Origin: Streptomyces sp. PCS3-D2
GTDB taxonomy: Bacteria > Actinomycetota > Actinomycetes > Streptomycetales > Streptomycetaceae
Direction of reading: 5' to 3'
Assembly: GCF_000612545.2 (NCBI RefSeq)
Contig: NZ_CP097800.1
Location: 6,440,001-6,504,000, forward strand
Length of the DNA stretch: 64,000 bases
Shown here: positions 1 through 64,000 of the stretch, in pieces
Position numbering within the stretch: position 1 is the stretch's first letter
Layout: every line of letters begins with the position of its first letter
Translations under genes and position numbers: made by a program
The notes under the pieces: generated by a model
What the model saw: only the letters and a program-made list of their open reading frames with translations
What the model was told of the DNA's origin: nothing
Database searches by the model: none

Positions 1-2380
<2,380 letters not shown>

Positions 2381-2458
2381 CAGTTGCTCGCGTCCACTGT
2401 GTTAGTTCTGAAATAACGAACGGCTGTGATGACATGCCAGCGTTCTAAATTTCATAGT

Positions 2459-2577
2459 GTTTCGGTGGTCATAGCGTTAGGGAAACGCCCGGTTACATTC
2501 CGAACCCGGAAGCTAAGCCTTTCAGCGCCGATGGTACTGCAGGGGGGACCCTGTGGGAGAGTAGGACGCCGCCGAAC
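2459..2577 (+). rRNA. 5S ribosomal RNA
   Basis: A 119-base segment begins gtttcggtggtcatagcg and ends gtaggacgccgccgaac, with the conserved internal block cattccgaacccggaagcta. The 5' and 3' ends pair as helix I. It lies about 78 bases downstream of the 23S 3' end and directly before a strong terminator, so it is the last gene of this rRNA operon. Confidence 0.97.
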
Positions 2578-2590
2578 AATTTTTGTGGGG

Positions 2591-2620
2591 AAGCCCCGTA
2601 CCTTCTGGTACGGGGCTTTT
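2591..2620 (+). terminator. rRNA operon terminator
   Basis: A 12-bp stem (aagccccgtacc / ggtacggggctt) with a 4-base loop is followed by a short T-run, starting 14 bases after the 5S end. This is a classical intrinsic terminator and one of the few in this window with a T tract. Confidence 0.9.
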
Positions 2621-2705
2621 CCGCGTTCCAGACACCATCGTCGCCTCCTGTAGGGTCAGGGGGCATCGAACGACCGTTTTCTACCGTCACAGTGGAGGCC
2701 CCCGG

Positions 2706-3296
2706 GTGGAGGTCCAGGAGACTCGGGTTCAGACTGACCGAATTTTCACCATTCCCAACATCCTGAGCATGGCCCGCCTGGCCGGCGTGCCCCTGTTCCT
2801 GTGGCTGATCCTCGCGGAGTACGACGGGTGGGCGCTGGCCGTCCTCATGCTCAGTGGAGTCAGCGACTATCTCGACGGGAAGCTCGCCCGGCGCTGGAAC
2901 CAGATCAGCAAGCTCGGCCGGCTGCTGGATCCCGCCGCGGACCGCCTCTACATCCTGTCGACGCTGTTCGGTCTGACCTATCGCGAGATCCTGCCACTGT
3001 GGCTCACCGGAGCGCTCCTCGCACGTGAGCTGATGTTGCTGGTCATGGTGTGGATCCTGCGCCGCCACGGATATCCGCCGCCGCAGGTCAACTTCCTCGG
3101 CAAGGCCGCGACCTTCAACCTGATGTACGCCTTCCCGCTGCTCCTGCTCAGTGACGGAAGCGGCTGGTTGGCCTGGTTGGCCTCAGTTTTCGGATGGGCG
3201 TTCGCGGGATGGGGTACAACCCTCTATTGGTGGGCAGGAATCCTTTACGTGGTTCAAGTCCGCCGTCTGGTGAAGGCTGACGCCACGGCCGATTGA
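2706..3296 (+). CDS. CDP-alcohol phosphatidyltransferase family protein
   Basis: A 196-residue integral membrane enzyme. The family signature D-x2-D-G-x2-A-R-x8-G-x3-D-x3-D is intact at D54, D57, G58, A61, R62, G71, D75 and D79. These residues bind the two metal ions and the CDP-alcohol. Hydrophobic segments precede and follow the motif, as expected for a phospholipid-synthesis membrane enzyme such as a phosphatidylglycerophosphate, phosphatidylinositol-phosphate or cardiolipin synthase type. The exact alcohol cannot be told from sequence alone. The GTG start at 2706 was chosen because GGAGG lies 7 bases upstream; the frame stays open further upstream but only into the rRNA terminator. It lies 100 bases before the nucleotidyltransferase gene on the same strand. 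Confidence 0.93.
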   Translation: MEVQETRVQTDRIFTIPNILSMARLAGVPLFLWLILAEYDGWALAVLMLSGVSDYLDGKLARRWNQISKLGRLLDPAADRLYILSTLFGLTYREILPLWLTGALLARELMLLVMVWILRRHGYPPPQVNFLGKAATFNLMYAFPLLLLSDGSGWLAWLASVFGWAFAGWGTTLYWWAGILYVVQVRRLVKADATAD

Positions 3297-3396
3297 GCCC
3301 GTCCGACGCCGGATGACGCGGAGGAGTCGCGAAGTCACCGAACGAGGCGGGTGAGAGTCGGCACGACTGTCATCTCTCAAGGAGGACTCTTCCGAC

Positions 3397-5892
3397 ATGA
3401 AGGCCGTCGTGATGGCCGGTGGCGAGGGCACACGCCTTCGTCCCATGACCTCGAGCATGCCCAAGCCGCTCCTGCCGGTGGCGAACCGCCCGATCATGGA
3501 GCACGTACTCAGGCTGCTCAAGCGGCACGGGCTCAGCGAGACCGTGGTCACCGTGCAGTTCCTGGCCTCGCTCGTCAAGAACTACTTCGGGGACGGCGAA
3601 GAGCTCGGGATGGAGCTCACCTATGCCAACGAGGAAAAGCCACTCGGGACCGCCGGCAGTGTGAAGAACGCCGAGGAGGCCTTGAAGGATGACGCCTTCG
3701 TCGTCATTTCCGGCGATGCGCTGACCGACTTCGACCTCACCGACCTGATCCGCTTCCACAAGGAGAAGGGCGCACTGGTCACGGTCTGCCTCACCCGGGT
3801 GCCGAACCCGCTGGAATTCGGCATCACGATCGTGGACGAGGAAGGCAAGGTCGAGCGCTTCCTGGAGAAGCCGACCTGGGGCCAGGTGTTCTCGGACACC
3901 GTGAACACCGGCATCTACGTCATGGAGCCCGAGGTCTTCGACTACGTCGAGGCCGATGTCTCGGTCGACTGGTCCAGCGACGTCTTCCCCCAGCTGATGA
4001 AGGAAGGCCGGCCGATCTACGGCTACGTGGCCGAGGGCTACTGGGAGGACGTGGGCACGCACGAGAGCTACGTCAAGGCGCAGGCCGACGTGCTCGAGGG
4101 CAAGGTCGAGGTCGAGATGGACGGCTTCGAGATCTCGCCCGGCGTGTGGGTCGCCGAAGGAGCCGAGGTCAGCCCGGAGGCCGTGCTGCGCGGACCGCTC
4201 TACATCGGGGACTACGCAAAGATCGAAGCCGGTGTGGAGATCCGTGAGCACACCGTCATCGGGTCGAACGTCGTTGTCAAGAGCGGTGCCTTCCTGCACC
4301 GGGCCGTCGTTCACGACAACGTGTACATCGGGCCCCACAGCAACCTCCGTGGCTGCGTGATCGGCAAGAACACCGACATCATGCGCGCGGCACGGATCGA
4401 GGACGGCGCCGTCATCGGCGACGAGTGCCTCGTCGGTGAGGAATCGATCGTCCAGGGGAACGTACGCGTCTACCCCTTCAAGACGATCGAAGCCGGTGCC
4501 TTCGTCAACACGTCCGTCATCTGGGAGTCACGTGGACAGGCCCACCTCTTCGGCGCGCGCGGTGTCTCCGGGATCCTGAACGTCGAGATCACCCCCGAGC
4601 TGGTGGTCCGCCTCGCCGGTGCCTACGCCACCACGCTGAAGAAGGGCGCGATCGTCACCACGGCCCGCGACCACTCCCGTGGCGCCCGAGCGCTCAAACG
4701 GGCCGTGATCTCGGCACTCCAGGCCAGCGCGATCAACGTACGCGACCTGGAGAACGTACCGCTGCCCGTGGCCCGGCAGCAGACCGCGCGAGGCAGCGCC
4801 GGCGGGATCGTCCTGCGGACCTCCCCCGGAGTACCGGACTCCGTCGACATCATGTTCCTCGACGAACGGGGAGCGGACCTCTCGCTCCAGCAGCAGCGCA
4901 AGCTGGACCGCGTGTACGCGCGCCAGGAGTACCGGCGGGCGTTCCCCGGCGAGATCGGCGACCTGCAGTTCCCGGGCAGCGTCTTCGACGGCTACACGGG
5001 CTCGCTGCTGCGGCGGGTGGACACCACCGGGATCGCCGACGCCGGACTCAAGGTGGTCGTCGACGCCACCAACGGCAGCGCCGGACTCGTCATGCCGAGC
5101 CTCCTCGGCCGGCTCGGGGTGGACGCCCTGACGATCAACCCCGGTCTCGACGAGTCCAGGCCGACGGAGAGTGCCGAATCCCGGCGGGCGGGCCTGGTGA
5201 GACTGGGCGAGATCGTGGCCTCGGCGCGGGCGGCCTTCGGCGTACGGTTCGATCCGGTGGGCGAGCGCATCTCGCTCGTGGACGAGCGAGGGCGGATCAT
5301 CGAGGACGACCGGGCGCTGCTGGTCATGCTCGACCTGGTGGCCGCCGAGAAGCGCAGCGGCAAGGTCGCGCTGCCGGTGACCACGACGCGGGTCGCCGAG
5401 CAGGTGGCGGCCTACCACGGAACACAGGTGGAGTGGACGACGACCTCGCCCGACGACCTGACCCGCGTCGGGCGGGCCGAGAACACGATCTTCGGCGGAG
5501 ACGGCCGGGGCGGCTTCATCGTTCCGGAGTTCAGCAGCGTCTTCGACGGCTCGGCGGCGTTCGTGCAACTGCTCGGCCTGGTGGCGCGCACCCAGCTCAC
5601 ACTGAGCCAGATCGACGCCCGGATCCCGCGGGCGCACGTACTCAAGCGGGACGTGCCGACGCCGTGGGCGGTGAAGGGGCTCGTCATGCGACGGGTCGTG
5701 GAAGCGGCCGGAGACCGGCAGGTGGACACCACCGACGGGGTGCGGGTGGTGGAGGCCGACGGACGGTGGGCGCTGGTGCTGCCGGACCCGGCGGAGGCCG
5801 TGACGCACCTGTGGGCCGAAGGCCCCGACGACGCCTCCGCGCAGGCGCTGCTCGAAGAATGGGCGGGCGTGGTGGACGGCGCCGGGCACTGA
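3397..5892 (+). CDS. NDP-sugar nucleotidyltransferase fused to left-handed beta-helix and degenerate phosphomannomutase-like domains
   Basis: An 831-residue three-module protein. Residues 1-235 form a sugar-1-phosphate nucleotidyltransferase with the signature GGEGTRLRP at 8-16 and SMPKPLLPV at about 20-28. Residues about 250-370 are hexapeptide repeats of a left-handed beta-helix. Residues about 380-831 have phosphoglucomutase/phosphomannomutase architecture, but the catalytic loops are degenerate: no TASHNP serine loop near 468-490, DPVGER at 619-624 where DGDxDR should bind metal, and GGDGRGG at 700-706 instead of GExSGH. The first module could make GDP-mannose or another NDP-sugar for cell-surface glycans; the mutase module is probably not catalytic. 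The start has an AAGGAGGA ribosome site. A hairpin overlapping the stop codon probably ends transcription. Confidence 0.92.
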
Positions 5893-5901
5893 GCGCCCGG
5901 C
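5881..5901 (+). terminator. Hairpin over the stop codon of the nucleotidyltransferase fusion
   Basis: A perfect 7-bp GC stem (gccgggc / gcccggc) has a 7-base loop containing the TGA stop. There is no T tract, as is usual for this organism type. Confidence 0.5.
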
Positions 5902-6000
5902 GGTCGATGACCTGGACGGAAGTCCGGTGGGCGGGGGTGGGAGGCCCGGTCCTGCCCACCGGACGGACGCATTGGGTGTGTGCGGCGCCGACATGCGACG

Positions 6001-6909
6001 ATGTGCGGCATGTCGCAGCCGCCCCCCCACCGGACTCCGGCGTCCCCTGCGCCTGCGCGCCCCGACGCCTCCATGTCGCTGCTGACGCACGTGATGGACC
6101 ACAGCCTCGACGAGGGCTACGCCGAGGCGACCGCCCGGCGCCGGGCGGACGGCACGGCCGGCCTGCCCCGCACCCTCAAGGCCAAGCTGGGGCTCGCCGC
6201 CGGACTCGTGGTCGCCGCGATGGTCGTCACGCTCGGCGCGGCCGAGGCGCGCCTTGACGCGCCAGTGCTCGCCAAGGAGCGCCAGGAGCTGATCGACCGG
6301 GTGCAGCGGGCCGACGAGCGCGCCGACGCCCTGGAACAGAACATCGACCGGCTCAGGACCGATGTCGCCGCACGTCAGCGTGCGGCCCTCAAACAGCCCG
6401 GCGGGAGCCAGGGCGAGCTCGTCTCCCAGCTGGCCGGCGCCACCGAGGTCCGCGGGCCGGGGATCAGACTGGTGGTGGACGACGCCAAGGGCTCCTCCAC
6501 GGGCGGCGGCGGGAAGCCTCGCGAGAGCAGCGGATTCTCCGACACCGGCCGGGTCCGCGACCGTGACATGCAGAAGATCGTCAACGGACTGTGGCAGTCC
6601 GGTGCGGAGGCGGTCTCCATCAACGGGCAGCGGCTGACGGAGCTGTCGGCGATCAGGGCCGCGGGCGACGCCATACTGGTCGACAACCGGCCGCTGGTAC
6701 CGCCGTACGAAGTACTGGCGGTGGGGGACAAGCAGCGACTCGGCCCGGCCTTCCAGGACTCGGCGGACGGCCAGTACCTGCACGTGCTGCAGGAGAGCTA
6801 CGGCATCCGCTACACCCTGTCCCCAGCCGACGAGCTGCGGCTTCCGGCCGCTTCGAGCCTGATCGTCCGCACAGCCACAGCAGTAGAGCAGCAGAAGGGT
6901 GCATCGTGA
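6001..6909 (+). CDS. DUF881 membrane protein (first copy)
   Basis: About 302 residues. A cytoplasmic basic N-terminus is followed by one membrane span (the LGLAAGLVVAAMVVTLG region), a coiled coil of about 50 residues (ERQELIDRVQRADERADALE and onward) and a C-terminal DUF881 domain containing the EVRGPGIRL and INGQRL motifs typical of the family. DUF881 proteins resemble the division-associated, coiled-coil membrane proteins of actinobacteria; the biochemical role is unknown. The ATG at 6001 was preferred because a -10-like cgacat ends 6 bases before it, giving a leaderless start; ATG 6010 and GTG 5980 are alternatives. The stop overlaps the GTG of the next gene (GTGA), so translation is coupled. 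Confidence 0.88.
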   Translation: MCGMSQPPPHRTPASPAPARPDASMSLLTHVMDHSLDEGYAEATARRRADGTAGLPRTLKAKLGLAAGLVVAAMVVTLGAAEARLDAPVLAKERQELIDRVQRADERADALEQNIDRLRTDVAARQRAALKQPGGSQGELVSQLAGATEVRGPGIRLVVDDAKGSSTGGGGKPRESSGFSDTGRVRDRDMQKIVNGLWQSGAEAVSINGQRLTELSAIRAAGDAILVDNRPLVPPYEVLAVGDKQRLGPAFQDSADGQYLHVLQESYGIRYTLSPADELRLPAASSLIVRTATAVEQQKGAS

Positions 6910-7238
6910 TCGCGGTACTGGGCCTCTTGGCCGGAGTGGTGGTCGGACTTCTGGTCCGGCCCGAGGTACCGGCCGTGGTGGAGCCTTATCTGCCCATCGC
7001 CGTGGTGGCGGCCCTCGACGCGGTGTTCGGGGGTCTGCGCGCCATGCTCGACGGCATCTTCGTCGACAAGGTCTTCGTGGTGTCGTTCCTGTCGAACGTC
7101 GTCGTGGCCGCACTGATCGTCTTCCTCGGCGACAAGCTGGGCGTCGGCTCGCAGCTGTCCACCGGAGTCGTGGTCGTGCTCGGCATCCGCATCTTCTCCA
7201 ACGCCGCGGCCATTCGCCGCCACGTGTTCCGGGCGTGA
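6906..7238 (+). CDS. Small basic protein (SBP/DUF1290 family) membrane protein
   Basis: A 110-residue protein with three predicted membrane segments: residues 1-15, the PYLPIAVVAALDAVFGGLRA segment, and SFLSNVVVAALIVFLGDKLG. This spacing and the conserved PxxxPYLPIAVVAALDA core are diagnostic of the SBP/DUF1290 family found between two DUF881 genes in Gram-positive bacteria. Its function is unknown. The GTG start overlaps the upstream TGA by four bases. Its own stop overlaps an in-frame GTG of the second DUF881 gene. Both facts point to a three-gene translationally coupled unit. Confidence 0.92.
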   Translation: MIAVLGLLAGVVVGLLVRPEVPAVVEPYLPIAVVAALDAVFGGLRAMLDGIFVDKVFVVSFLSNVVVAALIVFLGDKLGVGSQLSTGVVVVLGIRIFSNAAAIRRHVFRA

Positions 7239-7243
7239 TCGAC

Positions 7244-8053
7244 ATGAACGCGAACGACACCCCCGCCGAGGAACCGAACGTCCCGGAACGGCCTCTTCAA
7301 CAGGGAAAGGCACAGGCCGAGCCGGTGCCCGAGGAGACCGGCCGGCAGCGGCTAGCGGCCGGCCTGTGGCCTCCGAGGGTCAGCCGGGCCCAACTGATCG
7401 TTGCGCTGCTGCTGTTCGTCCTCGGACTGGGTCTGGCCATCCAGGTCCGGTCGAACAGCGACTCCAGCGCGCTGCGCGGGGCGCGGCAGGAGGACCTGGT
7501 ACGCATCCTCGACGAGCTGGACGGGCGGACCAAGCGGTTGGAGGACGAGAAGCAGCGACTGGAAGACCAGCGCCGGGAGCTGGAGAGCAGCTCCAACCAG
7601 GCGGAGGAGGCCCGCAGGCAGACCGCGGAGAAGGAGCGTCAACTCGGCATCCTGGCCGGTACGGTGGCAGCCCAGGGGCCGGGCATCACACTCAGGATCA
7701 GCGATCCCACCGGCCAGGTGCGGCCCGACCAGCTGCTGGACACGCTCCAGGAGCTGCGGGCCGCCGGGGCCGAGGCTATCCAGATCAACGGGGTGCGCAT
7801 CGTGGCAGGCTCGTACTTCTCGGACGAGAACGGTGGGGTCGGGATCGACGGCAAGAAGATCACACAACCCTATGAGTTCAAGGTGATCGGGAAGCCCCAG
7901 GATCTGGAGCCGGCGCTCAACATCCCGGGCGGTGTCGTCCAGACGCTGGAGAAGGAGCAGGCCACGGTCGCCGTCACACGGTCGGCGAAGATCGTTGTGG
8001 ACGCCTTGCGGGCTGCGAAGCAGCCTGACTACGCTCGGTCGTCATCGGGGTGA
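7244..8053 (+). CDS. DUF881 membrane protein (second copy)
   Basis: A 269-residue paralogue of the gene two positions upstream. It has an N-terminal cytoplasmic tail, one membrane span at about residues 48-66 (QLIVALLLFVLGLGLAIQV), a long coiled coil (residues about 75-140, rich in E, R, K and Q) and the DUF881 domain with AAQGPGITLRI and IQINGVRIVAG. An in-frame GTG at 7235 overlaps the preceding stop (GTGA) and is an equally good coupled start; ATG 7244 is listed. Two DUF881 proteins plus the small basic protein are likely to form one membrane assembly. The surrounding cluster, with FtsR-like and GarA-like genes, suggests a link to growth or division, but this is inference. Confidence 0.9.
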   Translation: MNANDTPAEEPNVPERPLQQGKAQAEPVPEETGRQRLAAGLWPPRVSRAQLIVALLLFVLGLGLAIQVRSNSDSSALRGARQEDLVRILDELDGRTKRLEDEKQRLEDQRRELESSSNQAEEARRQTAEKERQLGILAGTVAAQGPGITLRISDPTGQVRPDQLLDTLQELRAAGAEAIQINGVRIVAGSYFSDENGGVGIDGKKITQPYEFKVIGKPQDLEPALNIPGGVVQTLEKEQATVAVTRSAKIVVDALRAAKQPDYARSSSG

Positions 8054-8249
8054 AGGTGGAGCGGAGTGGAAGGTGGAGCGGCTCACGCAGGCTGATGCCT
8101 GCGGGGGGTCGCCGCACCGAAGTTGCGGTGCGTGGTGGAAACTGTCTGGTGGTTACGGACGTTGTGAGAATGTCCGGGTCGGCAGGTGTCTGCATGCGGA
8201 GTTCGTCCTGCCCCACGGGCGGGTCTGTTTCAGTCAAGGGGAATCGCCC
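8054..8249 (+). promoter_or_regulatory. Intergenic region before the FHA gene, with a hairpin
   Basis: This 196-base gap contains a perfect 7-bp inverted repeat (cgcaccg / cggtgcg, 8113-8132, 6-base loop) and a ribosome site AAGGGGA at 8236-8242, just before GTG 8250. No confident -35/-10 pair was found, although the FHA gene probably has its own promoter here. Confidence 0.4.
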
Positions 8250-9080
8250 GTGAAGTTGTTTGAGAAGTTGTTCGGCAAGAAGAACCGCGAGGAGAGCGGC
8301 GCGGCCAGGCACCGCGCCGGGGGCGCGGAAGGGCAGGGTGACCGGCCGCTGTTCCGCGACGAGGTCGCCGGCGCGGGCGAAGTTCCGGGTGCCCCCGGCG
8401 CGTCGTCTGTTGACCCTGCCGGTACCGGCCGCATAGGTTTCGGTGAACCATCAACCTCAAGTGCGGGTGGAGGGTTTGCCCCCGACCCGTACGCCACCAA
8501 TGCCTCCGCGGGGCAGCCGCGGCGCGAGGAGCCGTCCATGTCGGCCGAGCAGGTTTGCAGCAGGTGCGGACACCGCAGCGATGCGGCCAGCCGGTTCTGC
8601 TCCAACTGCGGAGCGCCGCTGCGGGCGGGCCTGACGCCGGAGCGCGCTTCGGAGACCACGTCCACCATCTCGATCTCCGGCCTCGAGGCCTACGAGGCCG
8701 AGGTGTCGGGACAGACGCACGTGTCGTCCTCGCTGTCCCCCGAGGCCCAGGCCGCGGTGGAGGCGTTGCCGCCCGGTTCCGCCCTGCTCATCGTGCGGCG
8801 CGGACCCAACTCCGGCAGCCGCTTCCTGCTGGACGGCGAACTGACGACGGCCGGCCGGCACCCGCAGAGCGACATCTTCCTGGACGACGTCACCGTCTCC
8901 CGGCGGCACGTCGAGTTCCGCAGGAGTCAGGACGGCGGCTTCACCGTGGCCGATGTCGGCAGCCTCAACGGCACGTACGTCAACCGTGAACCCATCGACT
9001 CCGTCGCCCTGCACAACGGCGACGAGGTGCAGATCGGCAAGTACCGGCTGGTCTTCTACGCGAGCCTGCGGGGCGTCTGA
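8250..9080 (+). CDS. FHA-domain signalling protein of the GarA/OdhI type with a zinc ribbon
   Basis: 276 residues. A basic N-terminus and low-complexity linker lead to a four-cysteine zinc ribbon (CSRC near 102, CSNC near 118). The motif ETTS follows at 135-138, then a forkhead-associated domain at about 185-270 with GRHPQSDI near 202, SRRH and the NGTYVN loop. In GarA and OdhI, Ser/Thr kinases phosphorylate a threonine in the same ETTS motif. The phosphorylated site then binds the FHA domain of the same protein, switching its inhibition of 2-oxoglutarate dehydrogenase and glutamate dehydrogenase. The motif, domain and gene neighbourhood (FtsR-like MerR next) support that role. The zinc ribbon and longer N-terminus are extra compared with the short mycobacterial protein. 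The start has an AAGGGGA ribosome site. Confidence 0.88.
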   Translation: MKLFEKLFGKKNREESGAARHRAGGAEGQGDRPLFRDEVAGAGEVPGAPGASSVDPAGTGRIGFGEPSTSSAGGGFAPDPYATNASAGQPRREEPSMSAEQVCSRCGHRSDAASRFCSNCGAPLRAGLTPERASETTSTISISGLEAYEAEVSGQTHVSSSLSPEAQAAVEALPPGSALLIVRRGPNSGSRFLLDGELTTAGRHPQSDIFLDDVTVSRRHVEFRRSQDGGFTVADVGSLNGTYVNREPIDSVALHNGDEVQIGKYRLVFYASLRGV

Positions 9081-9084
9081 CCCT

Positions 9085-9105
9085 CCCCCGGACCCGGTCC
9101 GGGGG
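9085..9105 (+). terminator. Hairpin between the FHA gene and the ftsR-like gene
   Basis: A perfect 10-bp inverted repeat (cccccggacc / ggtccggggg) around one base, 4 bases after the FHA stop. It could terminate, or partly attenuate transcription into the following MerR gene. Confidence 0.6.
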
Positions 9106-9123
9106 CACCCGAGGGAAGGTCCC

Positions 9124-9885
9124 ATGCTGCGCAATCCGACAGGCGGCGCCGGGAACGGCACCGCCGGCTCGGCCGGGCGGCTGGTGAGCATCGGCACGGT
9201 GCTCACCACGCTGCGTGACGAGTTCCCCGAAGTCACGATCTCGAAGATCCGTTTCCTGGAGGCGGAGGGGCTGGTCGAACCCCGGCGTACACCTTCCGGG
9301 TACCGCAAGTTCAGCACGGAGGACGTGGAGCGCCTCGCCCGCATCCTGCGCCTGCAGCGTGATCACTACCTGCCGCTGAAAGTCATCCGCGAGCAGCTCG
9401 ACGCCCTTGCCCGCGGGGAGCAGGTCCGCATCCCGGCACCGGCGGCGCACGGCGACTGCGCCGATCCGTCGGACCCCGCCGCCCTGTACGGCGAGACGGG
9501 GCAGGAGGAGCCTCCCGCCGCCCGGGTGGGGCGGGCCGAGCTCCTGGAGGCCGTCAGCGTGGACGAGGAGCAGCTCGTCGAGTGGGAGTCGTACGGGCTC
9601 CTCGCCGAGGCGCCGGGCGGCGGGTTCGACGCCGACGCGCTCACCGTGGCCCGGCTCGTGGCCGACCTGGGGCGTTTCGGCCTGGAGCCGCGCCACCTGC
9701 GCGCGATGAAGGCGGCCGCCGACCGGGAGGCGGGGCTGGTGGAGCAGGTCGTCGCACCCTTGCGCCGACACCGCAACCCGCAGACCAGGGCCCACGCACA
9801 GGCCACGGTGAAAGAGCTCGCGGGGCTCTCCGTACGGCTGCACGAGGCCTTGGTGCAGACGGCCCTCGGGGTCCGGTTGCGCTGA
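9124..9885 (+). CDS. ftsR: MerR-family regulator, FtsR-like
   Basis: 253 residues with an N-terminal MerR winged helix (residues about 20-90: ISKIRFLEAEGLVEPRRTPS, then GYRKFSTEDVERL). The remainder is a long C-terminal region without obvious metal-binding cysteines. Its place directly between a GarA-like FHA gene and a bifunctional nuclease gene matches the cluster in Corynebacterium and Mycobacterium, where the orthologous MerR protein (FtsR) activates ftsZ transcription. A similar division-linked role is inferred here from context only. ATG 9124 is preceded by a GAGGGAAGG ribosome site. A hairpin separates it from the FHA gene, so it may be partly independent. Confidence 0.85.
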   Translation: MLRNPTGGAGNGTAGSAGRLVSIGTVLTTLRDEFPEVTISKIRFLEAEGLVEPRRTPSGYRKFSTEDVERLARILRLQRDHYLPLKVIREQLDALARGEQVRIPAPAAHGDCADPSDPAALYGETGQEEPPAARVGRAELLEAVSVDEEQLVEWESYGLLAEAPGGGFDADALTVARLVADLGRFGLEPRHLRAMKAAADREAGLVEQVVAPLRRHRNPQTRAHAQATVKELAGLSVRLHEALVQTALGVRLR

Positions 9886-9948
9886 GCGCGGCGGCCGAGG
9901 TGGAGCCCCGACTACCCAAACCTGCCGGGCAGGTCCTAGGGTTGCTGT

Positions 9949-10422
9949 GTGAACGAGCTCGACGTTGTGGGTGTCCGGGTGGAAATGCCCTCCAACCAAC
10001 CGATCGTGCTCCTGCGTGAAGTGGGAGGCGACCGGTACCTCCCCATCTGGATCGGTCCGGGGGAGGCGACGGCCATTGCCTTCGCCCAGCAGGGTATGGC
10101 CCCTGCCCGGCCGCTGACGCACGACCTGTTCAAGGACGTGCTGGAGGCGGTCGGCGAGGAGCTCACCGAGGTCCGGATCACGGATCTGCGGGAGGGCGTC
10201 TTCTACGCGGAGCTCGTCTTCGCCAGCGGGGTCGAGGTGAGCGCGCGGCCTTCCGACGCCATAGCCCTCGCCCTGCGGACGGGGACACCGATCTACGGCA
10301 GTGACGGCGTGCTGGACGACGCCGGAATCGCCATTCCGGACGAGCAGGAGGACGAGGTGGAGAAGTTCCGCGAGTTCCTCGACCAGATCTCGCCCGAGGA
10401 CTTCGGTACCGGCCAACAGTGA
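9949..10422 (+). CDS. Bifunctional nuclease family protein (DUF151)
   Basis: A 157-residue single-domain protein. The family core is clear: LPIWIGPGEATAIAF at about 29-43, TRPLTHDLF-like ARPLTHDLFKDVL near 53-65, and FYAELVF followed by SARPSDAIALALRTGTPIY. The family has RNase/DNase activity in plant and Thermotoga members; the bacterial role is not settled. It follows the ftsR-like gene, as in mycobacteria. The GTG at 9949 has no ribosome site, but a -10-like taggggt-type hexamer (TAGGGT, 9937-9942) lies 6 bases before it, so the message is probably leaderless. Confidence 0.92.
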   Translation: MNELDVVGVRVEMPSNQPIVLLREVGGDRYLPIWIGPGEATAIAFAQQGMAPARPLTHDLFKDVLEAVGEELTEVRITDLREGVFYAELVFASGVEVSARPSDAIALALRTGTPIYGSDGVLDDAGIAIPDEQEDEVEKFREFLDQISPEDFGTGQQ

Positions 10423-10514
10423 GTCGCCGCCGCGTCCTCCACGCCGGGCCATCACCCCATTCGAGTAGCCTTTCCCCGCAATCGGATACGGGAAACCACT
10501 CTCAGGGTGATTAT

Positions 10515-10532
10515 CACTCGGCGTGCCGAGTG
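10515..10532. promoter_or_regulatory. Palindrome upstream of the second MerR gene promoter
   Basis: A perfect 8-bp inverted repeat (cactcggc / gccgagtg) around two bases. It ends 9 bases before a good -35 element, a typical activator-site position. Confidence 0.6.
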
Positions 10533-10541
10533 TGGCGATCG

Positions 10542-10570
10542 TTGACGCACCCCTGGTGACTGCCTACCTT
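10542..10570 (+). promoter_or_regulatory. Housekeeping-type promoter of the second MerR gene
   Basis: TTGACG (10542-10547) and TACCTT (10565-10570) are separated by 17 bases. Transcription would begin near 10577, about 26 bases before the GTG start. A second inverted repeat (10560-10582, 9 of 10 bases paired around tcg) covers the -10 element and the start site, a suitable repressor site. Confidence 0.65.
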
Positions 10571-10602
10571 CGAGGTGGGCAGGTCAAGGACGGAGGGTCG
10601 GC

Positions 10603-11241
10603 GTGAGGATCACGGGCGACGGTACGACCGGGGGCACCCCCGTACGGAGTGGCACCGGGCCGTACCCGCTGCACGGTGGTGCGGCCGGACCCGCGCGCCG
10701 CCAGCCGGAGTCGACGCCGGTCGGTTCGCTGGACGGCGACCCGGCGCCCGAGCAGGTCGGCTACCGCGGACCCACGGCGTGCGCCGCGGCCGGCATCACC
10801 TACCGGCAGCTCGACTACTGGGCGCGCACCGGGCTGGTGGAGCCCAGCGTGCGGGCCGCCTACGGCTCCGGAACGCAGCGCCTCTACAGCTTCCGCGACG
10901 TCGTGGTACTCAAGATCGTCAAGCGTTTCCTGGACACCGGTGTGGCGCTGCAGAACATCCGCACGGCGGTGCAGCACCTGCACGACCGGGACCTCGCCGA
11001 CCTTGAGCGGATGACGCTGATGAGCGACGGCGCCACGGTGTACGAGTGCACCTCGCCGGACCAGGTCGTGAGTCTCCTCCAGGGTGGGCAGGGCGTCTTC
11101 GGCATCGCCGTGGGGGTGGTGTGGCGCGACGTGCGCAACGCCCTGTCACAGCTGCACGGGGAGCGGGTGGACACCGGCGAGACCCTGGTCCGGCACCACC
11201 CGGCGGACGAGCTGGCCGCCCGTCGCAACCGAGCCGGCTGA
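10603..11241 (+). CDS. MerR-family regulator (second of the cluster)
   Basis: 212 residues. A disordered N-terminus of about 50 residues precedes a MerR helix-turn-helix (GYRGPTACAAAGITYRQLDY and GTQRLYSFRDVVVLKIVKRF) at about 52-115 and a C-terminal part ending near SQLHGERVDTGETLV. It corresponds by position to the fourth gene of the GarA/FtsR/nuclease/MerR cluster of mycobacteria. No cysteine pair for metal sensing is seen. GTG 10603 has GGAGGG about 8 bases upstream. It has its own promoter with two dyads, suggesting control by another factor or by itself. Confidence 0.88.
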   Translation: MRITGDGTTGGTPVRSGTGPYPLHGGAAGPARRQPESTPVGSLDGDPAPEQVGYRGPTACAAAGITYRQLDYWARTGLVEPSVRAAYGSGTQRLYSFRDVVVLKIVKRFLDTGVALQNIRTAVQHLHDRDLADLERMTLMSDGATVYECTSPDQVVSLLQGGQGVFGIAVGVVWRDVRNALSQLHGERVDTGETLVRHHPADELAARRNRAG

Positions 11242-11295
11242 GCCGGCCTGCCCGGGGCCGCGGGAATGTCAGTGGCGTAGGGCAGCATCGGTGCC

Positions 11296-12699
11296 GTGAG
11301 AGCCGCCCCGACCATCCTGCATCTGGACATGGACGCCTTCTACGCCTCCGTCGAGCAGGCGTCGAAGCCGAGCCTGCGCGGCAAGGCCGTCATCGTCGGA
11401 GGGCTCGGACCGCGGGGGGTCGTCGCCACCGCCTCCTACGAGGCCCGACGGTTCGGGGTGCATTCGGCGATGCCGACGGCGCAGGCCAGGCGGCTCTGCC
11501 CGAACGGCGCCTACCTGATCCCGCGGTTCACGCTCTACCGGCAGGTCAGCGACGTGGTCATGGCCATGCTGCGGGAACTGTCGCCGCTGGTGGAGCCGCT
11601 CAGCCTGGACGAGGCCTTCGTGGACCTGGAGGCGGGCGGGGCGGCCTTCGACTCGCACTCGGCGCGGGCGACGGGCGAGCGGCTGCGGGCCGGCATCACC
11701 GCCGCCACCGGGCTCAGCGGGTCCGTGGGGCTGGCCGGGTCGAAGATGCTGGCCAAGGTCGCCTCGGAGGAGGCCAAGCCCGCGGGGCTGCTGCTGATCG
11801 AGCCCGGGACCGAGCGGGAACTGCTCGCTCCGATGCCGGTGCGGACTCTGCCGGGGGTGGGGCCGGCCACCGGGGAGCACCTGCGTCGCGCCGGGATCAC
11901 CACGGTGGGGGACCTGGCGGAGGCCGGGGAGGACGAGTTGGTCCGGATGCTCGGGCGCGCGCACGGCACGGGGCTGTACCGGATGGCGCTGGGCCTGGAC
12001 GACCGGCCGGTGGTCGCGGAGCGGGACGCCAAGTCGGTGTCGGTCGAGGACACCTTCGACGTGGATCTGCACGACCGGGTGCGGATCCGGGGCGAGGTGC
12101 AGCGACTCGCCGACCGGTGCGTGCAGCGGCTGCGGGGCTCCGGGCACTCGGGGCGCACGATCGTGCTCAAGGTGCGGCGCTACGACTTCTCCACGCTGAC
12201 GCGGTCCGAGACGCTGCGCGGCCCCACGGACGACGCGGCGGTGGTGCGGGAGGCCGCCGCGCGGCTGCTGGAGGCGGTGGACACCACGGGAGGCGTGCGG
12301 TTGCTGGGGGTGGGGGTGACCGGCCTGGCGGACTACACGCAGGAGGACCTCTTCGCCCAGTCGCTCGCGGCCGAGCCTCAGGTGGCGGCCGAGGTGGACG
12401 GTACGGGCGGTGCGGCCGGGGGAACCGAGCCGGAGGCCGCCGGAGGGGACGAGAAGCCACAGGAGGGGCCGCCGGCGCCCGCGGAGCAGCAAGAGGCTCC
12501 CGAGCGCCGCTGGGCGGCCGGGAGCGACGTACGCCACGTGCTGTACGGGCCGGGGTGGGTCCAGGGCAGCGGGGTGGGGCGGGTCACCGTCCGGTTCGAA
12601 CAGCCCGGATCGGAGCCCGGCCGGGTGCGGACCTTCCGGGTGGACGACCCGGATCTGGCGCCGTCCGACCCGTTGCCGCTGGTGGGGGAGGCCGCGTAG
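11296..12699 (+). CDS. dinB: DNA polymerase IV with a Tudor-like C-terminal extension
   Basis: A 467-residue Y-family translesion polymerase. The metal-binding carboxylates are present: D11 and D13 in LHLDMDAFYASVEQ, and D105/E106 in SLDEAFVDL. The helix-hairpin-helix and little-finger regions follow to about residue 365. An acidic, Pro/Gly-rich linker (about 365-411) leads to a small domain at about 412-455 with the pattern VRHVLYGPGWVQGSGVGRVT, then VRFE. This resembles the Tudor-type tail of UvrD/PcrA helicases. No C-terminal QLxLF-type clamp-binding peptide is evident. GTG 11296 has a -10-like cagcat 7 bases before it and no ribosome site, so it is probably leaderless. It converges with the PRC-barrel gene. 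Confidence 0.93.
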   Translation: MRAAPTILHLDMDAFYASVEQASKPSLRGKAVIVGGLGPRGVVATASYEARRFGVHSAMPTAQARRLCPNGAYLIPRFTLYRQVSDVVMAMLRELSPLVEPLSLDEAFVDLEAGGAAFDSHSARATGERLRAGITAATGLSGSVGLAGSKMLAKVASEEAKPAGLLLIEPGTERELLAPMPVRTLPGVGPATGEHLRRAGITTVGDLAEAGEDELVRMLGRAHGTGLYRMALGLDDRPVVAERDAKSVSVEDTFDVDLHDRVRIRGEVQRLADRCVQRLRGSGHSGRTIVLKVRRYDFSTLTRSETLRGPTDDAAVVREAAARLLEAVDTTGGVRLLGVGVTGLADYTQEDLFAQSLAAEPQVAAEVDGTGGAAGGTEPEAAGGDEKPQEGPPAPAEQQEAPERRWAAGSDVRHVLYGPGWVQGSGVGRVTVRFEQPGSEPGRVRTFRVDDPDLAPSDPLPLVGEAA

Positions 12700-12718
12700 G
12701 GCGGCGCAGGGGCGCGGG

Positions 12719-13084
12719 TCAGCCCTCGTCGCCCGCCAGCCGGCCGAAGTCGCGGTCGACGTCGGACGGGAGGGCCGTGTCCAGGCCGTAGTGGTGATAG
12801 AGCTGGAGTTCCTGCTCGGGGGAGAGGTGGCGGCCGACGCCGAAATCCGGTGCGTCCCTGATGAGGGAGCGTTCGAAGGGCACCCGCAGGGTCTCGCCGA
12901 CCATCTCGCTCGGCTCCAGCGGCACGAAGGCGTCCCGGCCGAAGAAGCCGGTGCGGACGGCGGCCCATTCCGGGACACCCGTGGCATCGTCGAGGTAGAC
13001 CTCGTCGATGGTGCCGATCTTGGCACCGTTGCGGTCGAACGCCTTGCGGCCGATCAGGCTGCGCGGATCGATGTCGGTCTGCAC
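12719..13084 (-). CDS. PRC-barrel domain protein
   Basis: A 121-residue cytoplasmic protein. The N-terminal 75 residues form a PRC-barrel (RSLIGRKAFDRNGAKIGTID, EVYLDDATGVPEWAAVRTG). A C-terminal segment (APDFGVGRHLSPEQELQLYH, YGL) is shared with streptomycete proteins of this type. PRC-barrels bind nucleic acids or proteins; the partner is unknown. GTG at 13084 is chosen because of GGAGGG 5 bases before it. The 5' leader contains two exact copies of a 9-base unit. The gene is divergent from the glycine riboswitch and gcvP. Confidence 0.9.
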   Translation of the reverse strand: MQTDIDPRSLIGRKAFDRNGAKIGTIDEVYLDDATGVPEWAAVRTGFFGRDAFVPLEPSEMVGETLRVPFERSLIRDAPDFGVGRHLSPEQELQLYHHYGLDTALPSDVDRDFGRLAGDEG

Positions 13085-13098
13085 GGTCCCTCCAAATG

Positions 13099-13116
13099 GT
13101 CGCAACTGTCGCAACT
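13099..13116. repeat. 9-base tandem direct repeat in the PRC-barrel gene leader
   Basis: gtcgcaact occurs twice in direct succession, 15 bases before the start codon and next to the ribosome site. It may be a regulator half-site pair or simple slippage. Confidence 0.6.
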
Positions 13117-13186
13117 GCTCCCTAGTGACTACAGAAGGGCATTTCCGCAGCGGAGGCCACTCGGGGAGCCTCTTGAACCCCGCTGG

Positions 13187-13440
13187 TAGGCTGGGTGACG
13201 GCTGTCGACCCTGTGCGGGAGAGTCCTCCGAGTGAGCAAGACGGAGGCGCCGAAGGAGCAAATCCTCCCCGGAATCTCTCAGGCATACGTACCGCACGGA
13301 CGAGGCCACTCTGGAAAGCAGGGCGGGTGCCGGGCGCGCAGTGCCGGTCCCCCTCCTCACCGACGGTGAAAGCCGGAGCTCTCGGGAGACCCCCGTGAGA
13401 TCCGGTGAAACTCTCAGGTGCAGATGACAGAGGGGGAGGC
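13187..13440 (+). ncRNA. Tandem glycine riboswitch with extended -10 promoter, controlling gcvP
   Basis: An extended -10 element (tgg then TAGGCT, 13184-13192) would start RNA near 13199. The first aptamer has the conserved cgggagagtcctccg, ggcgccgaaggagcaa and aatctctcaggcatacgtac segments (13215-13300). After the linker with actctggaaagcaggg, a second aptamer follows: accgacggtgaaagcc, then gtgagatccggtgaaactct, then caggtgcagatgacagaggg, to about 13436. These are the hallmark strings of the two-aptamer glycine riboswitch. Glycine binding typically raises expression of glycine-cleavage genes. The remaining 60 bases to the gcvP start would be the expression platform. Confidence 0.93.
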
Positions 13441-13500
13441 CGTCCGGGTGCCCGCGCCGTGGTGCCCCTCGCAGGTCATATGACCAGGAGGCCTCCGTAC

Positions 13501-16386
<2,886 letters not shown>

Positions 16387-16419
16387 GGCGCCCCCGCCTC
16401 TGAGGCCGTCGCACGACAT

Positions 16420-16468
16420 GGTGAAGGGGCCGGCCCCGGGAGACTCTCCCGGGGCCGGCCCCTTCACC
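16420..16468. terminator. Bidirectional terminator between gcvP and the DUF5999 gene
   Basis: A perfect 24-bp inverted repeat around a single base (ggtgaaggggccggccccgg and continuing to gaga, then its complement). It serves both convergent genes. Confidence 0.9.
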
Positions 16469-16483
16469 GTCCTGCGTCCTCGC

Positions 16484-16672
16484 CTACGCCGCCGCGAGCG
16501 GGCGGTGCGGGGCGATGATCTGCCCGTCCGGCAGCAGCTCACCGGTGTCCTCGAAGAGCAGGACGCCGTTGCACAGCAGGCTCCAGCCCTGTTCCGGATG
16601 GTTGGCCACCGGGCGCGCGGCCTCCCGGTCGGCGGATTCGGCAGACGGGCAGGCTGGCTGGTGCTGGCACAT
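16484..16672 (-). CDS. DUF5999 family small protein
   Basis: 62 residues. The family opens MCQHQPACPSAESADREAAR and carries the conserved HPEQGWSLLCNGVLLFEDTG and the ending LLPDGQIIAPHRPL. The residues match the streptomycete small protein family DUF5999, which has unknown function. An early cysteine and histidine pair (C2, H4, C8) could bind metal, but this is not shown. The start was set at this conserved methionine; the frame runs 19 codons further upstream without support. Transcribed convergently to gcvP. Confidence 0.85.
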   Translation of the reverse strand: MCQHQPACPSAESADREAARPVANHPEQGWSLLCNGVLLFEDTGELLPDGQIIAPHRPLAAA

Positions 16673-16933
16673 GGATGCGTTCTTTCGCTGCGGTGTGGTC
16701 TGAGTGCTACGGCTCGATACCTGGTTCATGGCCGTCCCCCTGGGTCATCCCCGCAGCCGCGGGGCGCTTGCCATCAGTGTTCCCCCACGACAGCTGCTTC
16801 GCAGGGATTTCCCGGCAGCTGTCCTCATGGATTGATGACGCATCACTCGTGCGGGCGGTTCAGGCCAACTCCCCTGTCATTTCGGATGGTTCACGGGTGG
16901 CCCGGGTGGACTAGGCCGAATGGGTCCATCGGG

Positions 16934-17554
16934 TCAGGCGGCGGGCGCGGCCAGCGAGGGAGGGGCCGGCGCCGTCGCCGGCGTGAGCCGGTGGGTCAGC
17001 ACCGGCAGCAGTTCGGAGACCGGATGCGGTCGGTACGCGGCGATGCCGGGCGGGGCCGGGGCCAGCGGCACCAGCAGGTCCTCGCCGGCGGGCAGCCCGG
17101 CAGCGGGGTCCGCGCCCACCGCCCCGTGCAGCCAGAGCGTCAGCATGTAGAGCTCCGGTACGGAGAGCAGCCGGGGCTGGTAGCCGGTGGTGAGCAGCTC
17201 GGCCTGGCGCAGGGCGCGCTCGGTGGCGCAGACGTAGGGGCCTTCGAAGAAGTGGGAGAAGGCCCAGCCGTCGGGTGTCAGTCGGGTGTCCGCCGCCGCG
17301 ACGTGCCGGTCCCCGCTGCGGATCAGGAACCGCCACCCGACGAGCCGTGTGCGGGGCGGCCGGCCGACGGACGCCAGGTCCGAGAGGTTCAGCCGGTCCA
17401 TGACGTGGACCGGAAGGGGGAGCTCGGCGGTCAGCGGCCCCTGGACGGCGCGCAGGGACGGAGTGTGCGCCTCGTTGACGGCGGTGGGGGAACCGAGTGC
17501 CGTGAGGATGCTGCGCAGGGCGGGTGCGGGAGCCGGGGGGACATGCAGCGGCAT
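16934..17554 (-). CDS. Conserved hypothetical protein
   Basis: 206 residues, not recognised as a named family. No signal peptide or membrane span is seen. The protein starts MPLHVPPAPAPALRSILTAL, has a conserved-looking core (RTRLVGWRFLIRSGDRHVAA, then GWAFSHFFEGPYVCATERAL) and ends in a Pro/Ala-rich tail. The start was set at the methionine preceded by a GAGAGG sequence; the frame extends 50 codons further upstream with poorer coding character. It is transcribed away from the 496-base regulatory gap to its right. Confidence 0.7.
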   Translation of the reverse strand: MPLHVPPAPAPALRSILTALGSPTAVNEAHTPSLRAVQGPLTAELPLPVHVMDRLNLSDLASVGRPPRTRLVGWRFLIRSGDRHVAAADTRLTPDGWAFSHFFEGPYVCATERALRQAELLTTGYQPRLLSVPELYMLTLWLHGAVGADPAAGLPAGEDLLVPLAPAPPGIAAYRPHPVSELLPVLTHRLTPATAPAPPSLAAPAA

Positions 17555-18050
17555 GGTGGGTCGCCTCTCACTTGGGAGACCTGTGGAAACGGGGCAGGTG
17601 CGGGACGGCGCTGTCGCATTCTGGGGCCAGAGGGGGGGCCGAGGGGCAATGGCCGCGCGCCAACTCTCTGCCTCGTTTGCGGAGTTTATACGACATGTGT
17701 TCACGCAGTGTTTCGGCTAGCTGTCCCGCCTATTGCCGACAAGGCGCTTACCGGTCCCACTGACATGGCATTCATGCCGGATGTGCGCGCACATGTCGCG
17801 CTGACCTCGGAGGTTACCGGAAAGGGGCTCGGCTGGAAAGCGCCTGTTTTCAGGAACGGGCAAGTGCCACGATGAACTTGCACAATTCCGCTTGCCAGGT
17901 GAATGTGCCGAAGCGCCCTTCGGCCAACCCGGCGCGCGCTCCTCGCCACGCACGCCCCCTCCGCGTTATGGATCACGATGCCGGGGCATCATCGACCGTA
18001 ACGCGCGCCTGGGTGCCCCGGACCAGGCCCACTCGAGGAGGGACGCTTCG
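17555..18050. promoter_or_regulatory. Divergent intergenic region, AT-richer than average, with a perfect palindrome
   Basis: This 496-base gap separates a minus-strand hypothetical gene from the plus-strand GCS2-type ligase. Around 17690-17880 the base composition is clearly less GC-rich than the flanking genes. It holds the 14-base perfect palindrome atgtgcgcgcacat at 17781-17794 and the related half-site gacatgtg near 17692. No gene is convincing here. Confidence 0.5.
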
Positions 18051-19583
18051 ATGGGGGAGAAGGTCGTGGCGGGAGGGTTCGACCTGTCCGATCGGCAGCG
18101 GTATCGAAGGAAACTCCACGAGTGTCTGGAGGGACTGGAGCGACTTCTGGCGGAGAAGAGGTTCGATCGCCCGAAGAACATGATGGGGCTGGAGATCGAG
18201 CTGAATCTCGCGGGAACCGACGGATTGCCGCGCATGGTGAATGCCCAGGTGTTGGAGCGGATTGCCAGCCCTGATTTCCAGACCGAACTGGGAATGTTCA
18301 ACCTGGAGGTGAACGTTCTGCCGCACCGGCTCGGCGGCCGGGTATTCGACCGGCTCGCCGAGGAGCTCAGCGCGGGGCTGGGATACGCCCACCGGCAGGC
18401 CGCCGAGATCGATGCCGGAGTGGTGATGATCGGCATCCTGCCGACGATCTCCCGCACGGACCTGGTCACCGCGAACCTCTCCGCGGTGGACCGGTACTCC
18501 CTGCTGAACGAGCAGATCCTGATGATGCGCGGGGAGGACTTCACGCTCGACATAGACGGCGTCGAGCGGCTGATCTGGACCTCCGGGTCGATCGTGCCCG
18601 AGGCCGCCTGCACCTCGGTACAGCTGCACCTCCAGGTGACGCCGGCCCGGTTCGCGGCCGTGTGGAACGCGGCGCAGGCCGTGACCGCGGCGCAGATTGC
18701 CGTCGGCGCCAACTCGCCCTTCCTGTTCGGGCGGGAGCTATGGCGGGAGTCGAGGCCGCCGCTGTTCACACAGGCCACCGACACCCGGCCGCCGGAGCTC
18801 CAGGCGCAGGGGGTGCGGCCGCGCACCTGGTTCGGCGAGCGCTGGGTGGACTCGGCGTACGAGCTCTTCGCCGAGAACGTCCGCTACTTCCCCTCCCTGC
18901 TGCCGATATGCGACGAGGAGGAGCCCCTGCGGGTGCTGGCCGAAGGCGGGGTGCCGAGACTGCAGGAGCTGGTCCTGCACAACGGCACCGTCTACCGGTG
19001 GAACCGGCCCGTGTACGGGGTCGCCGACGGGGTGCCGCACCTGCGCGTGGAGAACCGGGTGTTGCCGGCCGGGCCGACGGTCACCGACGTCGTCGCCAAC
19101 GCCGCCTTCTACTACGGGCTCGTCCGCACCCTCGCGGAGGAGCCGCGACCGGTGTGGACCCGGCTGCCCTTCGCCGAGGCGGAGGCGAACTTCGACGCGG
19201 CCTGCCGGTACGGGATCGACGCCCGGCTGCGGTGGCCGCGCCGGGGGCGGGCCGGAGGCCTGGTCAGCGTGCCCGCGGTACGGCTGGTCCTGGACGAGCT
19301 GCTGCCGATGGCAGCGGCGGGCCTGGACGCCTGGGGCATCGAGCCCAGCGACCGGGACCACTACCTCGGCATCATCGAGGAGCGCTGCCGGCGGCGGGTC
19401 AACGGCGCGACATGGCAGGTGGACACCTACCACCGGGCCCTCGCGACGGGGCTGGGCCGGGAAGAGGCACTGGCCGCGACCACCCGGCGCTACAGCGAGC
19501 TCATGCACAAGGGCGACCCCGTGCACACCTGGCCCGTCGGGCTGGCGGAGGAGGTGGTCGCGGCGGTTCCCGTCGTGAGCTGA
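18051..19583 (+). CDS. GCS2-type carboxylate-amine ligase (glutamate-cysteine ligase family)
   Basis: 510 residues. The GCS2 signature MMGLEIELN near residue 44 supplies the conserved glutamates for metal and ATP binding. Further matches are FNLEVNVLPHRLGG, SVQLHLQVTPARFAAVWNAA and GANSPFLFGRELWRESRPPL, which position the substrate pocket. The family joins glutamate to an amine such as cysteine. Actinobacteria make mycothiol rather than glutathione, so the real substrate here is uncertain. The length is greater than YbdK (about 370 residues), because of a C-terminal extension of about 120 residues. ATG 18051 follows GAGGAGGGA. No operon partner is obvious; the next gene starts 111 bases later. 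Confidence 0.85.
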   Translation: MGEKVVAGGFDLSDRQRYRRKLHECLEGLERLLAEKRFDRPKNMMGLEIELNLAGTDGLPRMVNAQVLERIASPDFQTELGMFNLEVNVLPHRLGGRVFDRLAEELSAGLGYAHRQAAEIDAGVVMIGILPTISRTDLVTANLSAVDRYSLLNEQILMMRGEDFTLDIDGVERLIWTSGSIVPEAACTSVQLHLQVTPARFAAVWNAAQAVTAAQIAVGANSPFLFGRELWRESRPPLFTQATDTRPPELQAQGVRPRTWFGERWVDSAYELFAENVRYFPSLLPICDEEEPLRVLAEGGVPRLQELVLHNGTVYRWNRPVYGVADGVPHLRVENRVLPAGPTVTDVVANAAFYYGLVRTLAEEPRPVWTRLPFAEAEANFDAACRYGIDARLRWPRRGRAGGLVSVPAVRLVLDELLPMAAAGLDAWGIEPSDRDHYLGIIEERCRRRVNGATWQVDTYHRALATGLGREEALAATTRRYSELMHKGDPVHTWPVGLAEEVVAAVPVVS

Positions 19584-19694
19584 GGCGCCCCGCCGCGCCC
19601 GGACACCTCCCGTGCCCGCCCTCGGTGATCCCCCCGCCCGACCGACGGGGCAGTATGGGGGCATCACAACGGGACGGCAGGACGGGAGTCGGGC

Positions 19695-20495
19695 GTGCGG
19701 GCGGAGCCGGAGCCGGTGTTCGTGGAGCTGGGCGAGGACGGGCGGCGGGACCTCCTGCGTACCGAGACCCTGCTCGTCCTGGCGCTTTCGCTGGGCGCCA
19801 GCGGGGTCTCGGCGCTGATCAGTTTCATCGGTTCGCTGACCAAGCCGGGCGGTCTGAAGGACCAGGCCGCGACGCTCAACGGCTCCTACGCGCCCGGTCG
19901 GCCGTGGCTGGACCTGGCCTGGCAGCTGTTCGGGATCGCGAGCGCGCTGGTCCCCGTACTGCTGGTGGCGCACCTGCTGACCAGGGAGGGCGCGCCCGGG
20001 CTGCGGGTGCTCGGCTTCGACCGGACGCGGCCGCTGGGGGACCTGGGCCGCGGCGCGCTCGTCGCGGCCGGCATCGGAAGCGCGGGTCTGGCCTTCTACC
20101 TGGGAGCGCGGGGGGCCGGCTTCAACCTCACGGTGGTGCCGGAGGCACTCCCCGACGTGTGGTGGAAGTTTCCCGTCCTGATCCTCTCGGCGATCCAGAA
20201 TGCGGTGGTGGAAGAGGTCATCGTCCTGGGCTACCTGCTGCGCCGGCTCGGGCAGCTCGGCTGGACTCCGCTGGCGGCGCTGGCCGCCAGCTCATTGCTG
20301 CGCGGCTCCTACCACCTCTACCAGGGCATCGGCGGCTTCATCGGCAACGTGGTGATGGGCGTCGTGTTCGTGCTGGCCTACCGCCGCTGGGGGCGGATCG
20401 GGCCGCTGGTCGCCGCGCACGCGCTCCTCGACATCGTGGCCTTCGGCGGGTACGCCCTGCTCGCGGGGAAGGTGGGCTGGCTGCCGACGCCGTGA
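19695..20495 (+). CDS. CPBP-type intramembrane protease homologue
   Basis: 266 residues with about eight hydrophobic segments. The CPBP (Rce1-like) motifs are recognisable: NAVVEEVIVLGYLLRRL (motif 1), SLLRGSYHLYQG (motif 2 with its histidine) and the third motif near AAHALLDIVAF. In motif 1 the canonical EExxxR has leucine in place of arginine. The family includes prenyl-protein and signal-type proteases and proteins involved in peptide maturation; no peptide substrate is adjacent. GTG 19695 is preceded by a gacgggagtc stretch that is only weakly Shine-Dalgarno-like. Confidence 0.85.
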   Translation: MRAEPEPVFVELGEDGRRDLLRTETLLVLALSLGASGVSALISFIGSLTKPGGLKDQAATLNGSYAPGRPWLDLAWQLFGIASALVPVLLVAHLLTREGAPGLRVLGFDRTRPLGDLGRGALVAAGIGSAGLAFYLGARGAGFNLTVVPEALPDVWWKFPVLILSAIQNAVVEEVIVLGYLLRRLGQLGWTPLAALAASSLLRGSYHLYQGIGGFIGNVVMGVVFVLAYRRWGRIGPLVAAHALLDIVAFGGYALLAGKVGWLPTP

Positions 20496-20579
20496 CACGG
20501 CGCCGCACCCGATCGGCCCCGCAGGGCGGGGCCCCCGGCCGCGACGGTGCGACGCTGGGGGAGTGAGGAGGCGCGTGCG

Positions 20580-21326
20580 GTGGCTGTCATGGACTCGCTG
20601 GTGTCGTTCGCCCCGTTCCTCGTGCCCGTGATCAGTGGCCTCGTCGGCGGGGCCAGCCTCCTCATCCGGGACCGCCGCGAGGCGCGCAGCGCCGACCACA
20701 AGTACCGCAGACGGCTGGAGAAGGCCCAGCTGGAGATCCAGTTCATCACCGGCTGGATCCAGGCCAAGCAACTGGCCCCGTCGGACGGCCCCGATCCCGA
20801 GCCGGAGCCGGGGCGCTGGCTGGACGACTGCTACGCGTCGGTGCGGCGTGCCCAGGCCGAAGCGGGCGGGCGCCGCCGTTCCGGGCCGGTGTCGCTGCGG
20901 CGCCTGTTGCTGCTGGGCGAACTGGCGGGACCGGCCCGGAGCATGCGCGTCGCCTACTGGATCTGCCTCGCCCTGTTCAACCTGGCGCTCGCGTGGTGGG
21001 TGAACGCGCTCGTCTCGGGTGTGCCGGGCTTCCTGTACGAGGAGGGTGTCCCGGAGTCCGAGCAGGTCGGCTCCTACCTCCTGACGGCGTTGGTCCTCTT
21101 CGTGGTGTCGGCCGTCCTGTGGCTGTGGACGGTGCATCTGGGCGCGGCCGAGCCGGGGCAGGTCTACCGCAAGCGCATCGACTCGGGTGCCTGGGCGGAG
21201 ACCGAGCGCAAGCGGCGCGACGCGACGCGCGCGAAAGCCGGCGCCAGGGTGCGCCCGGAGGCGGGCGCGGGTGCGAAGCCGGCGGACGCGGAGCGGGGCG
21301 GGTCATCCGGCGGGTCCTCCGGATGA
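20580..21326 (+). CDS. Putative membrane protein, two C-terminal spans
   Basis: 248 residues, not recognised as a named family. The N-terminus has one hydrophobic stretch (LVSFAPFLVPVISGLVGGAS), then a basic helical region with possible coiled coil, then two membrane spans (YWICLALFNLALAWWVNALV and YLLTALVLFVVSAVLWLWTV), and a charged Ala/Lys/Arg tail. GTG 20580 is chosen because TGAGGAGG ends 8 bases upstream; ATG 20589 is too far from it. A perfect 18-bp hairpin overlaps the last codons. Confidence 0.75.
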   Translation: MAVMDSLVSFAPFLVPVISGLVGGASLLIRDRREARSADHKYRRRLEKAQLEIQFITGWIQAKQLAPSDGPDPEPEPGRWLDDCYASVRRAQAEAGGRRRSGPVSLRRLLLLGELAGPARSMRVAYWICLALFNLALAWWVNALVSGVPGFLYEEGVPESEQVGSYLLTALVLFVVSAVLWLWTVHLGAAEPGQVYRKRIDSGAWAETERKRRDATRAKAGARVRPEAGAGAKPADAERGGSSGGSSG

Positions 21327-21336
21327 CCCGCCCCGC
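21293..21336. terminator. Bidirectional terminator between the membrane protein gene and phzF-like gene
   Basis: A perfect 18-bp stem (gcggggcgggtcatccgg and its complement) with an 8-base loop. It spans the stop codon of the plus-strand gene and lies 45 bases past the end of the minus-strand gene. Confidence 0.88.
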
Positions 21337-21380
21337 GGGCCGTGACCCACGGCCCGTGTCCGTGCCGCTTCCCGGGGCGG

Positions 21381-22205
21381 TCACGGGGCGATGAGGAGCT
21401 CCCCGTCCAGGACCGTGACCGCGTGGCCGGTCAGCAGGGTGCGGTCGCCCGCGAGAGTCACCCGAACAAGCCCCTGTCGGGCTCCGCCCTGGAGGCCGGT
21501 CAGCCCGGTGCGGCCCAGGCGCCGCGCCCAGAACGGGGCGAGTGCGGTGTGGGCGCTGCCCGTGACCGGGTCCTCGTCGATCCCGAAGGCCGGGAAGAAG
21601 CCCCGGGAGACGAAGTCGTACCCGCGGGAGGGGTCCTCGGCGGCGGCGGTGACGATCACACCCCGCTTGGCGAAGGCGCGCAGGGCGGCGTGGTCCGGCT
21701 CCAGCTCGCGGACGGTCTTCTCGTCGGCAAGCTCGACGAGGAGGTCGCCGACGTGCGCGGCGGTGTCGTGGACGGAGAGGACCGGTGCGCCGCCGAGCGC
21801 GTGCTCCACGGCGGGCGGCGTCGGGACCGCGGTCAGCGACGACGTCGGGAAGTCCATCGTGATCGTGCCGTCCGCGGCGGTCTCGGCGGTGAGGGCTCCG
21901 CATCGGGCGGAGAAGCGGATCAGTCCCCCGGCGAGTCCGCCGGTGGCCAGTACGTGCGCGGTGGCGAGGGTGGCGTGGCCGCACATGTCGACCTCGGCGG
22001 CCGGGGTGAACCACCGCAACGCCCAGTCGGCGTCCCCACCGGGCGGCAGCGGGTGGGCGAAGGCGGTCTCGGAGAGGTTCACCTCGGAGGCCACCTGCTG
22101 GAGCCAGGCGTCCGGGGGGAAGCCGCCCTCGTCCAGGAGCAGGACTCCGGCGGGGTTGCCGTGGAAGGGGCGGTCGGTGAAGGCGTCGACGATTCGGATG
22201 CGCAT
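21381..22205 (-). CDS. PhzF family isomerase
   Basis: 274 residues with the diaminopimelate-epimerase-like fold. The start IRIVDAFTDRPFHGNPAGV and the catalytic glutamate E46 in NLSETAF are typical of PhzF proteins. DMCGHATLATAHVL is the usual GHAT loop, and GIDEDPVTGSAHTAL is the C-terminal signature. PhzF itself isomerises a phenazine precursor; genomic homologues like this one act on unknown small molecules. No phenazine genes are present. It is divergent from the PadR gene. Confidence 0.92.
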   Translation of the reverse strand: MRIRIVDAFTDRPFHGNPAGVLLLDEGGFPPDAWLQQVASEVNLSETAFAHPLPPGGDADWALRWFTPAAEVDMCGHATLATAHVLATGGLAGGLIRFSARCGALTAETAADGTITMDFPTSSLTAVPTPPAVEHALGGAPVLSVHDTAAHVGDLLVELADEKTVRELEPDHAALRAFAKRGVIVTAAAEDPSRGYDFVSRGFFPAFGIDEDPVTGSAHTALAPFWARRLGRTGLTGLQGGARQGLVRVTLAGDRTLLTGHAVTVLDGELLIAP

Positions 22206-22320
22206 GGGCCGACGTTAGGACGGTTTCCCGATGGTCGACAAAGGCCAATCCGGGATGACTGGTCTCCCACCCGGGTTGCTCGGCGAAGCGGTTCGGCGGG
22301 GCGGTTCGGCGAGCAGTTTC

Positions 22321-22359
22321 CGATATATCGTTGACGGATCGCGATCGCTCATCGATAGT
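22321..22359 (+). promoter_or_regulatory. PadR gene promoter with short palindromes
   Basis: TTGACG (22331-22336) and GATAGT (22354-22359) are 17 bases apart. The palindrome cgatatatcg (22321-22330) touches the -35 element and gatcgcgatc (22337-22346) fills the spacer. This is consistent with autoregulation by the PadR product. Confidence 0.6.
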
Positions 22360-22413
22360 AGAGGCACCGGATAACCGGTGAAGTGGACACGACGTGGCGA
22401 GAGGAGTGCGGGC

Positions 22414-23016
22414 ATGCATGCACACGGACAGCACGAGCACGGGCGGGGGCACGGCCACTGCGGGCCGGACCGTCGGGAGGGTTTCCAGGGATTCCGTGCG
22501 GCCTTCGGCCCGTTCGGGCCGCCCTTCGGTGCGGGCCCCTTCGGTGGCCGCGGCGGTCGCGGGGGGTCGCGGGGGAGGGCTCGGCGCGGTGACGTGCGCG
22601 CCTCGATCCTGGCCCTGCTCGCCGACCGGTCCATGCACGGTTACGAGATGATCCAGGAGATCGGCGAGCGCAGCGGCGGGGTGTGGAAGCCCAGCCCGGG
22701 CTCGGTCTACCCGACCTTGAGCCTGCTGGAGGACGAGGGGCTCATCAGGAGTGAGAGCGAGGGCGGCAAGAAGCTGTTCACGCTCACCGAGGCCGGTCGC
22801 GCCGAGGCCGAGTCGGGGCCGGACGCGCCGTGGGAGGACGCGGGGAGGGGCTTCGATTTCGAGGCGATGCACGAGGTCCGGCAGGCCGGAGCGGGCGTGA
22901 TGGAGGCCTTCGGGCAGGTCTTCAGGACCGGCACGCCCGAGCAGCGGGAGAAGGCGCTCGCGGTGCTGGGTGACGCCCGCAGGAAGCTCTACCTCATCCT
23001 GGCCGACGAGCACTGA
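22414..23016 (+). CDS. PadR-family transcriptional regulator
   Basis: 200 residues. The N-terminal 55 residues are rich in His and Gly (HAHGQHEHGRGHGHCG, a possible metal-binding tail). A PadR winged helix follows: VRASILALLADRSMHGYEMI, VWKPSPGSVYPTLSLLEDEG. The C-terminal helical part (EVRQAGAGVMEAFGQVFR) resembles the short dimerisation arm of subfamily 2. The His-rich start suggests metal sensing, but this is inference. ATG 22414 has GAGGAG 7 bases upstream. It ends in a strong bidirectional hairpin. Confidence 0.9.
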   Translation: MHAHGQHEHGRGHGHCGPDRREGFQGFRAAFGPFGPPFGAGPFGGRGGRGGSRGRARRGDVRASILALLADRSMHGYEMIQEIGERSGGVWKPSPGSVYPTLSLLEDEGLIRSESEGGKKLFTLTEAGRAEAESGPDAPWEDAGRGFDFEAMHEVRQAGAGVMEAFGQVFRTGTPEQREKALAVLGDARRKLYLILADEH

Positions 23017-23020
23017 GTGC

Positions 23021-23056
23021 GCCCGCCCGCGTGCGTACGGCGGCATGCGGGCGGGC
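23021..23056. terminator. Bidirectional terminator after the PadR gene
   Basis: A 14-bp stem with one G-T pair (gcccgcccgcgtgc / gcatgcgggcgggc) and an 8-base loop lies between two convergent genes. Confidence 0.8.
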
Positions 23057-23086
23057 GGGCGGGAGCGGGGCGATGTGGGCGTGGGG

Positions 23087-23515
23087 TCAGGCGACCAGGC
23101 CGGCGAGCTTGCGCAGCGACTCGTTCAGGGCGGCGGTGGCCGAGTCCTTCAGCTTGCCCGCCATCAGAGAGACGGCGGCACCGGTGAACTCGCCGTCGAT
23201 GCGCACCGTGGTGGCTCCACCGTCCGGGGTCAGGGTGTAGCGGGTCAGGACGGCGACGCCCATCGGGCCCTTGCCGGTGATGGCGAAGAGGCGCTGGTCC
23301 TCCAGCTCGGAGACGGTCCAGAGGACTTCGGCCGGGAAGCCCATCATCTTCATGTTCTCGGCGAAGGTGGATCCGACGGCCAGTGTCTGCGGACCGCCCT
23401 GCGGGAAGTCGGTGTGGGTCATGCTCCACTGTCCGTACGCGTCCCAGTCCGTCAGCTGGGACCAGAGCTTCGCGGCGGACGCCTCGATGCGTGATTCCGC
23501 GGTGACTTCGGCCAT
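23087..23515 (-). CDS. SRPBCC-fold protein (polyketide cyclase/CoxG-like)
   Basis: 142 residues. The pattern SRIEASAAKLWSQLTDWDAY, QWSMTH and the closing helix LKDSATAALNESLRKLAGL are typical of the START/Bet v1-like SRPBCC superfamily, which binds hydrophobic ligands in a cavity. Similar proteins are called CoxG or Rv0910-like toxins in annotations, but no partner gene is here. No signal peptide. AAGGGGTGG upstream of the ATG can serve as the ribosome site. Confidence 0.85.
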   Translation of the reverse strand: MAEVTAESRIEASAAKLWSQLTDWDAYGQWSMTHTDFPQGGPQTLAVGSTFAENMKMMGFPAEVLWTVSELEDQRLFAITGKGPMGVAVLTRYTLTPDGGATTVRIDGEFTGAAVSLMAGKLKDSATAALNESLRKLAGLVA

Positions 23516-23694
23516 GCGGCCACCCCTTCTCGTCGGGTACGTGCGCGGAAGGTAACCTCGGCGACCGGAACATTCAATACTGACGAACCGTCAGATGTGT
23601 CGGATCCGCCGGAATCCGGCGGTCGTGATCTCAGCTCTGTCTCAACAGGTGTCACGGCAGTGACGCTCCTGACCCGCCCTGTCATGATGACCGG

Positions 23695-24651
23695 ATGCAA
23701 GCGTCAGGGAAGAACGCCGGACTGGGCCTCGCCCTCGTCTCGGCGTGTGCGTTCGGCGGTTCCGGAGTGGCTGCGAAGCCGCTGATAGAGGCGGGTCTGG
23801 ACCCCCTCCACATGGTGTGGCTCAGAGTGGCCGGCGCGGCGCTCGTGCTGTCCCCGCTGGCTTGGCGCCACCGCAACCTCCTCCGGCGCAGGCCCGCGCT
23901 GCTCGCGGGTTTCGGTCTGGTCGCCGTCGCGGGCGTTCAGGCCTTCTACTTCGCCTCCCTGTCCCGTATCCCGGTGGGGGTGGCCCTCCTGCTGGAGTAC
24001 CTGGGGCCGGCGCTGCTGCTCGGTTACATCCGCTTCGTCCAGCGCAGGCCCGTGACCCGCGGGGCCGCCGCCGGCGCGGCCGTGGCCGTCGTCGGCCTGG
24101 CCTGCGTGGTGGAGATCTGGGCCGGGCTGAGCCTGGATCTGCTCGGCGTGCTCTTCGGCCTCGCCGCCGCCTGCTGCCAGGCGTTCTACTTCGTCTTCGC
24201 CGACCAGGGCTCCGACGGCGAGGACGCTCCCGACCCGCTCGGAGTGATCGCCTACGGCATGCTCGTCGGCGCCCTGGTGATGACGGTGATCGCCCGACCG
24301 TGGGAGATCGACTGGCAGGTGCTGGGCGGGGAGGCGTCCGTCGGCGGGACGATGGTGCCGGCGCCTGCGTTGCTCGGCTGGGTCGTGCTCGTCGCGACCG
24401 TCTTCGCGTACGTGACCGGAGTGGTCTCGGTCCGCAGGCTCTCTCCCCAGATCGCGGGTGTGGTGGCCTTCCTGGAGGCCGTGGTGGCCACCGTGCTGGC
24501 CTGGGTCCTGCTCGGCGAGCACCTGTCGACCTGGCAGATCGTCGGTGGCGCCCTGGTGCTGGGCGGCGCCTTCATCGCGCAGTCCTCCCGGCCGGCCCCG
24601 CAGCCCGCCGCCGAACCGCACCCGGTGGACCGGGAACCCACGAGAGCCTAG
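23695..24651 (+). CDS. EamA-family (drug/metabolite) transporter, first copy
   Basis: 318 residues with ten hydrophobic spans in two EamA repeats. The repeats begin LALVSACAFGGSGVAAKPLI and GVLFGLAAACCQAFYFVFAD. Such proteins export amino acids or other small metabolites; the substrate is unknown. The start ATG 23695 looks leaderless: GTGACG (23660-23665), 17 bases, CATGAT (23683-23688), then 6 bases. Its stop codon TAG is part of the -10 element of the next promoter, which drives a leader peptide and the second EamA gene. Confidence 0.9.
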   Translation: MQASGKNAGLGLALVSACAFGGSGVAAKPLIEAGLDPLHMVWLRVAGAALVLSPLAWRHRNLLRRRPALLAGFGLVAVAGVQAFYFASLSRIPVGVALLLEYLGPALLLGYIRFVQRRPVTRGAAAGAAVAVVGLACVVEIWAGLSLDLLGVLFGLAAACCQAFYFVFADQGSDGEDAPDPLGVIAYGMLVGALVMTVIARPWEIDWQVLGGEASVGGTMVPAPALLGWVVLVATVFAYVTGVVSVRRLSPQIAGVVAFLEAVVATVLAWVLLGEHLSTWQIVGGALVLGGAFIAQSSRPAPQPAAEPHPVDREPTRA

Positions 24652-24654
24652 GCT
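24626..24654 (+). promoter_or_regulatory. Promoter of the EamA leader peptide
   Basis: TGGACC (24626-24631), 17 bases, TAGGCT (24649-24654). Transcription would start at 24661/24662, exactly at the leader ATG. The -10 hexamer includes the stop codon of the upstream gene. Confidence 0.55.
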
Positions 24655-24661
24655 GACGCCC

Positions 24662-24697
24662 ATGCATGCGACCGTGCTTCCGCCTCCCGCGTTCTAG
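24662..24697 (+). CDS. Candidate 11-residue leader peptide MHATVLPPPAF
   Basis: The reading frame ATG to TAG encodes 11 residues with three consecutive prolines before Ala-Phe-stop. It begins at the predicted transcription start, so it would be translated leaderless. Its last codons and stop form one arm and the loop of a small hairpin (24686-24701). That hairpin excludes a longer 12-bp helix (24697-24708 with 24750-24761). The arrangement looks like ribosome-mediated attenuation ahead of the EamA gene. It has no homologue known to me; existence as a translated peptide is inference. Confidence 0.55.
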   Translation: MHATVLPPPAF

Positions 24698-24761
24698 CGG
24701 GCGGCGCCTCCACGATGACGGCCCGGCCCGGGGAGCACCCGGGCGGGTCGGTGCTGCCCGC
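24686..24761 (+). promoter_or_regulatory. Mutually exclusive RNA helices between the leader peptide and EamA gene
   Basis: Helix A: cccgc/gcggg (24686-24690 with 24697-24701). Helix B: gcccggg/cccgggc (24726-24744). Long helix C: gcgggcggcgcc (24697-24708) with ggtgctgcccgc (24750-24761), fully paired with two G-T pairs, enclosing helix B. A and C share bases 24697-24701. The EamA GTG is 51 bases past helix C. Confidence 0.5.
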
Positions 24762-24811
24762 GAAGCGATGACCCGAACCACTCATCCTTCACGCACGCGC
24801 GGAGAACACAC

Positions 24812-25795
24812 GTGTCGAACCACTCGCCCGCCGCCGGGCGCAGTCTGCTGTACCTCGTCGTCGCCGGAGCCGCCTGGGGCACCGCCGGGGCGGCCGCCTC
24901 CCTCCTCTTCCTGGGCAGTGACCTCGGTCCGCTCGCCCTGTCGTTCTGGCGGTGCGCGGGCGGGCTCGTCGTCCTGCTCGGAGTGCTCGCCCTGCGCCGG
25001 GCGCGCCCCGGGCGAGGGCGGGCCCGGCCGTCCGCGGGCGAGCCCTCGGTGGGCTCACTCGTCGTGACCGGGCTGCTGTTCACCCTTTTCCAGGCCGCCT
25101 ACTTCGCCGCCGTGCGCGAGACCGGGTTGGCCGTCGGCACCGTGGTCACCCTCGGCGCCGGGCCCGTGCTCATCGCGCTCGGCGCCCGCTCCTGGATGGG
25201 TGAGCGTCTGGGCCGCGGCGGCACGGTCGCCGTCGTGGGGGCGCTCGCCGGACTCGCCGTCCTGGTCCTGGGCGGCGGCGGCGCCGAGGTACGCCCGCGG
25301 GGTGTCGGGTGGGCGCTCGTGTCGGCCGCCGGGTACGCCGCGATGACCCTGCGGGCCCGCCGGCTCGGGCGCCGCGGGGCGGCCGGGGACCCGCTGGTGA
25401 CCACCGCCTGGTCCGTCGCGGTGGGCGCGGTGTGCCTGCTCCCGCTCGCCGCCGCCGAGGGGCTGCTGCCGCACACCGCGGACCTGGGGCGGGTGCTGTG
25501 GCTACTGCTGTACGTCGCCACCGTGCCGACGGCGCTGGCGTACGCGCTCTACTTCACGGGTGCCGCCGCCGTCCGTGCCGCGACCGTGTCAGTGATCATG
25601 CTGATCGAACCGGTCAGCGCGGCGGCGATCGCCGTCCTCGTCCTCGGGGAGCGACTGACCGGCGCCGTCGTGCTGGGCACCGCACTGCTGCTGGCGGCGG
25701 TCGGCGCGTTGATCGTGGCGGAGTCCCGCCGTCCGGCGGGCGGGCCCGCCGGACCCGCCGCCGTGCGGCCGGCTCCTCAGAGCGCGGTGAGATAG
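24812..25795 (+). CDS. EamA-family transporter, second copy, behind a leader peptide
   Basis: 327 residues, ten predicted spans, with the EamA pattern [20 protein letters not shown] at the start, [20 protein letters not shown], and [20 protein letters not shown] near the end. It is a metabolite exporter of unknown substrate. GTG 24812 has GGAGAA 7 bases upstream. The 160-base leader before it carries a promoter, an 11-codon peptide and alternative hairpins, so expression is probably controlled after transcription starts. The last 19 bases overlap the end of the opposite-strand oxidase-fold gene. Confidence 0.9.
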
Positions 25796-26475
25796 TCCGG
25801 GACGGCGATGCCGGGGTCCAGGTCCGGGGCGGGCACGGGCGTCCCGTAGGTCGCGCCGACCGGGACCACGCCCGCCCAGTACGGCAGGCCCAGGTCCTCG
25901 GCGTCGTCGTTCGACGATCCCGTGCGGAGCTTCGCGGACACCTCGTCCAGGTCCACCCGGATCACCGCGGTGGCGGCGAGCTCCTTGGCGTCGGCCGGGC
26001 GCACGTCGCCGGAACGGCCCGGGGCGACGGCGTCGATCATGGCGTTCAGCGCCGTTCGGCACTCCGCCTCGTCCGTCACCTGGCGGGCGGTTCCGTGGAC
26101 GACCACCGAGCGGTAGTTGAGCGAGTGGTGGAAGGCCGAGCGGGCCAGCACCAGGCCGTCGACGTGGGTGACGGTGACGCAGACGGGCAGCCCCGGGTCG
26201 GTCCGGCCGGCCGCCAGCAGCGGGCGGGAACCGGTGGAGCCGTGCAGGTAGAGCGACTCCCCGACCCGGGCGAACAGGGTCGGCAGCACCACCGGCGCGC
26301 CGTCGCGGACGTAGCCGAGGTGGCAGATGTAGGCCTCGTCGAGTATCGAGTGCACCGTCTCGCGGTCGTAGCGGGCCCGGTCGCGGGAGCGGGTGGGGAC
26401 GGTGCGGTCGGTGGGCTCGTACGCACCGGGCGTCCCGGTGCTCTCCGTCGGCTGCGCGGCAGGCGTGGCGGTCAT
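25777..26475 (-). CDS. Pyridoxamine 5'-phosphate oxidase-fold protein (NimA-like)
   Basis: 232 residues. The flavin-binding split barrel is seen in [51 protein letters not shown] and [14 protein letters not shown], the pattern of the NimA/nitroreductase-like branch of the pyridoxamine-phosphate-oxidase fold. The reaction is unknown; FMN or F420 dependence cannot be told. It is divergent from the MocR-type regulator with a 12-base palindrome between them, a standard context in which the MocR protein controls the neighbour. The 3' end overlaps the EamA gene by 19 bases. Confidence 0.88.
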
Positions 26476-26489
26476 GGCGCGGACTCCAT

Positions 26490-26501
26490 TGCACTAGTGC
26501 A
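26490..26501. promoter_or_regulatory. Palindrome between the MocR gene and the oxidase-fold gene
   Basis: tgcactagtgca is a perfect 12-base palindrome. The related half-site gtgctag recurs at 26513-26519, over the first codons of the regulator gene. CATAAT (26500-26505) would serve as the -10 of the MocR gene. Confidence 0.6.
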
Positions 26502-26512
26502 TAATGTGGTTT

Positions 26513-27847
26513 GTGCTAGGAGAATATCGGATCACCGGGCGTCGTACATCTGATATCGCCGCCAGTGTCGAGGCGGGCGTGGCTTCGGGCGAGCTGCCCC
26601 CCGGATCCCCGCTGCCGCCGATGCGGGAGCTGGCGGGGGTGCTGGGCGTCAACCCCAACACCGTGGCGGCCGCCTACCGGACACTGCGCGAACGCGGGGT
26701 CATCGAAACGGCCGGGCGGCGGGGGAGCCGGGTGCGCTCCCGCCCGTCGAGCACCCCGCGGGACGCGCTGAGGATGGTGCTCCCGGCGGGGGTGCGGGAC
26801 GTCGCGCAGGGCAACCCCGACGTGTCCCTGCTCCCCGCGCTGGACGGGGCGCTGGCGGCCGCCGCCCGCCGCCACGGGCGGACACCGACGCTGTACGGCG
26901 CGGACCCCGTCGCGCCGGACCTGGCGCGGATCGCCCGAGCCGACTTCGACGCGGACGCGGTGCCGCCCGGGCCGGTCGCGGTGACCTCGGGCGCGCTGGA
27001 CGCCATCGAACGGGTCCTGGCCGCCCACCTGAGGCCCGGGGACGCGGTGGCGGTCGAGGATCCGGGTTGGGGCGCCGTGCTGGACCTGGTTCCCGCCCTC
27101 GGGATGCGGCTGCTGCCGGTGGCCGTGGACGACGACGGGCCCCGTGTCGACGCAGCGGCCCGGGCCCTTGCGGCCGGGGCGCGGGCGCTGGTGGTGACCT
27201 CCCGGGCGCAGAACCCGACGGGCGCGGCCGTGAGCGGGGAACGGGCGGCGGAGCTGCGGGAGCTGCTCGCGCGGTATCCGGGAGTGCTGCTGATCGAGGA
27301 CGATCACGGGCACGGCATCGTCGATCTGCCGTTGCACCCGCTGGGTGGGGTGACCCGGCACTGGGCGGTGATCCGCTCCACCGCCAAGGCCTACGGCCCC
27401 GACCTGCGGCTCGCGGTGCTGACCGGGGACGAGGTGACCCTGGACCGGGTGCGGGGGCGCCAGCGGCTGGGCCCCGGGTGGGTGAGTCGGCTGCTGCAGT
27501 ACGCGGTGGTGGAGCTGTGGACCGCGCACGCCGTGGACCGGGCCGCGGTCGCGCGGGCCTACGCGGAGCGGCGGGACGCCCTGGTCGAGGCCCTGTGGGA
27601 GCGGGGGGTGCGGGCGCACGGGCGCAGCGGGCTGAACGTGTGGGTGCCGGTGGCCGACGAGACGGTGGTCGTTGCCAGGCTGCTCGCCGCGGGATGGGGG
27701 GTGGCCCCGGGGGCCGCCTTCCGCGTCGAGGCGGGGCCGGGAGTGCGCCTGACGGTGTCCGGGCTCGACGTGGCCGAAGTGCCGGCGCTGGCCGACGCGG
27801 TGGTCGCGGCGGTCCGCCCCGGCGTGCCGGGCGGGCGCAACGACTGA
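26513..27847 (+). CDS. MocR-type regulator (GntR DNA-binding domain fused to an aminotransferase-like domain)
   Basis: About 444 residues. A GntR winged helix occupies residues about 8-75 (PPGSPLPPMRELAGVLGVNP, NTVAAAYRTLRERGVIE). The rest is a fold-type I aminotransferase-like domain with VTSRAQNPTGA and the DDHGH loop. The PLP-lysine site reads RSTAKAYGPDLRL, with the lysine present. MocR proteins sense PLP or an amino-acid adduct and control vitamin B6, GABA or related genes. The divergent neighbour is a pyridoxamine-phosphate-oxidase-fold protein, so a link to B6 or flavin chemistry is plausible. GTG 26513 fits a leaderless start 7 bases after CATAAT; ATG 26504 lies within that -10. Confidence 0.9.
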   Translation: MLGEYRITGRRTSDIAASVEAGVASGELPPGSPLPPMRELAGVLGVNPNTVAAAYRTLRERGVIETAGRRGSRVRSRPSSTPRDALRMVLPAGVRDVAQGNPDVSLLPALDGALAAAARRHGRTPTLYGADPVAPDLARIARADFDADAVPPGPVAVTSGALDAIERVLAAHLRPGDAVAVEDPGWGAVLDLVPALGMRLLPVAVDDDGPRVDAAARALAAGARALVVTSRAQNPTGAAVSGERAAELRELLARYPGVLLIEDDHGHGIVDLPLHPLGGVTRHWAVIRSTAKAYGPDLRLAVLTGDEVTLDRVRGRQRLGPGWVSRLLQYAVVELWTAHAVDRAAVARAYAERRDALVEALWERGVRAHGRSGLNVWVPVADETVVVARLLAAGWGVAPGAAFRVEAGPGVRLTVSGLDVAEVPALADAVVAAVRPGVPGGRND

Positions 27848-27894
27848 GCACGGGCCCCGGGCGGCCGCGCCACGCCCGTCGGGCCGGTTCCCGT

Positions 27895-27930
27895 CGCCCC
27901 GGTGGTCCTGCCGACAGGACCACCGGGGCG
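27895..27930. terminator. Bidirectional terminator between the MocR gene and the small membrane protein gene
   Basis: A perfect 16-bp stem (cgccccggtggtcctg and its complement) with a 4-base loop, located between convergent genes. Confidence 0.9.
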
Positions 27931-27936
27931 CGTGGG

Positions 27937-28194
27937 TCAGAGCGCCTCGAGCAGACCGCCCAGGGTGAAGACGAGGCCGCACAGCGCGGTCACCGAGGCC
28001 AGGAACCGGTAGTACGTGGCGGACGCGATCCGCTGCGCCGGGCCGAGCTCGCCACGCGTGTGCAGGGCGAGCTCGGTGTTGGCGGCCGATCGGCGGGCCA
28101 GGGCGTCGGCGGCGCCGCGGATGTTCAGTGACACCCAGGCGCCCGCGAGGAGGGCGGCGGGCCCGATGAACAGCAGGACGACGGCCAGGCTCAA
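27937..28194 (-). CDS. Small two-span membrane protein
   Basis: 85 residues, unrecognised. It starts LSLAVVLLFIGPAALLAGAW, has a charged middle (RSAANTELALHTRGELGPAQ), and ends with a second span (FLASVTALCGLVFTLGGLLE). The proposed start is TTG at 28194, whose TTGA overlaps the TGA of the upstream EamA gene; GAGGAG lies about 6 bases before it. This implies translational coupling to the exporter. An upstream in-frame start would lie inside the EamA gene. Confidence 0.7.
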   Translation of the reverse strand: MSLAVVLLFIGPAALLAGAWVSLNIRGAADALARRSAANTELALHTRGELGPAQRIASATYYRFLASVTALCGLVFTLGGLLEAL

Positions 28195-29249
28195 GAGGTG
28201 TCTCCTCGGAGGTATGAAGATCGGCCGGAGAGTAGCAGGCGCGGTCGGGCCTGCATGCGGCGGGTGGGGTGGGTCTGGGTGAGGGCGGCGCCCGCCAGGA
28301 CGATCGCGGCGCCGACCGGGGTGTTCCAGTGCAGTTGCTCGCCGAGGACCAGCACACCGGCCGTGGTGGCGATGACCGGGATGAAGTAGGTGACCATCTG
28401 GGCGGTGGTCGGGCCGACCTCCGTCACCAGGCCGTACTGCATCTGCAGGGCCATGCCGGTGCCCAGGGCGCCCAGCGCGATCACCGACAGGGTCGGCCAG
28501 AGCGGGAACGAGGCCGGGGCCGCGGTGAACAGGGCACTGACCAGCGTGAGCTGGAGGGTGGAGAGCAGGAGCTGCCCGCCGGTGAGGGCCACGGGGGAGC
28601 CCGGGGCGCCGGCCAGCGTGCGGCGGACGTAGATCCAGCCGATGGGGTAGCAGAACGAGGCCAGCAGGGCGAACGCCGTGCCCCTGGCATCGACGCCGGA
28701 GAAGCCGTGCCAGGCGCCGAGTACGGTCAGCACGCCGAGGAAGCCGAGGCCCAGGCCGGCGAAGCGGCGGCGCGTCGGGCGGTCCTCGGAGAGGGCGACC
28801 AGCGACAGCGCCATGCCCCACAGCGGGGACGTGGCGTTGCAGATGCCGGCCAGGCTGGAGGGGATGCTCAGCTCCGCGTACGCGAAGAGCGAGAACGGCG
28901 CGGTGTTGAGCAGGAGCGCCGCGACGGTGAGGTGGCCCCAGGTACGCAGGCCCCGGGGCAGCGGCTCGCGGCGGACCAGCAGCACGGCCAGCAGCGCGAC
29001 CGCACCGAACAGGACCCGGCCCAGCGCCACCTGGAAGGGCGCGTACGCCTCGGTGCCCACCTTGATCAGCAGGAAGCTGAAGCCCCAGACCACCGAGAGG
29101 ATGGCGAACCGCACGCGCCAGTCGAGGAGCCCGCGCCGACGGGGGGCGGTGGTGGGGGAGGCGGCTGTGGCCGTGGCTGTGGTGGAGGCAGTGGCGGAGG
29201 CCGGTGCAGGGGGTTCAGGGGCCGGCCGAGGGGCGGCGGGTGCGCTCAT
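28191..29249 (-). CDS. EamA-family transporter, third copy
   Basis: 352 residues. A low-complexity Ala/Thr/Pro N-terminus of about 45 residues precedes ten spans. The two EamA repeats include AILSVVWGFSFLLIKVGTEA and AQMVTYFIPVIATTAGVLVL, plus the GEQLHWNTPVGAAIVLAGAA closing motif. Substrate unknown. The start was set at MSAPAAP; TTGTCC, 17 bases, CACAGT lies 7 bases upstream of it, and AAGGGGC may also serve as ribosome site. It is divergent from a LysR gene, a context typical of a LysR-controlled exporter. A small membrane protein is coupled downstream. Confidence 0.9.
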   Translation of the reverse strand: MSAPAAPRPAPEPPAPASATASTTATATAASPTTAPRRRGLLDWRVRFAILSVVWGFSFLLIKVGTEAYAPFQVALGRVLFGAVALLAVLLVRREPLPRGLRTWGHLTVAALLLNTAPFSLFAYAELSIPSSLAGICNATSPLWGMALSLVALSEDRPTRRRFAGLGLGFLGVLTVLGAWHGFSGVDARGTAFALLASFCYPIGWIYVRRTLAGAPGSPVALTGGQLLLSTLQLTLVSALFTAAPASFPLWPTLSVIALGALGTGMALQMQYGLVTEVGPTTAQMVTYFIPVIATTAGVLVLGEQLHWNTPVGAAIVLAGAALTQTHPTRRMQARPRLLLSGRSSYLRGDTS

Positions 29250-29323
29250 GCCCCTTACTGTGCTGGCATCAACTTCGTAGGACAATCGAGATTTTCTCCG
29301 AGTGACGACGTAGCATCGCTTAC
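29250..29323. promoter_or_regulatory. Divergent promoter region of the EamA and LysR genes
   Basis: On the minus strand TTGTCC, 17 bases, CACAGT precede the EamA ATG by 7 bases. On the plus strand TAGCAT (29311-29316) lies 7 bases before the LysR ATG, giving a leaderless start. The imperfect dyad tcgagattttctccga between them could be the LysR site. Confidence 0.5.
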
Positions 29324-30244
29324 ATGTTGAACCTGGAGCGCCTTCGCACCCTCGACGCCCTCGCCCGACACGGCTCGGTCAGCGGCGCGGCCGATGGACT
29401 CCACGTCACCACCTCCGCCGTGTCCCAGCAGATGGCCAAGCTGGAGCGCGAGGTCGGACAGCCGCTGCTGGCGAAGAACGGCCGCGGAGTCCGGCTCACC
29501 GACGCCGGACGGCTCCTCGCCGACCACGCGGCCCGGATCATCTCCCAGGTGGAGCAGGCCCAGGCCGATGTCGAGGCCCAGCGCGGTCGTGCCGTCGGCG
29601 AGCTGCGCATCGGCGCCTTCCCCACCGCCATGCGCGGGCTGCTGCCCCAGGCCCTGACCGCACTGCGCGCCGGCCATCCGGACCTGCGGATCCGGGTGTG
29701 TGAGCAGGAGCCCGAGGAGAGCATGACGGCCGTCGTGCGCGGCGACCTCGACATGGCGCTCGCGATCGACTGGCACAACAAGCGCATGCCGGTGCCCGCG
29801 GAGCTCACCCGTACCCACCTGCTGGACGACTCCGTCGACATCGCGGTCCCGGCCGGTCACCGGCTGGCCGACCGGAGCACCATTTCGCTCGCCGAGTTCG
29901 CCGACGACGAGTGGATCTCCTGGAACGAGGGTCAGTTCTGCCACGAGTGGCTGGTCTTCACCCTGCGCGGCACCGGAATCGAGCCGCGCATCGCGCACAT
30001 CGCCGAGGAGCACCACACCCAGCTGGCCTTCGTCGAGGCCGGACTCGGGGTGTGCGTCGCGCCGAAGCTGGGCCGCGGCCCGGTGCCGCCGGGCGTGCGG
30101 CTGCTTCCCGTCTGCGACGCCGTGCGCCGCCACGTGTACGCCGTCTGGCGTGCGGACGCCGACCGCCGGCCTTCCATCCGTGCTGCGGTCGATGCCCTGC
30201 GGACGACGGCGGCCGAGCTCCAGCCGGCACAAGGCGTGTTGTGA
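29324..30244 (+). CDS. LysR-family transcriptional regulator
   Basis: 306 residues. The N-terminal winged helix (LERLRTLDALARHGSVSGAA, HVTTSAVSQQMAKLEREVGQ, LLAKNGRGVRLTDAGRLLAD) is typical of LysR. The rest is a periplasmic-binding-like effector domain with RIGAFPTAMRGLLP. LysR proteins usually activate a divergent gene on effector binding, here the EamA exporter. That fits the amino-acid exporter regulators (ArgP/LysG type), although the ligand is unknown. Confidence 0.92.
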   Translation: MLNLERLRTLDALARHGSVSGAADGLHVTTSAVSQQMAKLEREVGQPLLAKNGRGVRLTDAGRLLADHAARIISQVEQAQADVEAQRGRAVGELRIGAFPTAMRGLLPQALTALRAGHPDLRIRVCEQEPEESMTAVVRGDLDMALAIDWHNKRMPVPAELTRTHLLDDSVDIAVPAGHRLADRSTISLAEFADDEWISWNEGQFCHEWLVFTLRGTGIEPRIAHIAEEHHTQLAFVEAGLGVCVAPKLGRGPVPPGVRLLPVCDAVRRHVYAVWRADADRRPSIRAAVDALRTTAAELQPAQGVL

Positions 30245-30313
30245 CGGCCCCGCCTGCTCCGCGGCGCCCGCGCCAGGTGCCCGCCGCGCCTGCCGCGGGC
30301 GCGTGGCGGGCTG

Positions 30314-30772
30314 TCAGATCTTGCGGAAGTCCCAGGAGACGACCGTGTCCGGAGTCAGGCGGATCCACGCGTGCCGGCCGTCGTGCGGCATCTGCGCGAT
30401 CCCGAAGTTCTTGACGGGGAAGATTCGCTCGGGCTCCGTCAGTTCGGGGCAGGGCTCGCCCGTGCGCGGGGCCTCGCCCACGAAGACCGCGCTGCCGGAC
30501 AGTTCGACCCCGCGCAGCTCGTCGTACGACTCGCCCGCGTCCACGACCACCGAAATCCGAGGGTCCTCACGCAGGTCCGCCCAGCGGCGGCTGCGGGTGA
30601 TCGAGTACAGCCACAGCGAGCTGCCGTCCCACGCGAACCACAGGGCGCCCACGTGCGGGCGGCCGCCGGGCGAGACCGTCGCCACCCGACAGGTCCGCTG
30701 CTCCCGCAGAAAGGCGTCGACTTCCGCCTCGCTCATCATGATGCGGCGGCCCCGCCGCTGAGTCCCGTCCAT
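30314..30772 (-). CDS. Pyridoxamine 5'-phosphate oxidase-fold protein (F420/FMN-binding)
   Basis: 152 residues. EVDAFLREQRTCRVATVSPG, then GRPHVGALWFAWDGSSLWLY, define the split-barrel flavin fold of the pyridoxamine-phosphate-oxidase superfamily, close to F420-binding members. A C-terminal region with WIRLTPDTVVSWDFRKI matches a small actinobacterial subgroup. The reaction is unknown. The start at 30772 has GGAAGGGG about 11 bases upstream; ATG 30793 is an alternative without a site. Divergent from an isochorismatase-fold gene. Confidence 0.88.
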   Translation of the reverse strand: MDGTQRRGRRIMMSEAEVDAFLREQRTCRVATVSPGGRPHVGALWFAWDGSSLWLYSITRSRRWADLREDPRISVVVDAGESYDELRGVELSGSAVFVGEAPRTGEPCPELTEPERIFPVKNFGIAQMPHDGRHAWIRLTPDTVVSWDFRKI

Positions 30773-30848
30773 CGGCCACGCGCCCCTTCCCATCTGACTG
30801 CGTGTCAGGAATCATGAGGGCTCTTCCGACGCCACGCCAGGGGGAGTC

Positions 30849-31469
30849 ATGCCGGATCTCGATCCCGCCACGACCGCGCTGCTCACCGTCGAGTGTCAGA
30901 ACGGCGTCGTGGGTGAAGGGAGCGCGCTGCCCGAACTCGCCAGGGAGGCCCGGGACTCCGGGATGCTGGAGCGGGTGGCCGCACTGGTCGACGCCGCGCG
31001 CGGGGCGGGCGTGCAGGTGCTGCACGCGATCGCCGAACGGCGGCCGGACGGGCGGGGGGCCAGTGCCAACGCGCGGCTCTTCCGGGCTGCCGGAAGGCTG
31101 CCCGTGCGGCAGTTGACCGGGAGTCGTGCGGTGGAGGTGGCCGCGCCCATCGCGGTGGCCGAGCGGGACCTCGTGGTGCGGCGGCTGCACGGGCTCTCGC
31201 CCATGGCCGGTACGGACCTGGACGCGCTCCTGCGCAATCTCGGGGTCCGCACCCTCGTCGTGACCGGGGTCTCCTCCAACATCGCCGTTCCGAACACGGT
31301 CTTCGACGCCGTGAACCTCGGCTACCGGGTCGTGGTCCCGGCCGACGCCATCGCCGGCGTGCCCGCTTCCTGCACCGCCGAGGTGATCCGCAACTCGCTC
31401 GCGCTGGTGGCGGACATCACCACGACCGAGGCCCTGCTGGGCGAATGGGCCCCCGCGAGCCGCTCCTGA
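30849..31469 (+). CDS. Isochorismatase-fold hydrolase with altered catalytic triad
   Basis: 206 residues with the cysteine-hydrolase fold: TALLTVECQNGVVG at 9-22, GTDLDALLRNLGVRTLVVTG at 121-140. The catalytic set Asp-Lys-Cys of nicotinamidases and related amidases is not present: E15 replaces Asp, R111/R112 are at the Lys position and A146 replaces Cys (GVSSNIAV). EntB-type isochorismatases also lack the Cys, so a lyase/hydrolase for a vinyl ether is possible, but the change of all three suggests another or no activity. ATG 30849 has AGGGGGAG 7 bases upstream. Confidence 0.85.
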   Translation: MPDLDPATTALLTVECQNGVVGEGSALPELAREARDSGMLERVAALVDAARGAGVQVLHAIAERRPDGRGASANARLFRAAGRLPVRQLTGSRAVEVAAPIAVAERDLVVRRLHGLSPMAGTDLDALLRNLGVRTLVVTGVSSNIAVPNTVFDAVNLGYRVVVPADAIAGVPASCTAEVIRNSLALVADITTTEALLGEWAPASRS

Positions 31470-31772
31470 GCGCCTGCATCCGGACAAGCTGGGTGGCCGT
31501 CCGGTGAACCGGGGCCGCCCCGGAGCGGTGCGGCGTCCGCAACGGTGCACGTCACCGTCCCGAGCCGTCCGTGGTCGCACGGAGTGACGGTTCGATGGCA
31601 CCCCGTCTGAGCTGCTCGAATGGCCATGCGATATCCGTTATGCGAACGAGGTGTCCGTAAAGCGGTCATCGAGATGCGGTGCGCCTTGGAGTCGGCGAGG
31701 CTTTGCGGCGACGGAACGCGATACCGAAAGTAATCATCGCGTTCAACCATTGAATCGAAAGAGAGTTGTCCC
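31470..31772 (+). promoter_or_regulatory. Intergenic region before the SSI gene, with a 9-bp dyad
   Basis: A 303-base gap. At 31714-31744 a perfect 9-bp inverted repeat (gaacgcgat / atcgcgttc) with a 13-base spacer ends 28 bases before the SSI start. The ribosome site AAAGAGAG lies at 31758-31765. The rest has no gene I can support; no clear -35/-10 pair was found. Confidence 0.5.
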
Positions 31773-32201
31773 GTGCGTTACCGTCGCTCCGCCGCCGTCT
31801 CCGCCGCCGCGCTCCTCTGTCTGGCCGGTGCCGCCGGCATCGCGCAGGCTCAGCCCGAGAGCCTGTACGCCCCCTCCGCCCTGGTCCTCAGCGTCGCCCA
31901 GGGGGACGGTGTCACCGCGTCCACCGTCGTCCGCGCCACCACGGTCAGCTGCGCCCCCGGTGCCCAGGGGACGCACCCCGACCCCGAAGCCGCGTGCGCG
32001 GCCCTCAGGTCCACCGGCGGCACCTTCGAGCCGCTGCTGTCCACGCCGGACGAGGACCGGGCGTGCCCGATGCACTACGCCCCCGTCACCGTGTCCGCGG
32101 TCGGTGTGTGGGAGGGCCGCCGCGTGGCCTGGGACCACACTTTCGCCAACTCCTGCACCATGGCGGCGACCCTGAACGACGGCGCGGTCTTCGCCTTCTG
32201 A
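31773..32201 (+). CDS. Secreted subtilisin inhibitor-like protein (SSI family)
   Basis: 142 residues with a Sec signal peptide ending around AQA at 24-26. The mature part starts with QPESLYAPSALVLSVA, the SSI signature. Four cysteines (C60, C75, C98, C128) match the two disulfides of the family. The reactive-site loop reads CPMHYAP, placing Met100 at P1 and His101 at P1'. SSI proteins inhibit extracellular serine proteases such as subtilisin and trypsin-like enzymes of the producer. Methionine at P1 favours subtilisin-type enzymes. Expressed from its own upstream region. Confidence 0.93.
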   Translation: MRYRRSAAVSAAALLCLAGAAGIAQAQPESLYAPSALVLSVAQGDGVTASTVVRATTVSCAPGAQGTHPDPEAACAALRSTGGTFEPLLSTPDEDRACPMHYAPVTVSAVGVWEGRRVAWDHTFANSCTMAATLNDGAVFAF

Positions 32202-32325
32202 TCCGGTACACCCCGCCCGACGGCGCCGCGGCAGGCGGCGCCGTCCGGCCGCGACCGCTCCCCAAGGGCCGCTAGGTCCCCAAGGCCCCAAGCGTCGGAC
32301 GGGCCCGGGCGACCGGCCGCGCGGG

Positions 32326-33756
32326 TCAGGCGGCCGGGAGCACCTCGGCGGGCAGGCGGCCCGCCCGCACCGCGTCGACCAGGGCCTGGTGATCACGCTC
32401 GTTCTGGTCGGCGTACGCCTCGGCGAACTCGGCGAGCGCCCGGTCGAAGACATCGCCCCGGCCCAGGTACGCGGCGATCGCCACCCGGTCGCCGGACCGC
32501 GCGTGGGCGCGCGCCAGGGTCATCCCGCAGGCGTTTCCGAAGGTCTCCAACTGCGCGGGCGACATCGTCTCCGGCATCGCGATGCCCTTCCAGTCGCGCA
32601 GTTGTCGCACGTAGAAGTCCCGTTTCCCGCCGTCGATCCCGTCCACCCGCTCCCATCCCAGGAAGATGTCGCTCGCCGCCTGCATCAAGCGCTGCCCCGA
32701 GACCACGCGTTCCCCCTGGTTCCGGTACAGGCTGGCACCGACGTGGTCGGCGAGCACGGAGGTGTCGGCCTCCTTGGCCTGGAGGAACAGCGGGTCGCGA
32801 CCGTCCCTGCCGAGCAGGAGCAGGATCCAGCACCGGGTGCCGACGCTACCGACGCCGACCACCTTGCGGGCGACGTCCACCAGGCTGTAGTCCTCCAACA
32901 GCGCCCGCCGGTTGCTCTCCAGCGTGTGGCCGTACTGGCCGACCAGCCGGCCCAGCCGGTCCACGAGCTCGTCCCGCTCGGAATCCGGCAGCAGGTCGGC
33001 GAGCGGCACCAACAGCGGGGGGTCCGCCGCGATCCTCGGCCGGCCGTCGACCACCTCGGTGAGCTTGTCGAAGACCTGCAGGTTGTCCCGCGACCGTGCC
33101 TTCCCCATCGCCGTGGCCAGCTTCTTGCGGCCCCGCTTGTCGAGCTGTTCGTCGACGAGGGCCTGAAGACCCTCCGCGTCGATCTTCGAGTACCAGACGC
33201 CGAGATTGCCCATCCCGGCGAAGCCGGACATGGCCTCGCGGTACGAGCGCACCGCGGAGTTCACGATGCGGGCGCGCTCGGCCTCGTCGAAGCCGTTCGC
33301 CCGGGCGGCGATGACAAGACTCGCGGAAAGCCGCTTGACGTCCCACTCCCAAGGGCCGGGCAGCGTCTCGTCGAAGTCGTTGATGTCGAACATCAGCCGC
33401 CGCTCCGGGGAGGCCAGCAGCCGGAAGTTCAGCAGGTGCGCGTCCCCGCAGAGCTGCACCGAGATGCCCGAGTCCGGGCTGCCGGCCAGGTCGGACGCCA
33501 TGATGGCGGCGGCTCCCCGGTAGAAACGGAACGGCGACTCCGTCATCCGGGCGTAGCGGATCGGGACCAGCTCCGGCACCCGCGTCGCGGACTGCGCCTC
33601 CAGGATGGCCAAGGGGTCGGGCCGGTCCCGACGCGGCTGGTACACGGCGTGCCCCGACCGGGGGCAGCGGCGACGGGCGTCCCTGCCCATCGCGCTGCGC
33701 TCCTCGGGCGTGGCACCGGGCACCGCGCGCATCGCGGTGATCGCGTTCCGGGACAT
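32326..33756 (-). CDS. DUF2252 family protein (kinase-like fold)
   Basis: 476 residues. The core has CGDAHLLNFRLLASPERRLM and FDINDFDETLPGPWEWDVKR, which mimic the HGDxHxxN and DFDE loops of aminoglycoside phosphotransferase-like kinases. Function unknown; these proteins are common in soil bacteria. The start is the conserved MSRNAIT methionine. An upstream extension of 26 codons is possible but unsupported. Not obviously in an operon. Confidence 0.88.
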   Translation of the reverse strand: MSRNAITAMRAVPGATPEERSAMGRDARRRCPRSGHAVYQPRRDRPDPLAILEAQSATRVPELVPIRYARMTESPFRFYRGAAAIMASDLAGSPDSGISVQLCGDAHLLNFRLLASPERRLMFDINDFDETLPGPWEWDVKRLSASLVIAARANGFDEAERARIVNSAVRSYREAMSGFAGMGNLGVWYSKIDAEGLQALVDEQLDKRGRKKLATAMGKARSRDNLQVFDKLTEVVDGRPRIAADPPLLVPLADLLPDSERDELVDRLGRLVGQYGHTLESNRRALLEDYSLVDVARKVVGVGSVGTRCWILLLLGRDGRDPLFLQAKEADTSVLADHVGASLYRNQGERVVSGQRLMQAASDIFLGWERVDGIDGGKRDFYVRQLRDWKGIAMPETMSPAQLETFGNACGMTLARAHARSGDRVAIAAYLGRGDVFDRALAEFAEAYADQNERDHQALVDAVRAGRLPAEVLPAA

Positions 33757-33951
33757 GGGGCTCTCCTGACTGCCTGGCCGGACCGGTCTGCCCGTCCGCG
33801 TGACCGGCTGCCGGTGCCGCGGACCGCCCGACACCGCCGGCGGTCGGACACGGTCGCTGGGATACCGGGTGCGGCCGGCCCCGCCCGCACCCCGGGGAAT
33901 CGGCCGGGCCGGGTCCCCGGGGTCCTGCGTACGACCGCTGGCCGCTTCGGC

Positions 33952-34290
33952 TCAGCCCATACCGTCCATCTGCGCCTCGGCCTCCGCCTCGGCGACGGCT
34001 ATGGCCACACCGAGCGCCCTGGTGATGTTGCCCGCCGCCGTCATCACACGGGCGGTGCCGACGATCGGGGCGATGGCGACCAGGACGTCCTGCAACTGCG
34101 CGGCCGTCAGCCCGGCCTTGAGGGCGGGGTCGATGTGCGCGACGTAGGAGATCGGCGGAGCGTCCGAGGCGGCGAGGGCCGCGATCCGGACGAGGAGCAG
34201 CATGCTCGGGTCCATCCCGCAGCGCTCCAGCGAATCGCCGGTCATGGCGGCGAGGGTGTCCAGAACCGGGGTGTCAGATGCAGTGGACAT
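33952..34290 (-). CDS. Carboxymuconolactone decarboxylase-fold protein
   Basis: 112 residues, all helical. VLDTLAAMTGDSLERCGMDP and LVRIAALAASDAPPISYVAH resemble the CMD/AhpD fold, followed by LTAAQLQDVLVAIAPIVGTA. The CxxC pair of AhpD-type peroxidase partners is absent, so redox activity is unlikely. ATG 34290 is preceded by GGAGGGCATGCG. Divergent from an MFS pump across a 337-base gap. Confidence 0.8.
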   Translation of the reverse strand: MSTASDTPVLDTLAAMTGDSLERCGMDPSMLLLVRIAALAASDAPPISYVAHIDPALKAGLTAAQLQDVLVAIAPIVGTARVMTAAGNITRALGVAIAVAEAEAEAQMDGMG

Positions 34291-34627
34291 GTCGCATGCC
34301 CTCCTGGGGTGTTGTCGCGCCGGGCGCGGTGGCTGGGGCCGAGGGAGCGGCCGCCCCGAGTCCCGGCACGCAGCCTCGTCCTCAACTCTAGGTCTGCCGC
34401 CCGCCGGGCGCGCGAGGGCGCCCGGCGGGTCACCGCACGGAGTGGGTGCGGTACGCAGGGCGTCCCCGGCAGGGGCGTGCGGCCGCGCGCCCCGGGCCGC
34501 CGCCGTACCCCGGCCCTCCGCCGCACGCCGGCTCCGCGCCCCGACGCCCCGGTGGCCGACTGCCCGTCCGGCTGACTCCCGGGCGGGTCGTCGCGCCACC
34601 CCCGCGGCCGGCTGGAAGCATGCCCCC
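34291..34627. promoter_or_regulatory. Intergenic region before the MFS gene, with a strong hairpin
   Basis: A 337-base gap, very GC-rich. It has a perfect 12-bp stem (cccgccgggcgc / gcgcccggcggg) with a 6-base loop at 34400-34429. AAGCAT (34616-34621) is 6 bases before the MFS ATG and may be its -10. I see no convincing gene in this gap. Confidence 0.45.
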
Positions 34628-36262
34628 ATGGCATCCAGGGCAGGGACGGCGACAGGAAACCCGTCGAAGGGGCGACTCGTCCTGACGACACTGGCCGCGG
34701 GCCAGTTCCTGATGGCGCTGGACAGCTCCGTCATGAACGTCTCCATCGCCACGGTCGCCGGGGACCTCGGTACGACGGTGACCGGCATCCAGGGCGCCAT
34801 CACGGCCTACACCCTCGTGATGGCCATGCTCATGATCCCCGGTGGCAAGGTCGGGGTGCTGATCGGCCGCAAACGCGCCTTCCTGATCGGCTGCGTCATC
34901 TACGGCTGCGGCTCACTCGTCACGTCCGTCGCACCGAACCTGACCGTGCTGCTGCTCGGCTGGTCCTTCCTGGAGGGCGTCGGGGCGGCGCTCATCCTGC
35001 CGGCGATCGTGGCGCTGGTCGCCGGGAACTTCCCCGTGGAACGCCGTCCCGCCGCCTACGGGCTCGTCGCGGCGGCCGGCGCCATCGCCATCGCGCTCGG
35101 TCCCCTGATCGGCGGGATCGCCACGAGCTACTTCTCCTGGCGGTGGGTCTTCGCCGGCGAGGTGCTCATGGTGATCGGCATCCTCGTGCTCGCCCGCCCC
35201 GTCGTGGACGCCGTGAGCGAGGAACGCCCGCGCATCGACCTCGTCGGGGTCGTCCTGTCGGCGCTGGGCCTCGGGACGTTCGTCTACGGGGTGCTCCGGT
35301 CGGACGAGTGGGGCTGGTTCCGGCCGACCGACGGCGGACCCGGGCTGTTCGGGATCTCCCTGACCCTGTGGCTCATGCTGCTGGGCCTGTTCCTGGTCTG
35401 GCTCTTCCTCCGCTGGGAGGGCCGTCTGGTCAAGCGGCGCCAGGAGCCGCTCGTCGACCCGGTCATGCTGCAGAACAAGCAGCTCACCGGCGGGCTGACC
35501 ATGTTCTTCTTCCAGTACCTCGTGATGATGGGCGTCTTCTTCGTCGTCCCGCTCTACCTGTCCGTCGCGCTCGGCCTGTCAGCGCTGGCCACCGGCGTCC
35601 GGCTGCTGCCGCTGTCGCTCACCCTGCTGGCCGCGGCGACGCTGATCCCGCGCTTCCTCCCGGACGTCTCGCCGCGTCGCGTGGTCCGACTCGGGACCCT
35701 CGCCCTGCTCGCGGGCGCGGTGATCCTGCTCGGCGCGCTCGACACGGACGCCGGAGCGGAGGTGGTCACCCTCCCCCTGCTGCTGATCGGGTTCGGCATG
35801 GGCGCACTGGCCTCCCAGCTGGGCGCGGTCACCGTGTCCGCGGTGCCGCAGGCGCAGTCCGCCGAGGTCGGCGGCGTCCAGAACGCCGTCACCAACCTCG
35901 GCTCGTCGATCGGCACGGCACTCGCCGGATCCATCATGATCGCGGCGCTCACCTCCTCCTTCCTGACCAGCGTTCAGGAGAGCCCGGCCGTCCCGAGCAC
36001 CGTCAAGAGCCAGGCGACCGTCCGGCTCGCGTCCGGCGTGCCGTTCCTGTCGGACGCCCAGTTGCAGAGCGCCCTCGCCGAAGCCGGGGTCAGCCCGGAG
36101 GTGGCCGACGCCGCGGTCGCGGCGAACGAGGCGGCCAGGGTCGACGGCCTGCGCGCGGCCCTCTCCGTCCTGGCCTTCGCCGCGCTCCTCGCACTCTTCT
36201 TCACCCAGCGCATCCCGACCGTGCAGCCCTCCGGGGCGGAGCCGGGCGCGCCGCCGGCGTGA
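34628..36262 (+). CDS. MFS transporter, DHA2-type (14 spans)
   Basis: 544 residues. The pump opens with LTTLAAGQFLMALDSSVMNV (motif D1 of DHA2 drug antiporters) and has motif A-like GGKVGVLIGRKRAF and the motif C region GLVAAAGAIAIALGPLIGGI, with fourteen hydrophobic spans. It is probably a proton-coupled multidrug exporter. ATG 34628 is probably leaderless (AAGCAT 6 bases before). It converges with a second MFS gene 22 bases downstream, whose regulator is TetR; this pump has no dedicated regulator adjacent. Confidence 0.92.
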   Translation: MASRAGTATGNPSKGRLVLTTLAAGQFLMALDSSVMNVSIATVAGDLGTTVTGIQGAITAYTLVMAMLMIPGGKVGVLIGRKRAFLIGCVIYGCGSLVTSVAPNLTVLLLGWSFLEGVGAALILPAIVALVAGNFPVERRPAAYGLVAAAGAIAIALGPLIGGIATSYFSWRWVFAGEVLMVIGILVLARPVVDAVSEERPRIDLVGVVLSALGLGTFVYGVLRSDEWGWFRPTDGGPGLFGISLTLWLMLLGLFLVWLFLRWEGRLVKRRQEPLVDPVMLQNKQLTGGLTMFFFQYLVMMGVFFVVPLYLSVALGLSALATGVRLLPLSLTLLAAATLIPRFLPDVSPRRVVRLGTLALLAGAVILLGALDTDAGAEVVTLPLLLIGFGMGALASQLGAVTVSAVPQAQSAEVGGVQNAVTNLGSSIGTALAGSIMIAALTSSFLTSVQESPAVPSTVKSQATVRLASGVPFLSDAQLQSALAEAGVSPEVADAAVAANEAARVDGLRAALSVLAFAALLALFFTQRIPTVQPSGAEPGAPPA

Positions 36263-36283
36263 GCCCCGGAGCGGCGGCCGCGC

Positions 36284-37744
36284 TCAGTGGTCTGCGGCTG
36301 CCCGCGGGTGGGGTGCGGGCCGGGCGGGGAGCCGGTAGGAGGCGAGCAGCGCGACCGCGAGGAGGGCGGCCGCCGCCCATGCGGTCCCGGCCAGCGCCCC
36401 GCCCGGTGTGCGGCCGTGGTCACCACAGGCGGCCCACACCGTGACCAGCAGAGCGACACCGACCGAGTTGGCAAGCTGCTGCACGGCGTTGAGCACACCG
36501 GCGGCCGATCCGGTCTCCGGCTCCGAGACGCCGACGAGAACCACGTCGAACAGCGGCGGGATCACCAGGCCCATGCCCATGCCGATCACCAGGGTCGCCG
36601 GAAGCAGCCGCCAGCCGCTGGTGACCCACGAGGCCGGCCCGGCAAGGGCAGCCAGCAGGACCAGGCCGCACACGGTCACGACGATGCCCGCCTGGATCGC
36701 CCGCCGTCCGCTGCGTTCCGCCAGGGCTTGGCCCGGGCCGGCGGTGAGGACGATGCCCGCGGCGAGCGGCGCGACGGCGTATCCGGCGCCTTGGGGGGAC
36801 AGCCCCAGGGGGCCCTGGAGGAAGAGCGAGAGCACCAGCATGAGACCGCTGAAGGCGGCGTAGAAGGCGGTGACCACCAGGAGGCCGCCGGTGTAGCCGC
36901 GGTTGCGCAGCAGGCTGGGCAGGACCAGCGGCGAGGGCCGTCGAGGCTGGAGCCGGGCGAAGAGGACGAAGCCCGCGGCACCCGCGGCCATCAGCCCCGG
37001 ACACCACCACGGCCAGCCGTACCCCGCCCCTTGCACCAGCGGGAAGATCACCGCGGCCGATGCCGCAGCGGTGAGCAGCATCCCGGGTACGTCCATGCGC
37101 AGCCCGGGGTCGGCCGGTGACCGGCGGATCCAGCGCACCGCGCCGGCTGCGGTGAGGAGTCCGACCGGCAGGTTCACCAGGAAGATCGCCCGCCAGCCCG
37201 TACCGAGCGGGTCCGCCCCGACGAGCATGCCGCCCAGGACCGGTCCGCCGACCGAGCACAACCCGAGGACAGGCCCGAAGAAGCCGAGCGCCCGGCCCAG
37301 TTCAGCCCCCTCGAAGGTCTCCTTGAGGATGCCGAAGCCCTGAGGCAGGAGGAGTGCGCCCAGGGCACCCTGGAGCACCCTCCCGCCGATGAGCCAGCCG
37401 GGCGTGGTGGCCAGGGAGCACACGGCCGAGGCCGCGGTGAAGCCGAGCGTGCCGATCAGGAACAGGCGGTGGCGCCCGTAGCGGTCTCCGAGCCGCCCCG
37501 CCGTGATCAGCAGGACCGCGAACGGCAGGGTGTAGGCCGCTTGCAGCCACTGGCTCAGCGCGGGCCCGCCGCCCAGACCGGCGGCGATCGCAGGAGCGGC
37601 GATGCTCGTGATGGTCGCGTCGAGCATGTCCATCACGTCGGCGGCGAGTACGACGGCGAGGACTGCCCATCGATAGCGGTGGGGCTGCGACGGCTGGGCA
37701 GGGGCGGGCGCCACAACCTGCGGCGAACGTTGTTCGTTGGTCAT
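36284..37744 (-). CDS. MFS transporter, DHA2-type, TetR-regulated
   Basis: 486 residues with about fourteen spans. It begins YRWAVLAVVLAADVMDMLDA, which is a variant of motif D1, and carries GRLGDRYGRHRLF (motif A) and GPVLGLCSVGGPVLGGML (motif C). Probable drug exporter. ATG 37744 lies between two palindromic operators; one of them (37724-37736) is inside codons 3-7, so the repressor would sit on the coding sequence as well as the promoter. The divergent TetR gene starts 54 bases away. Confidence 0.93.
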   Translation of the reverse strand: MTNEQRSPQVVAPAPAQPSQPHRYRWAVLAVVLAADVMDMLDATITSIAAPAIAAGLGGGPALSQWLQAAYTLPFAVLLITAGRLGDRYGRHRLFLIGTLGFTAASAVCSLATTPGWLIGGRVLQGALGALLLPQGFGILKETFEGAELGRALGFFGPVLGLCSVGGPVLGGMLVGADPLGTGWRAIFLVNLPVGLLTAAGAVRWIRRSPADPGLRMDVPGMLLTAAASAAVIFPLVQGAGYGWPWWCPGLMAAGAAGFVLFARLQPRRPSPLVLPSLLRNRGYTGGLLVVTAFYAAFSGLMLVLSLFLQGPLGLSPQGAGYAVAPLAAGIVLTAGPGQALAERSGRRAIQAGIVVTVCGLVLLAALAGPASWVTSGWRLLPATLVIGMGMGLVIPPLFDVVLVGVSEPETGSAAGVLNAVQQLANSVGVALLVTVWAACGDHGRTPGGALAGTAWAAAALLAVALLASYRLPARPAPHPRAAADH

Positions 37745-37775
37745 GACGAACAACGTTCGTGGCGAACAGTGTTCG
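37724..37775. promoter_or_regulatory. Three TetR operators in tandem
   Basis: cgaacgttgttcg (37724-37736), cgaacaacgttcg (37747-37759, the exact complement of the first) and cgaacagtgttcg (37763-37775, six perfect bases each side of one). Centre spacings are 23 and 16 bases. The third covers the -35 zone of the TetR gene, whose -10 TAGGCT lies at 37787-37792. Autoregulation and control of the MFS gene are expected. Confidence 0.85.
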
Positions 37776-37798
37776 TTGTCAAGTGCTAGGCTGCCGCC

Positions 37799-38644
37799 AT
37801 GAGTTCTCCGGCACGTGGCACCCGTTCCCTTCCCGCCAAGCCAGCGCTCAGCGAGCAGTCCGTGGTACGGGCGGGACTGGAAGTCCTGCGCGAGGAGGGA
37901 CTGACATCGGTCACGATGCGCCGGGTGGCGGCGCGACTCGACACCGGACCCGCTTCGCTGTACGTGTACGTGACCGGGCGGGAGGAACTGCTGCGGCTCA
38001 TGTTCGATGCCGTGGTCGCCACCGTCCCCCTGCCCGAGGCCCCCGCCCCCGCGGCCAGGGGGAGCGAAGCTCCCTCCTCCGGCGGCTCGGTGGCCGGCGC
38101 GGGCTGGCGGGAGGCGCTGGCGGCGACCATCGCCGGGGCGGTGCGCGCCTTGAGCGAGTACCCCGGGCTCGCCCGGGTCTCCCTGGGGCACATTCCCACC
38201 AGCCCCGCCTGGCTCGACCTCTTCGATCGCGTGCTGGGGCTGTTGCTGGCCGGCGGAGTGGAGCGGCAGCGGGCCGCCTGGGGCTGCGATCTCATCGCGT
38301 TGTACATCGGTGCGGCTTCCTACGAGGTCGAGCTTCCGACGCCGCCAGCGAGTTCCGGATCCGATGGACAGGCCGGGTCCGCCCCCGACCCGGCCGCGGG
38401 GGGCCGTCTGCAGCAGGCGTTGGATCACCGGCATGCCGCCGCGGACATCGACGCGGCGCTGGACGCACTGGATCCCGTGCGTCATCCCCACCTCGCCGCG
38501 TCGGCGGGCCAGCTCCGCTCGGGCACTGCCGAAGAGCGGCTCGATCTGGGGGTGCGGGTCCTCATCGAGGGGCTCGCACCACGCGCGCACATCGACTCCG
38601 ACCGCCTCGGGGACGACCGCACCGCGCAGCCGGGGACCGGCTGA
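37799..38644 (+). CDS. TetR-family regulator of the divergent MFS pump
   Basis: 281 residues. The N-terminal helix-turn-helix (LSEQSVVRAGLEVLREEGLT, TMRRVAARLDTGPASLYVYV, TGREELL) fits TetR. The C-terminal ligand domain contains a TetR_C part and a long Gly/Ser/Ala-rich insert near 180-205. The divergent MFS pump and the three palindromes in between support drug-dependent repression. ATG 37799 appears leaderless: TAGGCT lies 6 bases before it. Confidence 0.93.
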   Translation: MSSPARGTRSLPAKPALSEQSVVRAGLEVLREEGLTSVTMRRVAARLDTGPASLYVYVTGREELLRLMFDAVVATVPLPEAPAPAARGSEAPSSGGSVAGAGWREALAATIAGAVRALSEYPGLARVSLGHIPTSPAWLDLFDRVLGLLLAGGVERQRAAWGCDLIALYIGAASYEVELPTPPASSGSDGQAGSAPDPAAGGRLQQALDHRHAAADIDAALDALDPVRHPHLAASAGQLRSGTAEERLDLGVRVLIEGLAPRAHIDSDRLGDDRTAQPGTG

Positions 38645-39024
38645 GCTCCGACCGCCGGCCCGCCGGCCCGCCGGCCCGCTGTCCCGCTGCCCCGCGCCGA
38701 CCACGCGGGGCAAGAGCGCGACGGCCGGGCGAAAGGGCAACGGCCCCCGAAGTCCTGTGCGCCGCATACGGGCTCTCCGCCGTGAGGGTGCCCTTCGACG
38801 GGGGCGAGGGAAGCGGCGGTCGAGGATCCATCGTCCCGAGCAGCCCGGGCCGGGCCGGCCGGGGACGCCCAGCTGCCCCTCGCCCCGCGCACGGAACCGG
38901 AGGCGGCCGTCGGACGGGCGGCTGCGGATTTCCGGTGCGGCGCCGACGACACCGCCGCACCCGGGTGGCTCAGCCGGCGGGGCGCGGGGATGTGGGACCG
39001 CCGGAGGTGTGTGACCGTCGAGTC
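38645..39024. other. Intergenic gap with an 8-base tandem repeat
   Basis: A 380-base gap between the TetR and reductase genes. ccgccggc is repeated three times exactly at 38652-38675 and continues partially to 38679. The rest is about as GC-rich as coding DNA and has open frames on several strands, but none shows a recognisable product or ribosome site. I assign no gene. Confidence 0.45.
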
Positions 39025-39633
39025 ATGAACGTCGGAATCATTGGCGCCGGTCGTCTCGGCTCTGCTCTGGCCGGGGTGCTCACCCGCGCGGGGCACCAGG
39101 TCATGCTGGCCGGCTCGCGCACTCCGGAGAAACTGACCGCGCTCGTCGACGAGCTCGGCGACAACGCCACCGCCGGAACAGCCCAGGAGGCCGCCGACTT
39201 CGGCGATGTCGTCGTCCTGGCCGTCCAGTGGGACCAGAAGGAGAGCGCGGCGGCCTCGGTCGCCTCCTGGCGGGGGCGGACCGTGCTGGTACCGCTCAAC
39301 CCGCTCCGGGAGACCGCCGGCGGACTGGAGATCGTCGACACCGGGGGCCGCCCGCCCACCGAGGTCGTCGCCTCGCTCGTCCCCGGCGCCCTCGTGGTCA
39401 AAGGCTTCAACACCTACCTGGCGCAGGTCCTCACCGAGGATCCCGCCGTCAAGGGCGGCCGGCGCATCGTCCTGCTCGCGGGGGACGACGCCGGCGCCAA
39501 GCGCAGGGTCGCCGATCTCGCCGACAGCGCCGGCTTCCAGGCCGTCGACACCGGAAGCCTTGCCCAGGGAGCCCCGCTGTTCGACAGCGGCGGTCCGCTC
39601 AACGGCCTGGACCGGGACCTCGTAGCCCTCTGA
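39025..39633 (+). CDS. NADPH-dependent F420 reductase-like protein
   Basis: 202 residues. The Rossmann start MNVGIIGAGRLGSALAGVLT and the binding loop MLAGSRTP match NADP-binding reductases of the F420H2:NADP oxidoreductase / ProC-like fold. VVLAVQWDQK and KGFNTYLAQVL are typical of this group (COG2085). Specific cofactor and substrate are not provable from sequence. ATG 39025 has CCGGAGG upstream, although with long spacing. It stands alone, with 290 bases to the next gene. Confidence 0.9.
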   Translation: MNVGIIGAGRLGSALAGVLTRAGHQVMLAGSRTPEKLTALVDELGDNATAGTAQEAADFGDVVVLAVQWDQKESAAASVASWRGRTVLVPLNPLRETAGGLEIVDTGGRPPTEVVASLVPGALVVKGFNTYLAQVLTEDPAVKGGRRIVLLAGDDAGAKRRVADLADSAGFQAVDTGSLAQGAPLFDSGGPLNGLDRDLVAL

Positions 39634-39923
39634 CTTCTTCCGGCACCGGGGGACCGGAGTCCGTCACGACCCCGGCTCGACGGCTCGCAGACTCATCGCC
39701 GGCGATCACTCTCGATTACCATGTTCCCCTCATGCCGGAAGCCGGCAGCACGGGGGCGCGGTACCGCCGTGGGTACGTCGGGGGCGCGGGGAGACGGGCT
39801 CGCCGGCCGGGACTCCCCGGATTCTCCCAGCGCCGCAGCGCCGTTGACCCGTGATTCCTGCCTCTGCGCTCCAAAGCAGTCGTCCGCGGATCGTAGGGCT
39901 GAAGAGATGGGTGGCCTGGGGAA

Positions 39924-40772
39924 GTGCTGAAAGAGGTCGTAGCGACCCGCTATGTCACGCCTTTGCGTGAGGGGGGCTCGCTCCCGGGAATCGTCGAGGC
40001 CGACGACCTCGGTACCTACGTCATGAAGTTCACCGGAGCCGGCCAGGGCCGCAAAACCCTGGTCGCCGAGGTCATCTGCGGCCGCCTGGCCCAGCGGCTG
40101 GGGCTGAGGGTCCCCACGCTGGTGCGGATGCAGCTCGACCCCGTGATCGGGCTCGCCGAACCCGACCAGGAGGTCCAGGAGCTGCTCAAGGCCAGCGGCG
40201 GCCTCAACCTCGGCATGGACTACCTGCCGGGCTCCATCGGCTTCGACCCGCTGGCCTACCGCGTGGACCCCGCCGAGGCGGGCCGCGTGATCTGGTTCGA
40301 CGCCCTGATCAACAACGTCGACCGGTCCTGGCGCAACCCGAACATGCTGGTCTGGCACGGGGATCTGTGGCTCATCGACCACGGCGCCACCATGATCTGG
40401 CACCACAACTGGCCCACGGCCCGGGCCGCCGCCGCCAAGCCTTACAACGCCTCCGACCACGTATTGGCCCCCGTGGGCCCGGACATCGGGGCCGCGGCTG
40501 CCGCGCTCGCGCCGCTCGTCACCGAGGAACTGCTCACCGAGGTCACCGCCGAGGTGCCGGACGAGTGGCTGGTCGACGAGCCGGGATTCGACTCCACCGA
40601 CGCGCTGCGCCGCGCCTACGTGGAGGCGTTGCTGCCGCGCGCGGCCACGATCCACGAGAGGATCTCGCTGGAGGCCGAGGTGAAGGCGCCGACCGGGCCT
40701 CCCGGCTGGCTCACCGACCACCTGCCGGAATGGCCCCACAAGACCCACCAGAAGAAGAGCGGCGACGAGTGA
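39924..40772 (+). CDS. HipA-like kinase family protein
   Basis: 282 residues. The C-terminal half has HipA/PI3K-like catalytic loops: D133 in NNVDRSWRNPN and D152 in LIDHGATM. The N-terminus has EADDLGTYVMKFTGAGQGRK, the ATP-lysine region, and KTLVAEVICGRLAQRLGLRV. It is shorter than HipA toxins (about 430 residues) because the N-terminal subdomain is missing, and no HipB antitoxin gene precedes it. Instead a DUF3037 gene follows, overlapping by four bases (GTGA). This kinase/DUF3037 pair is found in many bacteria and has no assigned function that I know of. GTG 39924 has GGGGAAG upstream at short spacing. Confidence 0.85.
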   Translation: MLKEVVATRYVTPLREGGSLPGIVEADDLGTYVMKFTGAGQGRKTLVAEVICGRLAQRLGLRVPTLVRMQLDPVIGLAEPDQEVQELLKASGGLNLGMDYLPGSIGFDPLAYRVDPAEAGRVIWFDALINNVDRSWRNPNMLVWHGDLWLIDHGATMIWHHNWPTARAAAAKPYNASDHVLAPVGPDIGAAAAALAPLVTEELLTEVTAEVPDEWLVDEPGFDSTDALRRAYVEALLPRAATIHERISLEAEVKAPTGPPGWLTDHLPEWPHKTHQKKSGDE

Positions 40773-41152
40773 CCGAGCGGGACGTGTTCGAGTACGCGCT
40801 GGTGCGTGTGGTGCCCCGGATGGAACGCGGCGAGTGTTTCAACGCAGGCGTGATCGTCTACTGCCGGGCGCATTCCTACGTCGCCGCGCGCACCCACCTC
40901 GACGAGGCGAAGCTCCTCGCGCTGGACCCGGCGGCGGACGTGGCCGGCGTACGGGCCGCCCTGCGCGGGGTCGAGGGCGTGTGCGGCGGCGGCGAGGCGG
41001 CGGGGCAGGCGGCGGGTGACGACGCGGGACGCCGGTTCCGCTGGTTGATCGCCCCACGCAGCACCGTGGTGCAGCCGGGGCCGGTGCACACCGGCCTGAC
41101 GGCCGATCCGGCGGCGGAGGTGGAGCGGTTGCTGGACCTCCTGGTGCGGTAG
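40769..41152 (+). CDS. DUF3037 domain protein, coupled to the HipA-like kinase
   Basis: 127 residues. DVFEYALVRVVPRMERGECF, NAGVIVYCRAHSYVAARTHL and the spacing to the C-terminal helix fit DUF3037, a small domain of unknown function. The start GTG overlaps the kinase stop, so both proteins are likely made in equal amounts and may act together. Whether it is a substrate, inhibitor or partner of the kinase is not known. The gene ends 32 bases before the next promoter. Confidence 0.88.
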   Translation: MTERDVFEYALVRVVPRMERGECFNAGVIVYCRAHSYVAARTHLDEAKLLALDPAADVAGVRAALRGVEGVCGGGEAAGQAAGDDAGRRFRWLIAPRSTVVQPGPVHTGLTADPAAEVERLLDLLVR

Positions 41153-41184
41153 GCCGTACCTCGTGGGTGTCGGACCGTTGGCCG

Positions 41185-41213
41185 TTGACACGGGGTGCCA
41201 GGGCTCCTAGCGT
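41185..41213 (+). promoter_or_regulatory. Strong promoter of the SDR operon
   Basis: TTGACA (41185-41190), 17 bases, TAGCGT (41208-41213). The element ctaagcggttgctca (41231-41245) lies just after the start site and resembles TetR-type sites (AAGCGnTTGCT) found before lipid-degradation genes. Confidence 0.7.
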
Positions 41214-41284
41214 CTCCTCAGCTGAAGCTACTAAGCGGTTGCTCACCTCTGGGTGGCCGTCTCTCAAGGGCGAGGAGAACCAGC

Positions 41285-42046
41285 ATGTCCACCACCGAGC
41301 AGCGCGTCGCGATCGTGACCGGGGCGGCCCGGGGCATCGGCGCGGCCACCGCCGTGCGCCTGGCCGCCGAGGGGCGAGCCGTTGCCGTGCTCGACCTCGA
41401 CGAGGCGGCCTGCAAGGACACCGTGGACGCTGTCACGGCGGCCGGCGGCCGGGCCCTGGCGGTCGGCTGCGACGTGTCGGACGGCGCACAGGTGGAGGCG
41501 GCGGTCGAGCGCGTGGCCGCCGAACTCGGCGCCCCCACCATCCTGGTCAACAACGCGGGCGTGCTGCGCGACAACCTGCTCTTCAAGATGAGCGAGTCCG
41601 ACTGGGACACGGTCATGAACGTGCACCTGCGCGGCGCCTTCCTGATGTCGAAGGCCTGTCAGAAGTACATGGTGGAGGCCACGTTCGGCCGCATCGTGAA
41701 CCTCTCCAGCAGCTCGGCGCTCGGCAACCGCGGCCAGGCCAACTACTCGGCCGCCAAGGCCGGTCTGCAGGGCTTCACCAAGACCCTGGCCATCGAGCTC
41801 GGCAAGTTCGGCGTCACCGCCAACGCCGTGGCCCCCGGCTTCATCGTCACCGAGATGACCGCCCAGACGGCCGCCCGCGTCGGCATGGGCTTCGAGGACT
41901 TCCAGGCCGCCGCGGCCACCCAGATCCCCGTCCAGCGGGTCGGCCGTCCGGCAGACATCGCCAACGCCATCGCCTTCTTCACCGGCGACGCCGCCGGCTT
42001 CGTCTCCGGCCAGGTCATGTACGTGGCCGGCGGCCCCCTCAACTGA
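41285..42046 (+). CDS. SDR-family oxidoreductase, FabG-like (3-oxoacyl-ACP reductase type)
   Basis: 253 residues. TGAARGIGAA is the NAD(P)-binding motif, NNAGV follows, the catalytic Ser is in VNLSSSS and Tyr/Lys are in NYSAAKAG. Closest to beta-ketoacyl reductases, but the long C-terminal part and the context (a second SDR in tandem, TetR-type site) suggest acyl-CoA metabolism or similar. ATG 41285 is preceded by GAGGAGAACC. It shares the promoter at 41185 with the downstream SDR gene, 29 bases away. Confidence 0.93.
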   Translation: MSTTEQRVAIVTGAARGIGAATAVRLAAEGRAVAVLDLDEAACKDTVDAVTAAGGRALAVGCDVSDGAQVEAAVERVAAELGAPTILVNNAGVLRDNLLFKMSESDWDTVMNVHLRGAFLMSKACQKYMVEATFGRIVNLSSSSALGNRGQANYSAAKAGLQGFTKTLAIELGKFGVTANAVAPGFIVTEMTAQTAARVGMGFEDFQAAAATQIPVQRVGRPADIANAIAFFTGDAAGFVSGQVMYVAGGPLN

Positions 42047-42075
42047 CGCGACCGAAGAGAGGCGGGGCATACGTC

Positions 42076-42837
42076 ATGGCGTACAGCGGCACGGACAGCG
42101 GCAAGGTCGCACTGATCACCGGAGCGAGCCGGGGCATCGGCTACGGCATCGCGGAGGCGCTGGTCGCCCGGGGCGACCGGCTCTGCATCACCGGGCGCAA
42201 CGAGGAGGCCCTCAAGGAGGCCGTGGAGCGCCTCGGCGCGGACCGGGTGATCGGGGTGGCCGGGAAGGCGCACGACGAGGCCCACCAGGCCCTTGCCGTC
42301 GAGCGCACGATGGAGGCCTTCGGCCGGGTCGACTTCCTGGTGAACAACGCGGGCACCAATCCCGTCTTCGGCCCGATCGCGGACCTCGACCTCGGGGTCG
42401 CACGGAAGGTCTTCGAGACCAACGTGATCTCCGCGCTCGGATTCGCCCAGCGGACCTGGCACGCCTGGCAGAAGGAGAACGGCGGGGCGATCGTGAACAT
42501 CGCGTCGATCGCGGGCGTGTCCGCCTCGCCCTTCATCGGCGCGTACGGGATCAGCAAGGCGGCCATGATCAACCTGACCCTCCAGCTCGCCCACGAGATG
42601 GCCCCCGGGGTCCGGGTCAACGCGATCGCTCCGGCGGTGGTCAAGACCAAGTTCGCGCAGGCGCTCTACGAGGGCCGGGAGCAGGAGGCCGCCGCGGCCT
42701 ATCCGCTCGGCCGGCTCGGGCTCCCGGAGGACATCGGAGGGGCCGCGGCTTTTCTTACATCTGCACAAGCGGAATGGATCACGGGGCAAACTCTGGTCGT
42801 CGACGGTGGGATGTTCCTCAATTCCGGGGTGCACTGA
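42076..42837 (+). CDS. SDR-family oxidoreductase, second in tandem
   Basis: 253 residues, a separate SDR family rather than a duplicate: ITGASRGIGYGIAEALVARG is the cofactor motif, VNNAGTNPVFGP follows, and the catalytic residues are Ser in VNIASIAG and Tyr/Lys in GAYGISKAA. Likely an acyl or ketosteroid-type dehydrogenase. ATG 42076 has AGAGAGG-type sequence in the 29-base gap. Near the 3' end (about 42750-42775) a short stretch uses unusual AT-rich codons. A hairpin follows the stop by 16 bases. Confidence 0.92.
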   Translation: MAYSGTDSGKVALITGASRGIGYGIAEALVARGDRLCITGRNEEALKEAVERLGADRVIGVAGKAHDEAHQALAVERTMEAFGRVDFLVNNAGTNPVFGPIADLDLGVARKVFETNVISALGFAQRTWHAWQKENGGAIVNIASIAGVSASPFIGAYGISKAAMINLTLQLAHEMAPGVRVNAIAPAVVKTKFAQALYEGREQEAAAAYPLGRLGLPEDIGGAAAFLTSAQAEWITGQTLVVDGGMFLNSGVH

Positions 42838-42852
42838 CCGATAATCGGACGT

Positions 42853-42877
42853 ATTTGCCTCCGAAAGGGAGGTAAAT
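42853..42877 (+). terminator. Candidate terminator after the SDR operon
   Basis: A 10-bp stem with one G-T pair (atttgcctcc / ggaggtaaat) and a 5-base loop, 16 bases past the stop codon. Confidence 0.6.
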
Positions 42878-42906
42878 GTGTATCGAATGTGCACGGAACC
42901 GGTCAA

Positions 42907-42944
42907 GTGCCTCACGAAACCAACCCATTGGATTCGTGAGGCAC
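42907..42944. promoter_or_regulatory. Long dyad overlapping the promoter of the peptide-binding lipoprotein gene
   Basis: A perfect 12-bp inverted repeat (gtgcctcacgaa / ttcgtgaggcac) is continued inside by an A-A mismatch, a 4-bp stem (ccaa/ttgg) and a 4-base loop. TTGGAT (42928-42933) and TAGGGT (42950-42955), 16 bases apart, are the likely promoter, so the dyad surrounds the -35. It may bind a regulator as DNA. Confidence 0.6.
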
Positions 42945-42989
42945 TGCGGTAGGGTCTGCCGCACCCCTGGCTGATCGAGGAGCGTGCAC

Positions 42990-44573
42990 GTGTTCAACCG
43001 GACCAGATGCCTGCAGATCTCTGCGGCCCTTGCGTCCATATCCCTGCTCGCCGGATGCGGCCTGCTGTCGGAGGACGACGGCGACGAAGCGAAGCGGATC
43101 GTCGTCGGGACCACGAGCGCGCCGAGCACCCTTGATCCCGCAGCGGCGTGGGACGGCTCCTGGGAGCTGTACCGGAACGTCTACCAGACCCTCCTGGCCT
43201 TCCCCACGGGCTCCACCAAGCCCCAGCCGGACGCCGCCCAGAACTGCGAGTTCACGGACGGCGCGAGCCAGGCCTACCGGTGCACCCTGCGCAAGGGCCT
43301 GAAGTTCTCCAACGGCGAGCCCCTCGACGCCAAGGCCGTCAAGTACTCCCTCGACCGGATCATGACGATCGGGTCCAAGGTCGGCCCGAAGGACCTCTTC
43401 GGCAGCCTCGACAAGATCGAGACCCCCGACGCGCTGACGGTCGTCTTCCACCTGAAGACCTCCGACGCCACCTTCCCGTACGTCCTCGGCTCACCGGCGG
43501 CCTCGCTGGTCGCGCCCAAGGACTACCCCGCCGACAAGGTGCGCGAGGACGGCAAGATCACCGGATCGGGCCCCTACGTGCTGGACTCGTACAAGGAGGG
43601 CGGCGAGGCCGTCCTGTCCGAGAACAAGGGCTACGCAGGCTTCGCGAACCGCCAGAACAAGGCCGTCACCATCCGCTACTACGCGGATTCCGAGAAGATG
43701 GTCGCCGACCTGAAGGCCAAGGAGCTGGACGCCACCTACCGAGGCCTTTCCGCCTCGCAGGTCACCGACCTCCAGAGCCCCGCCGCACACGGACTCGGCG
43801 TCCAGGTCGTCGAGAACGTCGGCGCCGAGATCCGCTACCTGGTCTTCAACCCGAAGGACCCGGCGGTCAACAAGCTCGCGGTCCGCCAGGCCATCGCCCA
43901 GGTCATCGACCGCGGCACCCTCGTCTCCAAGGTCTACCAGGGCACCGCGGAGCCGCTGTACTCGATGGTTCCCAAGGGCGTCGTCGGCCACAAGACGCCG
44001 TTCTACGACAAGTACGGCGCGGCGGACGTCAACAAGGCGAAGAAGATCCTCAAGGAGGCCGGGATCAACCAGCCGGTCGACCTGACCTTCTGGTACACCA
44101 CCGACCGGTACGGCGCCTCCACCGCCGAGGAGTTCACCGAGATCAAGCGGCAGCTCGACGAGAGCGGCCTGTTCCGCATCACCCTGCGCAGCCAGCCCTG
44201 GAAGACCTTCCAGGAGGGCTACAAGAGCCAGGAGTACCCGGTCTTCGGCCGAGGCTGGTTCCCCGACTTCCCGGACCCGGACAACTTCATCGCGCCGTTC
44301 GTCGGCAAGGAGAACGCGGTCGGCACCCCGTACGAGCAGAACGAGATCCTGACCGAGCTGCTCCCCAAGTCCCGCCGCGACAGCGACCGCTCCTCCGGGG
44401 TCCAGCAGTTCGAGAAGGCCCAGCAGATCTTCGCCGAGGACGTGCGGCTGCTGCCCCTGTGGCAAGGCAAGCTCTACGTCGCCGCACGCGAGGACATCGC
44501 GGGCGCCGAGCGGGCCCTCGACCCGCAGACCGCCATGCAGATGTGGGAGCTGTACCGCAAGACCAGCTGGTAG
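42990..44573 (+). CDS. ABC transporter peptide/nickel-type substrate-binding lipoprotein
   Basis: 527 residues. A short signal with lipobox SLLAGC places it outside on a lipid anchor. VVGTTSAPSTLDPAAAWDGS and LSENKGYAGF are typical of SBP family 5 (oligopeptide-, nickel- and similar binding). GTG 42990 is chosen because GAGGAG lies 7 bases upstream, while GTG 42984 is too close to it. No permease or ATPase genes follow, so the transporter partner is elsewhere. Confidence 0.93.
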   Translation: MFNRTRCLQISAALASISLLAGCGLLSEDDGDEAKRIVVGTTSAPSTLDPAAAWDGSWELYRNVYQTLLAFPTGSTKPQPDAAQNCEFTDGASQAYRCTLRKGLKFSNGEPLDAKAVKYSLDRIMTIGSKVGPKDLFGSLDKIETPDALTVVFHLKTSDATFPYVLGSPAASLVAPKDYPADKVREDGKITGSGPYVLDSYKEGGEAVLSENKGYAGFANRQNKAVTIRYYADSEKMVADLKAKELDATYRGLSASQVTDLQSPAAHGLGVQVVENVGAEIRYLVFNPKDPAVNKLAVRQAIAQVIDRGTLVSKVYQGTAEPLYSMVPKGVVGHKTPFYDKYGAADVNKAKKILKEAGINQPVDLTFWYTTDRYGASTAEEFTEIKRQLDESGLFRITLRSQPWKTFQEGYKSQEYPVFGRGWFPDFPDPDNFIAPFVGKENAVGTPYEQNEILTELLPKSRRDSDRSSGVQQFEKAQQIFAEDVRLLPLWQGKLYVAAREDIAGAERALDPQTAMQMWELYRKTSW

Positions 44574-44581
44574 CCGCGGTC

Positions 44582-44605
44582 CCGCCCGGGAGATCTCCCG
44601 GGCGG
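44582..44605 (+). terminator. Terminator after the binding-protein gene
   Basis: A perfect 24-base palindrome (ccgcccgggaga and complement), 9 bases after the stop codon. Confidence 0.8.
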
Positions 44606-44675
44606 CCGACGCGTTGTCAGTGGCCCCCGGTAGGTTCTGGAGCAGTTGCACGAACTTGTACCGGAGGTTGTCGCC

Positions 44676-45353
44676 GTGACCCAGATGCTGCCCGAGTCCT
44701 GGCTCCCCGTCCTCGGCGGGGAGCTGGAGCAGCCCTACTTCAGAGAGCTCACCGAGTTCGTCGAGAAGGAGCGGGCGAACGGGCCGGTCTACCCGCCCCG
44801 CGACCAGGTGTTCGCGGCACTGGACGCCACGCCCTTCGAGCAGGTGAAGGTGCTGGTCCTCGGCCAGGACCCCTACCACGGCGCCGGCCAGGGCCACGGC
44901 CTGTGCTTCTCCGTGCAGCCCGGCGTCAAGACCCCGCCCTCGCTCCGCAACATCTACAAGGAGATGAAGGAGGAGCTGGGCCTTCCCGTCCCCGACAACG
45001 GCTACCTGATGCCGTGGGCCCAGCAGGGCGTCCTGCTGCTCAACGCCGTGCTCACCGTCCGGGAGGCCGAGCCGAACTCGCACAAGGGCAAGGGCTGGGA
45101 GAAGTTCACCGACGCGGTGATCCGCGCGGTGTCGGAGCGGCCCGACCCGGCCGTGTTCGTCCTGTGGGGGGCCTATGCCCAGAAGAAGATCCCGCTCATC
45201 GACGAGGAGCGGCACGTGATCGTCAAGGGTGCCCACCCCTCCCCGCTGTCGGCCAGGAAGTTCTTCGGCTCCCGCCCCTTCACGCAGATCAACGAGGCCA
45301 TCGCCGCCCAGGGGCATGAGCCGATCGACTGGCGGATCCCCGACCTCGGCTGA
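44676..45353 (+). CDS. ung: Uracil-DNA glycosylase, family 1
   Basis: 225 residues. The water-activating aspartate is D65 in GQDPYHGAGQGHGLCFSV; the uracil-specificity site LLLNAVLTV and the C-terminal HPSPLS histidine loop are present. It removes uracil from DNA in base-excision repair. GTG 44676 was chosen because GGAGG lies 8 bases upstream, rather than the TTG 30 bases earlier. Stand-alone gene. Confidence 0.97.
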   Translation: MTQMLPESWLPVLGGELEQPYFRELTEFVEKERANGPVYPPRDQVFAALDATPFEQVKVLVLGQDPYHGAGQGHGLCFSVQPGVKTPPSLRNIYKEMKEELGLPVPDNGYLMPWAQQGVLLLNAVLTVREAEPNSHKGKGWEKFTDAVIRAVSERPDPAVFVLWGAYAQKKIPLIDEERHVIVKGAHPSPLSARKFFGSRPFTQINEAIAAQGHEPIDWRIPDLG

Positions 45354-45448
45354 CGTCCCACCGCGCCTCGGCGCCATCGCCGGTGCCTCCGGCTAGCGTC
45401 TTGACGACCGGACCGGAGCAGGTCCGGCAGAGCAAGCCGGAGGCCGCC

Positions 45449-45973
45449 GTGACCGAGCAGCAGGAGGCGTCGGAGGACGCCGTCATGACGAGGATCGGCC
45501 AGGCGGTCATCCTGCTGCACGCCGGAGACCGGGAGGAGGCCCGCAACCGGCTCGGCGAGATCTGGCAGGAGATCGGCGAGGAGGGGGACTGCCTGCACCG
45601 GTGCACCCTGGCCCACTACATGGCCGACGCCCAGGACGATCCCGCCGACGAGCTGGCCTGGGACCTGCGCGCCCTGACCGCCGCCGACTCCCTGGGTGAC
45701 GGGCACGGGGACGGGTGCCCCGCGCAGCGGGAGCCGCGTCCCGCGATGCGCGTGTTCTACCCGTCGCTGCACGTCAGCCTGGCCGCCGACTACCTGAAGC
45801 TCCAGCGTCCCGGCGCCGCCCGGGTCCACCTGGCGCGGGCCCGCGCGGCAGCCGGGGCCCTCTCCGACGACGGTTACGGCGACGGCGTACGGGCGGCCAT
45901 CGCCCGGCTGGAGCACCGCCTCGCCGCGGAACCGGGCGGCGGCGGCCCCTGGCCCTTCCCCGAACAGGCGTAG
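45449..45973 (+). CDS. Conserved hypothetical protein, tetratricopeptide-like
   Basis: 174 residues, all-helical and acidic. The pattern RIGQAVILLHAGDREEARNR and LHVSLAADYLKLQRPGAARV resembles helical repeats but is not a strict TPR. Similar actinobacterial proteins are called hypothetical. GTG 45449 has CGGAGG 5 bases upstream. A Gly/Pro tail ends the protein. No operon partner identified. Confidence 0.75.
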   Translation: MTEQQEASEDAVMTRIGQAVILLHAGDREEARNRLGEIWQEIGEEGDCLHRCTLAHYMADAQDDPADELAWDLRALTAADSLGDGHGDGCPAQREPRPAMRVFYPSLHVSLAADYLKLQRPGAARVHLARARAAAGALSDDGYGDGVRAAIARLEHRLAAEPGGGGPWPFPEQA

Positions 45974-46061
45974 GGGGCGTCCTGCCGGTCGGGACGGGCA
46001 GCCCGCGGCCCCGGCCCCCGTCGGCCGCCCCCCGCCCGCCGGGCGGCCCCCTGGGGCGCCC

Positions 46062-46601
46062 TCAGCCGCCGTGGACGCCCGCGCAGATCCGGGCCTCCGG
46101 GCTGTCGGGGTGCCAGCGGCCGTGGCGCCGGCCCAGCGCGCAGACGTCGGCCGGCCGCACCGGCAGCTTGCGCAGCAGCTCGCGCTCCGCCTCGGCACTG
46201 GGCCGGTCGGGGTGCCGGGAGCCGTCAGGACGGCCCGTCGTGGATCCGGCGGCCCGGCGGGGCTCCGGGATGTCCGGGACGGGCGCAGCCTCCTGCACGG
46301 CCCCGCCGGAGGCGCCCCGGGCAGGGCGCTGCGAGTTCCGTGCGGCGGGGGTCGGGCCCGCCTGACGGGCGGGCTGCTCCGGGGCCGCAGCGACCGCCTC
46401 CAGCGCCTCCAGGGCGGGTGCCCGGACGGCCACGGGGGCGGCACCCGGGCCGCCGCGCGGCTCGTGCCGGGGCGGGACCCCGGCGGCGGGGGCCGCCGCC
46501 GGATGCGCGGTTCCGGGGCTCACATGGACACAGCCGGAGACCGCCGAAACGGCGCAGGCGACTCCGAGCAGCAGCTTTGTCGTGGTTCGCGTTGGATGCA
46601 C
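46062..46601 (-). CDS. Putative secreted lipoprotein, low complexity
   Basis: 179 residues, unrecognised. The signal region LLLGVACAVSAVSGC has a lipobox-like AVSGC, so the protein is probably anchored outside. Most of the mature part is Ala/Pro-rich; a C-terminal module (AEAERELLRKLPVRPADVCA, GRRHGRWHPDSPEARICAGV) with two cysteines is the best conserved-looking part. GTG 46601 was chosen because it starts the signal peptide; no clear ribosome site is seen. Confidence 0.65.
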   Translation of the reverse strand: MHPTRTTTKLLLGVACAVSAVSGCVHVSPGTAHPAAAPAAGVPPRHEPRGGPGAAPVAVRAPALEALEAVAAAPEQPARQAGPTPAARNSQRPARGASGGAVQEAAPVPDIPEPRRAAGSTTGRPDGSRHPDRPSAEAERELLRKLPVRPADVCALGRRHGRWHPDSPEARICAGVHGG

Positions 46602-46744
46602 CCGCGCAACTCTGCTGTGCGAGGACCCCGTTGCGGAAACCCGGAGCCCATATTCACCCCGCACGGGTGACGGGCAGCGGGGTGACCGGCGGATCGCGGG
46701 CCGTCCCGGGCCGGCCGCCGGGCAGTCGTCGGGTAGTTGTCGGG

Positions 46745-47269
46745 TCAGTCGCCGGTGGCGCCGTCTATCTGCTCGCGCAGCAGGTCCGCGTGGCCGTTGT
46801 GGCGCGCGTACTCCTCGATCATGTGGGTGTAGACCCAGCGCAGGCTGAACACCTCGCCGCGGTGGTGGTTCCGGGCCTCCGACACCAGGTCCAGCGAGCG
46901 GCCCGCGGCCGCCTGCCGTGCCCGTTCGACCTCCGCCCGCCACACCCGCTCGGTCTCGGCCCGGGTGGCCGCCTCGGTGAAGTGGAAGTCGCCGTCCCGG
47001 TCCTCGTCCGTGACGTACAGCTCGGGCAGCTCCTCACCCAGCATGATCTCCCGGAACCAGTAACGCTCCACCTCTGCCATGTGCCGCAGCAGCCCCAGGA
47101 GGCTCAATTCGGAGGGCGCGAGCGGAGTCCTGCGCAACTGCTCGTCCCGCAGCCCCTCGCACTTCCACAGCAGGGTGGCGCGGTGGTAGTCGAGCCAGCC
47201 GTCGAGCATCTCCCGCTCGGCGGTGGTGGTGGGGGGTTCGGTGCGGTGTGATCCTGAACTGGTGGTCAT
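46745..47269 (-). CDS. DinB-fold (DUF664) protein
   Basis: 174 residues. Four-helix metal-binding fold: LLGLLRHMAEVERYWFREIM and YTHMIEEYARHNGHADLLRE carry the three histidines. Members of this group include mycothiol-dependent isomerases and damage-induced proteins. The substrate is unknown. ATG 47269 starts MTTSSGS; ATG 47278 is an alternative. Divergent from the Gfo/Idh gene. Confidence 0.9.
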   Translation of the reverse strand: MTTSSGSHRTEPPTTTAEREMLDGWLDYHRATLLWKCEGLRDEQLRRTPLAPSELSLLGLLRHMAEVERYWFREIMLGEELPELYVTDEDRDGDFHFTEAATRAETERVWRAEVERARQAAAGRSLDLVSEARNHHRGEVFSLRWVYTHMIEEYARHNGHADLLREQIDGATGD

Positions 47270-47353
47270 GGGGCCCATCCTGTGCGAACCGGAGCCCCGG
47301 CCACCAGGGATTAAGCTGCGAGGATCCCGCAAGGACCGAATTTGGAGGCCCCG

Positions 47354-48268
47354 GTGAAGGTCGGCTGCATCGGACTCGGCGACATCGCGCAGAAGGCGTA
47401 CCTGCCCGTCCTCACCACGCGTGCGGACGTCGAACTGCACCTGCAGACCCGCACTCCCGAGACTCTGGAACGGGTCGGCGCGATCCACCGGGTCCCGGCA
47501 GCGCAGCGGCACACCGACCTCGACGCCCTGCTCGCCGAGGGGCTCGACGCGGCCTTCGTGCACGCGCCGACCGCCGCCCACCCCGAGATCGTCACCCGGC
47601 TGCTGCAGGCCGGTGTCCCCACCTACGTGGACAAGCCGCTCGCCTACGAGTTGGCGGCGTCCCGGCGCCTGGTGGAACTGGCCGAGGAACGCGATGTCTC
47701 GCTGGCCGTCGGCTTCAACCGCCGTTACGCGCCCGGGTACGCGCAGTGCGCCGACCACCCGCGCGACCTGATCGTCTTGCAGAAGAACCGGGTCGGCCTG
47801 CCGGAGGACCCACGCACGCTGGTGCTCGACGACTTCATCCACGTCGTCGACACCCTGCGCTTCCTGCTGCCGGGCGAGGCCGACTACACCGGGGTGCGGG
47901 CCGTGGTGCGCGACGGACTGATGCACCAGGTGGTGCTGCACCTCTCCGGCGCCGGCTTCAACGCGCTCGGCATCATGAACCGCCTGTCCGGATCCAACGA
48001 GGAGGTCCTGGAGGTCTCCGGCACCGACACCAAGCGGCAGGTCGTCAACCTCGCCGAGGTCATCGACCACAAGGGCCAGCCCACCGTGCGCCGCCGGGGG
48101 GACTGGGTCCCCGTCGCCCGCCAGCGCGGCATCGAGCAGGTGGTGGACCACTTCCTGGAGGCGGTGGCGGCGGGCCGGATCCTCGGTGCCCGTGACGCGC
48201 TGCTCACCCACGAGCTGTGCGAGCTGGTGGTGAACTCGGCTCTGGAGCAGGCGGAGAAGGCCTCCTGA
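47354..48268 (+). CDS. Gfo/Idh/MocA-family oxidoreductase
   Basis: 304 residues. VGCIGLGDIAQKAYLPVL is the NAD(P)-binding start. YVDKPLAYELAASRRLVELA contains the catalytic lysine motif (EKP in the family, here DKP). The C-terminal domain is somewhat shorter than in typical sugar dehydrogenases. The substrate is unknown. GTG 47354 was chosen because GGAGG lies 5 bases upstream; TTG 47342 is an alternative. Its last 65 bases overlap the end of the opposite-strand lnt gene. Confidence 0.9.
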   Translation: MKVGCIGLGDIAQKAYLPVLTTRADVELHLQTRTPETLERVGAIHRVPAAQRHTDLDALLAEGLDAAFVHAPTAAHPEIVTRLLQAGVPTYVDKPLAYELAASRRLVELAEERDVSLAVGFNRRYAPGYAQCADHPRDLIVLQKNRVGLPEDPRTLVLDDFIHVVDTLRFLLPGEADYTGVRAVVRDGLMHQVVLHLSGAGFNALGIMNRLSGSNEEVLEVSGTDTKRQVVNLAEVIDHKGQPTVRRRGDWVPVARQRGIEQVVDHFLEAVAAGRILGARDALLTHELCELVVNSALEQAEKAS

Positions 48269-49778
48269 GCACCCGTGCGCCCGTCGCACCGCAGGCGAAC
48301 GCCAGAGCTGCGAGGGCCGCGGTCACGGGCCAGTCCCCGAAGCGGACGTAGAGGGTCGAGCCCCGGGCGAGCGGTACGTCGTACACCTCGGCGGTCCGCG
48401 CCGAGGTGGGCAGTGCGGTGCCGACGCGCTCGCCCGACGGGCCGTTCACCACACTGATCCCGGTCAGCGTCGCATGCACCATCGGGCGGCCGTTCTCGGC
48501 CGCCCGCAGGGCCGCCAGCGAGGCGTGCTGGGCCGGTGCCCAACTGTGCTGGAAGGTGGAGGTCGCCGACTGGGCGATCAGCACGGAGGCCCCGTCGTGG
48601 GTGAGGCGCCGGCTCATGTCGGGGAACGCGGACTCGAAACAGACCAGCGGTCCCAGACGGACGACCGTGCCCCCGTCCCGCCGGCCCGGCAGGTCCATGA
48701 CCACCGGGGCGTCCCCGCGCACGCGGTCCTCGCCGGCGGCCCTGCCGACCGAGGTAGCCCAGCCCAGCAGAGCCCGGGCCGGTACGTACTCCCCGAAGGG
48801 GACCAGCCGCATCTTGTCGTACCGGTCGCCCGTGGGCCCGCCCGGGCCGACCAGCACCGCGCTCTTGTGGATCCCCGGGCGGTCCGCCCTCCGCGCGTCC
48901 ACGTTCACCAGCAGCGGAGCCCCGACCTCCGCCGACAGCGCGGCCAGCCGGCGGGCCAGGTCCGGGCGGGCCGTCAGGTCCTCGCCCACGCTGCTCTCGC
49001 CCCACACCACCAGGTCGACCCGCTGCCCGGCCAGCGGCCGGGTCAGCCGCTCGCCGGCCGCGAACCGCCGCTCCGCGCTGTCGGGGCCGTCGGGCACCGG
49101 TCCCGGTTGTACGACGGCCACCCGCAGCCCGCCCGACTCCACGGGCCGGACCGACCACACCCACACCGCGCCCGTCAGCAGCGCACAGCCCGTGAGCCCG
49201 GCCACCGCCGGGACCCTGGCCCCCGGTACGGCGACCAGCAGCACCAGGGCGCAGTTCACCGCCACCAGCAGCAGACTGATCAGCCACACCCCGCCCACCG
49301 ACGCCAGCCGGAGCGCCGGCGGAACCTGCCACTGGCTGGCCCCCAGCAGCCCCCACGGCCCGCCGAGCCCCTGCCAGGAGCGGACCAGCTCCGACAGCAG
49401 CCACCCGGCCGGTACCAGGACCAGCGCGCAGGCCGCCCGGCCGCGGGACGGGCGGCCGCCGAGCAGCTCCCGCACCAGCAGTGCCCAGGGGATCCAAAGC
49501 ACCCCGAGCAGTGCGGCCACCGGAAGCAGGAACACGTGCAGGCTCGGCAGCAGCCAGTGGTGCACGGCCAGGATGAACCCGGCGCCGCCGAGCGAGCCCT
49601 CCAGGGCCGCCCGCCGCCCTCCGGAGGCCGATTTCAGCAACAGCATCCAGGGCACGAGGGCTACGTAGGCGAACCACCACAGCGCGGGGGCGGGGAACGC
49701 CAGGGCGGGCAGCGCCCCGGCGGCGACCGCGGCGGGCCCGCGCCAGTGGCGGGACCACCCGTCGTGCTTCGGGATCAT
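48204..49778 (-). CDS. lnt: Apolipoprotein N-acyltransferase
   Basis: 524 residues. The N-terminal half has about six membrane spans, including PALWWFAYVALVPWMLLLKS. The C-terminal carbon-nitrogen hydrolase domain carries the triad: Glu near 258 (VWGESSVG), Lys near 319 (YDKMRLVPFGEYVP) and Cys near 378 (VCFESAFPD). The enzyme adds a third acyl chain to the N-terminal cysteine of lipoproteins. The protein continues past the usual end with a Pro/Ser-rich tail, whose codons overlap the Gfo/Idh gene by 65 bases. ATG 49778 has AGCGGAGG upstream. Confidence 0.95.
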   Translation of the reverse strand: MIPKHDGWSRHWRGPAAVAAGALPALAFPAPALWWFAYVALVPWMLLLKSASGGRRAALEGSLGGAGFILAVHHWLLPSLHVFLLPVAALLGVLWIPWALLVRELLGGRPSRGRAACALVLVPAGWLLSELVRSWQGLGGPWGLLGASQWQVPPALRLASVGGVWLISLLLVAVNCALVLLVAVPGARVPAVAGLTGCALLTGAVWVWSVRPVESGGLRVAVVQPGPVPDGPDSAERRFAAGERLTRPLAGQRVDLVVWGESSVGEDLTARPDLARRLAALSAEVGAPLLVNVDARRADRPGIHKSAVLVGPGGPTGDRYDKMRLVPFGEYVPARALLGWATSVGRAAGEDRVRGDAPVVMDLPGRRDGGTVVRLGPLVCFESAFPDMSRRLTHDGASVLIAQSATSTFQHSWAPAQHASLAALRAAENGRPMVHATLTGISVVNGPSGERVGTALPTSARTAEVYDVPLARGSTLYVRFGDWPVTAALAALAFACGATGARVLRRPSPPAPEPSSPPARTARG

Positions 49779-49855
49779 GGCGCGCCTCCGCTTCCAGTGT
49801 GGCAGTGCAGGGCGGGACCGCCCCCGGGCCGCGCGGACGGAAGGGGAGGCAGCGC

Positions 49856-50329
49856 TCACGCGGTGGTGTGTCGCCACTTCTCGTGCACGGTGACACGCGT
49901 GAGCCGCCAGCCGTCCCGGGTGCGGGCCAGGGCGAAGGCGTAGCGGCCCGCGGCCACGAAATTCGGAGAGGTGACCGCGCCGCCGCCGCGGCCCTCCGGT
50001 GCCTGCAGCCGCATCGGGTTGAGGAAGTCCGCCCGGACCTCGGCGCTGTCGCCCGGCGAGCCGGCCACGTCCTCCAGCCGGACCAGCCGGTTGACGATCA
50101 GATGCTGCCTCACCGGGAAGAGCTCCATGGTCCGCGCGAGCCATTCCGCGACCTGCCCCACCGGCCCCTCGATCCCGCCGGCCGATCTGTAGTCGGCCCG
50201 CCCGCCGGGGGTGAACAGGGCCCGGTAGGCGCCCCAGTCGCCGTCGTCGACGGCCATCGCGTAGCCCGTGACCACGTCGTCGATCGCCAGCCGGTCCATC
50301 ACCGTCGCGAGATCCACACGCTGAGTCAT
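49856..50329 (-). CDS. SnoaL-like (NTF2-fold) protein
   Basis: 157 residues. LATVMDRLAIDDVVTGYAMA, DDGDWGAYRALFTPGGRADY and RQHLIVNRLV, then YAFALARTRDGWRLTRVTVH, fit the SnoaL_4 group, which includes hydratases, isomerases and binding proteins. The Asp/His pair of bile-acid 7-alpha-dehydratase-like members is partly present. Substrate unknown. The ATG has no clear ribosome site. Confidence 0.88.
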   Translation of the reverse strand: MTQRVDLATVMDRLAIDDVVTGYAMAVDDGDWGAYRALFTPGGRADYRSAGGIEGPVGQVAEWLARTMELFPVRQHLIVNRLVRLEDVAGSPGDSAEVRADFLNPMRLQAPEGRGGGAVTSPNFVAAGRYAFALARTRDGWRLTRVTVHEKWRHTTA

Positions 50330-50398
50330 CGGGTCAGTGTGGGGCTGCGCGGGCGGGAGGCCAAGGGGCGTGCGCGGACCGGACCTCCGTCCCGCCCG

Positions 50399-50575
50399 TC
50401 AGTGACCGGAACGCGCCTCCCGCTGCCGGACCACGACCAGGAACGCGTCGCTCGCCAGATCCATGACCACCTCCGCGGGCACGCCCTCGCGCATCCGCTG
50501 GGCCGCGTACTCCTCGGCGGGCCAGCTCCCCCGCGGACTTCCGGCCGGAAAACGCTCCAGTACCACTCGACCCAT
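50399..50575 (-). CDS. Small conserved hypothetical protein
   Basis: 58 residues: MGRVVLERFPAGSPRGSWPA, EEYAAQRMREGVPAEVVMDL and a short tail. No membrane span or signal; possible role in small-protein regulation is unknown. ATG 50575 was chosen because AGGGGG lies about 8 bases upstream. The frame is open for 30 more codons upstream, but these look non-coding. Confidence 0.65.
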   Translation of the reverse strand: MGRVVLERFPAGSPRGSWPAEEYAAQRMREGVPAEVVMDLASDAFLVVVRQREARSGH

Positions 50576-50624
50576 GGGACACCCCCTGCTGCTTGCCTTG
50601 CGCTCTCTTCGTGAACAACGACGC

Positions 50625-50658
50625 GGAGGCCGCCCGGGAACGTTCCCGGGCGGCCTCC
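50625..50658. terminator. Terminator of the uppP gene
   Basis: A perfect 34-base palindrome (ggaggccgcccgggaac and complement), 30 bases past the uppP stop. It also sits just before the small gene on the same strand. Confidence 0.85.
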
Positions 50659-50687
50659 GATTCACGCGAAGTGGTGGAACAGCGCGG

Positions 50688-51566
50688 CTACGAGCCGGAC
50701 TCGCCCGCGTGCGGGCTCAGCACGTCCGTGCCCATCAGCACGAACAGCACGATGCCGAGCAGGATCCGGTAGATCACGAAGGGCATGAAGCTCTTGGTGG
50801 TGATGAACTTCATGAACCACGCGATCACGGCATAGCCCACGCAGAAGGCGATGACCGTCGCGAAGACCGTCGGACCCCAGGAGATGTGGCCCGGCTCCTC
50901 GATCACGTCCTTGATCTCGAAGGCGCCCGAGGCCAGCACGGCCGGGATGGCGAGCAGGAAGGAGTAACGGGCCGCCGCCTCGCGGGTGAAGCCCAGCAGC
51001 AGACCGCCGGAGATCGTCGCACCGGAGCGGGAGACACCCGGGATCAGAGCCATCGCCTGGCAGAAGCCGAAGATCAGGCCGTCCTTGACGCCCAGCTGCT
51101 GGAGCGTCTTGCGCTCGCGGATCGCCCGGTGCCGGCCGCCCTCCTCGTCGCGCGCGGCCAGCCGGTCGGCGACGCCCAGCACGATGCCCATCACGATCAG
51201 GGTCGTGGCCGTCAGCCGCAGGTCGCGGGCCGGACCGACGATCGCGTCCTTGAAGGCGAGGCCGAGGATGCCGATCGGGAGCGAGCCCACGATCACCAGC
51301 CAGCCCATCTTCGCGTCCTGCTCGGAGCGCAGGGCCTTCGTGTACAGGGAACGGAACCAGGTGGAGACGATCCGCGCGATGTCCTTGCGGAAGTAGATCA
51401 GAACGGCGGCCTCGGTGCCGATCTGGGTGATGGCGGTGAAGGCCGCTCCTGGGTCGTGCCAGCCGGCGAATGCCGCGGTCAGCCGCAGGTGGGCGCTGGA
51501 GGAGATCGGGAGGAACTCCGTAAGCCCTTGGACGAGACCGAGGATTAGGGATTCGAACCAGCTCAT
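50688..51566 (-). CDS. uppP: Undecaprenyl-diphosphatase
   Basis: 292 residues, eight spans. E17 in LTEFLPISSSAHLRL and the PGVSRSGATISGGLLLGFTR loop are the two catalytic regions of the BacA/UppP family. It recycles the lipid carrier of cell-wall synthesis outside the membrane and gives bacitracin tolerance. The ATG is conserved with MSWFESLILGLVQGLTE. A gap of 48 bases leads to the next gene upstream on the same strand, so both may share a transcript. Confidence 0.97.
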   Translation of the reverse strand: MSWFESLILGLVQGLTEFLPISSSAHLRLTAAFAGWHDPGAAFTAITQIGTEAAVLIYFRKDIARIVSTWFRSLYTKALRSEQDAKMGWLVIVGSLPIGILGLAFKDAIVGPARDLRLTATTLIVMGIVLGVADRLAARDEEGGRHRAIRERKTLQQLGVKDGLIFGFCQAMALIPGVSRSGATISGGLLLGFTREAAARYSFLLAIPAVLASGAFEIKDVIEEPGHISWGPTVFATVIAFCVGYAVIAWFMKFITTKSFMPFVIYRILLGIVLFVLMGTDVLSPHAGESGS

Positions 51567-51614
51567 GTCGGGGTGCGCTCGTCCTTGTGATCGTCGGGCA
51601 GTTCGGGTCCGATG

Positions 51615-52343
51615 CTAGGGCCCGTGCGAAGCGCCACTGACCACTGGGGGGTGTCCGGAGGCCAGTTCGTACGCCGGCCCGCCGGACCGAGGGGGCGCCA
51701 GACGGTGCCTTCTGCGCCAGCCCACGACCCCCGCGGCCACCACGGAGACCACGATGAAGCCGAACGAGACGAGGAACGCGGGGGATCCGGGGGAGGAGGC
51801 ACTGGCCCCCGCGATCACGTAGGCCGTGGTGTTCGGGACCACGCCGAGCGCCGTCCCGAGCAGGAAGGGAGCCCAGCCGCAGCGGGATACCGCCGCGCAG
51901 TAGTTGGCCACCACGAAGGGCACGCCGGGGAAGAGGCGCACCGCCAGCATCGAGCGGAACCCGTGCCGGCTGAGCTGTCCGTCCGCCGATTCCAGCCAGC
52001 GCCCGCGCAGGAGCGGACGCAAAGCCTCCTGGCCCATCGCCCGGCCCAGCCCGAAGGCGATCCCCGCGCCCAGCACGGTGCCCCCCACCGCCGCGACGAC
52101 GCCGAACTGCGTGCCGAAGACGGCTCCCGCGGCCAGGTTGAGCAGCGGGCGCGGCACGAACGCCGCCGAACACACGCCGTACACGGTCGCGAACAACACG
52201 ACGGCCGTGCCCACCGGGAGTCCCGGCGGCCAGCCCTCCGAGAGGATCCGCTGGGGTTCGTAGACCAGCACGCACGCACCGGCCGCTGCGAGCAGCACGA
52301 CGAGCAGCGCCAGCCGGGCCCACGGCGAGAGGAGGAGGGACAT
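51615..52343 (-). CDS. TVP38/TMEM64-type membrane protein
   Basis: 242 residues with six spans. PRPLLNLAAGAVFGTQFGVV and LFPGVPFVVANYCAAVSRCG, plus GTALGVVPNTTAYVIAGA, are typical of the VTT/DedA-like superfamily of scramblase-type proteins. Role unknown. ATG 52343 seems leaderless (minus-strand TAGTCT 6 bases before it). It is divergent from an AlkD-like gene, whose ATG also lacks a leader. Confidence 0.9.
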   Translation of the reverse strand: MSLLLSPWARLALLVVLLAAAGACVLVYEPQRILSEGWPPGLPVGTAVVLFATVYGVCSAAFVPRPLLNLAAGAVFGTQFGVVAAVGGTVLGAGIAFGLGRAMGQEALRPLLRGRWLESADGQLSRHGFRSMLAVRLFPGVPFVVANYCAAVSRCGWAPFLLGTALGVVPNTTAYVIAGASASSPGSPAFLVSFGFIVVSVVAAGVVGWRRRHRLAPPRSGGPAYELASGHPPVVSGASHGP

Positions 52344-52392
52344 CCCGGGAGACTAGCCCAGCCATGCGTCATCGCGCCGTAATCTGGGCCTC

Positions 52393-53109
52393 ATGCCGTC
52401 GAACGACGGGCGACCCCCCAGGGTTCCCCGCAGCACCCTGGCCGACACCCTGCTGGAGCGGCTGACCGGGGCGTACGCGCCCGCGGCCGATCCCGCGCGG
52501 GCCGAGGCCATGACCGGTTACATGCAGCACGTGGCGCCCTTCCTCGGCATCCCCGCACCGCTGCGCCGGGAGCTGTCCAGGGCAGTGACGAAGAACACTC
52601 CCCGACCTTCGGAGGCGGATGTCGCGGCGCTCGCACTGCGCTGCTGGCGGCTCCCCGAGCGGGAGTACCACTACTTCGCGGTGGACTACCTGCGCCGCCA
52701 CGTCGTCCGTTGCTCCTCCGGGCTGCTCCCGGTCGCCCGGCACCTGATCACCACCGTCCCCTGGTGGGACACCGTCGACCTGCTCGCCGCGCACACGGTC
52801 GGCCCGCTGGTGGCAGCCGACCCGGACCTCGCCCCGGTGATGGACGAATGGATCGGGAGCGAGGACCCGTGGCTCGCCCGCACCGCCCTCCTCCACCAGC
52901 TCCGCCGCAAGGACACCACCGACGTCGGACGGCTCTTCGCCTACTGCCGCCACCAGGCCGGCCACCCGGACTTCTTCCTCCGCAAGGCCATCGGCTGGGC
53001 CCTGCGCGAGTACGCGAAGACGGACCCCGACGCGGTGCGCGCCTTCGTCGACGCCGAACGCGCCGCCCTGTCCCCGCTGTCCGTGCGCGAGGCCCTCAAG
53101 AACCTCTGA
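52393..53109 (+). CDS. DNA alkylation repair protein, AlkD-like
   Basis: 238 residues of HEAT-like helices. WWDTVDLLAAHTVGPL, LARTALLHQLR and FFLRKAIGWALREYAKTDPD are the AlkD signature. The base-excision aspartate in the WDTVD motif is present. It removes alkylated bases such as 3-methyladenine. ATG 52393 is 7 bases after TAATCT (52380-52385), so is likely leaderless. Confidence 0.92.
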   Translation: MPSNDGRPPRVPRSTLADTLLERLTGAYAPAADPARAEAMTGYMQHVAPFLGIPAPLRRELSRAVTKNTPRPSEADVAALALRCWRLPEREYHYFAVDYLRRHVVRCSSGLLPVARHLITTVPWWDTVDLLAAHTVGPLVAADPDLAPVMDEWIGSEDPWLARTALLHQLRRKDTTDVGRLFAYCRHQAGHPDFFLRKAIGWALREYAKTDPDAVRAFVDAERAALSPLSVREALKNL

Positions 53110-53135
53110 CCTCCGGCCGGTTCACCCGTAAATCA

Positions 53136-53165
53136 TTCGACGGAGGCGGAACGGTCCGCCAGTAT
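53136..53165 (+). promoter_or_regulatory. Candidate promoter with a dyad in its spacer
   Basis: TTCGAC (53136-53141), 18 bases, CAGTAT (53160-53165), 6 bases before ATG 53172. A perfect 6-bp inverted repeat (ggcgga / tccgcc, 53145-53160) fills the spacer, as in MerR-type or other regulated promoters. Confidence 0.5.
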
Positions 53166-53171
53166 CGGCCC

Positions 53172-53282
53172 ATGTCCCGGTTCGCCTTCCCCGCAGCGCC
53201 GTCCGCAGTCGCGGACACGCCGAAGGCTGCCGCATTCCCGGACGCAACCGTCCAGGCCGCCTTCGACGGCGCACGAAGCTGA
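53172..53282 (+). CDS. Candidate 36-residue small protein before the EF-Tu paralogue
   Basis: 36 residues beginning [20 protein letters not shown]. It is Ala/Pro-rich with an [17 protein letters not shown] end, and unrecognised. The ATG is just 6 bases after a -10 element, so it could be read leaderless. It ends 89 bases before the EF-Tu gene, and an inverted repeat (ggacccc/ggggtcc, 53304-53342) lies in between. The codon positions show G/C bias consistent with coding. Translation is unproven. Confidence 0.45.
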
Positions 53283-53371
53283 CCCTTCCCGGATCGTCCG
53301 GCGGACCCCGCAGGGGGAGGGTCGGCTCGGTTCAGGGGTCCCGTCCACGCTTCGAGCAACGGGAAGAGATC

Positions 53372-54553
53372 ATGGCCAAGACGGCCTTCGTGCGGACCAA
53401 GCCGCACCTCAACATCGGCACCATGGGACACGTCGACCACGGCAAGACCACTCTCACCGCCGCCATCACCAAGGTCCTCGCCGAGCGCGGTGGCGCGTCC
53501 TTCGTGCCCTTCGACCGCATCGACCGGGCCCCCGAGGAGGCCCGGCGCGGCATCACCATCAACCTCACGCACGTCGAGTACGAGACCGACACCCGCCACT
53601 ACGCCCACGTCGACATGCCGGGGCACGCGGACTACATCAAGAACATGGTCACGGGAGCGGCGCAGCTCGACGGCGCGATCCTCGTCGTCTCCGCGCTCGA
53701 CGGGGTCATGCCACAGACCGCCGAGCACGTGCTCCTCGCCCGCCAGGTCGGCGTCGACCACATCGTCGTCGCGATCAACAAGGCCGACGCCGGGGACCCC
53801 GAGCTGACCGACCTCGTCGAGCTGGAGGTGCGCGAACTGCTCACCGCACATGGCTACGGCGGGGAGGGCGCACCCGTCGTACGGGTCTCCGGGCTCGGGG
53901 CGCTGGAGGGCGACCCCCGGTGGACCGGGACGATCGAGGCGCTGCTGGACGCGGTGGACACGTACGTACCCACACCCGTGCGGTACACGCGGGCGCCGTT
54001 CCTGCTGCCCGTGGAGAACGTGCTGACCATCACCGGGCGCGGGACGGTCGTGACCGGCGCCGTCGAGCGCGGCAGCGTGCGCCTCGGCGACCGCGTCGCG
54101 CTCCTGGGCGGAGCCGGCGAGCCGTCCGAGACGGTCGTCACCGGCCTGGAGACCTTCGGGAAGCCGATGGAGTCCGCCGAGGCCGGGGACAACGTCGCGC
54201 TGCTGCTGCGCGGGGTGCCACGCGACGGCGTGCGCCGCGGGCACGTGGTGGCCGCCCCCGGCAGCGTGCGGCCGATGCGGCGCTTCAGCGCACAGGTCTA
54301 CGTGCTCTCCGGGCGCGAGGGCGGCCGCACGACCCCGGTGGCCACCGGCTACCGGCCGCAGTTCTACATCCGCACCGCCGACGTGGTGGGGGACGTGGAC
54401 CTGGGCGTCGCGGGCATCGCCCGGCCCGGCGAGACGGTCACCATGACCGTCGAGCTCGGGCGGGAGGTCCCGCTGGAGGCAGGGCTCGGCTTCGCGATCC
54501 GGGAGGGCGGACGGACGGTCGGCGCCGGGACGGTGACGGCCGTCCTGGACTGA
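53372..54553 (+). CDS. tuf3: Elongation factor Tu, divergent paralogue (tuf3 type)
   Basis: 393 residues with all three EF-Tu domains. GTP-binding motifs: GHVDHGKT at 19-26, RGITIN at 59-64, DMPGH at 81-85. NKAD at 136-139 replaces the usual NKCD, and SGL at 173-175 replaces SAL. Overall it has many substitutions compared with a normal EF-Tu. Streptomycetes encode such a minor EF-Tu (tuf3), linked in earlier work to stringent-type conditions and kirromycin resistance. Whether it supports translation here cannot be told. ATG 53372 has GGGAAGAG upstream. No rpsL/fusA genes are nearby, unlike tuf1. Confidence 0.93.
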
Positions 54554-54573
54554 CCCGGCCGACCCGGACCCCG

Positions 54574-54618
54574 CTGTGGTGACGGCAGGATGGCTGCGCC
54601 AGACTGCCGTCACCACAG
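54574..54618 (+). terminator. Terminator after the EF-Tu gene
   Basis: A perfect 15-bp inverted repeat (ctgtggtgacggcag and complement) with a 15-base loop, 20 bases past the stop codon. Confidence 0.7.
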
Positions 54619-54650
54619 GCACGCGGACACGACCAAGGGGGCGGGCGGGC

Positions 54651-55508
54651 ATGGGCGGCGACACGGCGCTGGTGCTGGGCGGCGGCGGACTGACCGGCAT
54701 CGGCTGGGAGTGCGGAATCCTCTACGGCCTCGCCCGCGCGGGAGTGGACCTCACCACCGCCGACCTGATCGTGGGCACCTCGGCCGGCTCGGTGGTCGGC
54801 GCCCAGCTCGCCTCCGGGCGGTTCAGCCCCCAGGAGCTGTACGAGCGCCAACTCGGCGACGCGGCGGGGGAGGCGGCCGCAAAGCTGGGGGCGGCCGTCC
54901 TCGCCCGGTACGCGCTGGCGATGGTGCGCTCGCGCAGCGACGCCACCGCCTACCGCCGCCGGGTGGGGGCCATGGCCCTGGCGGCGGACACCGGCCCCGA
55001 GGCGGACCGCCGCGAGGTGCTCGCGGCCCGGCTGGTCTCGCACGAGTGGCCCGAGCGGCGGTTCGTGGTCACCGCCGTGGACGCGCTCAGCGGTGAGCTC
55101 CGGGCCTTCGACCGGGAGGACGGCAGCGGGCTGGTCGACGCGGTGGCGGCGAGCTGCGCGGTGCCCGGGGTATGGCCCCCGGTGACCGTCGGCGAACGCC
55201 GCTTCATCGACGGAGGTGTCCGTTCCGCCACTAACGCGGACCTTGCCGCCGGATACGCCCGTGTGGTGGTCATCGCCCCGATCGCACTCGGCTCCGGGCT
55301 CGTCCCCGCACCGGCCGCCCAGGCGGCCCGGCTGCGCGAGGCGGGGGCGAAGGTCCTGCTCATCACCCCGTCGGCCACGGCCCGCAAGGCTTTCGGGCGC
55401 AACGTACTGGATCCGGCCCGGCGGGACCCGGCGGCCCGGGCCGGCCTGGCGCAGGCCGCGCAGCACACGGCCGCGGCCGCGGCCGTGTGGTCGGGCGGCC
55501 CGGACTGA
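54651..55508 (+). CDS. Patatin-like phospholipase/esterase
   Basis: 285 residues. The oxyanion loop GGGGLTG at 10-16, the nucleophile S44 in GTSAGS and the catalytic Asp near 187 in FIDGG are all present. An enzyme of the patatin/RssA type acting on lipids or a thioester. ATG 54651 has AGGGGGCGGGC upstream; earlier in-frame starts are before the EF-Tu hairpin. Stand-alone gene. Confidence 0.92.
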   Translation: MGGDTALVLGGGGLTGIGWECGILYGLARAGVDLTTADLIVGTSAGSVVGAQLASGRFSPQELYERQLGDAAGEAAAKLGAAVLARYALAMVRSRSDATAYRRRVGAMALAADTGPEADRREVLAARLVSHEWPERRFVVTAVDALSGELRAFDREDGSGLVDAVAASCAVPGVWPPVTVGERRFIDGGVRSATNADLAAGYARVVVIAPIALGSGLVPAPAAQAARLREAGAKVLLITPSATARKAFGRNVLDPARRDPAARAGLAQAAQHTAAAAAVWSGGPD

Positions 55509-55602
55509 CGTCCGGGCCGGAGGACCACACGCCCGGGGGACCGGCGGGCCCCGGACCCGGACCCGGCCTCCGGGGTCCCGGGGCCTGCCGGACAATGGAG
55601 CG

Positions 55603-56451
55603 GTGAGCGACGAACGGATCCCGGTGACCCGGGACGTGGGCCAGGGAACCGCCAAGCTGATGCCGGACGTCGACCGGGAACGGGCCTGGCTGCTGACCGT
55701 CGACGGGGCCCCTCAGTCCTATGTGGACCTGAACGATCCGCAGCACCTGGAATTCGAGTACGTCCGCCGCCTCGGGCACGTCCTGGACTGCGCGGCGGAG
55801 CCCGGGCTCCCGCTGGACCTGCTGCACCTGGGTGGCGGGGCCCTCACCCTGCCCCGCTACGCCGCGGCCACCCGTGCCGGTTCCCGGCAGGCGGTGGTGG
55901 AGTTCGACGCCGGCCTGGTCGAGCTGGTGGCCGAGCACCTGCCGCTGCCGGAGGGGTCCGGGATCACCGTGCACACCGCCGACGCCCGGGCCTGGCTGGA
56001 GGCGGCGCCGCGGGGGAGTGCGGACGTGGTGGTGGCCGACGTGTTCGGCGGCTCGCGGGTACCGGCGCAGCTGACCTCGCTGGAGTACGCGCGGGAGGCC
56101 GCGCGGGTGCTGCGGCCCGGCGGGCTGTACGCGGCGAATCTGGCCGATGGGGCGCCCTTCGACTTCCTGCGGGCACAGTTGGCCACCTTCGGCGCCGCCT
56201 TCGCGGAGCTCGCCTTGCTCGCCGAACCGTCGGTGCTGAGGGGGCGGCGCTTCGGGAACGCCGTGCTGCTGGCCTCCGACGCCCCGCTGGACGTGGTGAC
56301 GCTGGCCCGCCGGTGCGCGTCCGACGCCTTTCCCGCCCGCGTCGAACACGGTGCCGGCCTGGCCCGCTTCGCCGGGGGCGCGGTCCCCGTACCGGATGCG
56401 GACGCGACCCCCTCGCCGGCTCCGCCGGAGGGCGCCTTCAGCCTGGGGTGA
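55603..56451 (+). CDS. Spermidine synthase-like methyltransferase-fold protein
   Basis: 282 residues. LHLGGGALTLPRYAAATRAG, VVEFDAGLVELV, TADARAWL and DVVVADVFGG are the cofactor and substrate segments of the spermine/spermidine synthase fold. The usual Asp gatekeepers for aminopropyl transfer are only partly kept, and no S-adenosylmethionine decarboxylase gene is near. It may be a related methyltransferase. GTG 55603 follows GACAAT by 6 bases (leaderless). The last 14 bases overlap the MFS gene. Confidence 0.88.
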   Translation: MSDERIPVTRDVGQGTAKLMPDVDRERAWLLTVDGAPQSYVDLNDPQHLEFEYVRRLGHVLDCAAEPGLPLDLLHLGGGALTLPRYAAATRAGSRQAVVEFDAGLVELVAEHLPLPEGSGITVHTADARAWLEAAPRGSADVVVADVFGGSRVPAQLTSLEYAREAARVLRPGGLYAANLADGAPFDFLRAQLATFGAAFAELALLAEPSVLRGRRFGNAVLLASDAPLDVVTLARRCASDAFPARVEHGAGLARFAGGAVPVPDADATPSPAPPEGAFSLG

Positions 56452-57826
56452 TGTCGGACGAGGACGAGGACGGGGCCGCGGACGGGAACGGTGTCGTGAA
56501 CGGGGCCGGGACGGGCGCGGACGGCGTGGCGGCCGGCTCGAAGGCGACGGGGCCCCCGGTCGGGCGGACGGGCGGCTTGCGCGTCATCCGGCGCACGTCC
56601 GGGACCAGCAGGACCAGAGCGGTGACCACGACGACCAGGGATGCGCAGCCCCACAGCGCCTCGGTGCGGCCGAAGGCGGATTCGGCGGGCCCGGCCAGGG
56701 CCGTGGCCAGCGGGAGCATCGACACCGAGCCGAACCAGTCGTAGGCGGAGACCCGGGAGAACTTCTCCTCCGGGATCTCCTGGTGCATCGTCGTCATCCA
56801 GTTCACGCCGAAGACCTCGATCGCGGCTCCGCTGACGAACATCACCGCGCACAGCGCCCACACCGGCAGCGGCACCGCGAGTCCGGCCGACGGCAGCGCG
56901 AGCGGGAACACGCACAGTGTGCCGACCAGCAGCAGCCTCCGCGGTTTCCACGCGATCATCAGGACGGCCCCGGCGATGGTGCCGACGCCGAACAGTGCCA
57001 GGGCCAGACCCCAGGGAGCCGGCCCGCCCAGCCGGTCCCGGGCGACCAGCGGACCGTAGACCGCCTCCGCCGCGCCGACGACGGCGACGACGACGGAGAA
57101 CTGGAGCACGATACTCCACAGCCAGGGCCGGGTGCGGAACTCCACCCAGCCCTCCCTCAGGTCGGCCAGCAGGCCGCCGCCGGGTGACCGGTCGGGGGTG
57201 TGGCCGACGTCGAGGAAGGCGCGCAGGGCCCCGGCGATCGCGAAGGCGGCGGCATCCACGGCCAGCACCCAGCCCGGGCCCATCGCGGCAATCATGGCCC
57301 CGCCGAGGGCCGCTCCGCCGATGCCGGCGCCGTTCACGGCCAGGCGGAAGAGGGCGAAGGCGCGGTTGGCGTGTTCGCCGGAGACGGTGGAGAGGAGCAT
57401 GCCCTCGGCCGCCGGGTTGAAGAAGGCCGTACCGGTGCCGCACAGCGCCGTCAGCAGCATCATCTGCCACAGCTGCGGGTCACCGGTGAGGACGAGCAGG
57501 GCGAAGACGGCCTGCGAGAGGCAGTTCAGGGCGTTGGCGGCGACCATCACGCGGTGGCGCGGCAGCCGGTCGGCCACGGCGCCCCCGACGAGCAGGAAGA
57601 GGACGAGCGGCAGCGTGCGGGCGGCGGCGACCAGTCCCACGTCGCCACCCGAGCCGCCGGCCTCCAGGACGGCGAAGGCGGAGGCGATGAGTGCCCCGTG
57701 ACTGCCGAGGTTCGTGACCACCGCCGCGCCCGTGAGCAGGGTGTAGTTGCGGCCCGCCCACTCCGGTCGGCCGCGGCTGTGGCGGGGCGCCGGGGTACGG
57801 TGCGGTGCGTCGGGGGGAGAACTCAC
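56438..57826 (-). CDS. MFS transporter, third, 12-span type
   Basis: 462 residues. Twelve spans with VGGAVADRLPRHRVMVAANA (motif A) and the AEGMLLSTVSGEHANRAFAL region of enterobactin-exporter-like MFS proteins. A Pro/Ser-rich tail ends the protein, overlapping the end of the spermidine-synthase-like gene. GTG 57826 is leaderless (minus-strand GATAGT 6 bases before); GTG 57862 is a longer alternative. Substrate unknown; the EntS likeness hints at siderophore or small-molecule efflux. Confidence 0.9.
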   Translation of the reverse strand: MSSPPDAPHRTPAPRHSRGRPEWAGRNYTLLTGAAVVTNLGSHGALIASAFAVLEAGGSGGDVGLVAAARTLPLVLFLLVGGAVADRLPRHRVMVAANALNCLSQAVFALLVLTGDPQLWQMMLLTALCGTGTAFFNPAAEGMLLSTVSGEHANRAFALFRLAVNGAGIGGAALGGAMIAAMGPGWVLAVDAAAFAIAGALRAFLDVGHTPDRSPGGGLLADLREGWVEFRTRPWLWSIVLQFSVVVAVVGAAEAVYGPLVARDRLGGPAPWGLALALFGVGTIAGAVLMIAWKPRRLLLVGTLCVFPLALPSAGLAVPLPVWALCAVMFVSGAAIEVFGVNWMTTMHQEIPEEKFSRVSAYDWFGSVSMLPLATALAGPAESAFGRTEALWGCASLVVVVTALVLLVPDVRRMTRKPPVRPTGGPVAFEPAATPSAPVPAPFTTPFPSAAPSSSSSDITPG

Positions 57827-57902
57827 TCCCGGACTATCCCCGGCCCGGCCCGGGAAGTCCACATGGATTACCGGTCCGGGCCGGGGCGCCGTGCGCCGCA
57901 GA

Positions 57903-58940
57903 TCATCCGGTGGTGAGCCGGATGGAGCTGAGGATCTTGTCGGAAACCTCGGTGGAGACCTCTTCCTTCACGCCGGCCGCGGTGATCAGGGCGAAGCTGG
58001 CGAAGTCGCCGGCGGCGTTGCGGAAGGCGAAGCCGACCGCCTTGCCGTCGGTGGAGCACTTGTGCTCCTTCTTCACGTTGGGCGCGGTCGCGACGACCAT
58101 GTGGCCCTTGATCCCGGAAGCGGTCGTGAACTCCTTGGGGTCGGTCACCTTGACCGTTCCCTTCGGCTCCTTCTGGGCGAAGCCCGCCCACACCCAGGTG
58201 CCGGTGTTGTCGGTCGCGGCCTGGGCGGTGTCCTTGGCGCCCTGGGCTCCCTTGACGCCGGCGTCCGCGATCGAGAACTTTTCGAGATTGCCGTCGGCGT
58301 CCTTGTCGACCGTGCACCACTCCCGCTTGAGGGTGGCGGTGCCGGACATGGTGATGACCGGCTTGCCGTCGTTCTTGACCTCGTCGTCGTAGTACAGCGA
58401 GACGCCGGGGTCGTTGACGTTCCACTCCGGGGGTACGTCGTAGGCGACGTTGTACTTCGTGTTGGTGACGACTTTCCACCCCGGGATGACGGGCTGCAGG
58501 GCGCCGCCGGCCCGCGGGTTGGGGCTGCTGCCGGCCGGGGCGGGCTCCTCGGCGGGTGCGGAGGAGCTCGTGGCCAGCTTGCCGTCGGCCTCGGTCTTCT
58601 TGTCGTCCCGGGTCAGGACGTATGCGCCGGTCGCGGCCGCCGCCACGACGACCGCGGCGGCCGCGACGATGGCCACGGTCTTCGTCGAGTACGGGCTGCC
58701 GCCGGAGGGCTGGGCCTGCTGCGGTGCCTGGGGCTGTCCCCAGGGCTGGCCCGGGGTGCTCTGCGGCTGCTGGTAGCCCGGTTGCTGCTGGTAGCCGGGC
58801 TGCTGCGGGTATCCGTAACCCGGCTGCTGCTGGTACGGGTTCGGCTGCGCGGGCTGTCCCGGCGGCTGCGCGTACGGGTTCTGATGCGCGTCCTGGGGGT
58901 TCTGCTCGCCCCCGGGCGGCTGCTGCTGTCCTGGCCACAT
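57903..58940 (-). CDS. Membrane-anchored protein with a Q/P/Y-rich repeat N-terminus
   Basis: 345 residues. Residues 1-80 are low complexity with QQPGY/QPGY repeats and NPYQ. One membrane span follows (KTVAIVAAAAVVVAAAATGA), leaving a C-terminal extracytoplasmic domain of about 200 residues with four cysteines. The domain is not named but is common in streptomycetes. Similar Q/P-rich tails precede other actinobacterial anchored proteins and may interact with phase-separated or signalling partners; this is inference. ATG 58940 (MWPGQQQPPGG). Confidence 0.8.
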   Translation of the reverse strand: MWPGQQQPPGGEQNPQDAHQNPYAQPPGQPAQPNPYQQQPGYGYPQQPGYQQQPGYQQPQSTPGQPWGQPQAPQQAQPSGGSPYSTKTVAIVAAAAVVVAAAATGAYVLTRDDKKTEADGKLATSSSAPAEEPAPAGSSPNPRAGGALQPVIPGWKVVTNTKYNVAYDVPPEWNVNDPGVSLYYDDEVKNDGKPVITMSGTATLKREWCTVDKDADGNLEKFSIADAGVKGAQGAKDTAQAATDNTGTWVWAGFAQKEPKGTVKVTDPKEFTTASGIKGHMVVATAPNVKKEHKCSTDGKAVGFAFRNAAGDFASFALITAAGVKEEVSTEVSDKILSSIRLTTG

Positions 58941-59036
58941 GGCCGGTAACGATAGTGGGAGGCCCCCCGGGGAGCCACGGCCGCCCCCTGGGGAGCCCTG
59001 GCCAATCCTGCCTACTCGTGGGTAACATCGCGTTCC

Positions 59037-59489
59037 ATGAGCGCAGACCAGATGAACGTGGGCGAACTGCTCGCCGCGACCGTGCCGATGGCCCGGACCC
59101 TGAACCTCGAGTTCCTGGAGACCACCCCCGAGCGTGCGGTCGTCCGGCTTCCGGATCAGCCCGACTTCCACAACCACGTCGGCGGCCCGCACGCCGGTGC
59201 CATGTTCACCCTCGCCGAGTCCGCGAGCGGCGCCATCGTCCTGGCCGCCTTCGGCGAACAGCTCTCCCGGGCCGTGCCCCTCGCCGTGAAGGCCGAGATC
59301 GGCTACAAGAAGCTCGCCAAGGGCGTCGTCACCGCCACCGCGACCCTCGGCCGCCCGGCCGCCGAGGTCGTGGCCGAGCTCGACGCGGGCGGCCGCCCCG
59401 AGTTCCCGGTCACCATCGCCATCCAGCGCGAGGACGAGGCCGTGACCGGGGAGATGACCGTCGTCTGGACCCTGCGCCCGAACGCATAG
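59037..59489 (+). CDS. Hotdog-fold thioesterase-like protein (DUF4442/PaaI type)
   Basis: 150 residues. PDFHNHVGGPHAGAMFTLAESASG is the hotdog signature with NHVGGPHAGA. The family hydrolyses acyl-CoA or acyl-ACP; the substrate is not known. ATG 59037 has TAACAT 8 bases upstream and may be leaderless. Confidence 0.88.
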   Translation: MSADQMNVGELLAATVPMARTLNLEFLETTPERAVVRLPDQPDFHNHVGGPHAGAMFTLAESASGAIVLAAFGEQLSRAVPLAVKAEIGYKKLAKGVVTATATLGRPAAEVVAELDAGGRPEFPVTIAIQREDEAVTGEMTVVWTLRPNA

Positions 59490-59586
59490 CGTCCCGTCCG
59501 GTACGTGCCCGTCGCCCATGGGGTGGCGGGCACGTACCGCTTCCGGCGCTAGAGTCCTGGCACGACGGACGATGGAGGGGGTAATC

Positions 59587-59787
59587 GTGGCCAAGGTCAA
59601 CATCAGCCTCGACGCCGAACTCGTGGTGGAGGTGATGGTGCTCGCCGGGGTCGGCTCCCCGCAGGACGCGGTGGAGGCCGTCGTACGGGACTACATCGCG
59701 CGCGGACACCGCACCGAGGCGCGCATCCAGAGCCAGGACGAGCCCCGGCGCACCCCCGACAGCCTGCCGCCCCTGCCGGAGGGCTGA
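59587..59787 (+). CDS. VapB-like ribbon-helix-helix protein (DUF2191), orphan
   Basis: 66 residues: VAKVNISLDAELVVEVMVLAG, then SPQDAVEAVVRDYIARGHRT. The N-terminal strand and two helices match the VapB-type antitoxin (DUF2191) fold. A VapC PIN-domain toxin would normally follow; here the next gene is a GH3 glycosidase. It may therefore act alone as a DNA-binding protein, or be a relic. GTG 59587 has GGAGGGGG 7 bases upstream. Confidence 0.8.
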   Translation: MAKVNISLDAELVVEVMVLAGVGSPQDAVEAVVRDYIARGHRTEARIQSQDEPRRTPDSLPPLPEG

Positions 59788-59902
59788 ACCTCGGCGCCCC
59801 GGTGGCGCGTCTCGGCCGGGCCCGCGGACACGCGGCCCACAGTGGCTGGGGGAGCGGTCCGGCGCGGGCCGCTCCCCCCGACCCACGCCGCAGGGAGCAC
59901 CC

Positions 59903-62407
59903 ATGAGCGAGGACGTGTCACGACGTTCGGCGATGCGGATGATCGCAGCGGCGGGCGGAGTCCTCGGAGTGGGCGGCTGCGCTCCCGCCGGGCCGCCGCC
60001 CGGGACCCTGCGCGGGCCCACCGGCGGCGCACCGGCCGCACCCGCCGCAGGCAGCGGGACCGGTATAGGGGGCGCCGCCCGAATCGACGCCCTGCTGGAG
60101 CTGCTCACCCTCGAGGAGAAGACCGCTCTGCTGCACGGGGCCCCCGACCCCGCCCACCGGGGCGGGGCCGGCTACCTGCCCGGCGTGCCGCGACTGGGCA
60201 TCCCGCCCCTGTGCTTCGCCGACGGGCCGGCCGGGGTGCGGGTCGACCGGCCCGCCACCGCGCTGCCCGCGCCGGTACTGCTCGCCTCCGCCTTCGACCC
60301 GGCGCTGGCCCGCGCGTACGGACGCGTCATCGGCCGCGAGGGTCGGGCCCTCGGCCAGGACGTCGTGCTGGCCCCCCTGGTCAACCTCATCCGCACGCCG
60401 TACGGAGGCCGGAACTTCGAGACCTTCGCCGAGGACCCGCTGCTCACCGCCGACCTGGCCGGCGAGCTCGTCCGCGGCATCCAGGACGAGGGCCTCATCG
60501 CCACCGTCAAGCACTTCGCCCTCAACAACCAGGAACACGGCCGCGACACCGTCGACGTGACCGTCGGCGAGCAGCCGCTGCACGAGACCGAGCTGCGGGG
60601 CTTCGAGGCCGCCGTGGCCGCCGGCGCGGGCGCCGTGATGGGCGCCCACAACAAGGTCGACGGAGTCCACGCCTGCGAGAGCCGGCCACTGCTCGACGAA
60701 CTGCTGCGGAGCAGCTGGGGCTTCGACGGTTGGGTGGTCTCCGACTGGGGCGCCGCGCACAGCACCGTCGCCGCCATCCGCGCCGGCCTCGACATGGAGA
60801 TGCCCGGCGGAACCCACTTCGGCGGGCCGCTGCGCGAGGCGGTGCGCGGCGGCTCCGTGCCGGAAGCCGCCGTGGACCAGGCCGTGCGCCGGATCCTGAC
60901 CACCATGGACCGCTTCGGGCTGCTCGCGGCCCGGCAGCCCGCCCGCTCCCCGCGCGATGCCGCGGCAGGCGCCCGGGTCGCGCGCAAGGTGGCTGCCGCC
61001 GGTGCTGTGCTGCTCCGCAACGAACACGGGACTCTGCCGCTGACCGGGGCCGCGGCCCGCTCGATCGCGGTGATCGGGCCCACCGCCCAGATCCCGTTCA
61101 CCGGCGGCGGGGGCAGTTCGCACGTGGTCCCCGACGGAGCGGCCGCCCCGCTCACCGCCATCCGGCGCCGGGCCGGGACCGGAGCGACCGTCCGCCACGC
61201 CCTCGGCGAGGACCTGTACGGGCGGCCGTTCCCCGCGGGGCTGCTCACCCCGGCCGCCGACCTGGAGGTCCGCGAGGTCGGTCCCGGTCGCATCTGGACG
61301 TACGAGGGCGATTTCCGCCTGGCGGCCGACGACGAGTGGACCCTGCTGGTCCACTACACCGGGAAGCGGCCCGGCGTACGGCTCGACGGGGAGGAGCTGT
61401 TCCCCGTCCGGCAAGGCGTGGCCGAGCACTACGCGGGCGGACTGCTCGGCTGCGCACCCGACGGCATGGCCGTGCGCCGCCGCACCCTCACGCTCAAGGC
61501 CGGCACGCACCGGCTCGCCGTGAGCGCCGCCGGCGGGGACAAGGGACAGCGCTTCCGCCTGCGGCACGTCAGCGGGGCGATCCGGGCCGCGGACGTCGCC
61601 GAGGCGGTGCGCACCGCGAAGGCGGCCCGCAGCGTGGTCCTGTTCGCCTACGAGGACTCCACCGAGGGCAGGGACCGCACCTCACTGGCGCTTCCCGGCG
61701 GGCAAGAGCGGCTGATCGAAGCGGTGGCCGCCGCCAACCCCCGTACGACGGTCGTGCTCAACACCTCCTCCGCCACCACCATGCCGTGGCTCGCGCGCAC
61801 CGGAGCGGTCCTCCAGATGTACTACCCGGGGCAGGAAGGCGCCGGAGCCACCGCCGACATCCTCTTCGCGGACGTGGACCCCGGAGGGCGCCTCACCCAG
61901 ACCTTCCCGGCCGACGAGCGGACCACCCCGGTCGGCCGGCACCCGGCGCGCTATCCGGGGGTGGGCGGCCGGCAGGAGTACTCCGAGGGCGTCCACGTGG
62001 GCCACCGCTGGTACGACGCCCAACGGGAGGCCCCGCTCTTCCCCTTCGGACACGGCCTGTCCTACACGGCCTGTCCTACACGAGCTGGCACTACGAGAAA
62101 CTCACGGTCCGGGCGCAGCGCGGCGGGCTGCGCGTGGAGTTCACGGTCCGCAACACCGGCCGCCGCAAGGGCACGGAAGTGGCCCAGGTGTACGTGGGCC
62201 CCTCGGCGGAGCTCCGGCTCGACCAGCCGGTCCGCGCACTCGCCGGCTACCGGCGGATCACCCTGGCACCGGGCGCGGCGCAGCGCGTCACCGTCGACAT
62301 CGACGCACGGACGCTGTCGTCGTGGGACCCCGAGAAGCACGGCTGGGTGCCGGGCGCCGGCCGCCGTGACGTGTTCGTGGGACGTTCCTCGCGGGAACTG
62401 CCTCTGA
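59903..62407 (+). CDS. GH3 beta-glucosidase, frameshifted near its C-terminus
   Basis: 834 residues as read. A Tat-type lipoprotein signal (SRRSAMRM, then GVGGC) leads it outside. Catalytic nucleophile D281 in VVSDWGA and acid/base E588 in EGRDR are present. A PA14-like insert lies near 450-560. At residue about 722, after the FPFGHGLSYT motif, the frame is shifted by a 14-base tandem duplication (62052-62079). The fibronectin III-like domain should follow, but lies in another frame (to 62436). The last 112 residues as read are an out-of-frame tail. With one repeat unit the protein would be 839 residues, complete. The enzyme may be inactive or unstable. ATG 59903 has AGGGAG. Confidence 0.9.
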   Translation: MSEDVSRRSAMRMIAAAGGVLGVGGCAPAGPPPGTLRGPTGGAPAAPAAGSGTGIGGAARIDALLELLTLEEKTALLHGAPDPAHRGGAGYLPGVPRLGIPPLCFADGPAGVRVDRPATALPAPVLLASAFDPALARAYGRVIGREGRALGQDVVLAPLVNLIRTPYGGRNFETFAEDPLLTADLAGELVRGIQDEGLIATVKHFALNNQEHGRDTVDVTVGEQPLHETELRGFEAAVAAGAGAVMGAHNKVDGVHACESRPLLDELLRSSWGFDGWVVSDWGAAHSTVAAIRAGLDMEMPGGTHFGGPLREAVRGGSVPEAAVDQAVRRILTTMDRFGLLAARQPARSPRDAAAGARVARKVAAAGAVLLRNEHGTLPLTGAAARSIAVIGPTAQIPFTGGGGSSHVVPDGAAAPLTAIRRRAGTGATVRHALGEDLYGRPFPAGLLTPAADLEVREVGPGRIWTYEGDFRLAADDEWTLLVHYTGKRPGVRLDGEELFPVRQGVAEHYAGGLLGCAPDGMAVRRRTLTLKAGTHRLAVSAAGGDKGQRFRLRHVSGAIRAADVAEAVRTAKAARSVVLFAYEDSTEGRDRTSLALPGGQERLIEAVAAANPRTTVVLNTSSATTMPWLARTGAVLQMYYPGQEGAGATADILFADVDPGGRLTQTFPADERTTPVGRHPARYPGVGGRQEYSEGVHVGHRWYDAQREAPLFPFGHGLSYTACPTRAGTTRNSRSGRSAAGCAWSSRSATPAAARARKWPRCTWAPRRSSGSTSRSAHSPATGGSPWHRARRSASPSTSTHGRCRRGTPRSTAGCRAPAAVTCSWDVPRGNCL
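62052..62079 (+). repeat. 14-base tandem duplication inside the GH3 gene
   Basis: acggcctgtcctac occurs twice in direct succession (62052-62065, 62066-62079), and the 14-base period extends one or two bases each side. One copy gives the expected GHGLSYTSWHY; two shift the frame. Confidence 0.95.
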
Positions 62408-62436
62408 GGTCAAAGGCCGAACCGGGGAGCCGATAG
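62083..62436 (+). pseudogene. Displaced C-terminal fibronectin III-like domain of the GH3 enzyme
   Basis: In the alternative frame this segment encodes SWHYEKLTVRAQRGGLRVEF and TVRNTGRRKGTEVAQVYVGP, the conserved end of GH3 enzymes, down to a stop at 62434-62436. It has no own start site. It becomes part of the gene only if the 14-base duplication is lost or skipped. Confidence 0.85.
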
Positions 62437-62494
62437 GCTGCGCGTTCGGCGTGTCACAGGGGGCGCGCCGGGGACGACTCGGGAGGACGTACCG

Positions 62495-63166
62495 GTGCAC
62501 ATCCAGGAATGGCTGGAGACGATTCCGGCGGTCAGCATCTATCTCCTGGTGGGTCTGGTCATCGGTCTGGAGAGCCTCGGCATTCCGCTGCCGGGGGAGA
62601 TCATCCTGGTCAGCTCGGCACTGCTGGCCTCCCAGCACGGGGACATCGACCCCGTCGTACTGGGGCTCTGCGCGATCACCGGCGCGATCGTGGGCGACTC
62701 GATCGGCTACGCCATCGGACGCCGGGGCGGCAAACCGCTGCTGGATCGGCTCGGCCGGCGCTTCCCGAAGCACTTCGGCCCCCAGCAGGTGGCTGTGGCG
62801 GAACGCTCCTTCGAGAAGTGGGGCATGTGGGCCGTCTTCTTCGGCCGGTTCGTGGCACTGCTGCGGATCTTCGCCGGACCGCTGGCGGGTGTGCTGCACA
62901 TGCCGTACTGGCGGTTCCTCGTCGCGAACGTCCTCGGCGGGATCCTCTGGGCGGGCGGAACCACCGCCGTCATCTACTCGGTCGGCATCGTCGCGGAGCC
63001 CTGGCTGAAGCGCTTCTCCTGGCTGGCCCTGGGCCTCGCCGTGGCGTTCGGGCTCGTCGTGACCCTGGTGGTGCGCAGCCGGATGAAGAAGGCGGCAGAG
63101 TCCGCCGGGGCGGCCGGCGCGGAGATCCCCGCACAGCCGGCGGCCCGCGCCACCGTCGGCGAGTGA
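62495..63166 (+). CDS. DedA family membrane protein
   Basis: 223 residues with five spans. LGIPLPGEIILVSSALLASQ, GDSIGYAIGRRGGKPLL and FFGRFVALLRIFAGPLAGVL are the DedA signature, including the E in the first reentrant loop and R in FGRF. DedA proteins flip undecaprenyl phosphate or phospholipids. It has a charged tail. GTG 62495 has GGGAGG upstream. It lies 59 bases past the end of the repaired GH3 gene. Confidence 0.95.
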   Translation: MHIQEWLETIPAVSIYLLVGLVIGLESLGIPLPGEIILVSSALLASQHGDIDPVVLGLCAITGAIVGDSIGYAIGRRGGKPLLDRLGRRFPKHFGPQQVAVAERSFEKWGMWAVFFGRFVALLRIFAGPLAGVLHMPYWRFLVANVLGGILWAGGTTAVIYSVGIVAEPWLKRFSWLALGLAVAFGLVVTLVVRSRMKKAAESAGAAGAEIPAQPAARATVGE

Positions 63167-63238
63167 CGGGGCCGCCCGCCCCGGCGGCTCGAAACCCCGG
63201 GCCGTGGCCCGCCGGATCGGCCCGAGGGCGTGCGCGCC

Positions 63239-63275
63239 GGGCGTCGCGGGCCGGGCGGGACTCCCGCGAACGCCC
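63239..63275. terminator. Hairpin between dedA and the gamma-carbonic-anhydrase-like gene
   Basis: A 12-bp stem (gggcgtcgcggg / cccgcgaacgccc) with one bulged A, and a 12-base loop, between two convergent genes and just at the stop codon of the minus-strand gene. Confidence 0.6.
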
Positions 63276-63820
63276 TAACCCCCGGGAGTGACCGAGGCGC
63301 GGTGCTGCTTGGCCAACTCCACGTACATCAGGGCATTGCCCCGGATGTGCTCGCGCTCCTCCTCGGTCAGCCGGCGGCGCACCTTCGCGGGGACGCCCGC
63401 GACCAGCGAACCGGGCGGGACGACCATGCCCTGCGGCACCAGCGCCTGCGCGGCGACCAGGGAACCGGCGCCGATCACCGCGCCGTTCAGGAGGGTGGCG
63501 CCCATCCCGATCAGGCAGTCGTCCTCGACGGTGCAGCCGTGCACGACGGCGTTGTGGCCGATGGAGACGCGCTCACCGATCGACACGGGGAAGCCCGGGT
63601 CCACGTGGAGCGTGCAGTTGTCCTGCACGTTGCTGTCGGCGCCCAGCGCGATCGGGCCGCAGTCGGCGCGCAGCACCGCCGAATACCAGATGCTGGCGCC
63701 GGCGGCGAGGGTGACCTCCCCGACCACGACCGAGGTGGGCGCGGTGAAGGCCGTGGGGTCGATGTCCGGGTTCTTCCCCCCGACACCCGCCACGAGTGCC
63801 TGGGCCGCCTGGTGCGTCAT
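63275..63820 (-). CDS. Gamma carbonic anhydrase-like hexapeptide-repeat protein
   Basis: 181 residues of left-handed beta-helix. NVQDNCTLHVDPGFPVSIGE and IGHNAVVHGCTVEDDCLIGM carry the three histidines that bind metal in gamma carbonic anhydrases and related YrdA/PaaY proteins. The acidic loop of the Cam-type enzyme is missing, as in CamH/YrdA forms. The enzyme may hydrate CO2 or have a related role. ATG 63820 was chosen because GAGGAAGAG lies upstream. Confidence 0.9.
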   Translation of the reverse strand: MTHQAAQALVAGVGGKNPDIDPTAFTAPTSVVVGEVTLAAGASIWYSAVLRADCGPIALGADSNVQDNCTLHVDPGFPVSIGERVSIGHNAVVHGCTVEDDCLIGMGATLLNGAVIGAGSLVAAQALVPQGMVVPPGSLVAGVPAKVRRRLTEEEREHIRGNALMYVELAKQHRASVTPGG

Positions 63821-63980
63821 GTTCTCTTCCTCTGCCGTCCGTCGTACGCCGTCTGGGGTCTGCCGTCCTGGTGCCGCGCCAACAGCACCGTAGGGCACGG
63901 GGAGCACGGTGCCCGCGATGGGGTGAAGATCACAGGACCGTCGTCCGGACGGGGGAGGCCCGGCGCACTACCGTGGCCGA

Positions 63981-64000
63981 GTGCCGAAGAAACAGAACAC
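63981..64000 (+). CDS. First codons of a downstream gene, cut by the window edge
   Basis: GTG at 63981 begins VPKKQNT. TACCGT (63969-63974) is 6 bases upstream, suggesting a leaderless start. Too short to identify. Confidence 0.4.

Follow-up and report, generated by a model that had tools for sequence, protein, structure and literature searches.

What occupies the 160 bases between two adjacent transporter genes in the window (the whole stretch of 64,000 nucleotides of Streptomyces DNA analysed here), and does it control the second of them? Both genes, EamA1 (23695–24651; Pfam EamA, 3.1e-29) and EamA2 (24812–25795, starting with GTG at 24812; Pfam EamA, 4.1e-27), encode DMT/EamA transporters and lie on the forward strand, as do all features described below; EamA2 is the putative regulated gene. 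The gap holds a promoter, a leader ORF and a set of RNA arms. Read from the sequence, the −10 box TAGGCT (24649–24654) opens with the TAG stop of EamA1; this box is positioned 7 nt before the leader ATG, as in promoters of the leaderless type, and is separated by 17 bases from a −35-like TGGACC (24626–24631, likewise from sequence reading). The leader ORF (24662–24697, with its stop codon TAG at 24695–24697) encodes MHATVLPPPAF. The two promoter boxes, their spacing, the ATG at 24662 and the peptide had been listed in an earlier note on this DNA, and all are present as described there; the overlap of the −10 box with the EamA1 stop is an addition to that list. The promoter spacing leads us to infer that the leader transcript is leaderless and starts at the leader ATG. 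A generic scan for sigma-70 promoters and terminators between 24400 and 25000 returned no promoter and no terminator, other promoter types being outside the range of that tool.

The earlier note had made its proposal depend on conservation in related species, and the core of the peptide and the arms are indeed kept across the genus and two further actinomycete families (f17 and f18). Within the genus, a query of 261 bases matched 52 of 150 genomes, in many cases through short and partial alignments. Scanning named genomes with a pattern returned 10 loci, all from Streptomyces, the nearest of which is 90% identical over the stretch. The ORF recurs in all 40 loci of the initial set, which was retrieved by similarity or pattern, and in every one of them the leader lies between a match to EamA1 (in two pieces in L038) and a match to EamA2 (in pieces in L013 and L038); in 35 of the 40 the end of the EamA1 stop keeps a constant distance from the leader. 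A sequence-only model gave hits in 28 of 246 genomes of the class, 26 of 100 of f17 and 6 of 35 of f18. For the genus, 85 of the 121 genomes sampled were hit (with model R1), and for the order 66 of 99, where the 15 genomes from the other two families of the order gave no hit. All of these tallies include weak hits, some by chance. From 224 loci, 205 yielded a leader candidate and 19 did not. Among the latter, the leader is present and was missed in L010 and L223 (the same genome, with an insert after the stop), L119 (a short flank) and L129 (a variant of arm 2, described below); the remaining 15 matched the model weakly (E from 8e-5 to 0.01). Removal of 24 duplicates left 181 distinct sequences, from which four of a second class (LTPPPPA) were set aside, giving the 177 distinct leaders of the main family discussed here. 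They are grouped into clades c1–c3, which are sequence-based groups of our own, and the families f17 and f18.

The presence of the leader was also examined blindly, with the EamA2 protein alone as query (24 of 31 genus genomes) and a homologue from f17 as query in the order of that family (16 of 61). A mini-ORF was defined as 8–20 codons beginning 5–9 nt after TANNNT, ending with PP-x(1-4)-stop and located at most 330 nt upstream of the protein match. Such a mini-ORF precedes 36 of 40 EamA2 homologues, and 39 of 40 after the stretch was widened for the misses; in G014, G018 and G390 the leader lies further upstream, having been missed because the protein match began late, and G577 is the sole homologue of the 40 with no leader even in the widened stretch. 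The background was a single hit in 354 stretches of the window, namely the MHATVLPPPAF leader itself.

The gene that follows the leader is consistently of one kind. Compared with the three EamA proteins of the window, the downstream protein matches EamA2 best in 111 of 112 readable loci, with an identity to EamA2 of 41–52% in f17 and 55–62% in f18. In L166, the sole exception, the start codon was mis-picked. Three loci from two other families, with 22 predicted genes, share no family with the neighbourhood of the window except EamA, and none of the three has a second EamA gene beside the leader and EamA2. Thus, the leader appears to follow the EamA2 gene and not its neighbourhood, and since the neighbours are unshared and the EamA subfamily is constant, the regulation appears to belong to the transporter. 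The placement of a short conserved ORF between a promoter and the putative regulated gene is that of an attenuator. An attempt to deduce the substrate of EamA2 from its neighbours failed, no common neighbourhood being found across the three loci scanned.

The main-family leaders are 11–16 codons long, start with ATG (156) or GTG (21), and share the core V-[L/S]-(P)PPA-x-stop. In 174 of 177 leaders a TANNNT box precedes the start codon by 6–8 nt, and in 142 by exactly 7 nt, counts that are somewhat inflated since the choice of start codon favoured a −10-like box; the other Streptomyces class mostly has TTGTCC or a similar sequence at the −35-like position. Codon −7 is Val in 164 of 177 leaders, through all of GTG, GTT, GTC and GTA; at codon −6, 151 leaders have Leu and 22 have Ser. 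Pro occupies position −5 in 163 leaders, −3 in 171 and −4 in all 177 (the last in part imposed by the extraction rule), with three synonymous codons in use at each of these positions, and Ala occupies −2 in 169. In the blind set, 31 of the 36 leaders have Val at codon −7, three have Cys, and Ile and Thr occur once each; in the main set Val −7 is not fixed by the extraction rule, although similarity was the route by which most of its loci were obtained. In the registers drawn, helix A (below) includes neither Val −7 nor Leu −6, and both change synonymously, which by these counts, rather than by a formal rate test, suggests that the peptide is under selection at the proposed stall site.

The full PPP motif is present in 158 of the 177 leaders, the other 19 having Pro-Pro only, and in all 158 it is preceded by Leu (140), Ser (17) or Thr (1). 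In Escherichia coli, stalling at PPP is reduced when Leu, Ser or Thr precedes it (PMC4176338, in excerpt). For this reason, and by extrapolation from E. coli, the stall in the leader looks poised for an added signal and not constitutive. The slowing of ribosomes at PPP and its dependence on EF-P, which the earlier note had taken as given, would therefore be weaker than was implied.

In the RNA, arm 1 (24681–24690) coincides with the Pro-Pro-Pro-Ala codons and forms the 5' side of helix A, which pairs it by eye with 24697–24706 through 9 bp and one mismatch. Arm 2 (GCGGGCGGCGCC, 24697–24708) is, according to the fold, common to helices A and C; helix C consists of 12 bp between arm 2 and arm 3 (GGTGCTGCCCGC, 24750–24761), the latter being its 3' side. 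Because the 3' arm of A is the 5' arm of C, the two are mutually exclusive, and one of them overlaps the ORF, as in attenuators. The coordinates, the 12 bp of C and this exclusivity agree with the earlier note, whereas hairpin B (24720–24749), located inside helix C and assigned 7 bp there, folds with 12 bp and a bulge. An arm resembling GCGGGCGGC follows the stop codon across the 177 distinct leaders; in 174 of them the arm-2 motif starts on the last base of the stop or at most 3 nt after the stop, extraction having required an arm-2-like motif at most 16 nt from the stop. Downstream of arm 2, GCTGCCCGC within arm 3 is nearly invariant in the leader set. The conservation of the peptide core, its positions, the arms and the hairpins is thus directly visible in the sequences compared.

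The EamA2 Shine–Dalgarno sequence (SD), GGAG (24801–24804), is invariant in the alignment of 55 c2 sequences, and several further pairings are positioned around it and around arm 3. Helix E (24744–24775, local fold) is a hairpin surrounding arm 3 and a rival of C. Helix D (24758–24802) pairs CCGCG at 24758–24762 with CGCGG at 24798–24802, so that its 3' side contains the first two SD bases; its five pairs barely vary in c1, each being standard in no fewer than 15 of the 17 sequences. At the end of arm 2 lies CCTCCA (24707–24712), a candidate anti-SD that would form helix S, weak in the clade of the window; helix S might coexist with helix C as a pseudoknot. Arm 3 thus has partners downstream beyond those listed in the earlier note. 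Folding of 24662–24812 gives z = −3.75, none of 200 shuffles being as stable. The minimum-energy fold of the window RNA shows helix C and not A, and in that of the naked RNA the CUCC of arm 1 pairs with the SD.

Pairing was probed by swaps, in which cognate arms are compared with arms exchanged within a clade; the numbers below count exchanges that the cognate arms did not beat. Helices A, B, C and E were examined in 173 sequences and D and S in 163–164, those dropped having no arm 3 or SD in range, or a misplaced arm 3 (L008, L205). Hairpin B gave 0/2000 in c2, c3 and f17, 45/2000 in c1 and 278/2000 in f18, where six sequences were available. Helix A gave 0/2000 in c3 and 75/2000 in c2, and no signal in c1 (930), f17 (1867) or f18 (1673 of 2000). 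For helix C a weak result was obtained in c2 (106/2000), and no signal within c1, c3, f17 or f18. Helix E gave 1/2000 in f17 and no signal in c1 (352), c2 (823), c3 (1386) or f18 (1843 of 2000). As a duplex, helix D gave 0/2000 in c3, 47/2000 in c2 and 127/2000 in f18, no signal in c1, and arms worse than every exchange in f17 (2000/2000); in fixed register it gave 8/2000 in c2, 233/2000 in c3 and 924/2000 in c1. Helix S gave 2/5000 in f17, 4/5000 in c2 and 295/5000 in f18, and no signal in c1 (4622/5000) or c3 (3740/5000). A control stretch upstream of the SD showed no signal when pooled (986/1000) or in c1, c2 and f17; it reached 81/1000 in c3 and 67/1000 in f18. Pooled over clades, each of A, B, C, D, E and S beat every swap, which in part reflects clade structure.

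In the alignment of 21 f17 sequences, the combination of A, S, B and E contains 43 doubly changed cells vs 16.5 when shuffled (0/500), and C with B contains 23 vs 11.0, of which 21 are in B, so that helix C itself has almost no compensatory variation in that family. By parsimony on the EamA protein tree, double changes that keep a pair number six in B and four in E, with none in four slid controls, one in S, with 0–2 in its slid controls, and none in A or C. Covariation is thus firm for hairpin B in general and for helix E in f17, and fair for helices A and D in one clade each; helix C is conserved almost without variation that could probe its pairing, and helix S is doubtful as a general element. 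Of the three helices for which the earlier note proposed a search for covariation, B shows it strongly in four of five clades and A fairly in one; C hardly varies. The pairings of both A and C are kept across clades. As a general OFF helix, S was rejected, the swaps favouring only f17 and c2 and the event counts being equivocal. Helix D fared no better as a general element (duplex swaps in c3 and weakly in c2, fixed register in c2 only, near-invariance in c1, absence from f17), nor did helix E, swap support for which is confined to f17. The arms of helix E recur in c2 and f18.

We consider, with a probability of roughly 0.6, that these elements form a ribosome-mediated attenuator of EamA2, in which a stall at Pro-Pro would lead to helix C and to a free SD, the ON state. 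The general idea of leader-peptide attenuation through exclusive helices was already that of the earlier note, and its architecture is well supported by conservation and by the link to the EamA2 subfamily. According to this mechanism, a 70S ribosome would start at the 5' AUG of the leaderless transcript. A ribosome that reaches the stop codon would cover arm 2 (24697–24705) and prevent helix C; after it leaves, arms 1 and 2 would pair as helix A, and arm 3 would be tied up in local hairpins (E or D, and S in some clades) that contain the EamA2 SD or crowd it, the OFF state. A ribosome stalled at Pro-Pro would have its leading edge at about 24698, occupying arm 1 and leaving arm 2 free, so that C would form around B, arm 3 would leave D or E and the SD would open. 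The signal would most likely be slowed Pro-Pro-Ala elongation, due to an agent cleared by EamA2, or else scarce prolyl-tRNA, rather than the loss of EF-P alone. Translation of the leader, the stall, its ON sign and control at the level of initiation are what we infer from the arrangement as a whole.

Masked folding was used with the leading edge of the ribosome placed 15 nt from the P site. With this assumed edge, a ribosome with Pro −4 in the P site reaches approximately the end of the stop codon and a ribosome at the stop about nine bases further, and arm 2 fills the gap between the two. Averaged over 163 sequences, the number of helix C pairs expected in nascent RNA extending to arm 3 is 8.6 in the stalled state, 2.5 in naked RNA and 0.5 with the ribosome at the stop, the last value following partly from the masking of arm 2 by construction; helix A has 6.2 expected pairs in naked nascent RNA. 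The position of the stall thus discriminates between A and C in these models. For the window, predicted SD openness is 0.81 stalled, 0.20 at the stop and 0.29 naked, and the naked RNA prefers C over A. The mean values over 163 sequences are 0.29, 0.28 and 0.20, respectively, and those for stalled and at-stop states in individual clades are 0.46 and 0.32 (c1), 0.28 and 0.26 (c2), 0.27 and 0.31 (c3), 0.19 and 0.17 (f17), and 0.46 and 0.40 (f18). SD openness therefore failed as a general read-out of the switch, and, being nearly equal across the 163 sequences, it predicts the output step mainly for the clade of the window. In full-length f17 RNA, helix E outcompetes C even under the stalled mask.

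The main rival keeps the same leader and helices and reverses the sign or output. The C–B stem would be OFF, as a terminator without a U tract or a block linked to Rho, and a Pro-Pro stall would silence EamA2, for example by stopping export when prolyl-tRNA is scarce. The dominance of C–B in the minimum-energy fold and an SD openness nearly independent of state in most clades agree with such a reversal, shutdown of an exporter during amino-acid shortage would be logical, and several leader-peptide attenuators of S. lividans lack a typical terminator (PMC8079986, in excerpt). However, between 24400 and 25000 there is no stem followed by a U tract, as needed for an intrinsic terminator, nor any other terminator-like site; TTTT occurs within 15 nt after arm 3 in only 4 of 163 sequences (at least five T in eight bases occur somewhere before the SD in 19 of 163), and the duplex swaps in c3, though not those in fixed register, favour helix D, a pairing that takes in the SD and is incompatible with C. 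We therefore regard the reversed sign as unlikely, and hold with moderate confidence, on the basis of the models, that the stall favours C, that C is ON and that the output is translational.

A classical sensor of prolyl-tRNA starvation without a nascent-peptide component is possible, if doubtful. It would account for the two or three adjacent Pro codons of the kept leaders (Pro-Pro being an extraction rule, also in the blind scan) and for the exchange of synonymous Pro codons, and the Pro codons of mgtL have been tied to effects of EF-P on the mgtA mRNA of Salmonella (PMC6460261, in excerpt). Such a sensor, however, needs neither Val −7 nor Leu or Ser −6, which are conserved with synonymous change, and the neighbours in the three loci scanned include no family of proline metabolism. 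If the short ORF were incidental to a riboswitch-like RNA that binds a ligand or a protein, the invariance of arm 3 beyond what pairing requires and the strong local hairpins (B and, in f17, E) would be explained, but not the maintenance of start codon, frame, Pro-Pro and stop distance with synonymous change; there is also no Rfam match near the locus at gathering score, nor for 24600–24900 with E up to 5, and this reading is very improbable. Even less credence is given to a spacer for translational coupling, or a small functional peptide, between co-transcribed EamA genes. In Streptomyces the EamA genes are adjacent and the EamA1 stop overlaps the promoter, as such a spacer would have it; against it, the −10 box is kept, and in the three loci scanned from other families no second EamA gene was found next to the leader and EamA2.

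The proposed attenuator resembles the ermC-type translational attenuators, where a stall in a short leader determines which of two exclusive helices forms and so whether the SD is exposed or masked. Leaders of that type encode drug-dependent arrest peptides of resistance genes; their arms and peptide are unrelated to those of the EamA2 leader, for which no drug is known. To our knowledge, leader-peptide attenuation in actinomycetes has been described mainly for amino-acid genes and for drug resistance. The leuL, trpL, ilvL and other leaders of S. lividans resemble the EamA2 leader in their leaderless short ORFs, competing hairpins, frequent lack of a typical terminator and actinomycete host (PMC8079986, in excerpt). 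In the same excerpted text, eight leaders precede genes of biosynthesis, tRNA ligases or methionine uptake, and none is of the Pro-Pro type or precedes EamA; since leaders were sought there at amino-acid genes, this absence is weak evidence. Salmonella mgtL also has Pro codons before a transporter gene and is EF-P-sensitive, but its Pro codons are interspersed, the transporter is one of Mg2+ and the host is a gammaproteobacterium (PMC6460261, in excerpt). In bmrCD of Bacillus subtilis an exporter is likewise under ribosome-mediated attenuation, although it is an ABC exporter, responds to antibiotics and is controlled at transcription (PMC4191407, in excerpt). A survey of ncRNA motifs in 50 bacterial genomes describes a similar kind of motif, with eight uORF candidates, and its main text contains neither EamA nor polyproline (PMC11109978). 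No earlier report of a Pro-Pro leader before EamA was found in the literature covered, mostly exclusive of subscription papers and preprints.

As judged from its sequence, the EamA2 leader would thus represent leader-peptide attenuation of a known kind in a new form, leaderless, based on Pro-Pro and tied to a single exporter subfamily. The mini-ORF and the alternative RNA folds probably form a switch through which stuck ribosomes activate the exporter. The agent that stalls the leader would then be a clue to the substrate of EamA2, and, beyond E. coli, the leaders would provide a natural experiment on the way in which stalling is tuned by the residue that precedes PPP. We may tentatively speculate that the family consists of poised arrest peptides, with a weakly stalling PPP that lets ribosomes through unless they are held there by a specific small molecule or by a translation stress that EamA2 relieves; if true, EamA2 would export a drug or counter a stress, and its own leader would sense its substrate.

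The -10 box of the leader MHATVLPPPAF begins with the stop codon of the preceding transporter gene, EamA1 (window 24649-24651), an arrangement that is found in 35 of 40 loci; several leaders of the actinomycete family f17 have -10 boxes that do not include a stop codon, such as TACGGT. Among the 40 homologues of the downstream gene EamA2, collected by a protein search blind to the leader, the leader is absent in a single case (loci L264/L269, genome G577).

A second class of leader, MQxxLTPPPPA-x-stop, with members L069, L088, L184, and L219, occurs in Streptomyces as well as in f17, to which L088 belongs. The gene located 3' of this leader is EamA2-like in both loci compared, L069 and L088, with 46-47% identity to EamA2. 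Arm 3, the distal strand of helix C, is weakly conserved in this class.

In four leader loci (L059, L062, L074, and L084), the Shine-Dalgarno sequence immediately 5' of the EamA2 ATG is GGAGAGATCTCC, which is self-complementary and is also complementary to ATCTCTCC, located 3' of arm 2. In genome G083 (L010 and L223), an insert of ~55 bases containing an inverted repeat directly follows the leader stop codon; it is positioned in the loop of helix A, with the arms remaining in place.

Three EamA transporter genes lie inside 6 kb of the window (23695-29285), with a pyridoxamine-oxidase-like gene (25777-26475) and, divergent from it, a MocR-type regulator gene (26504-27847) placed between the second and the third of them. 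The window also includes a glycine riboswitch aptamer (13206-13304, a match to Rfam RF00504).
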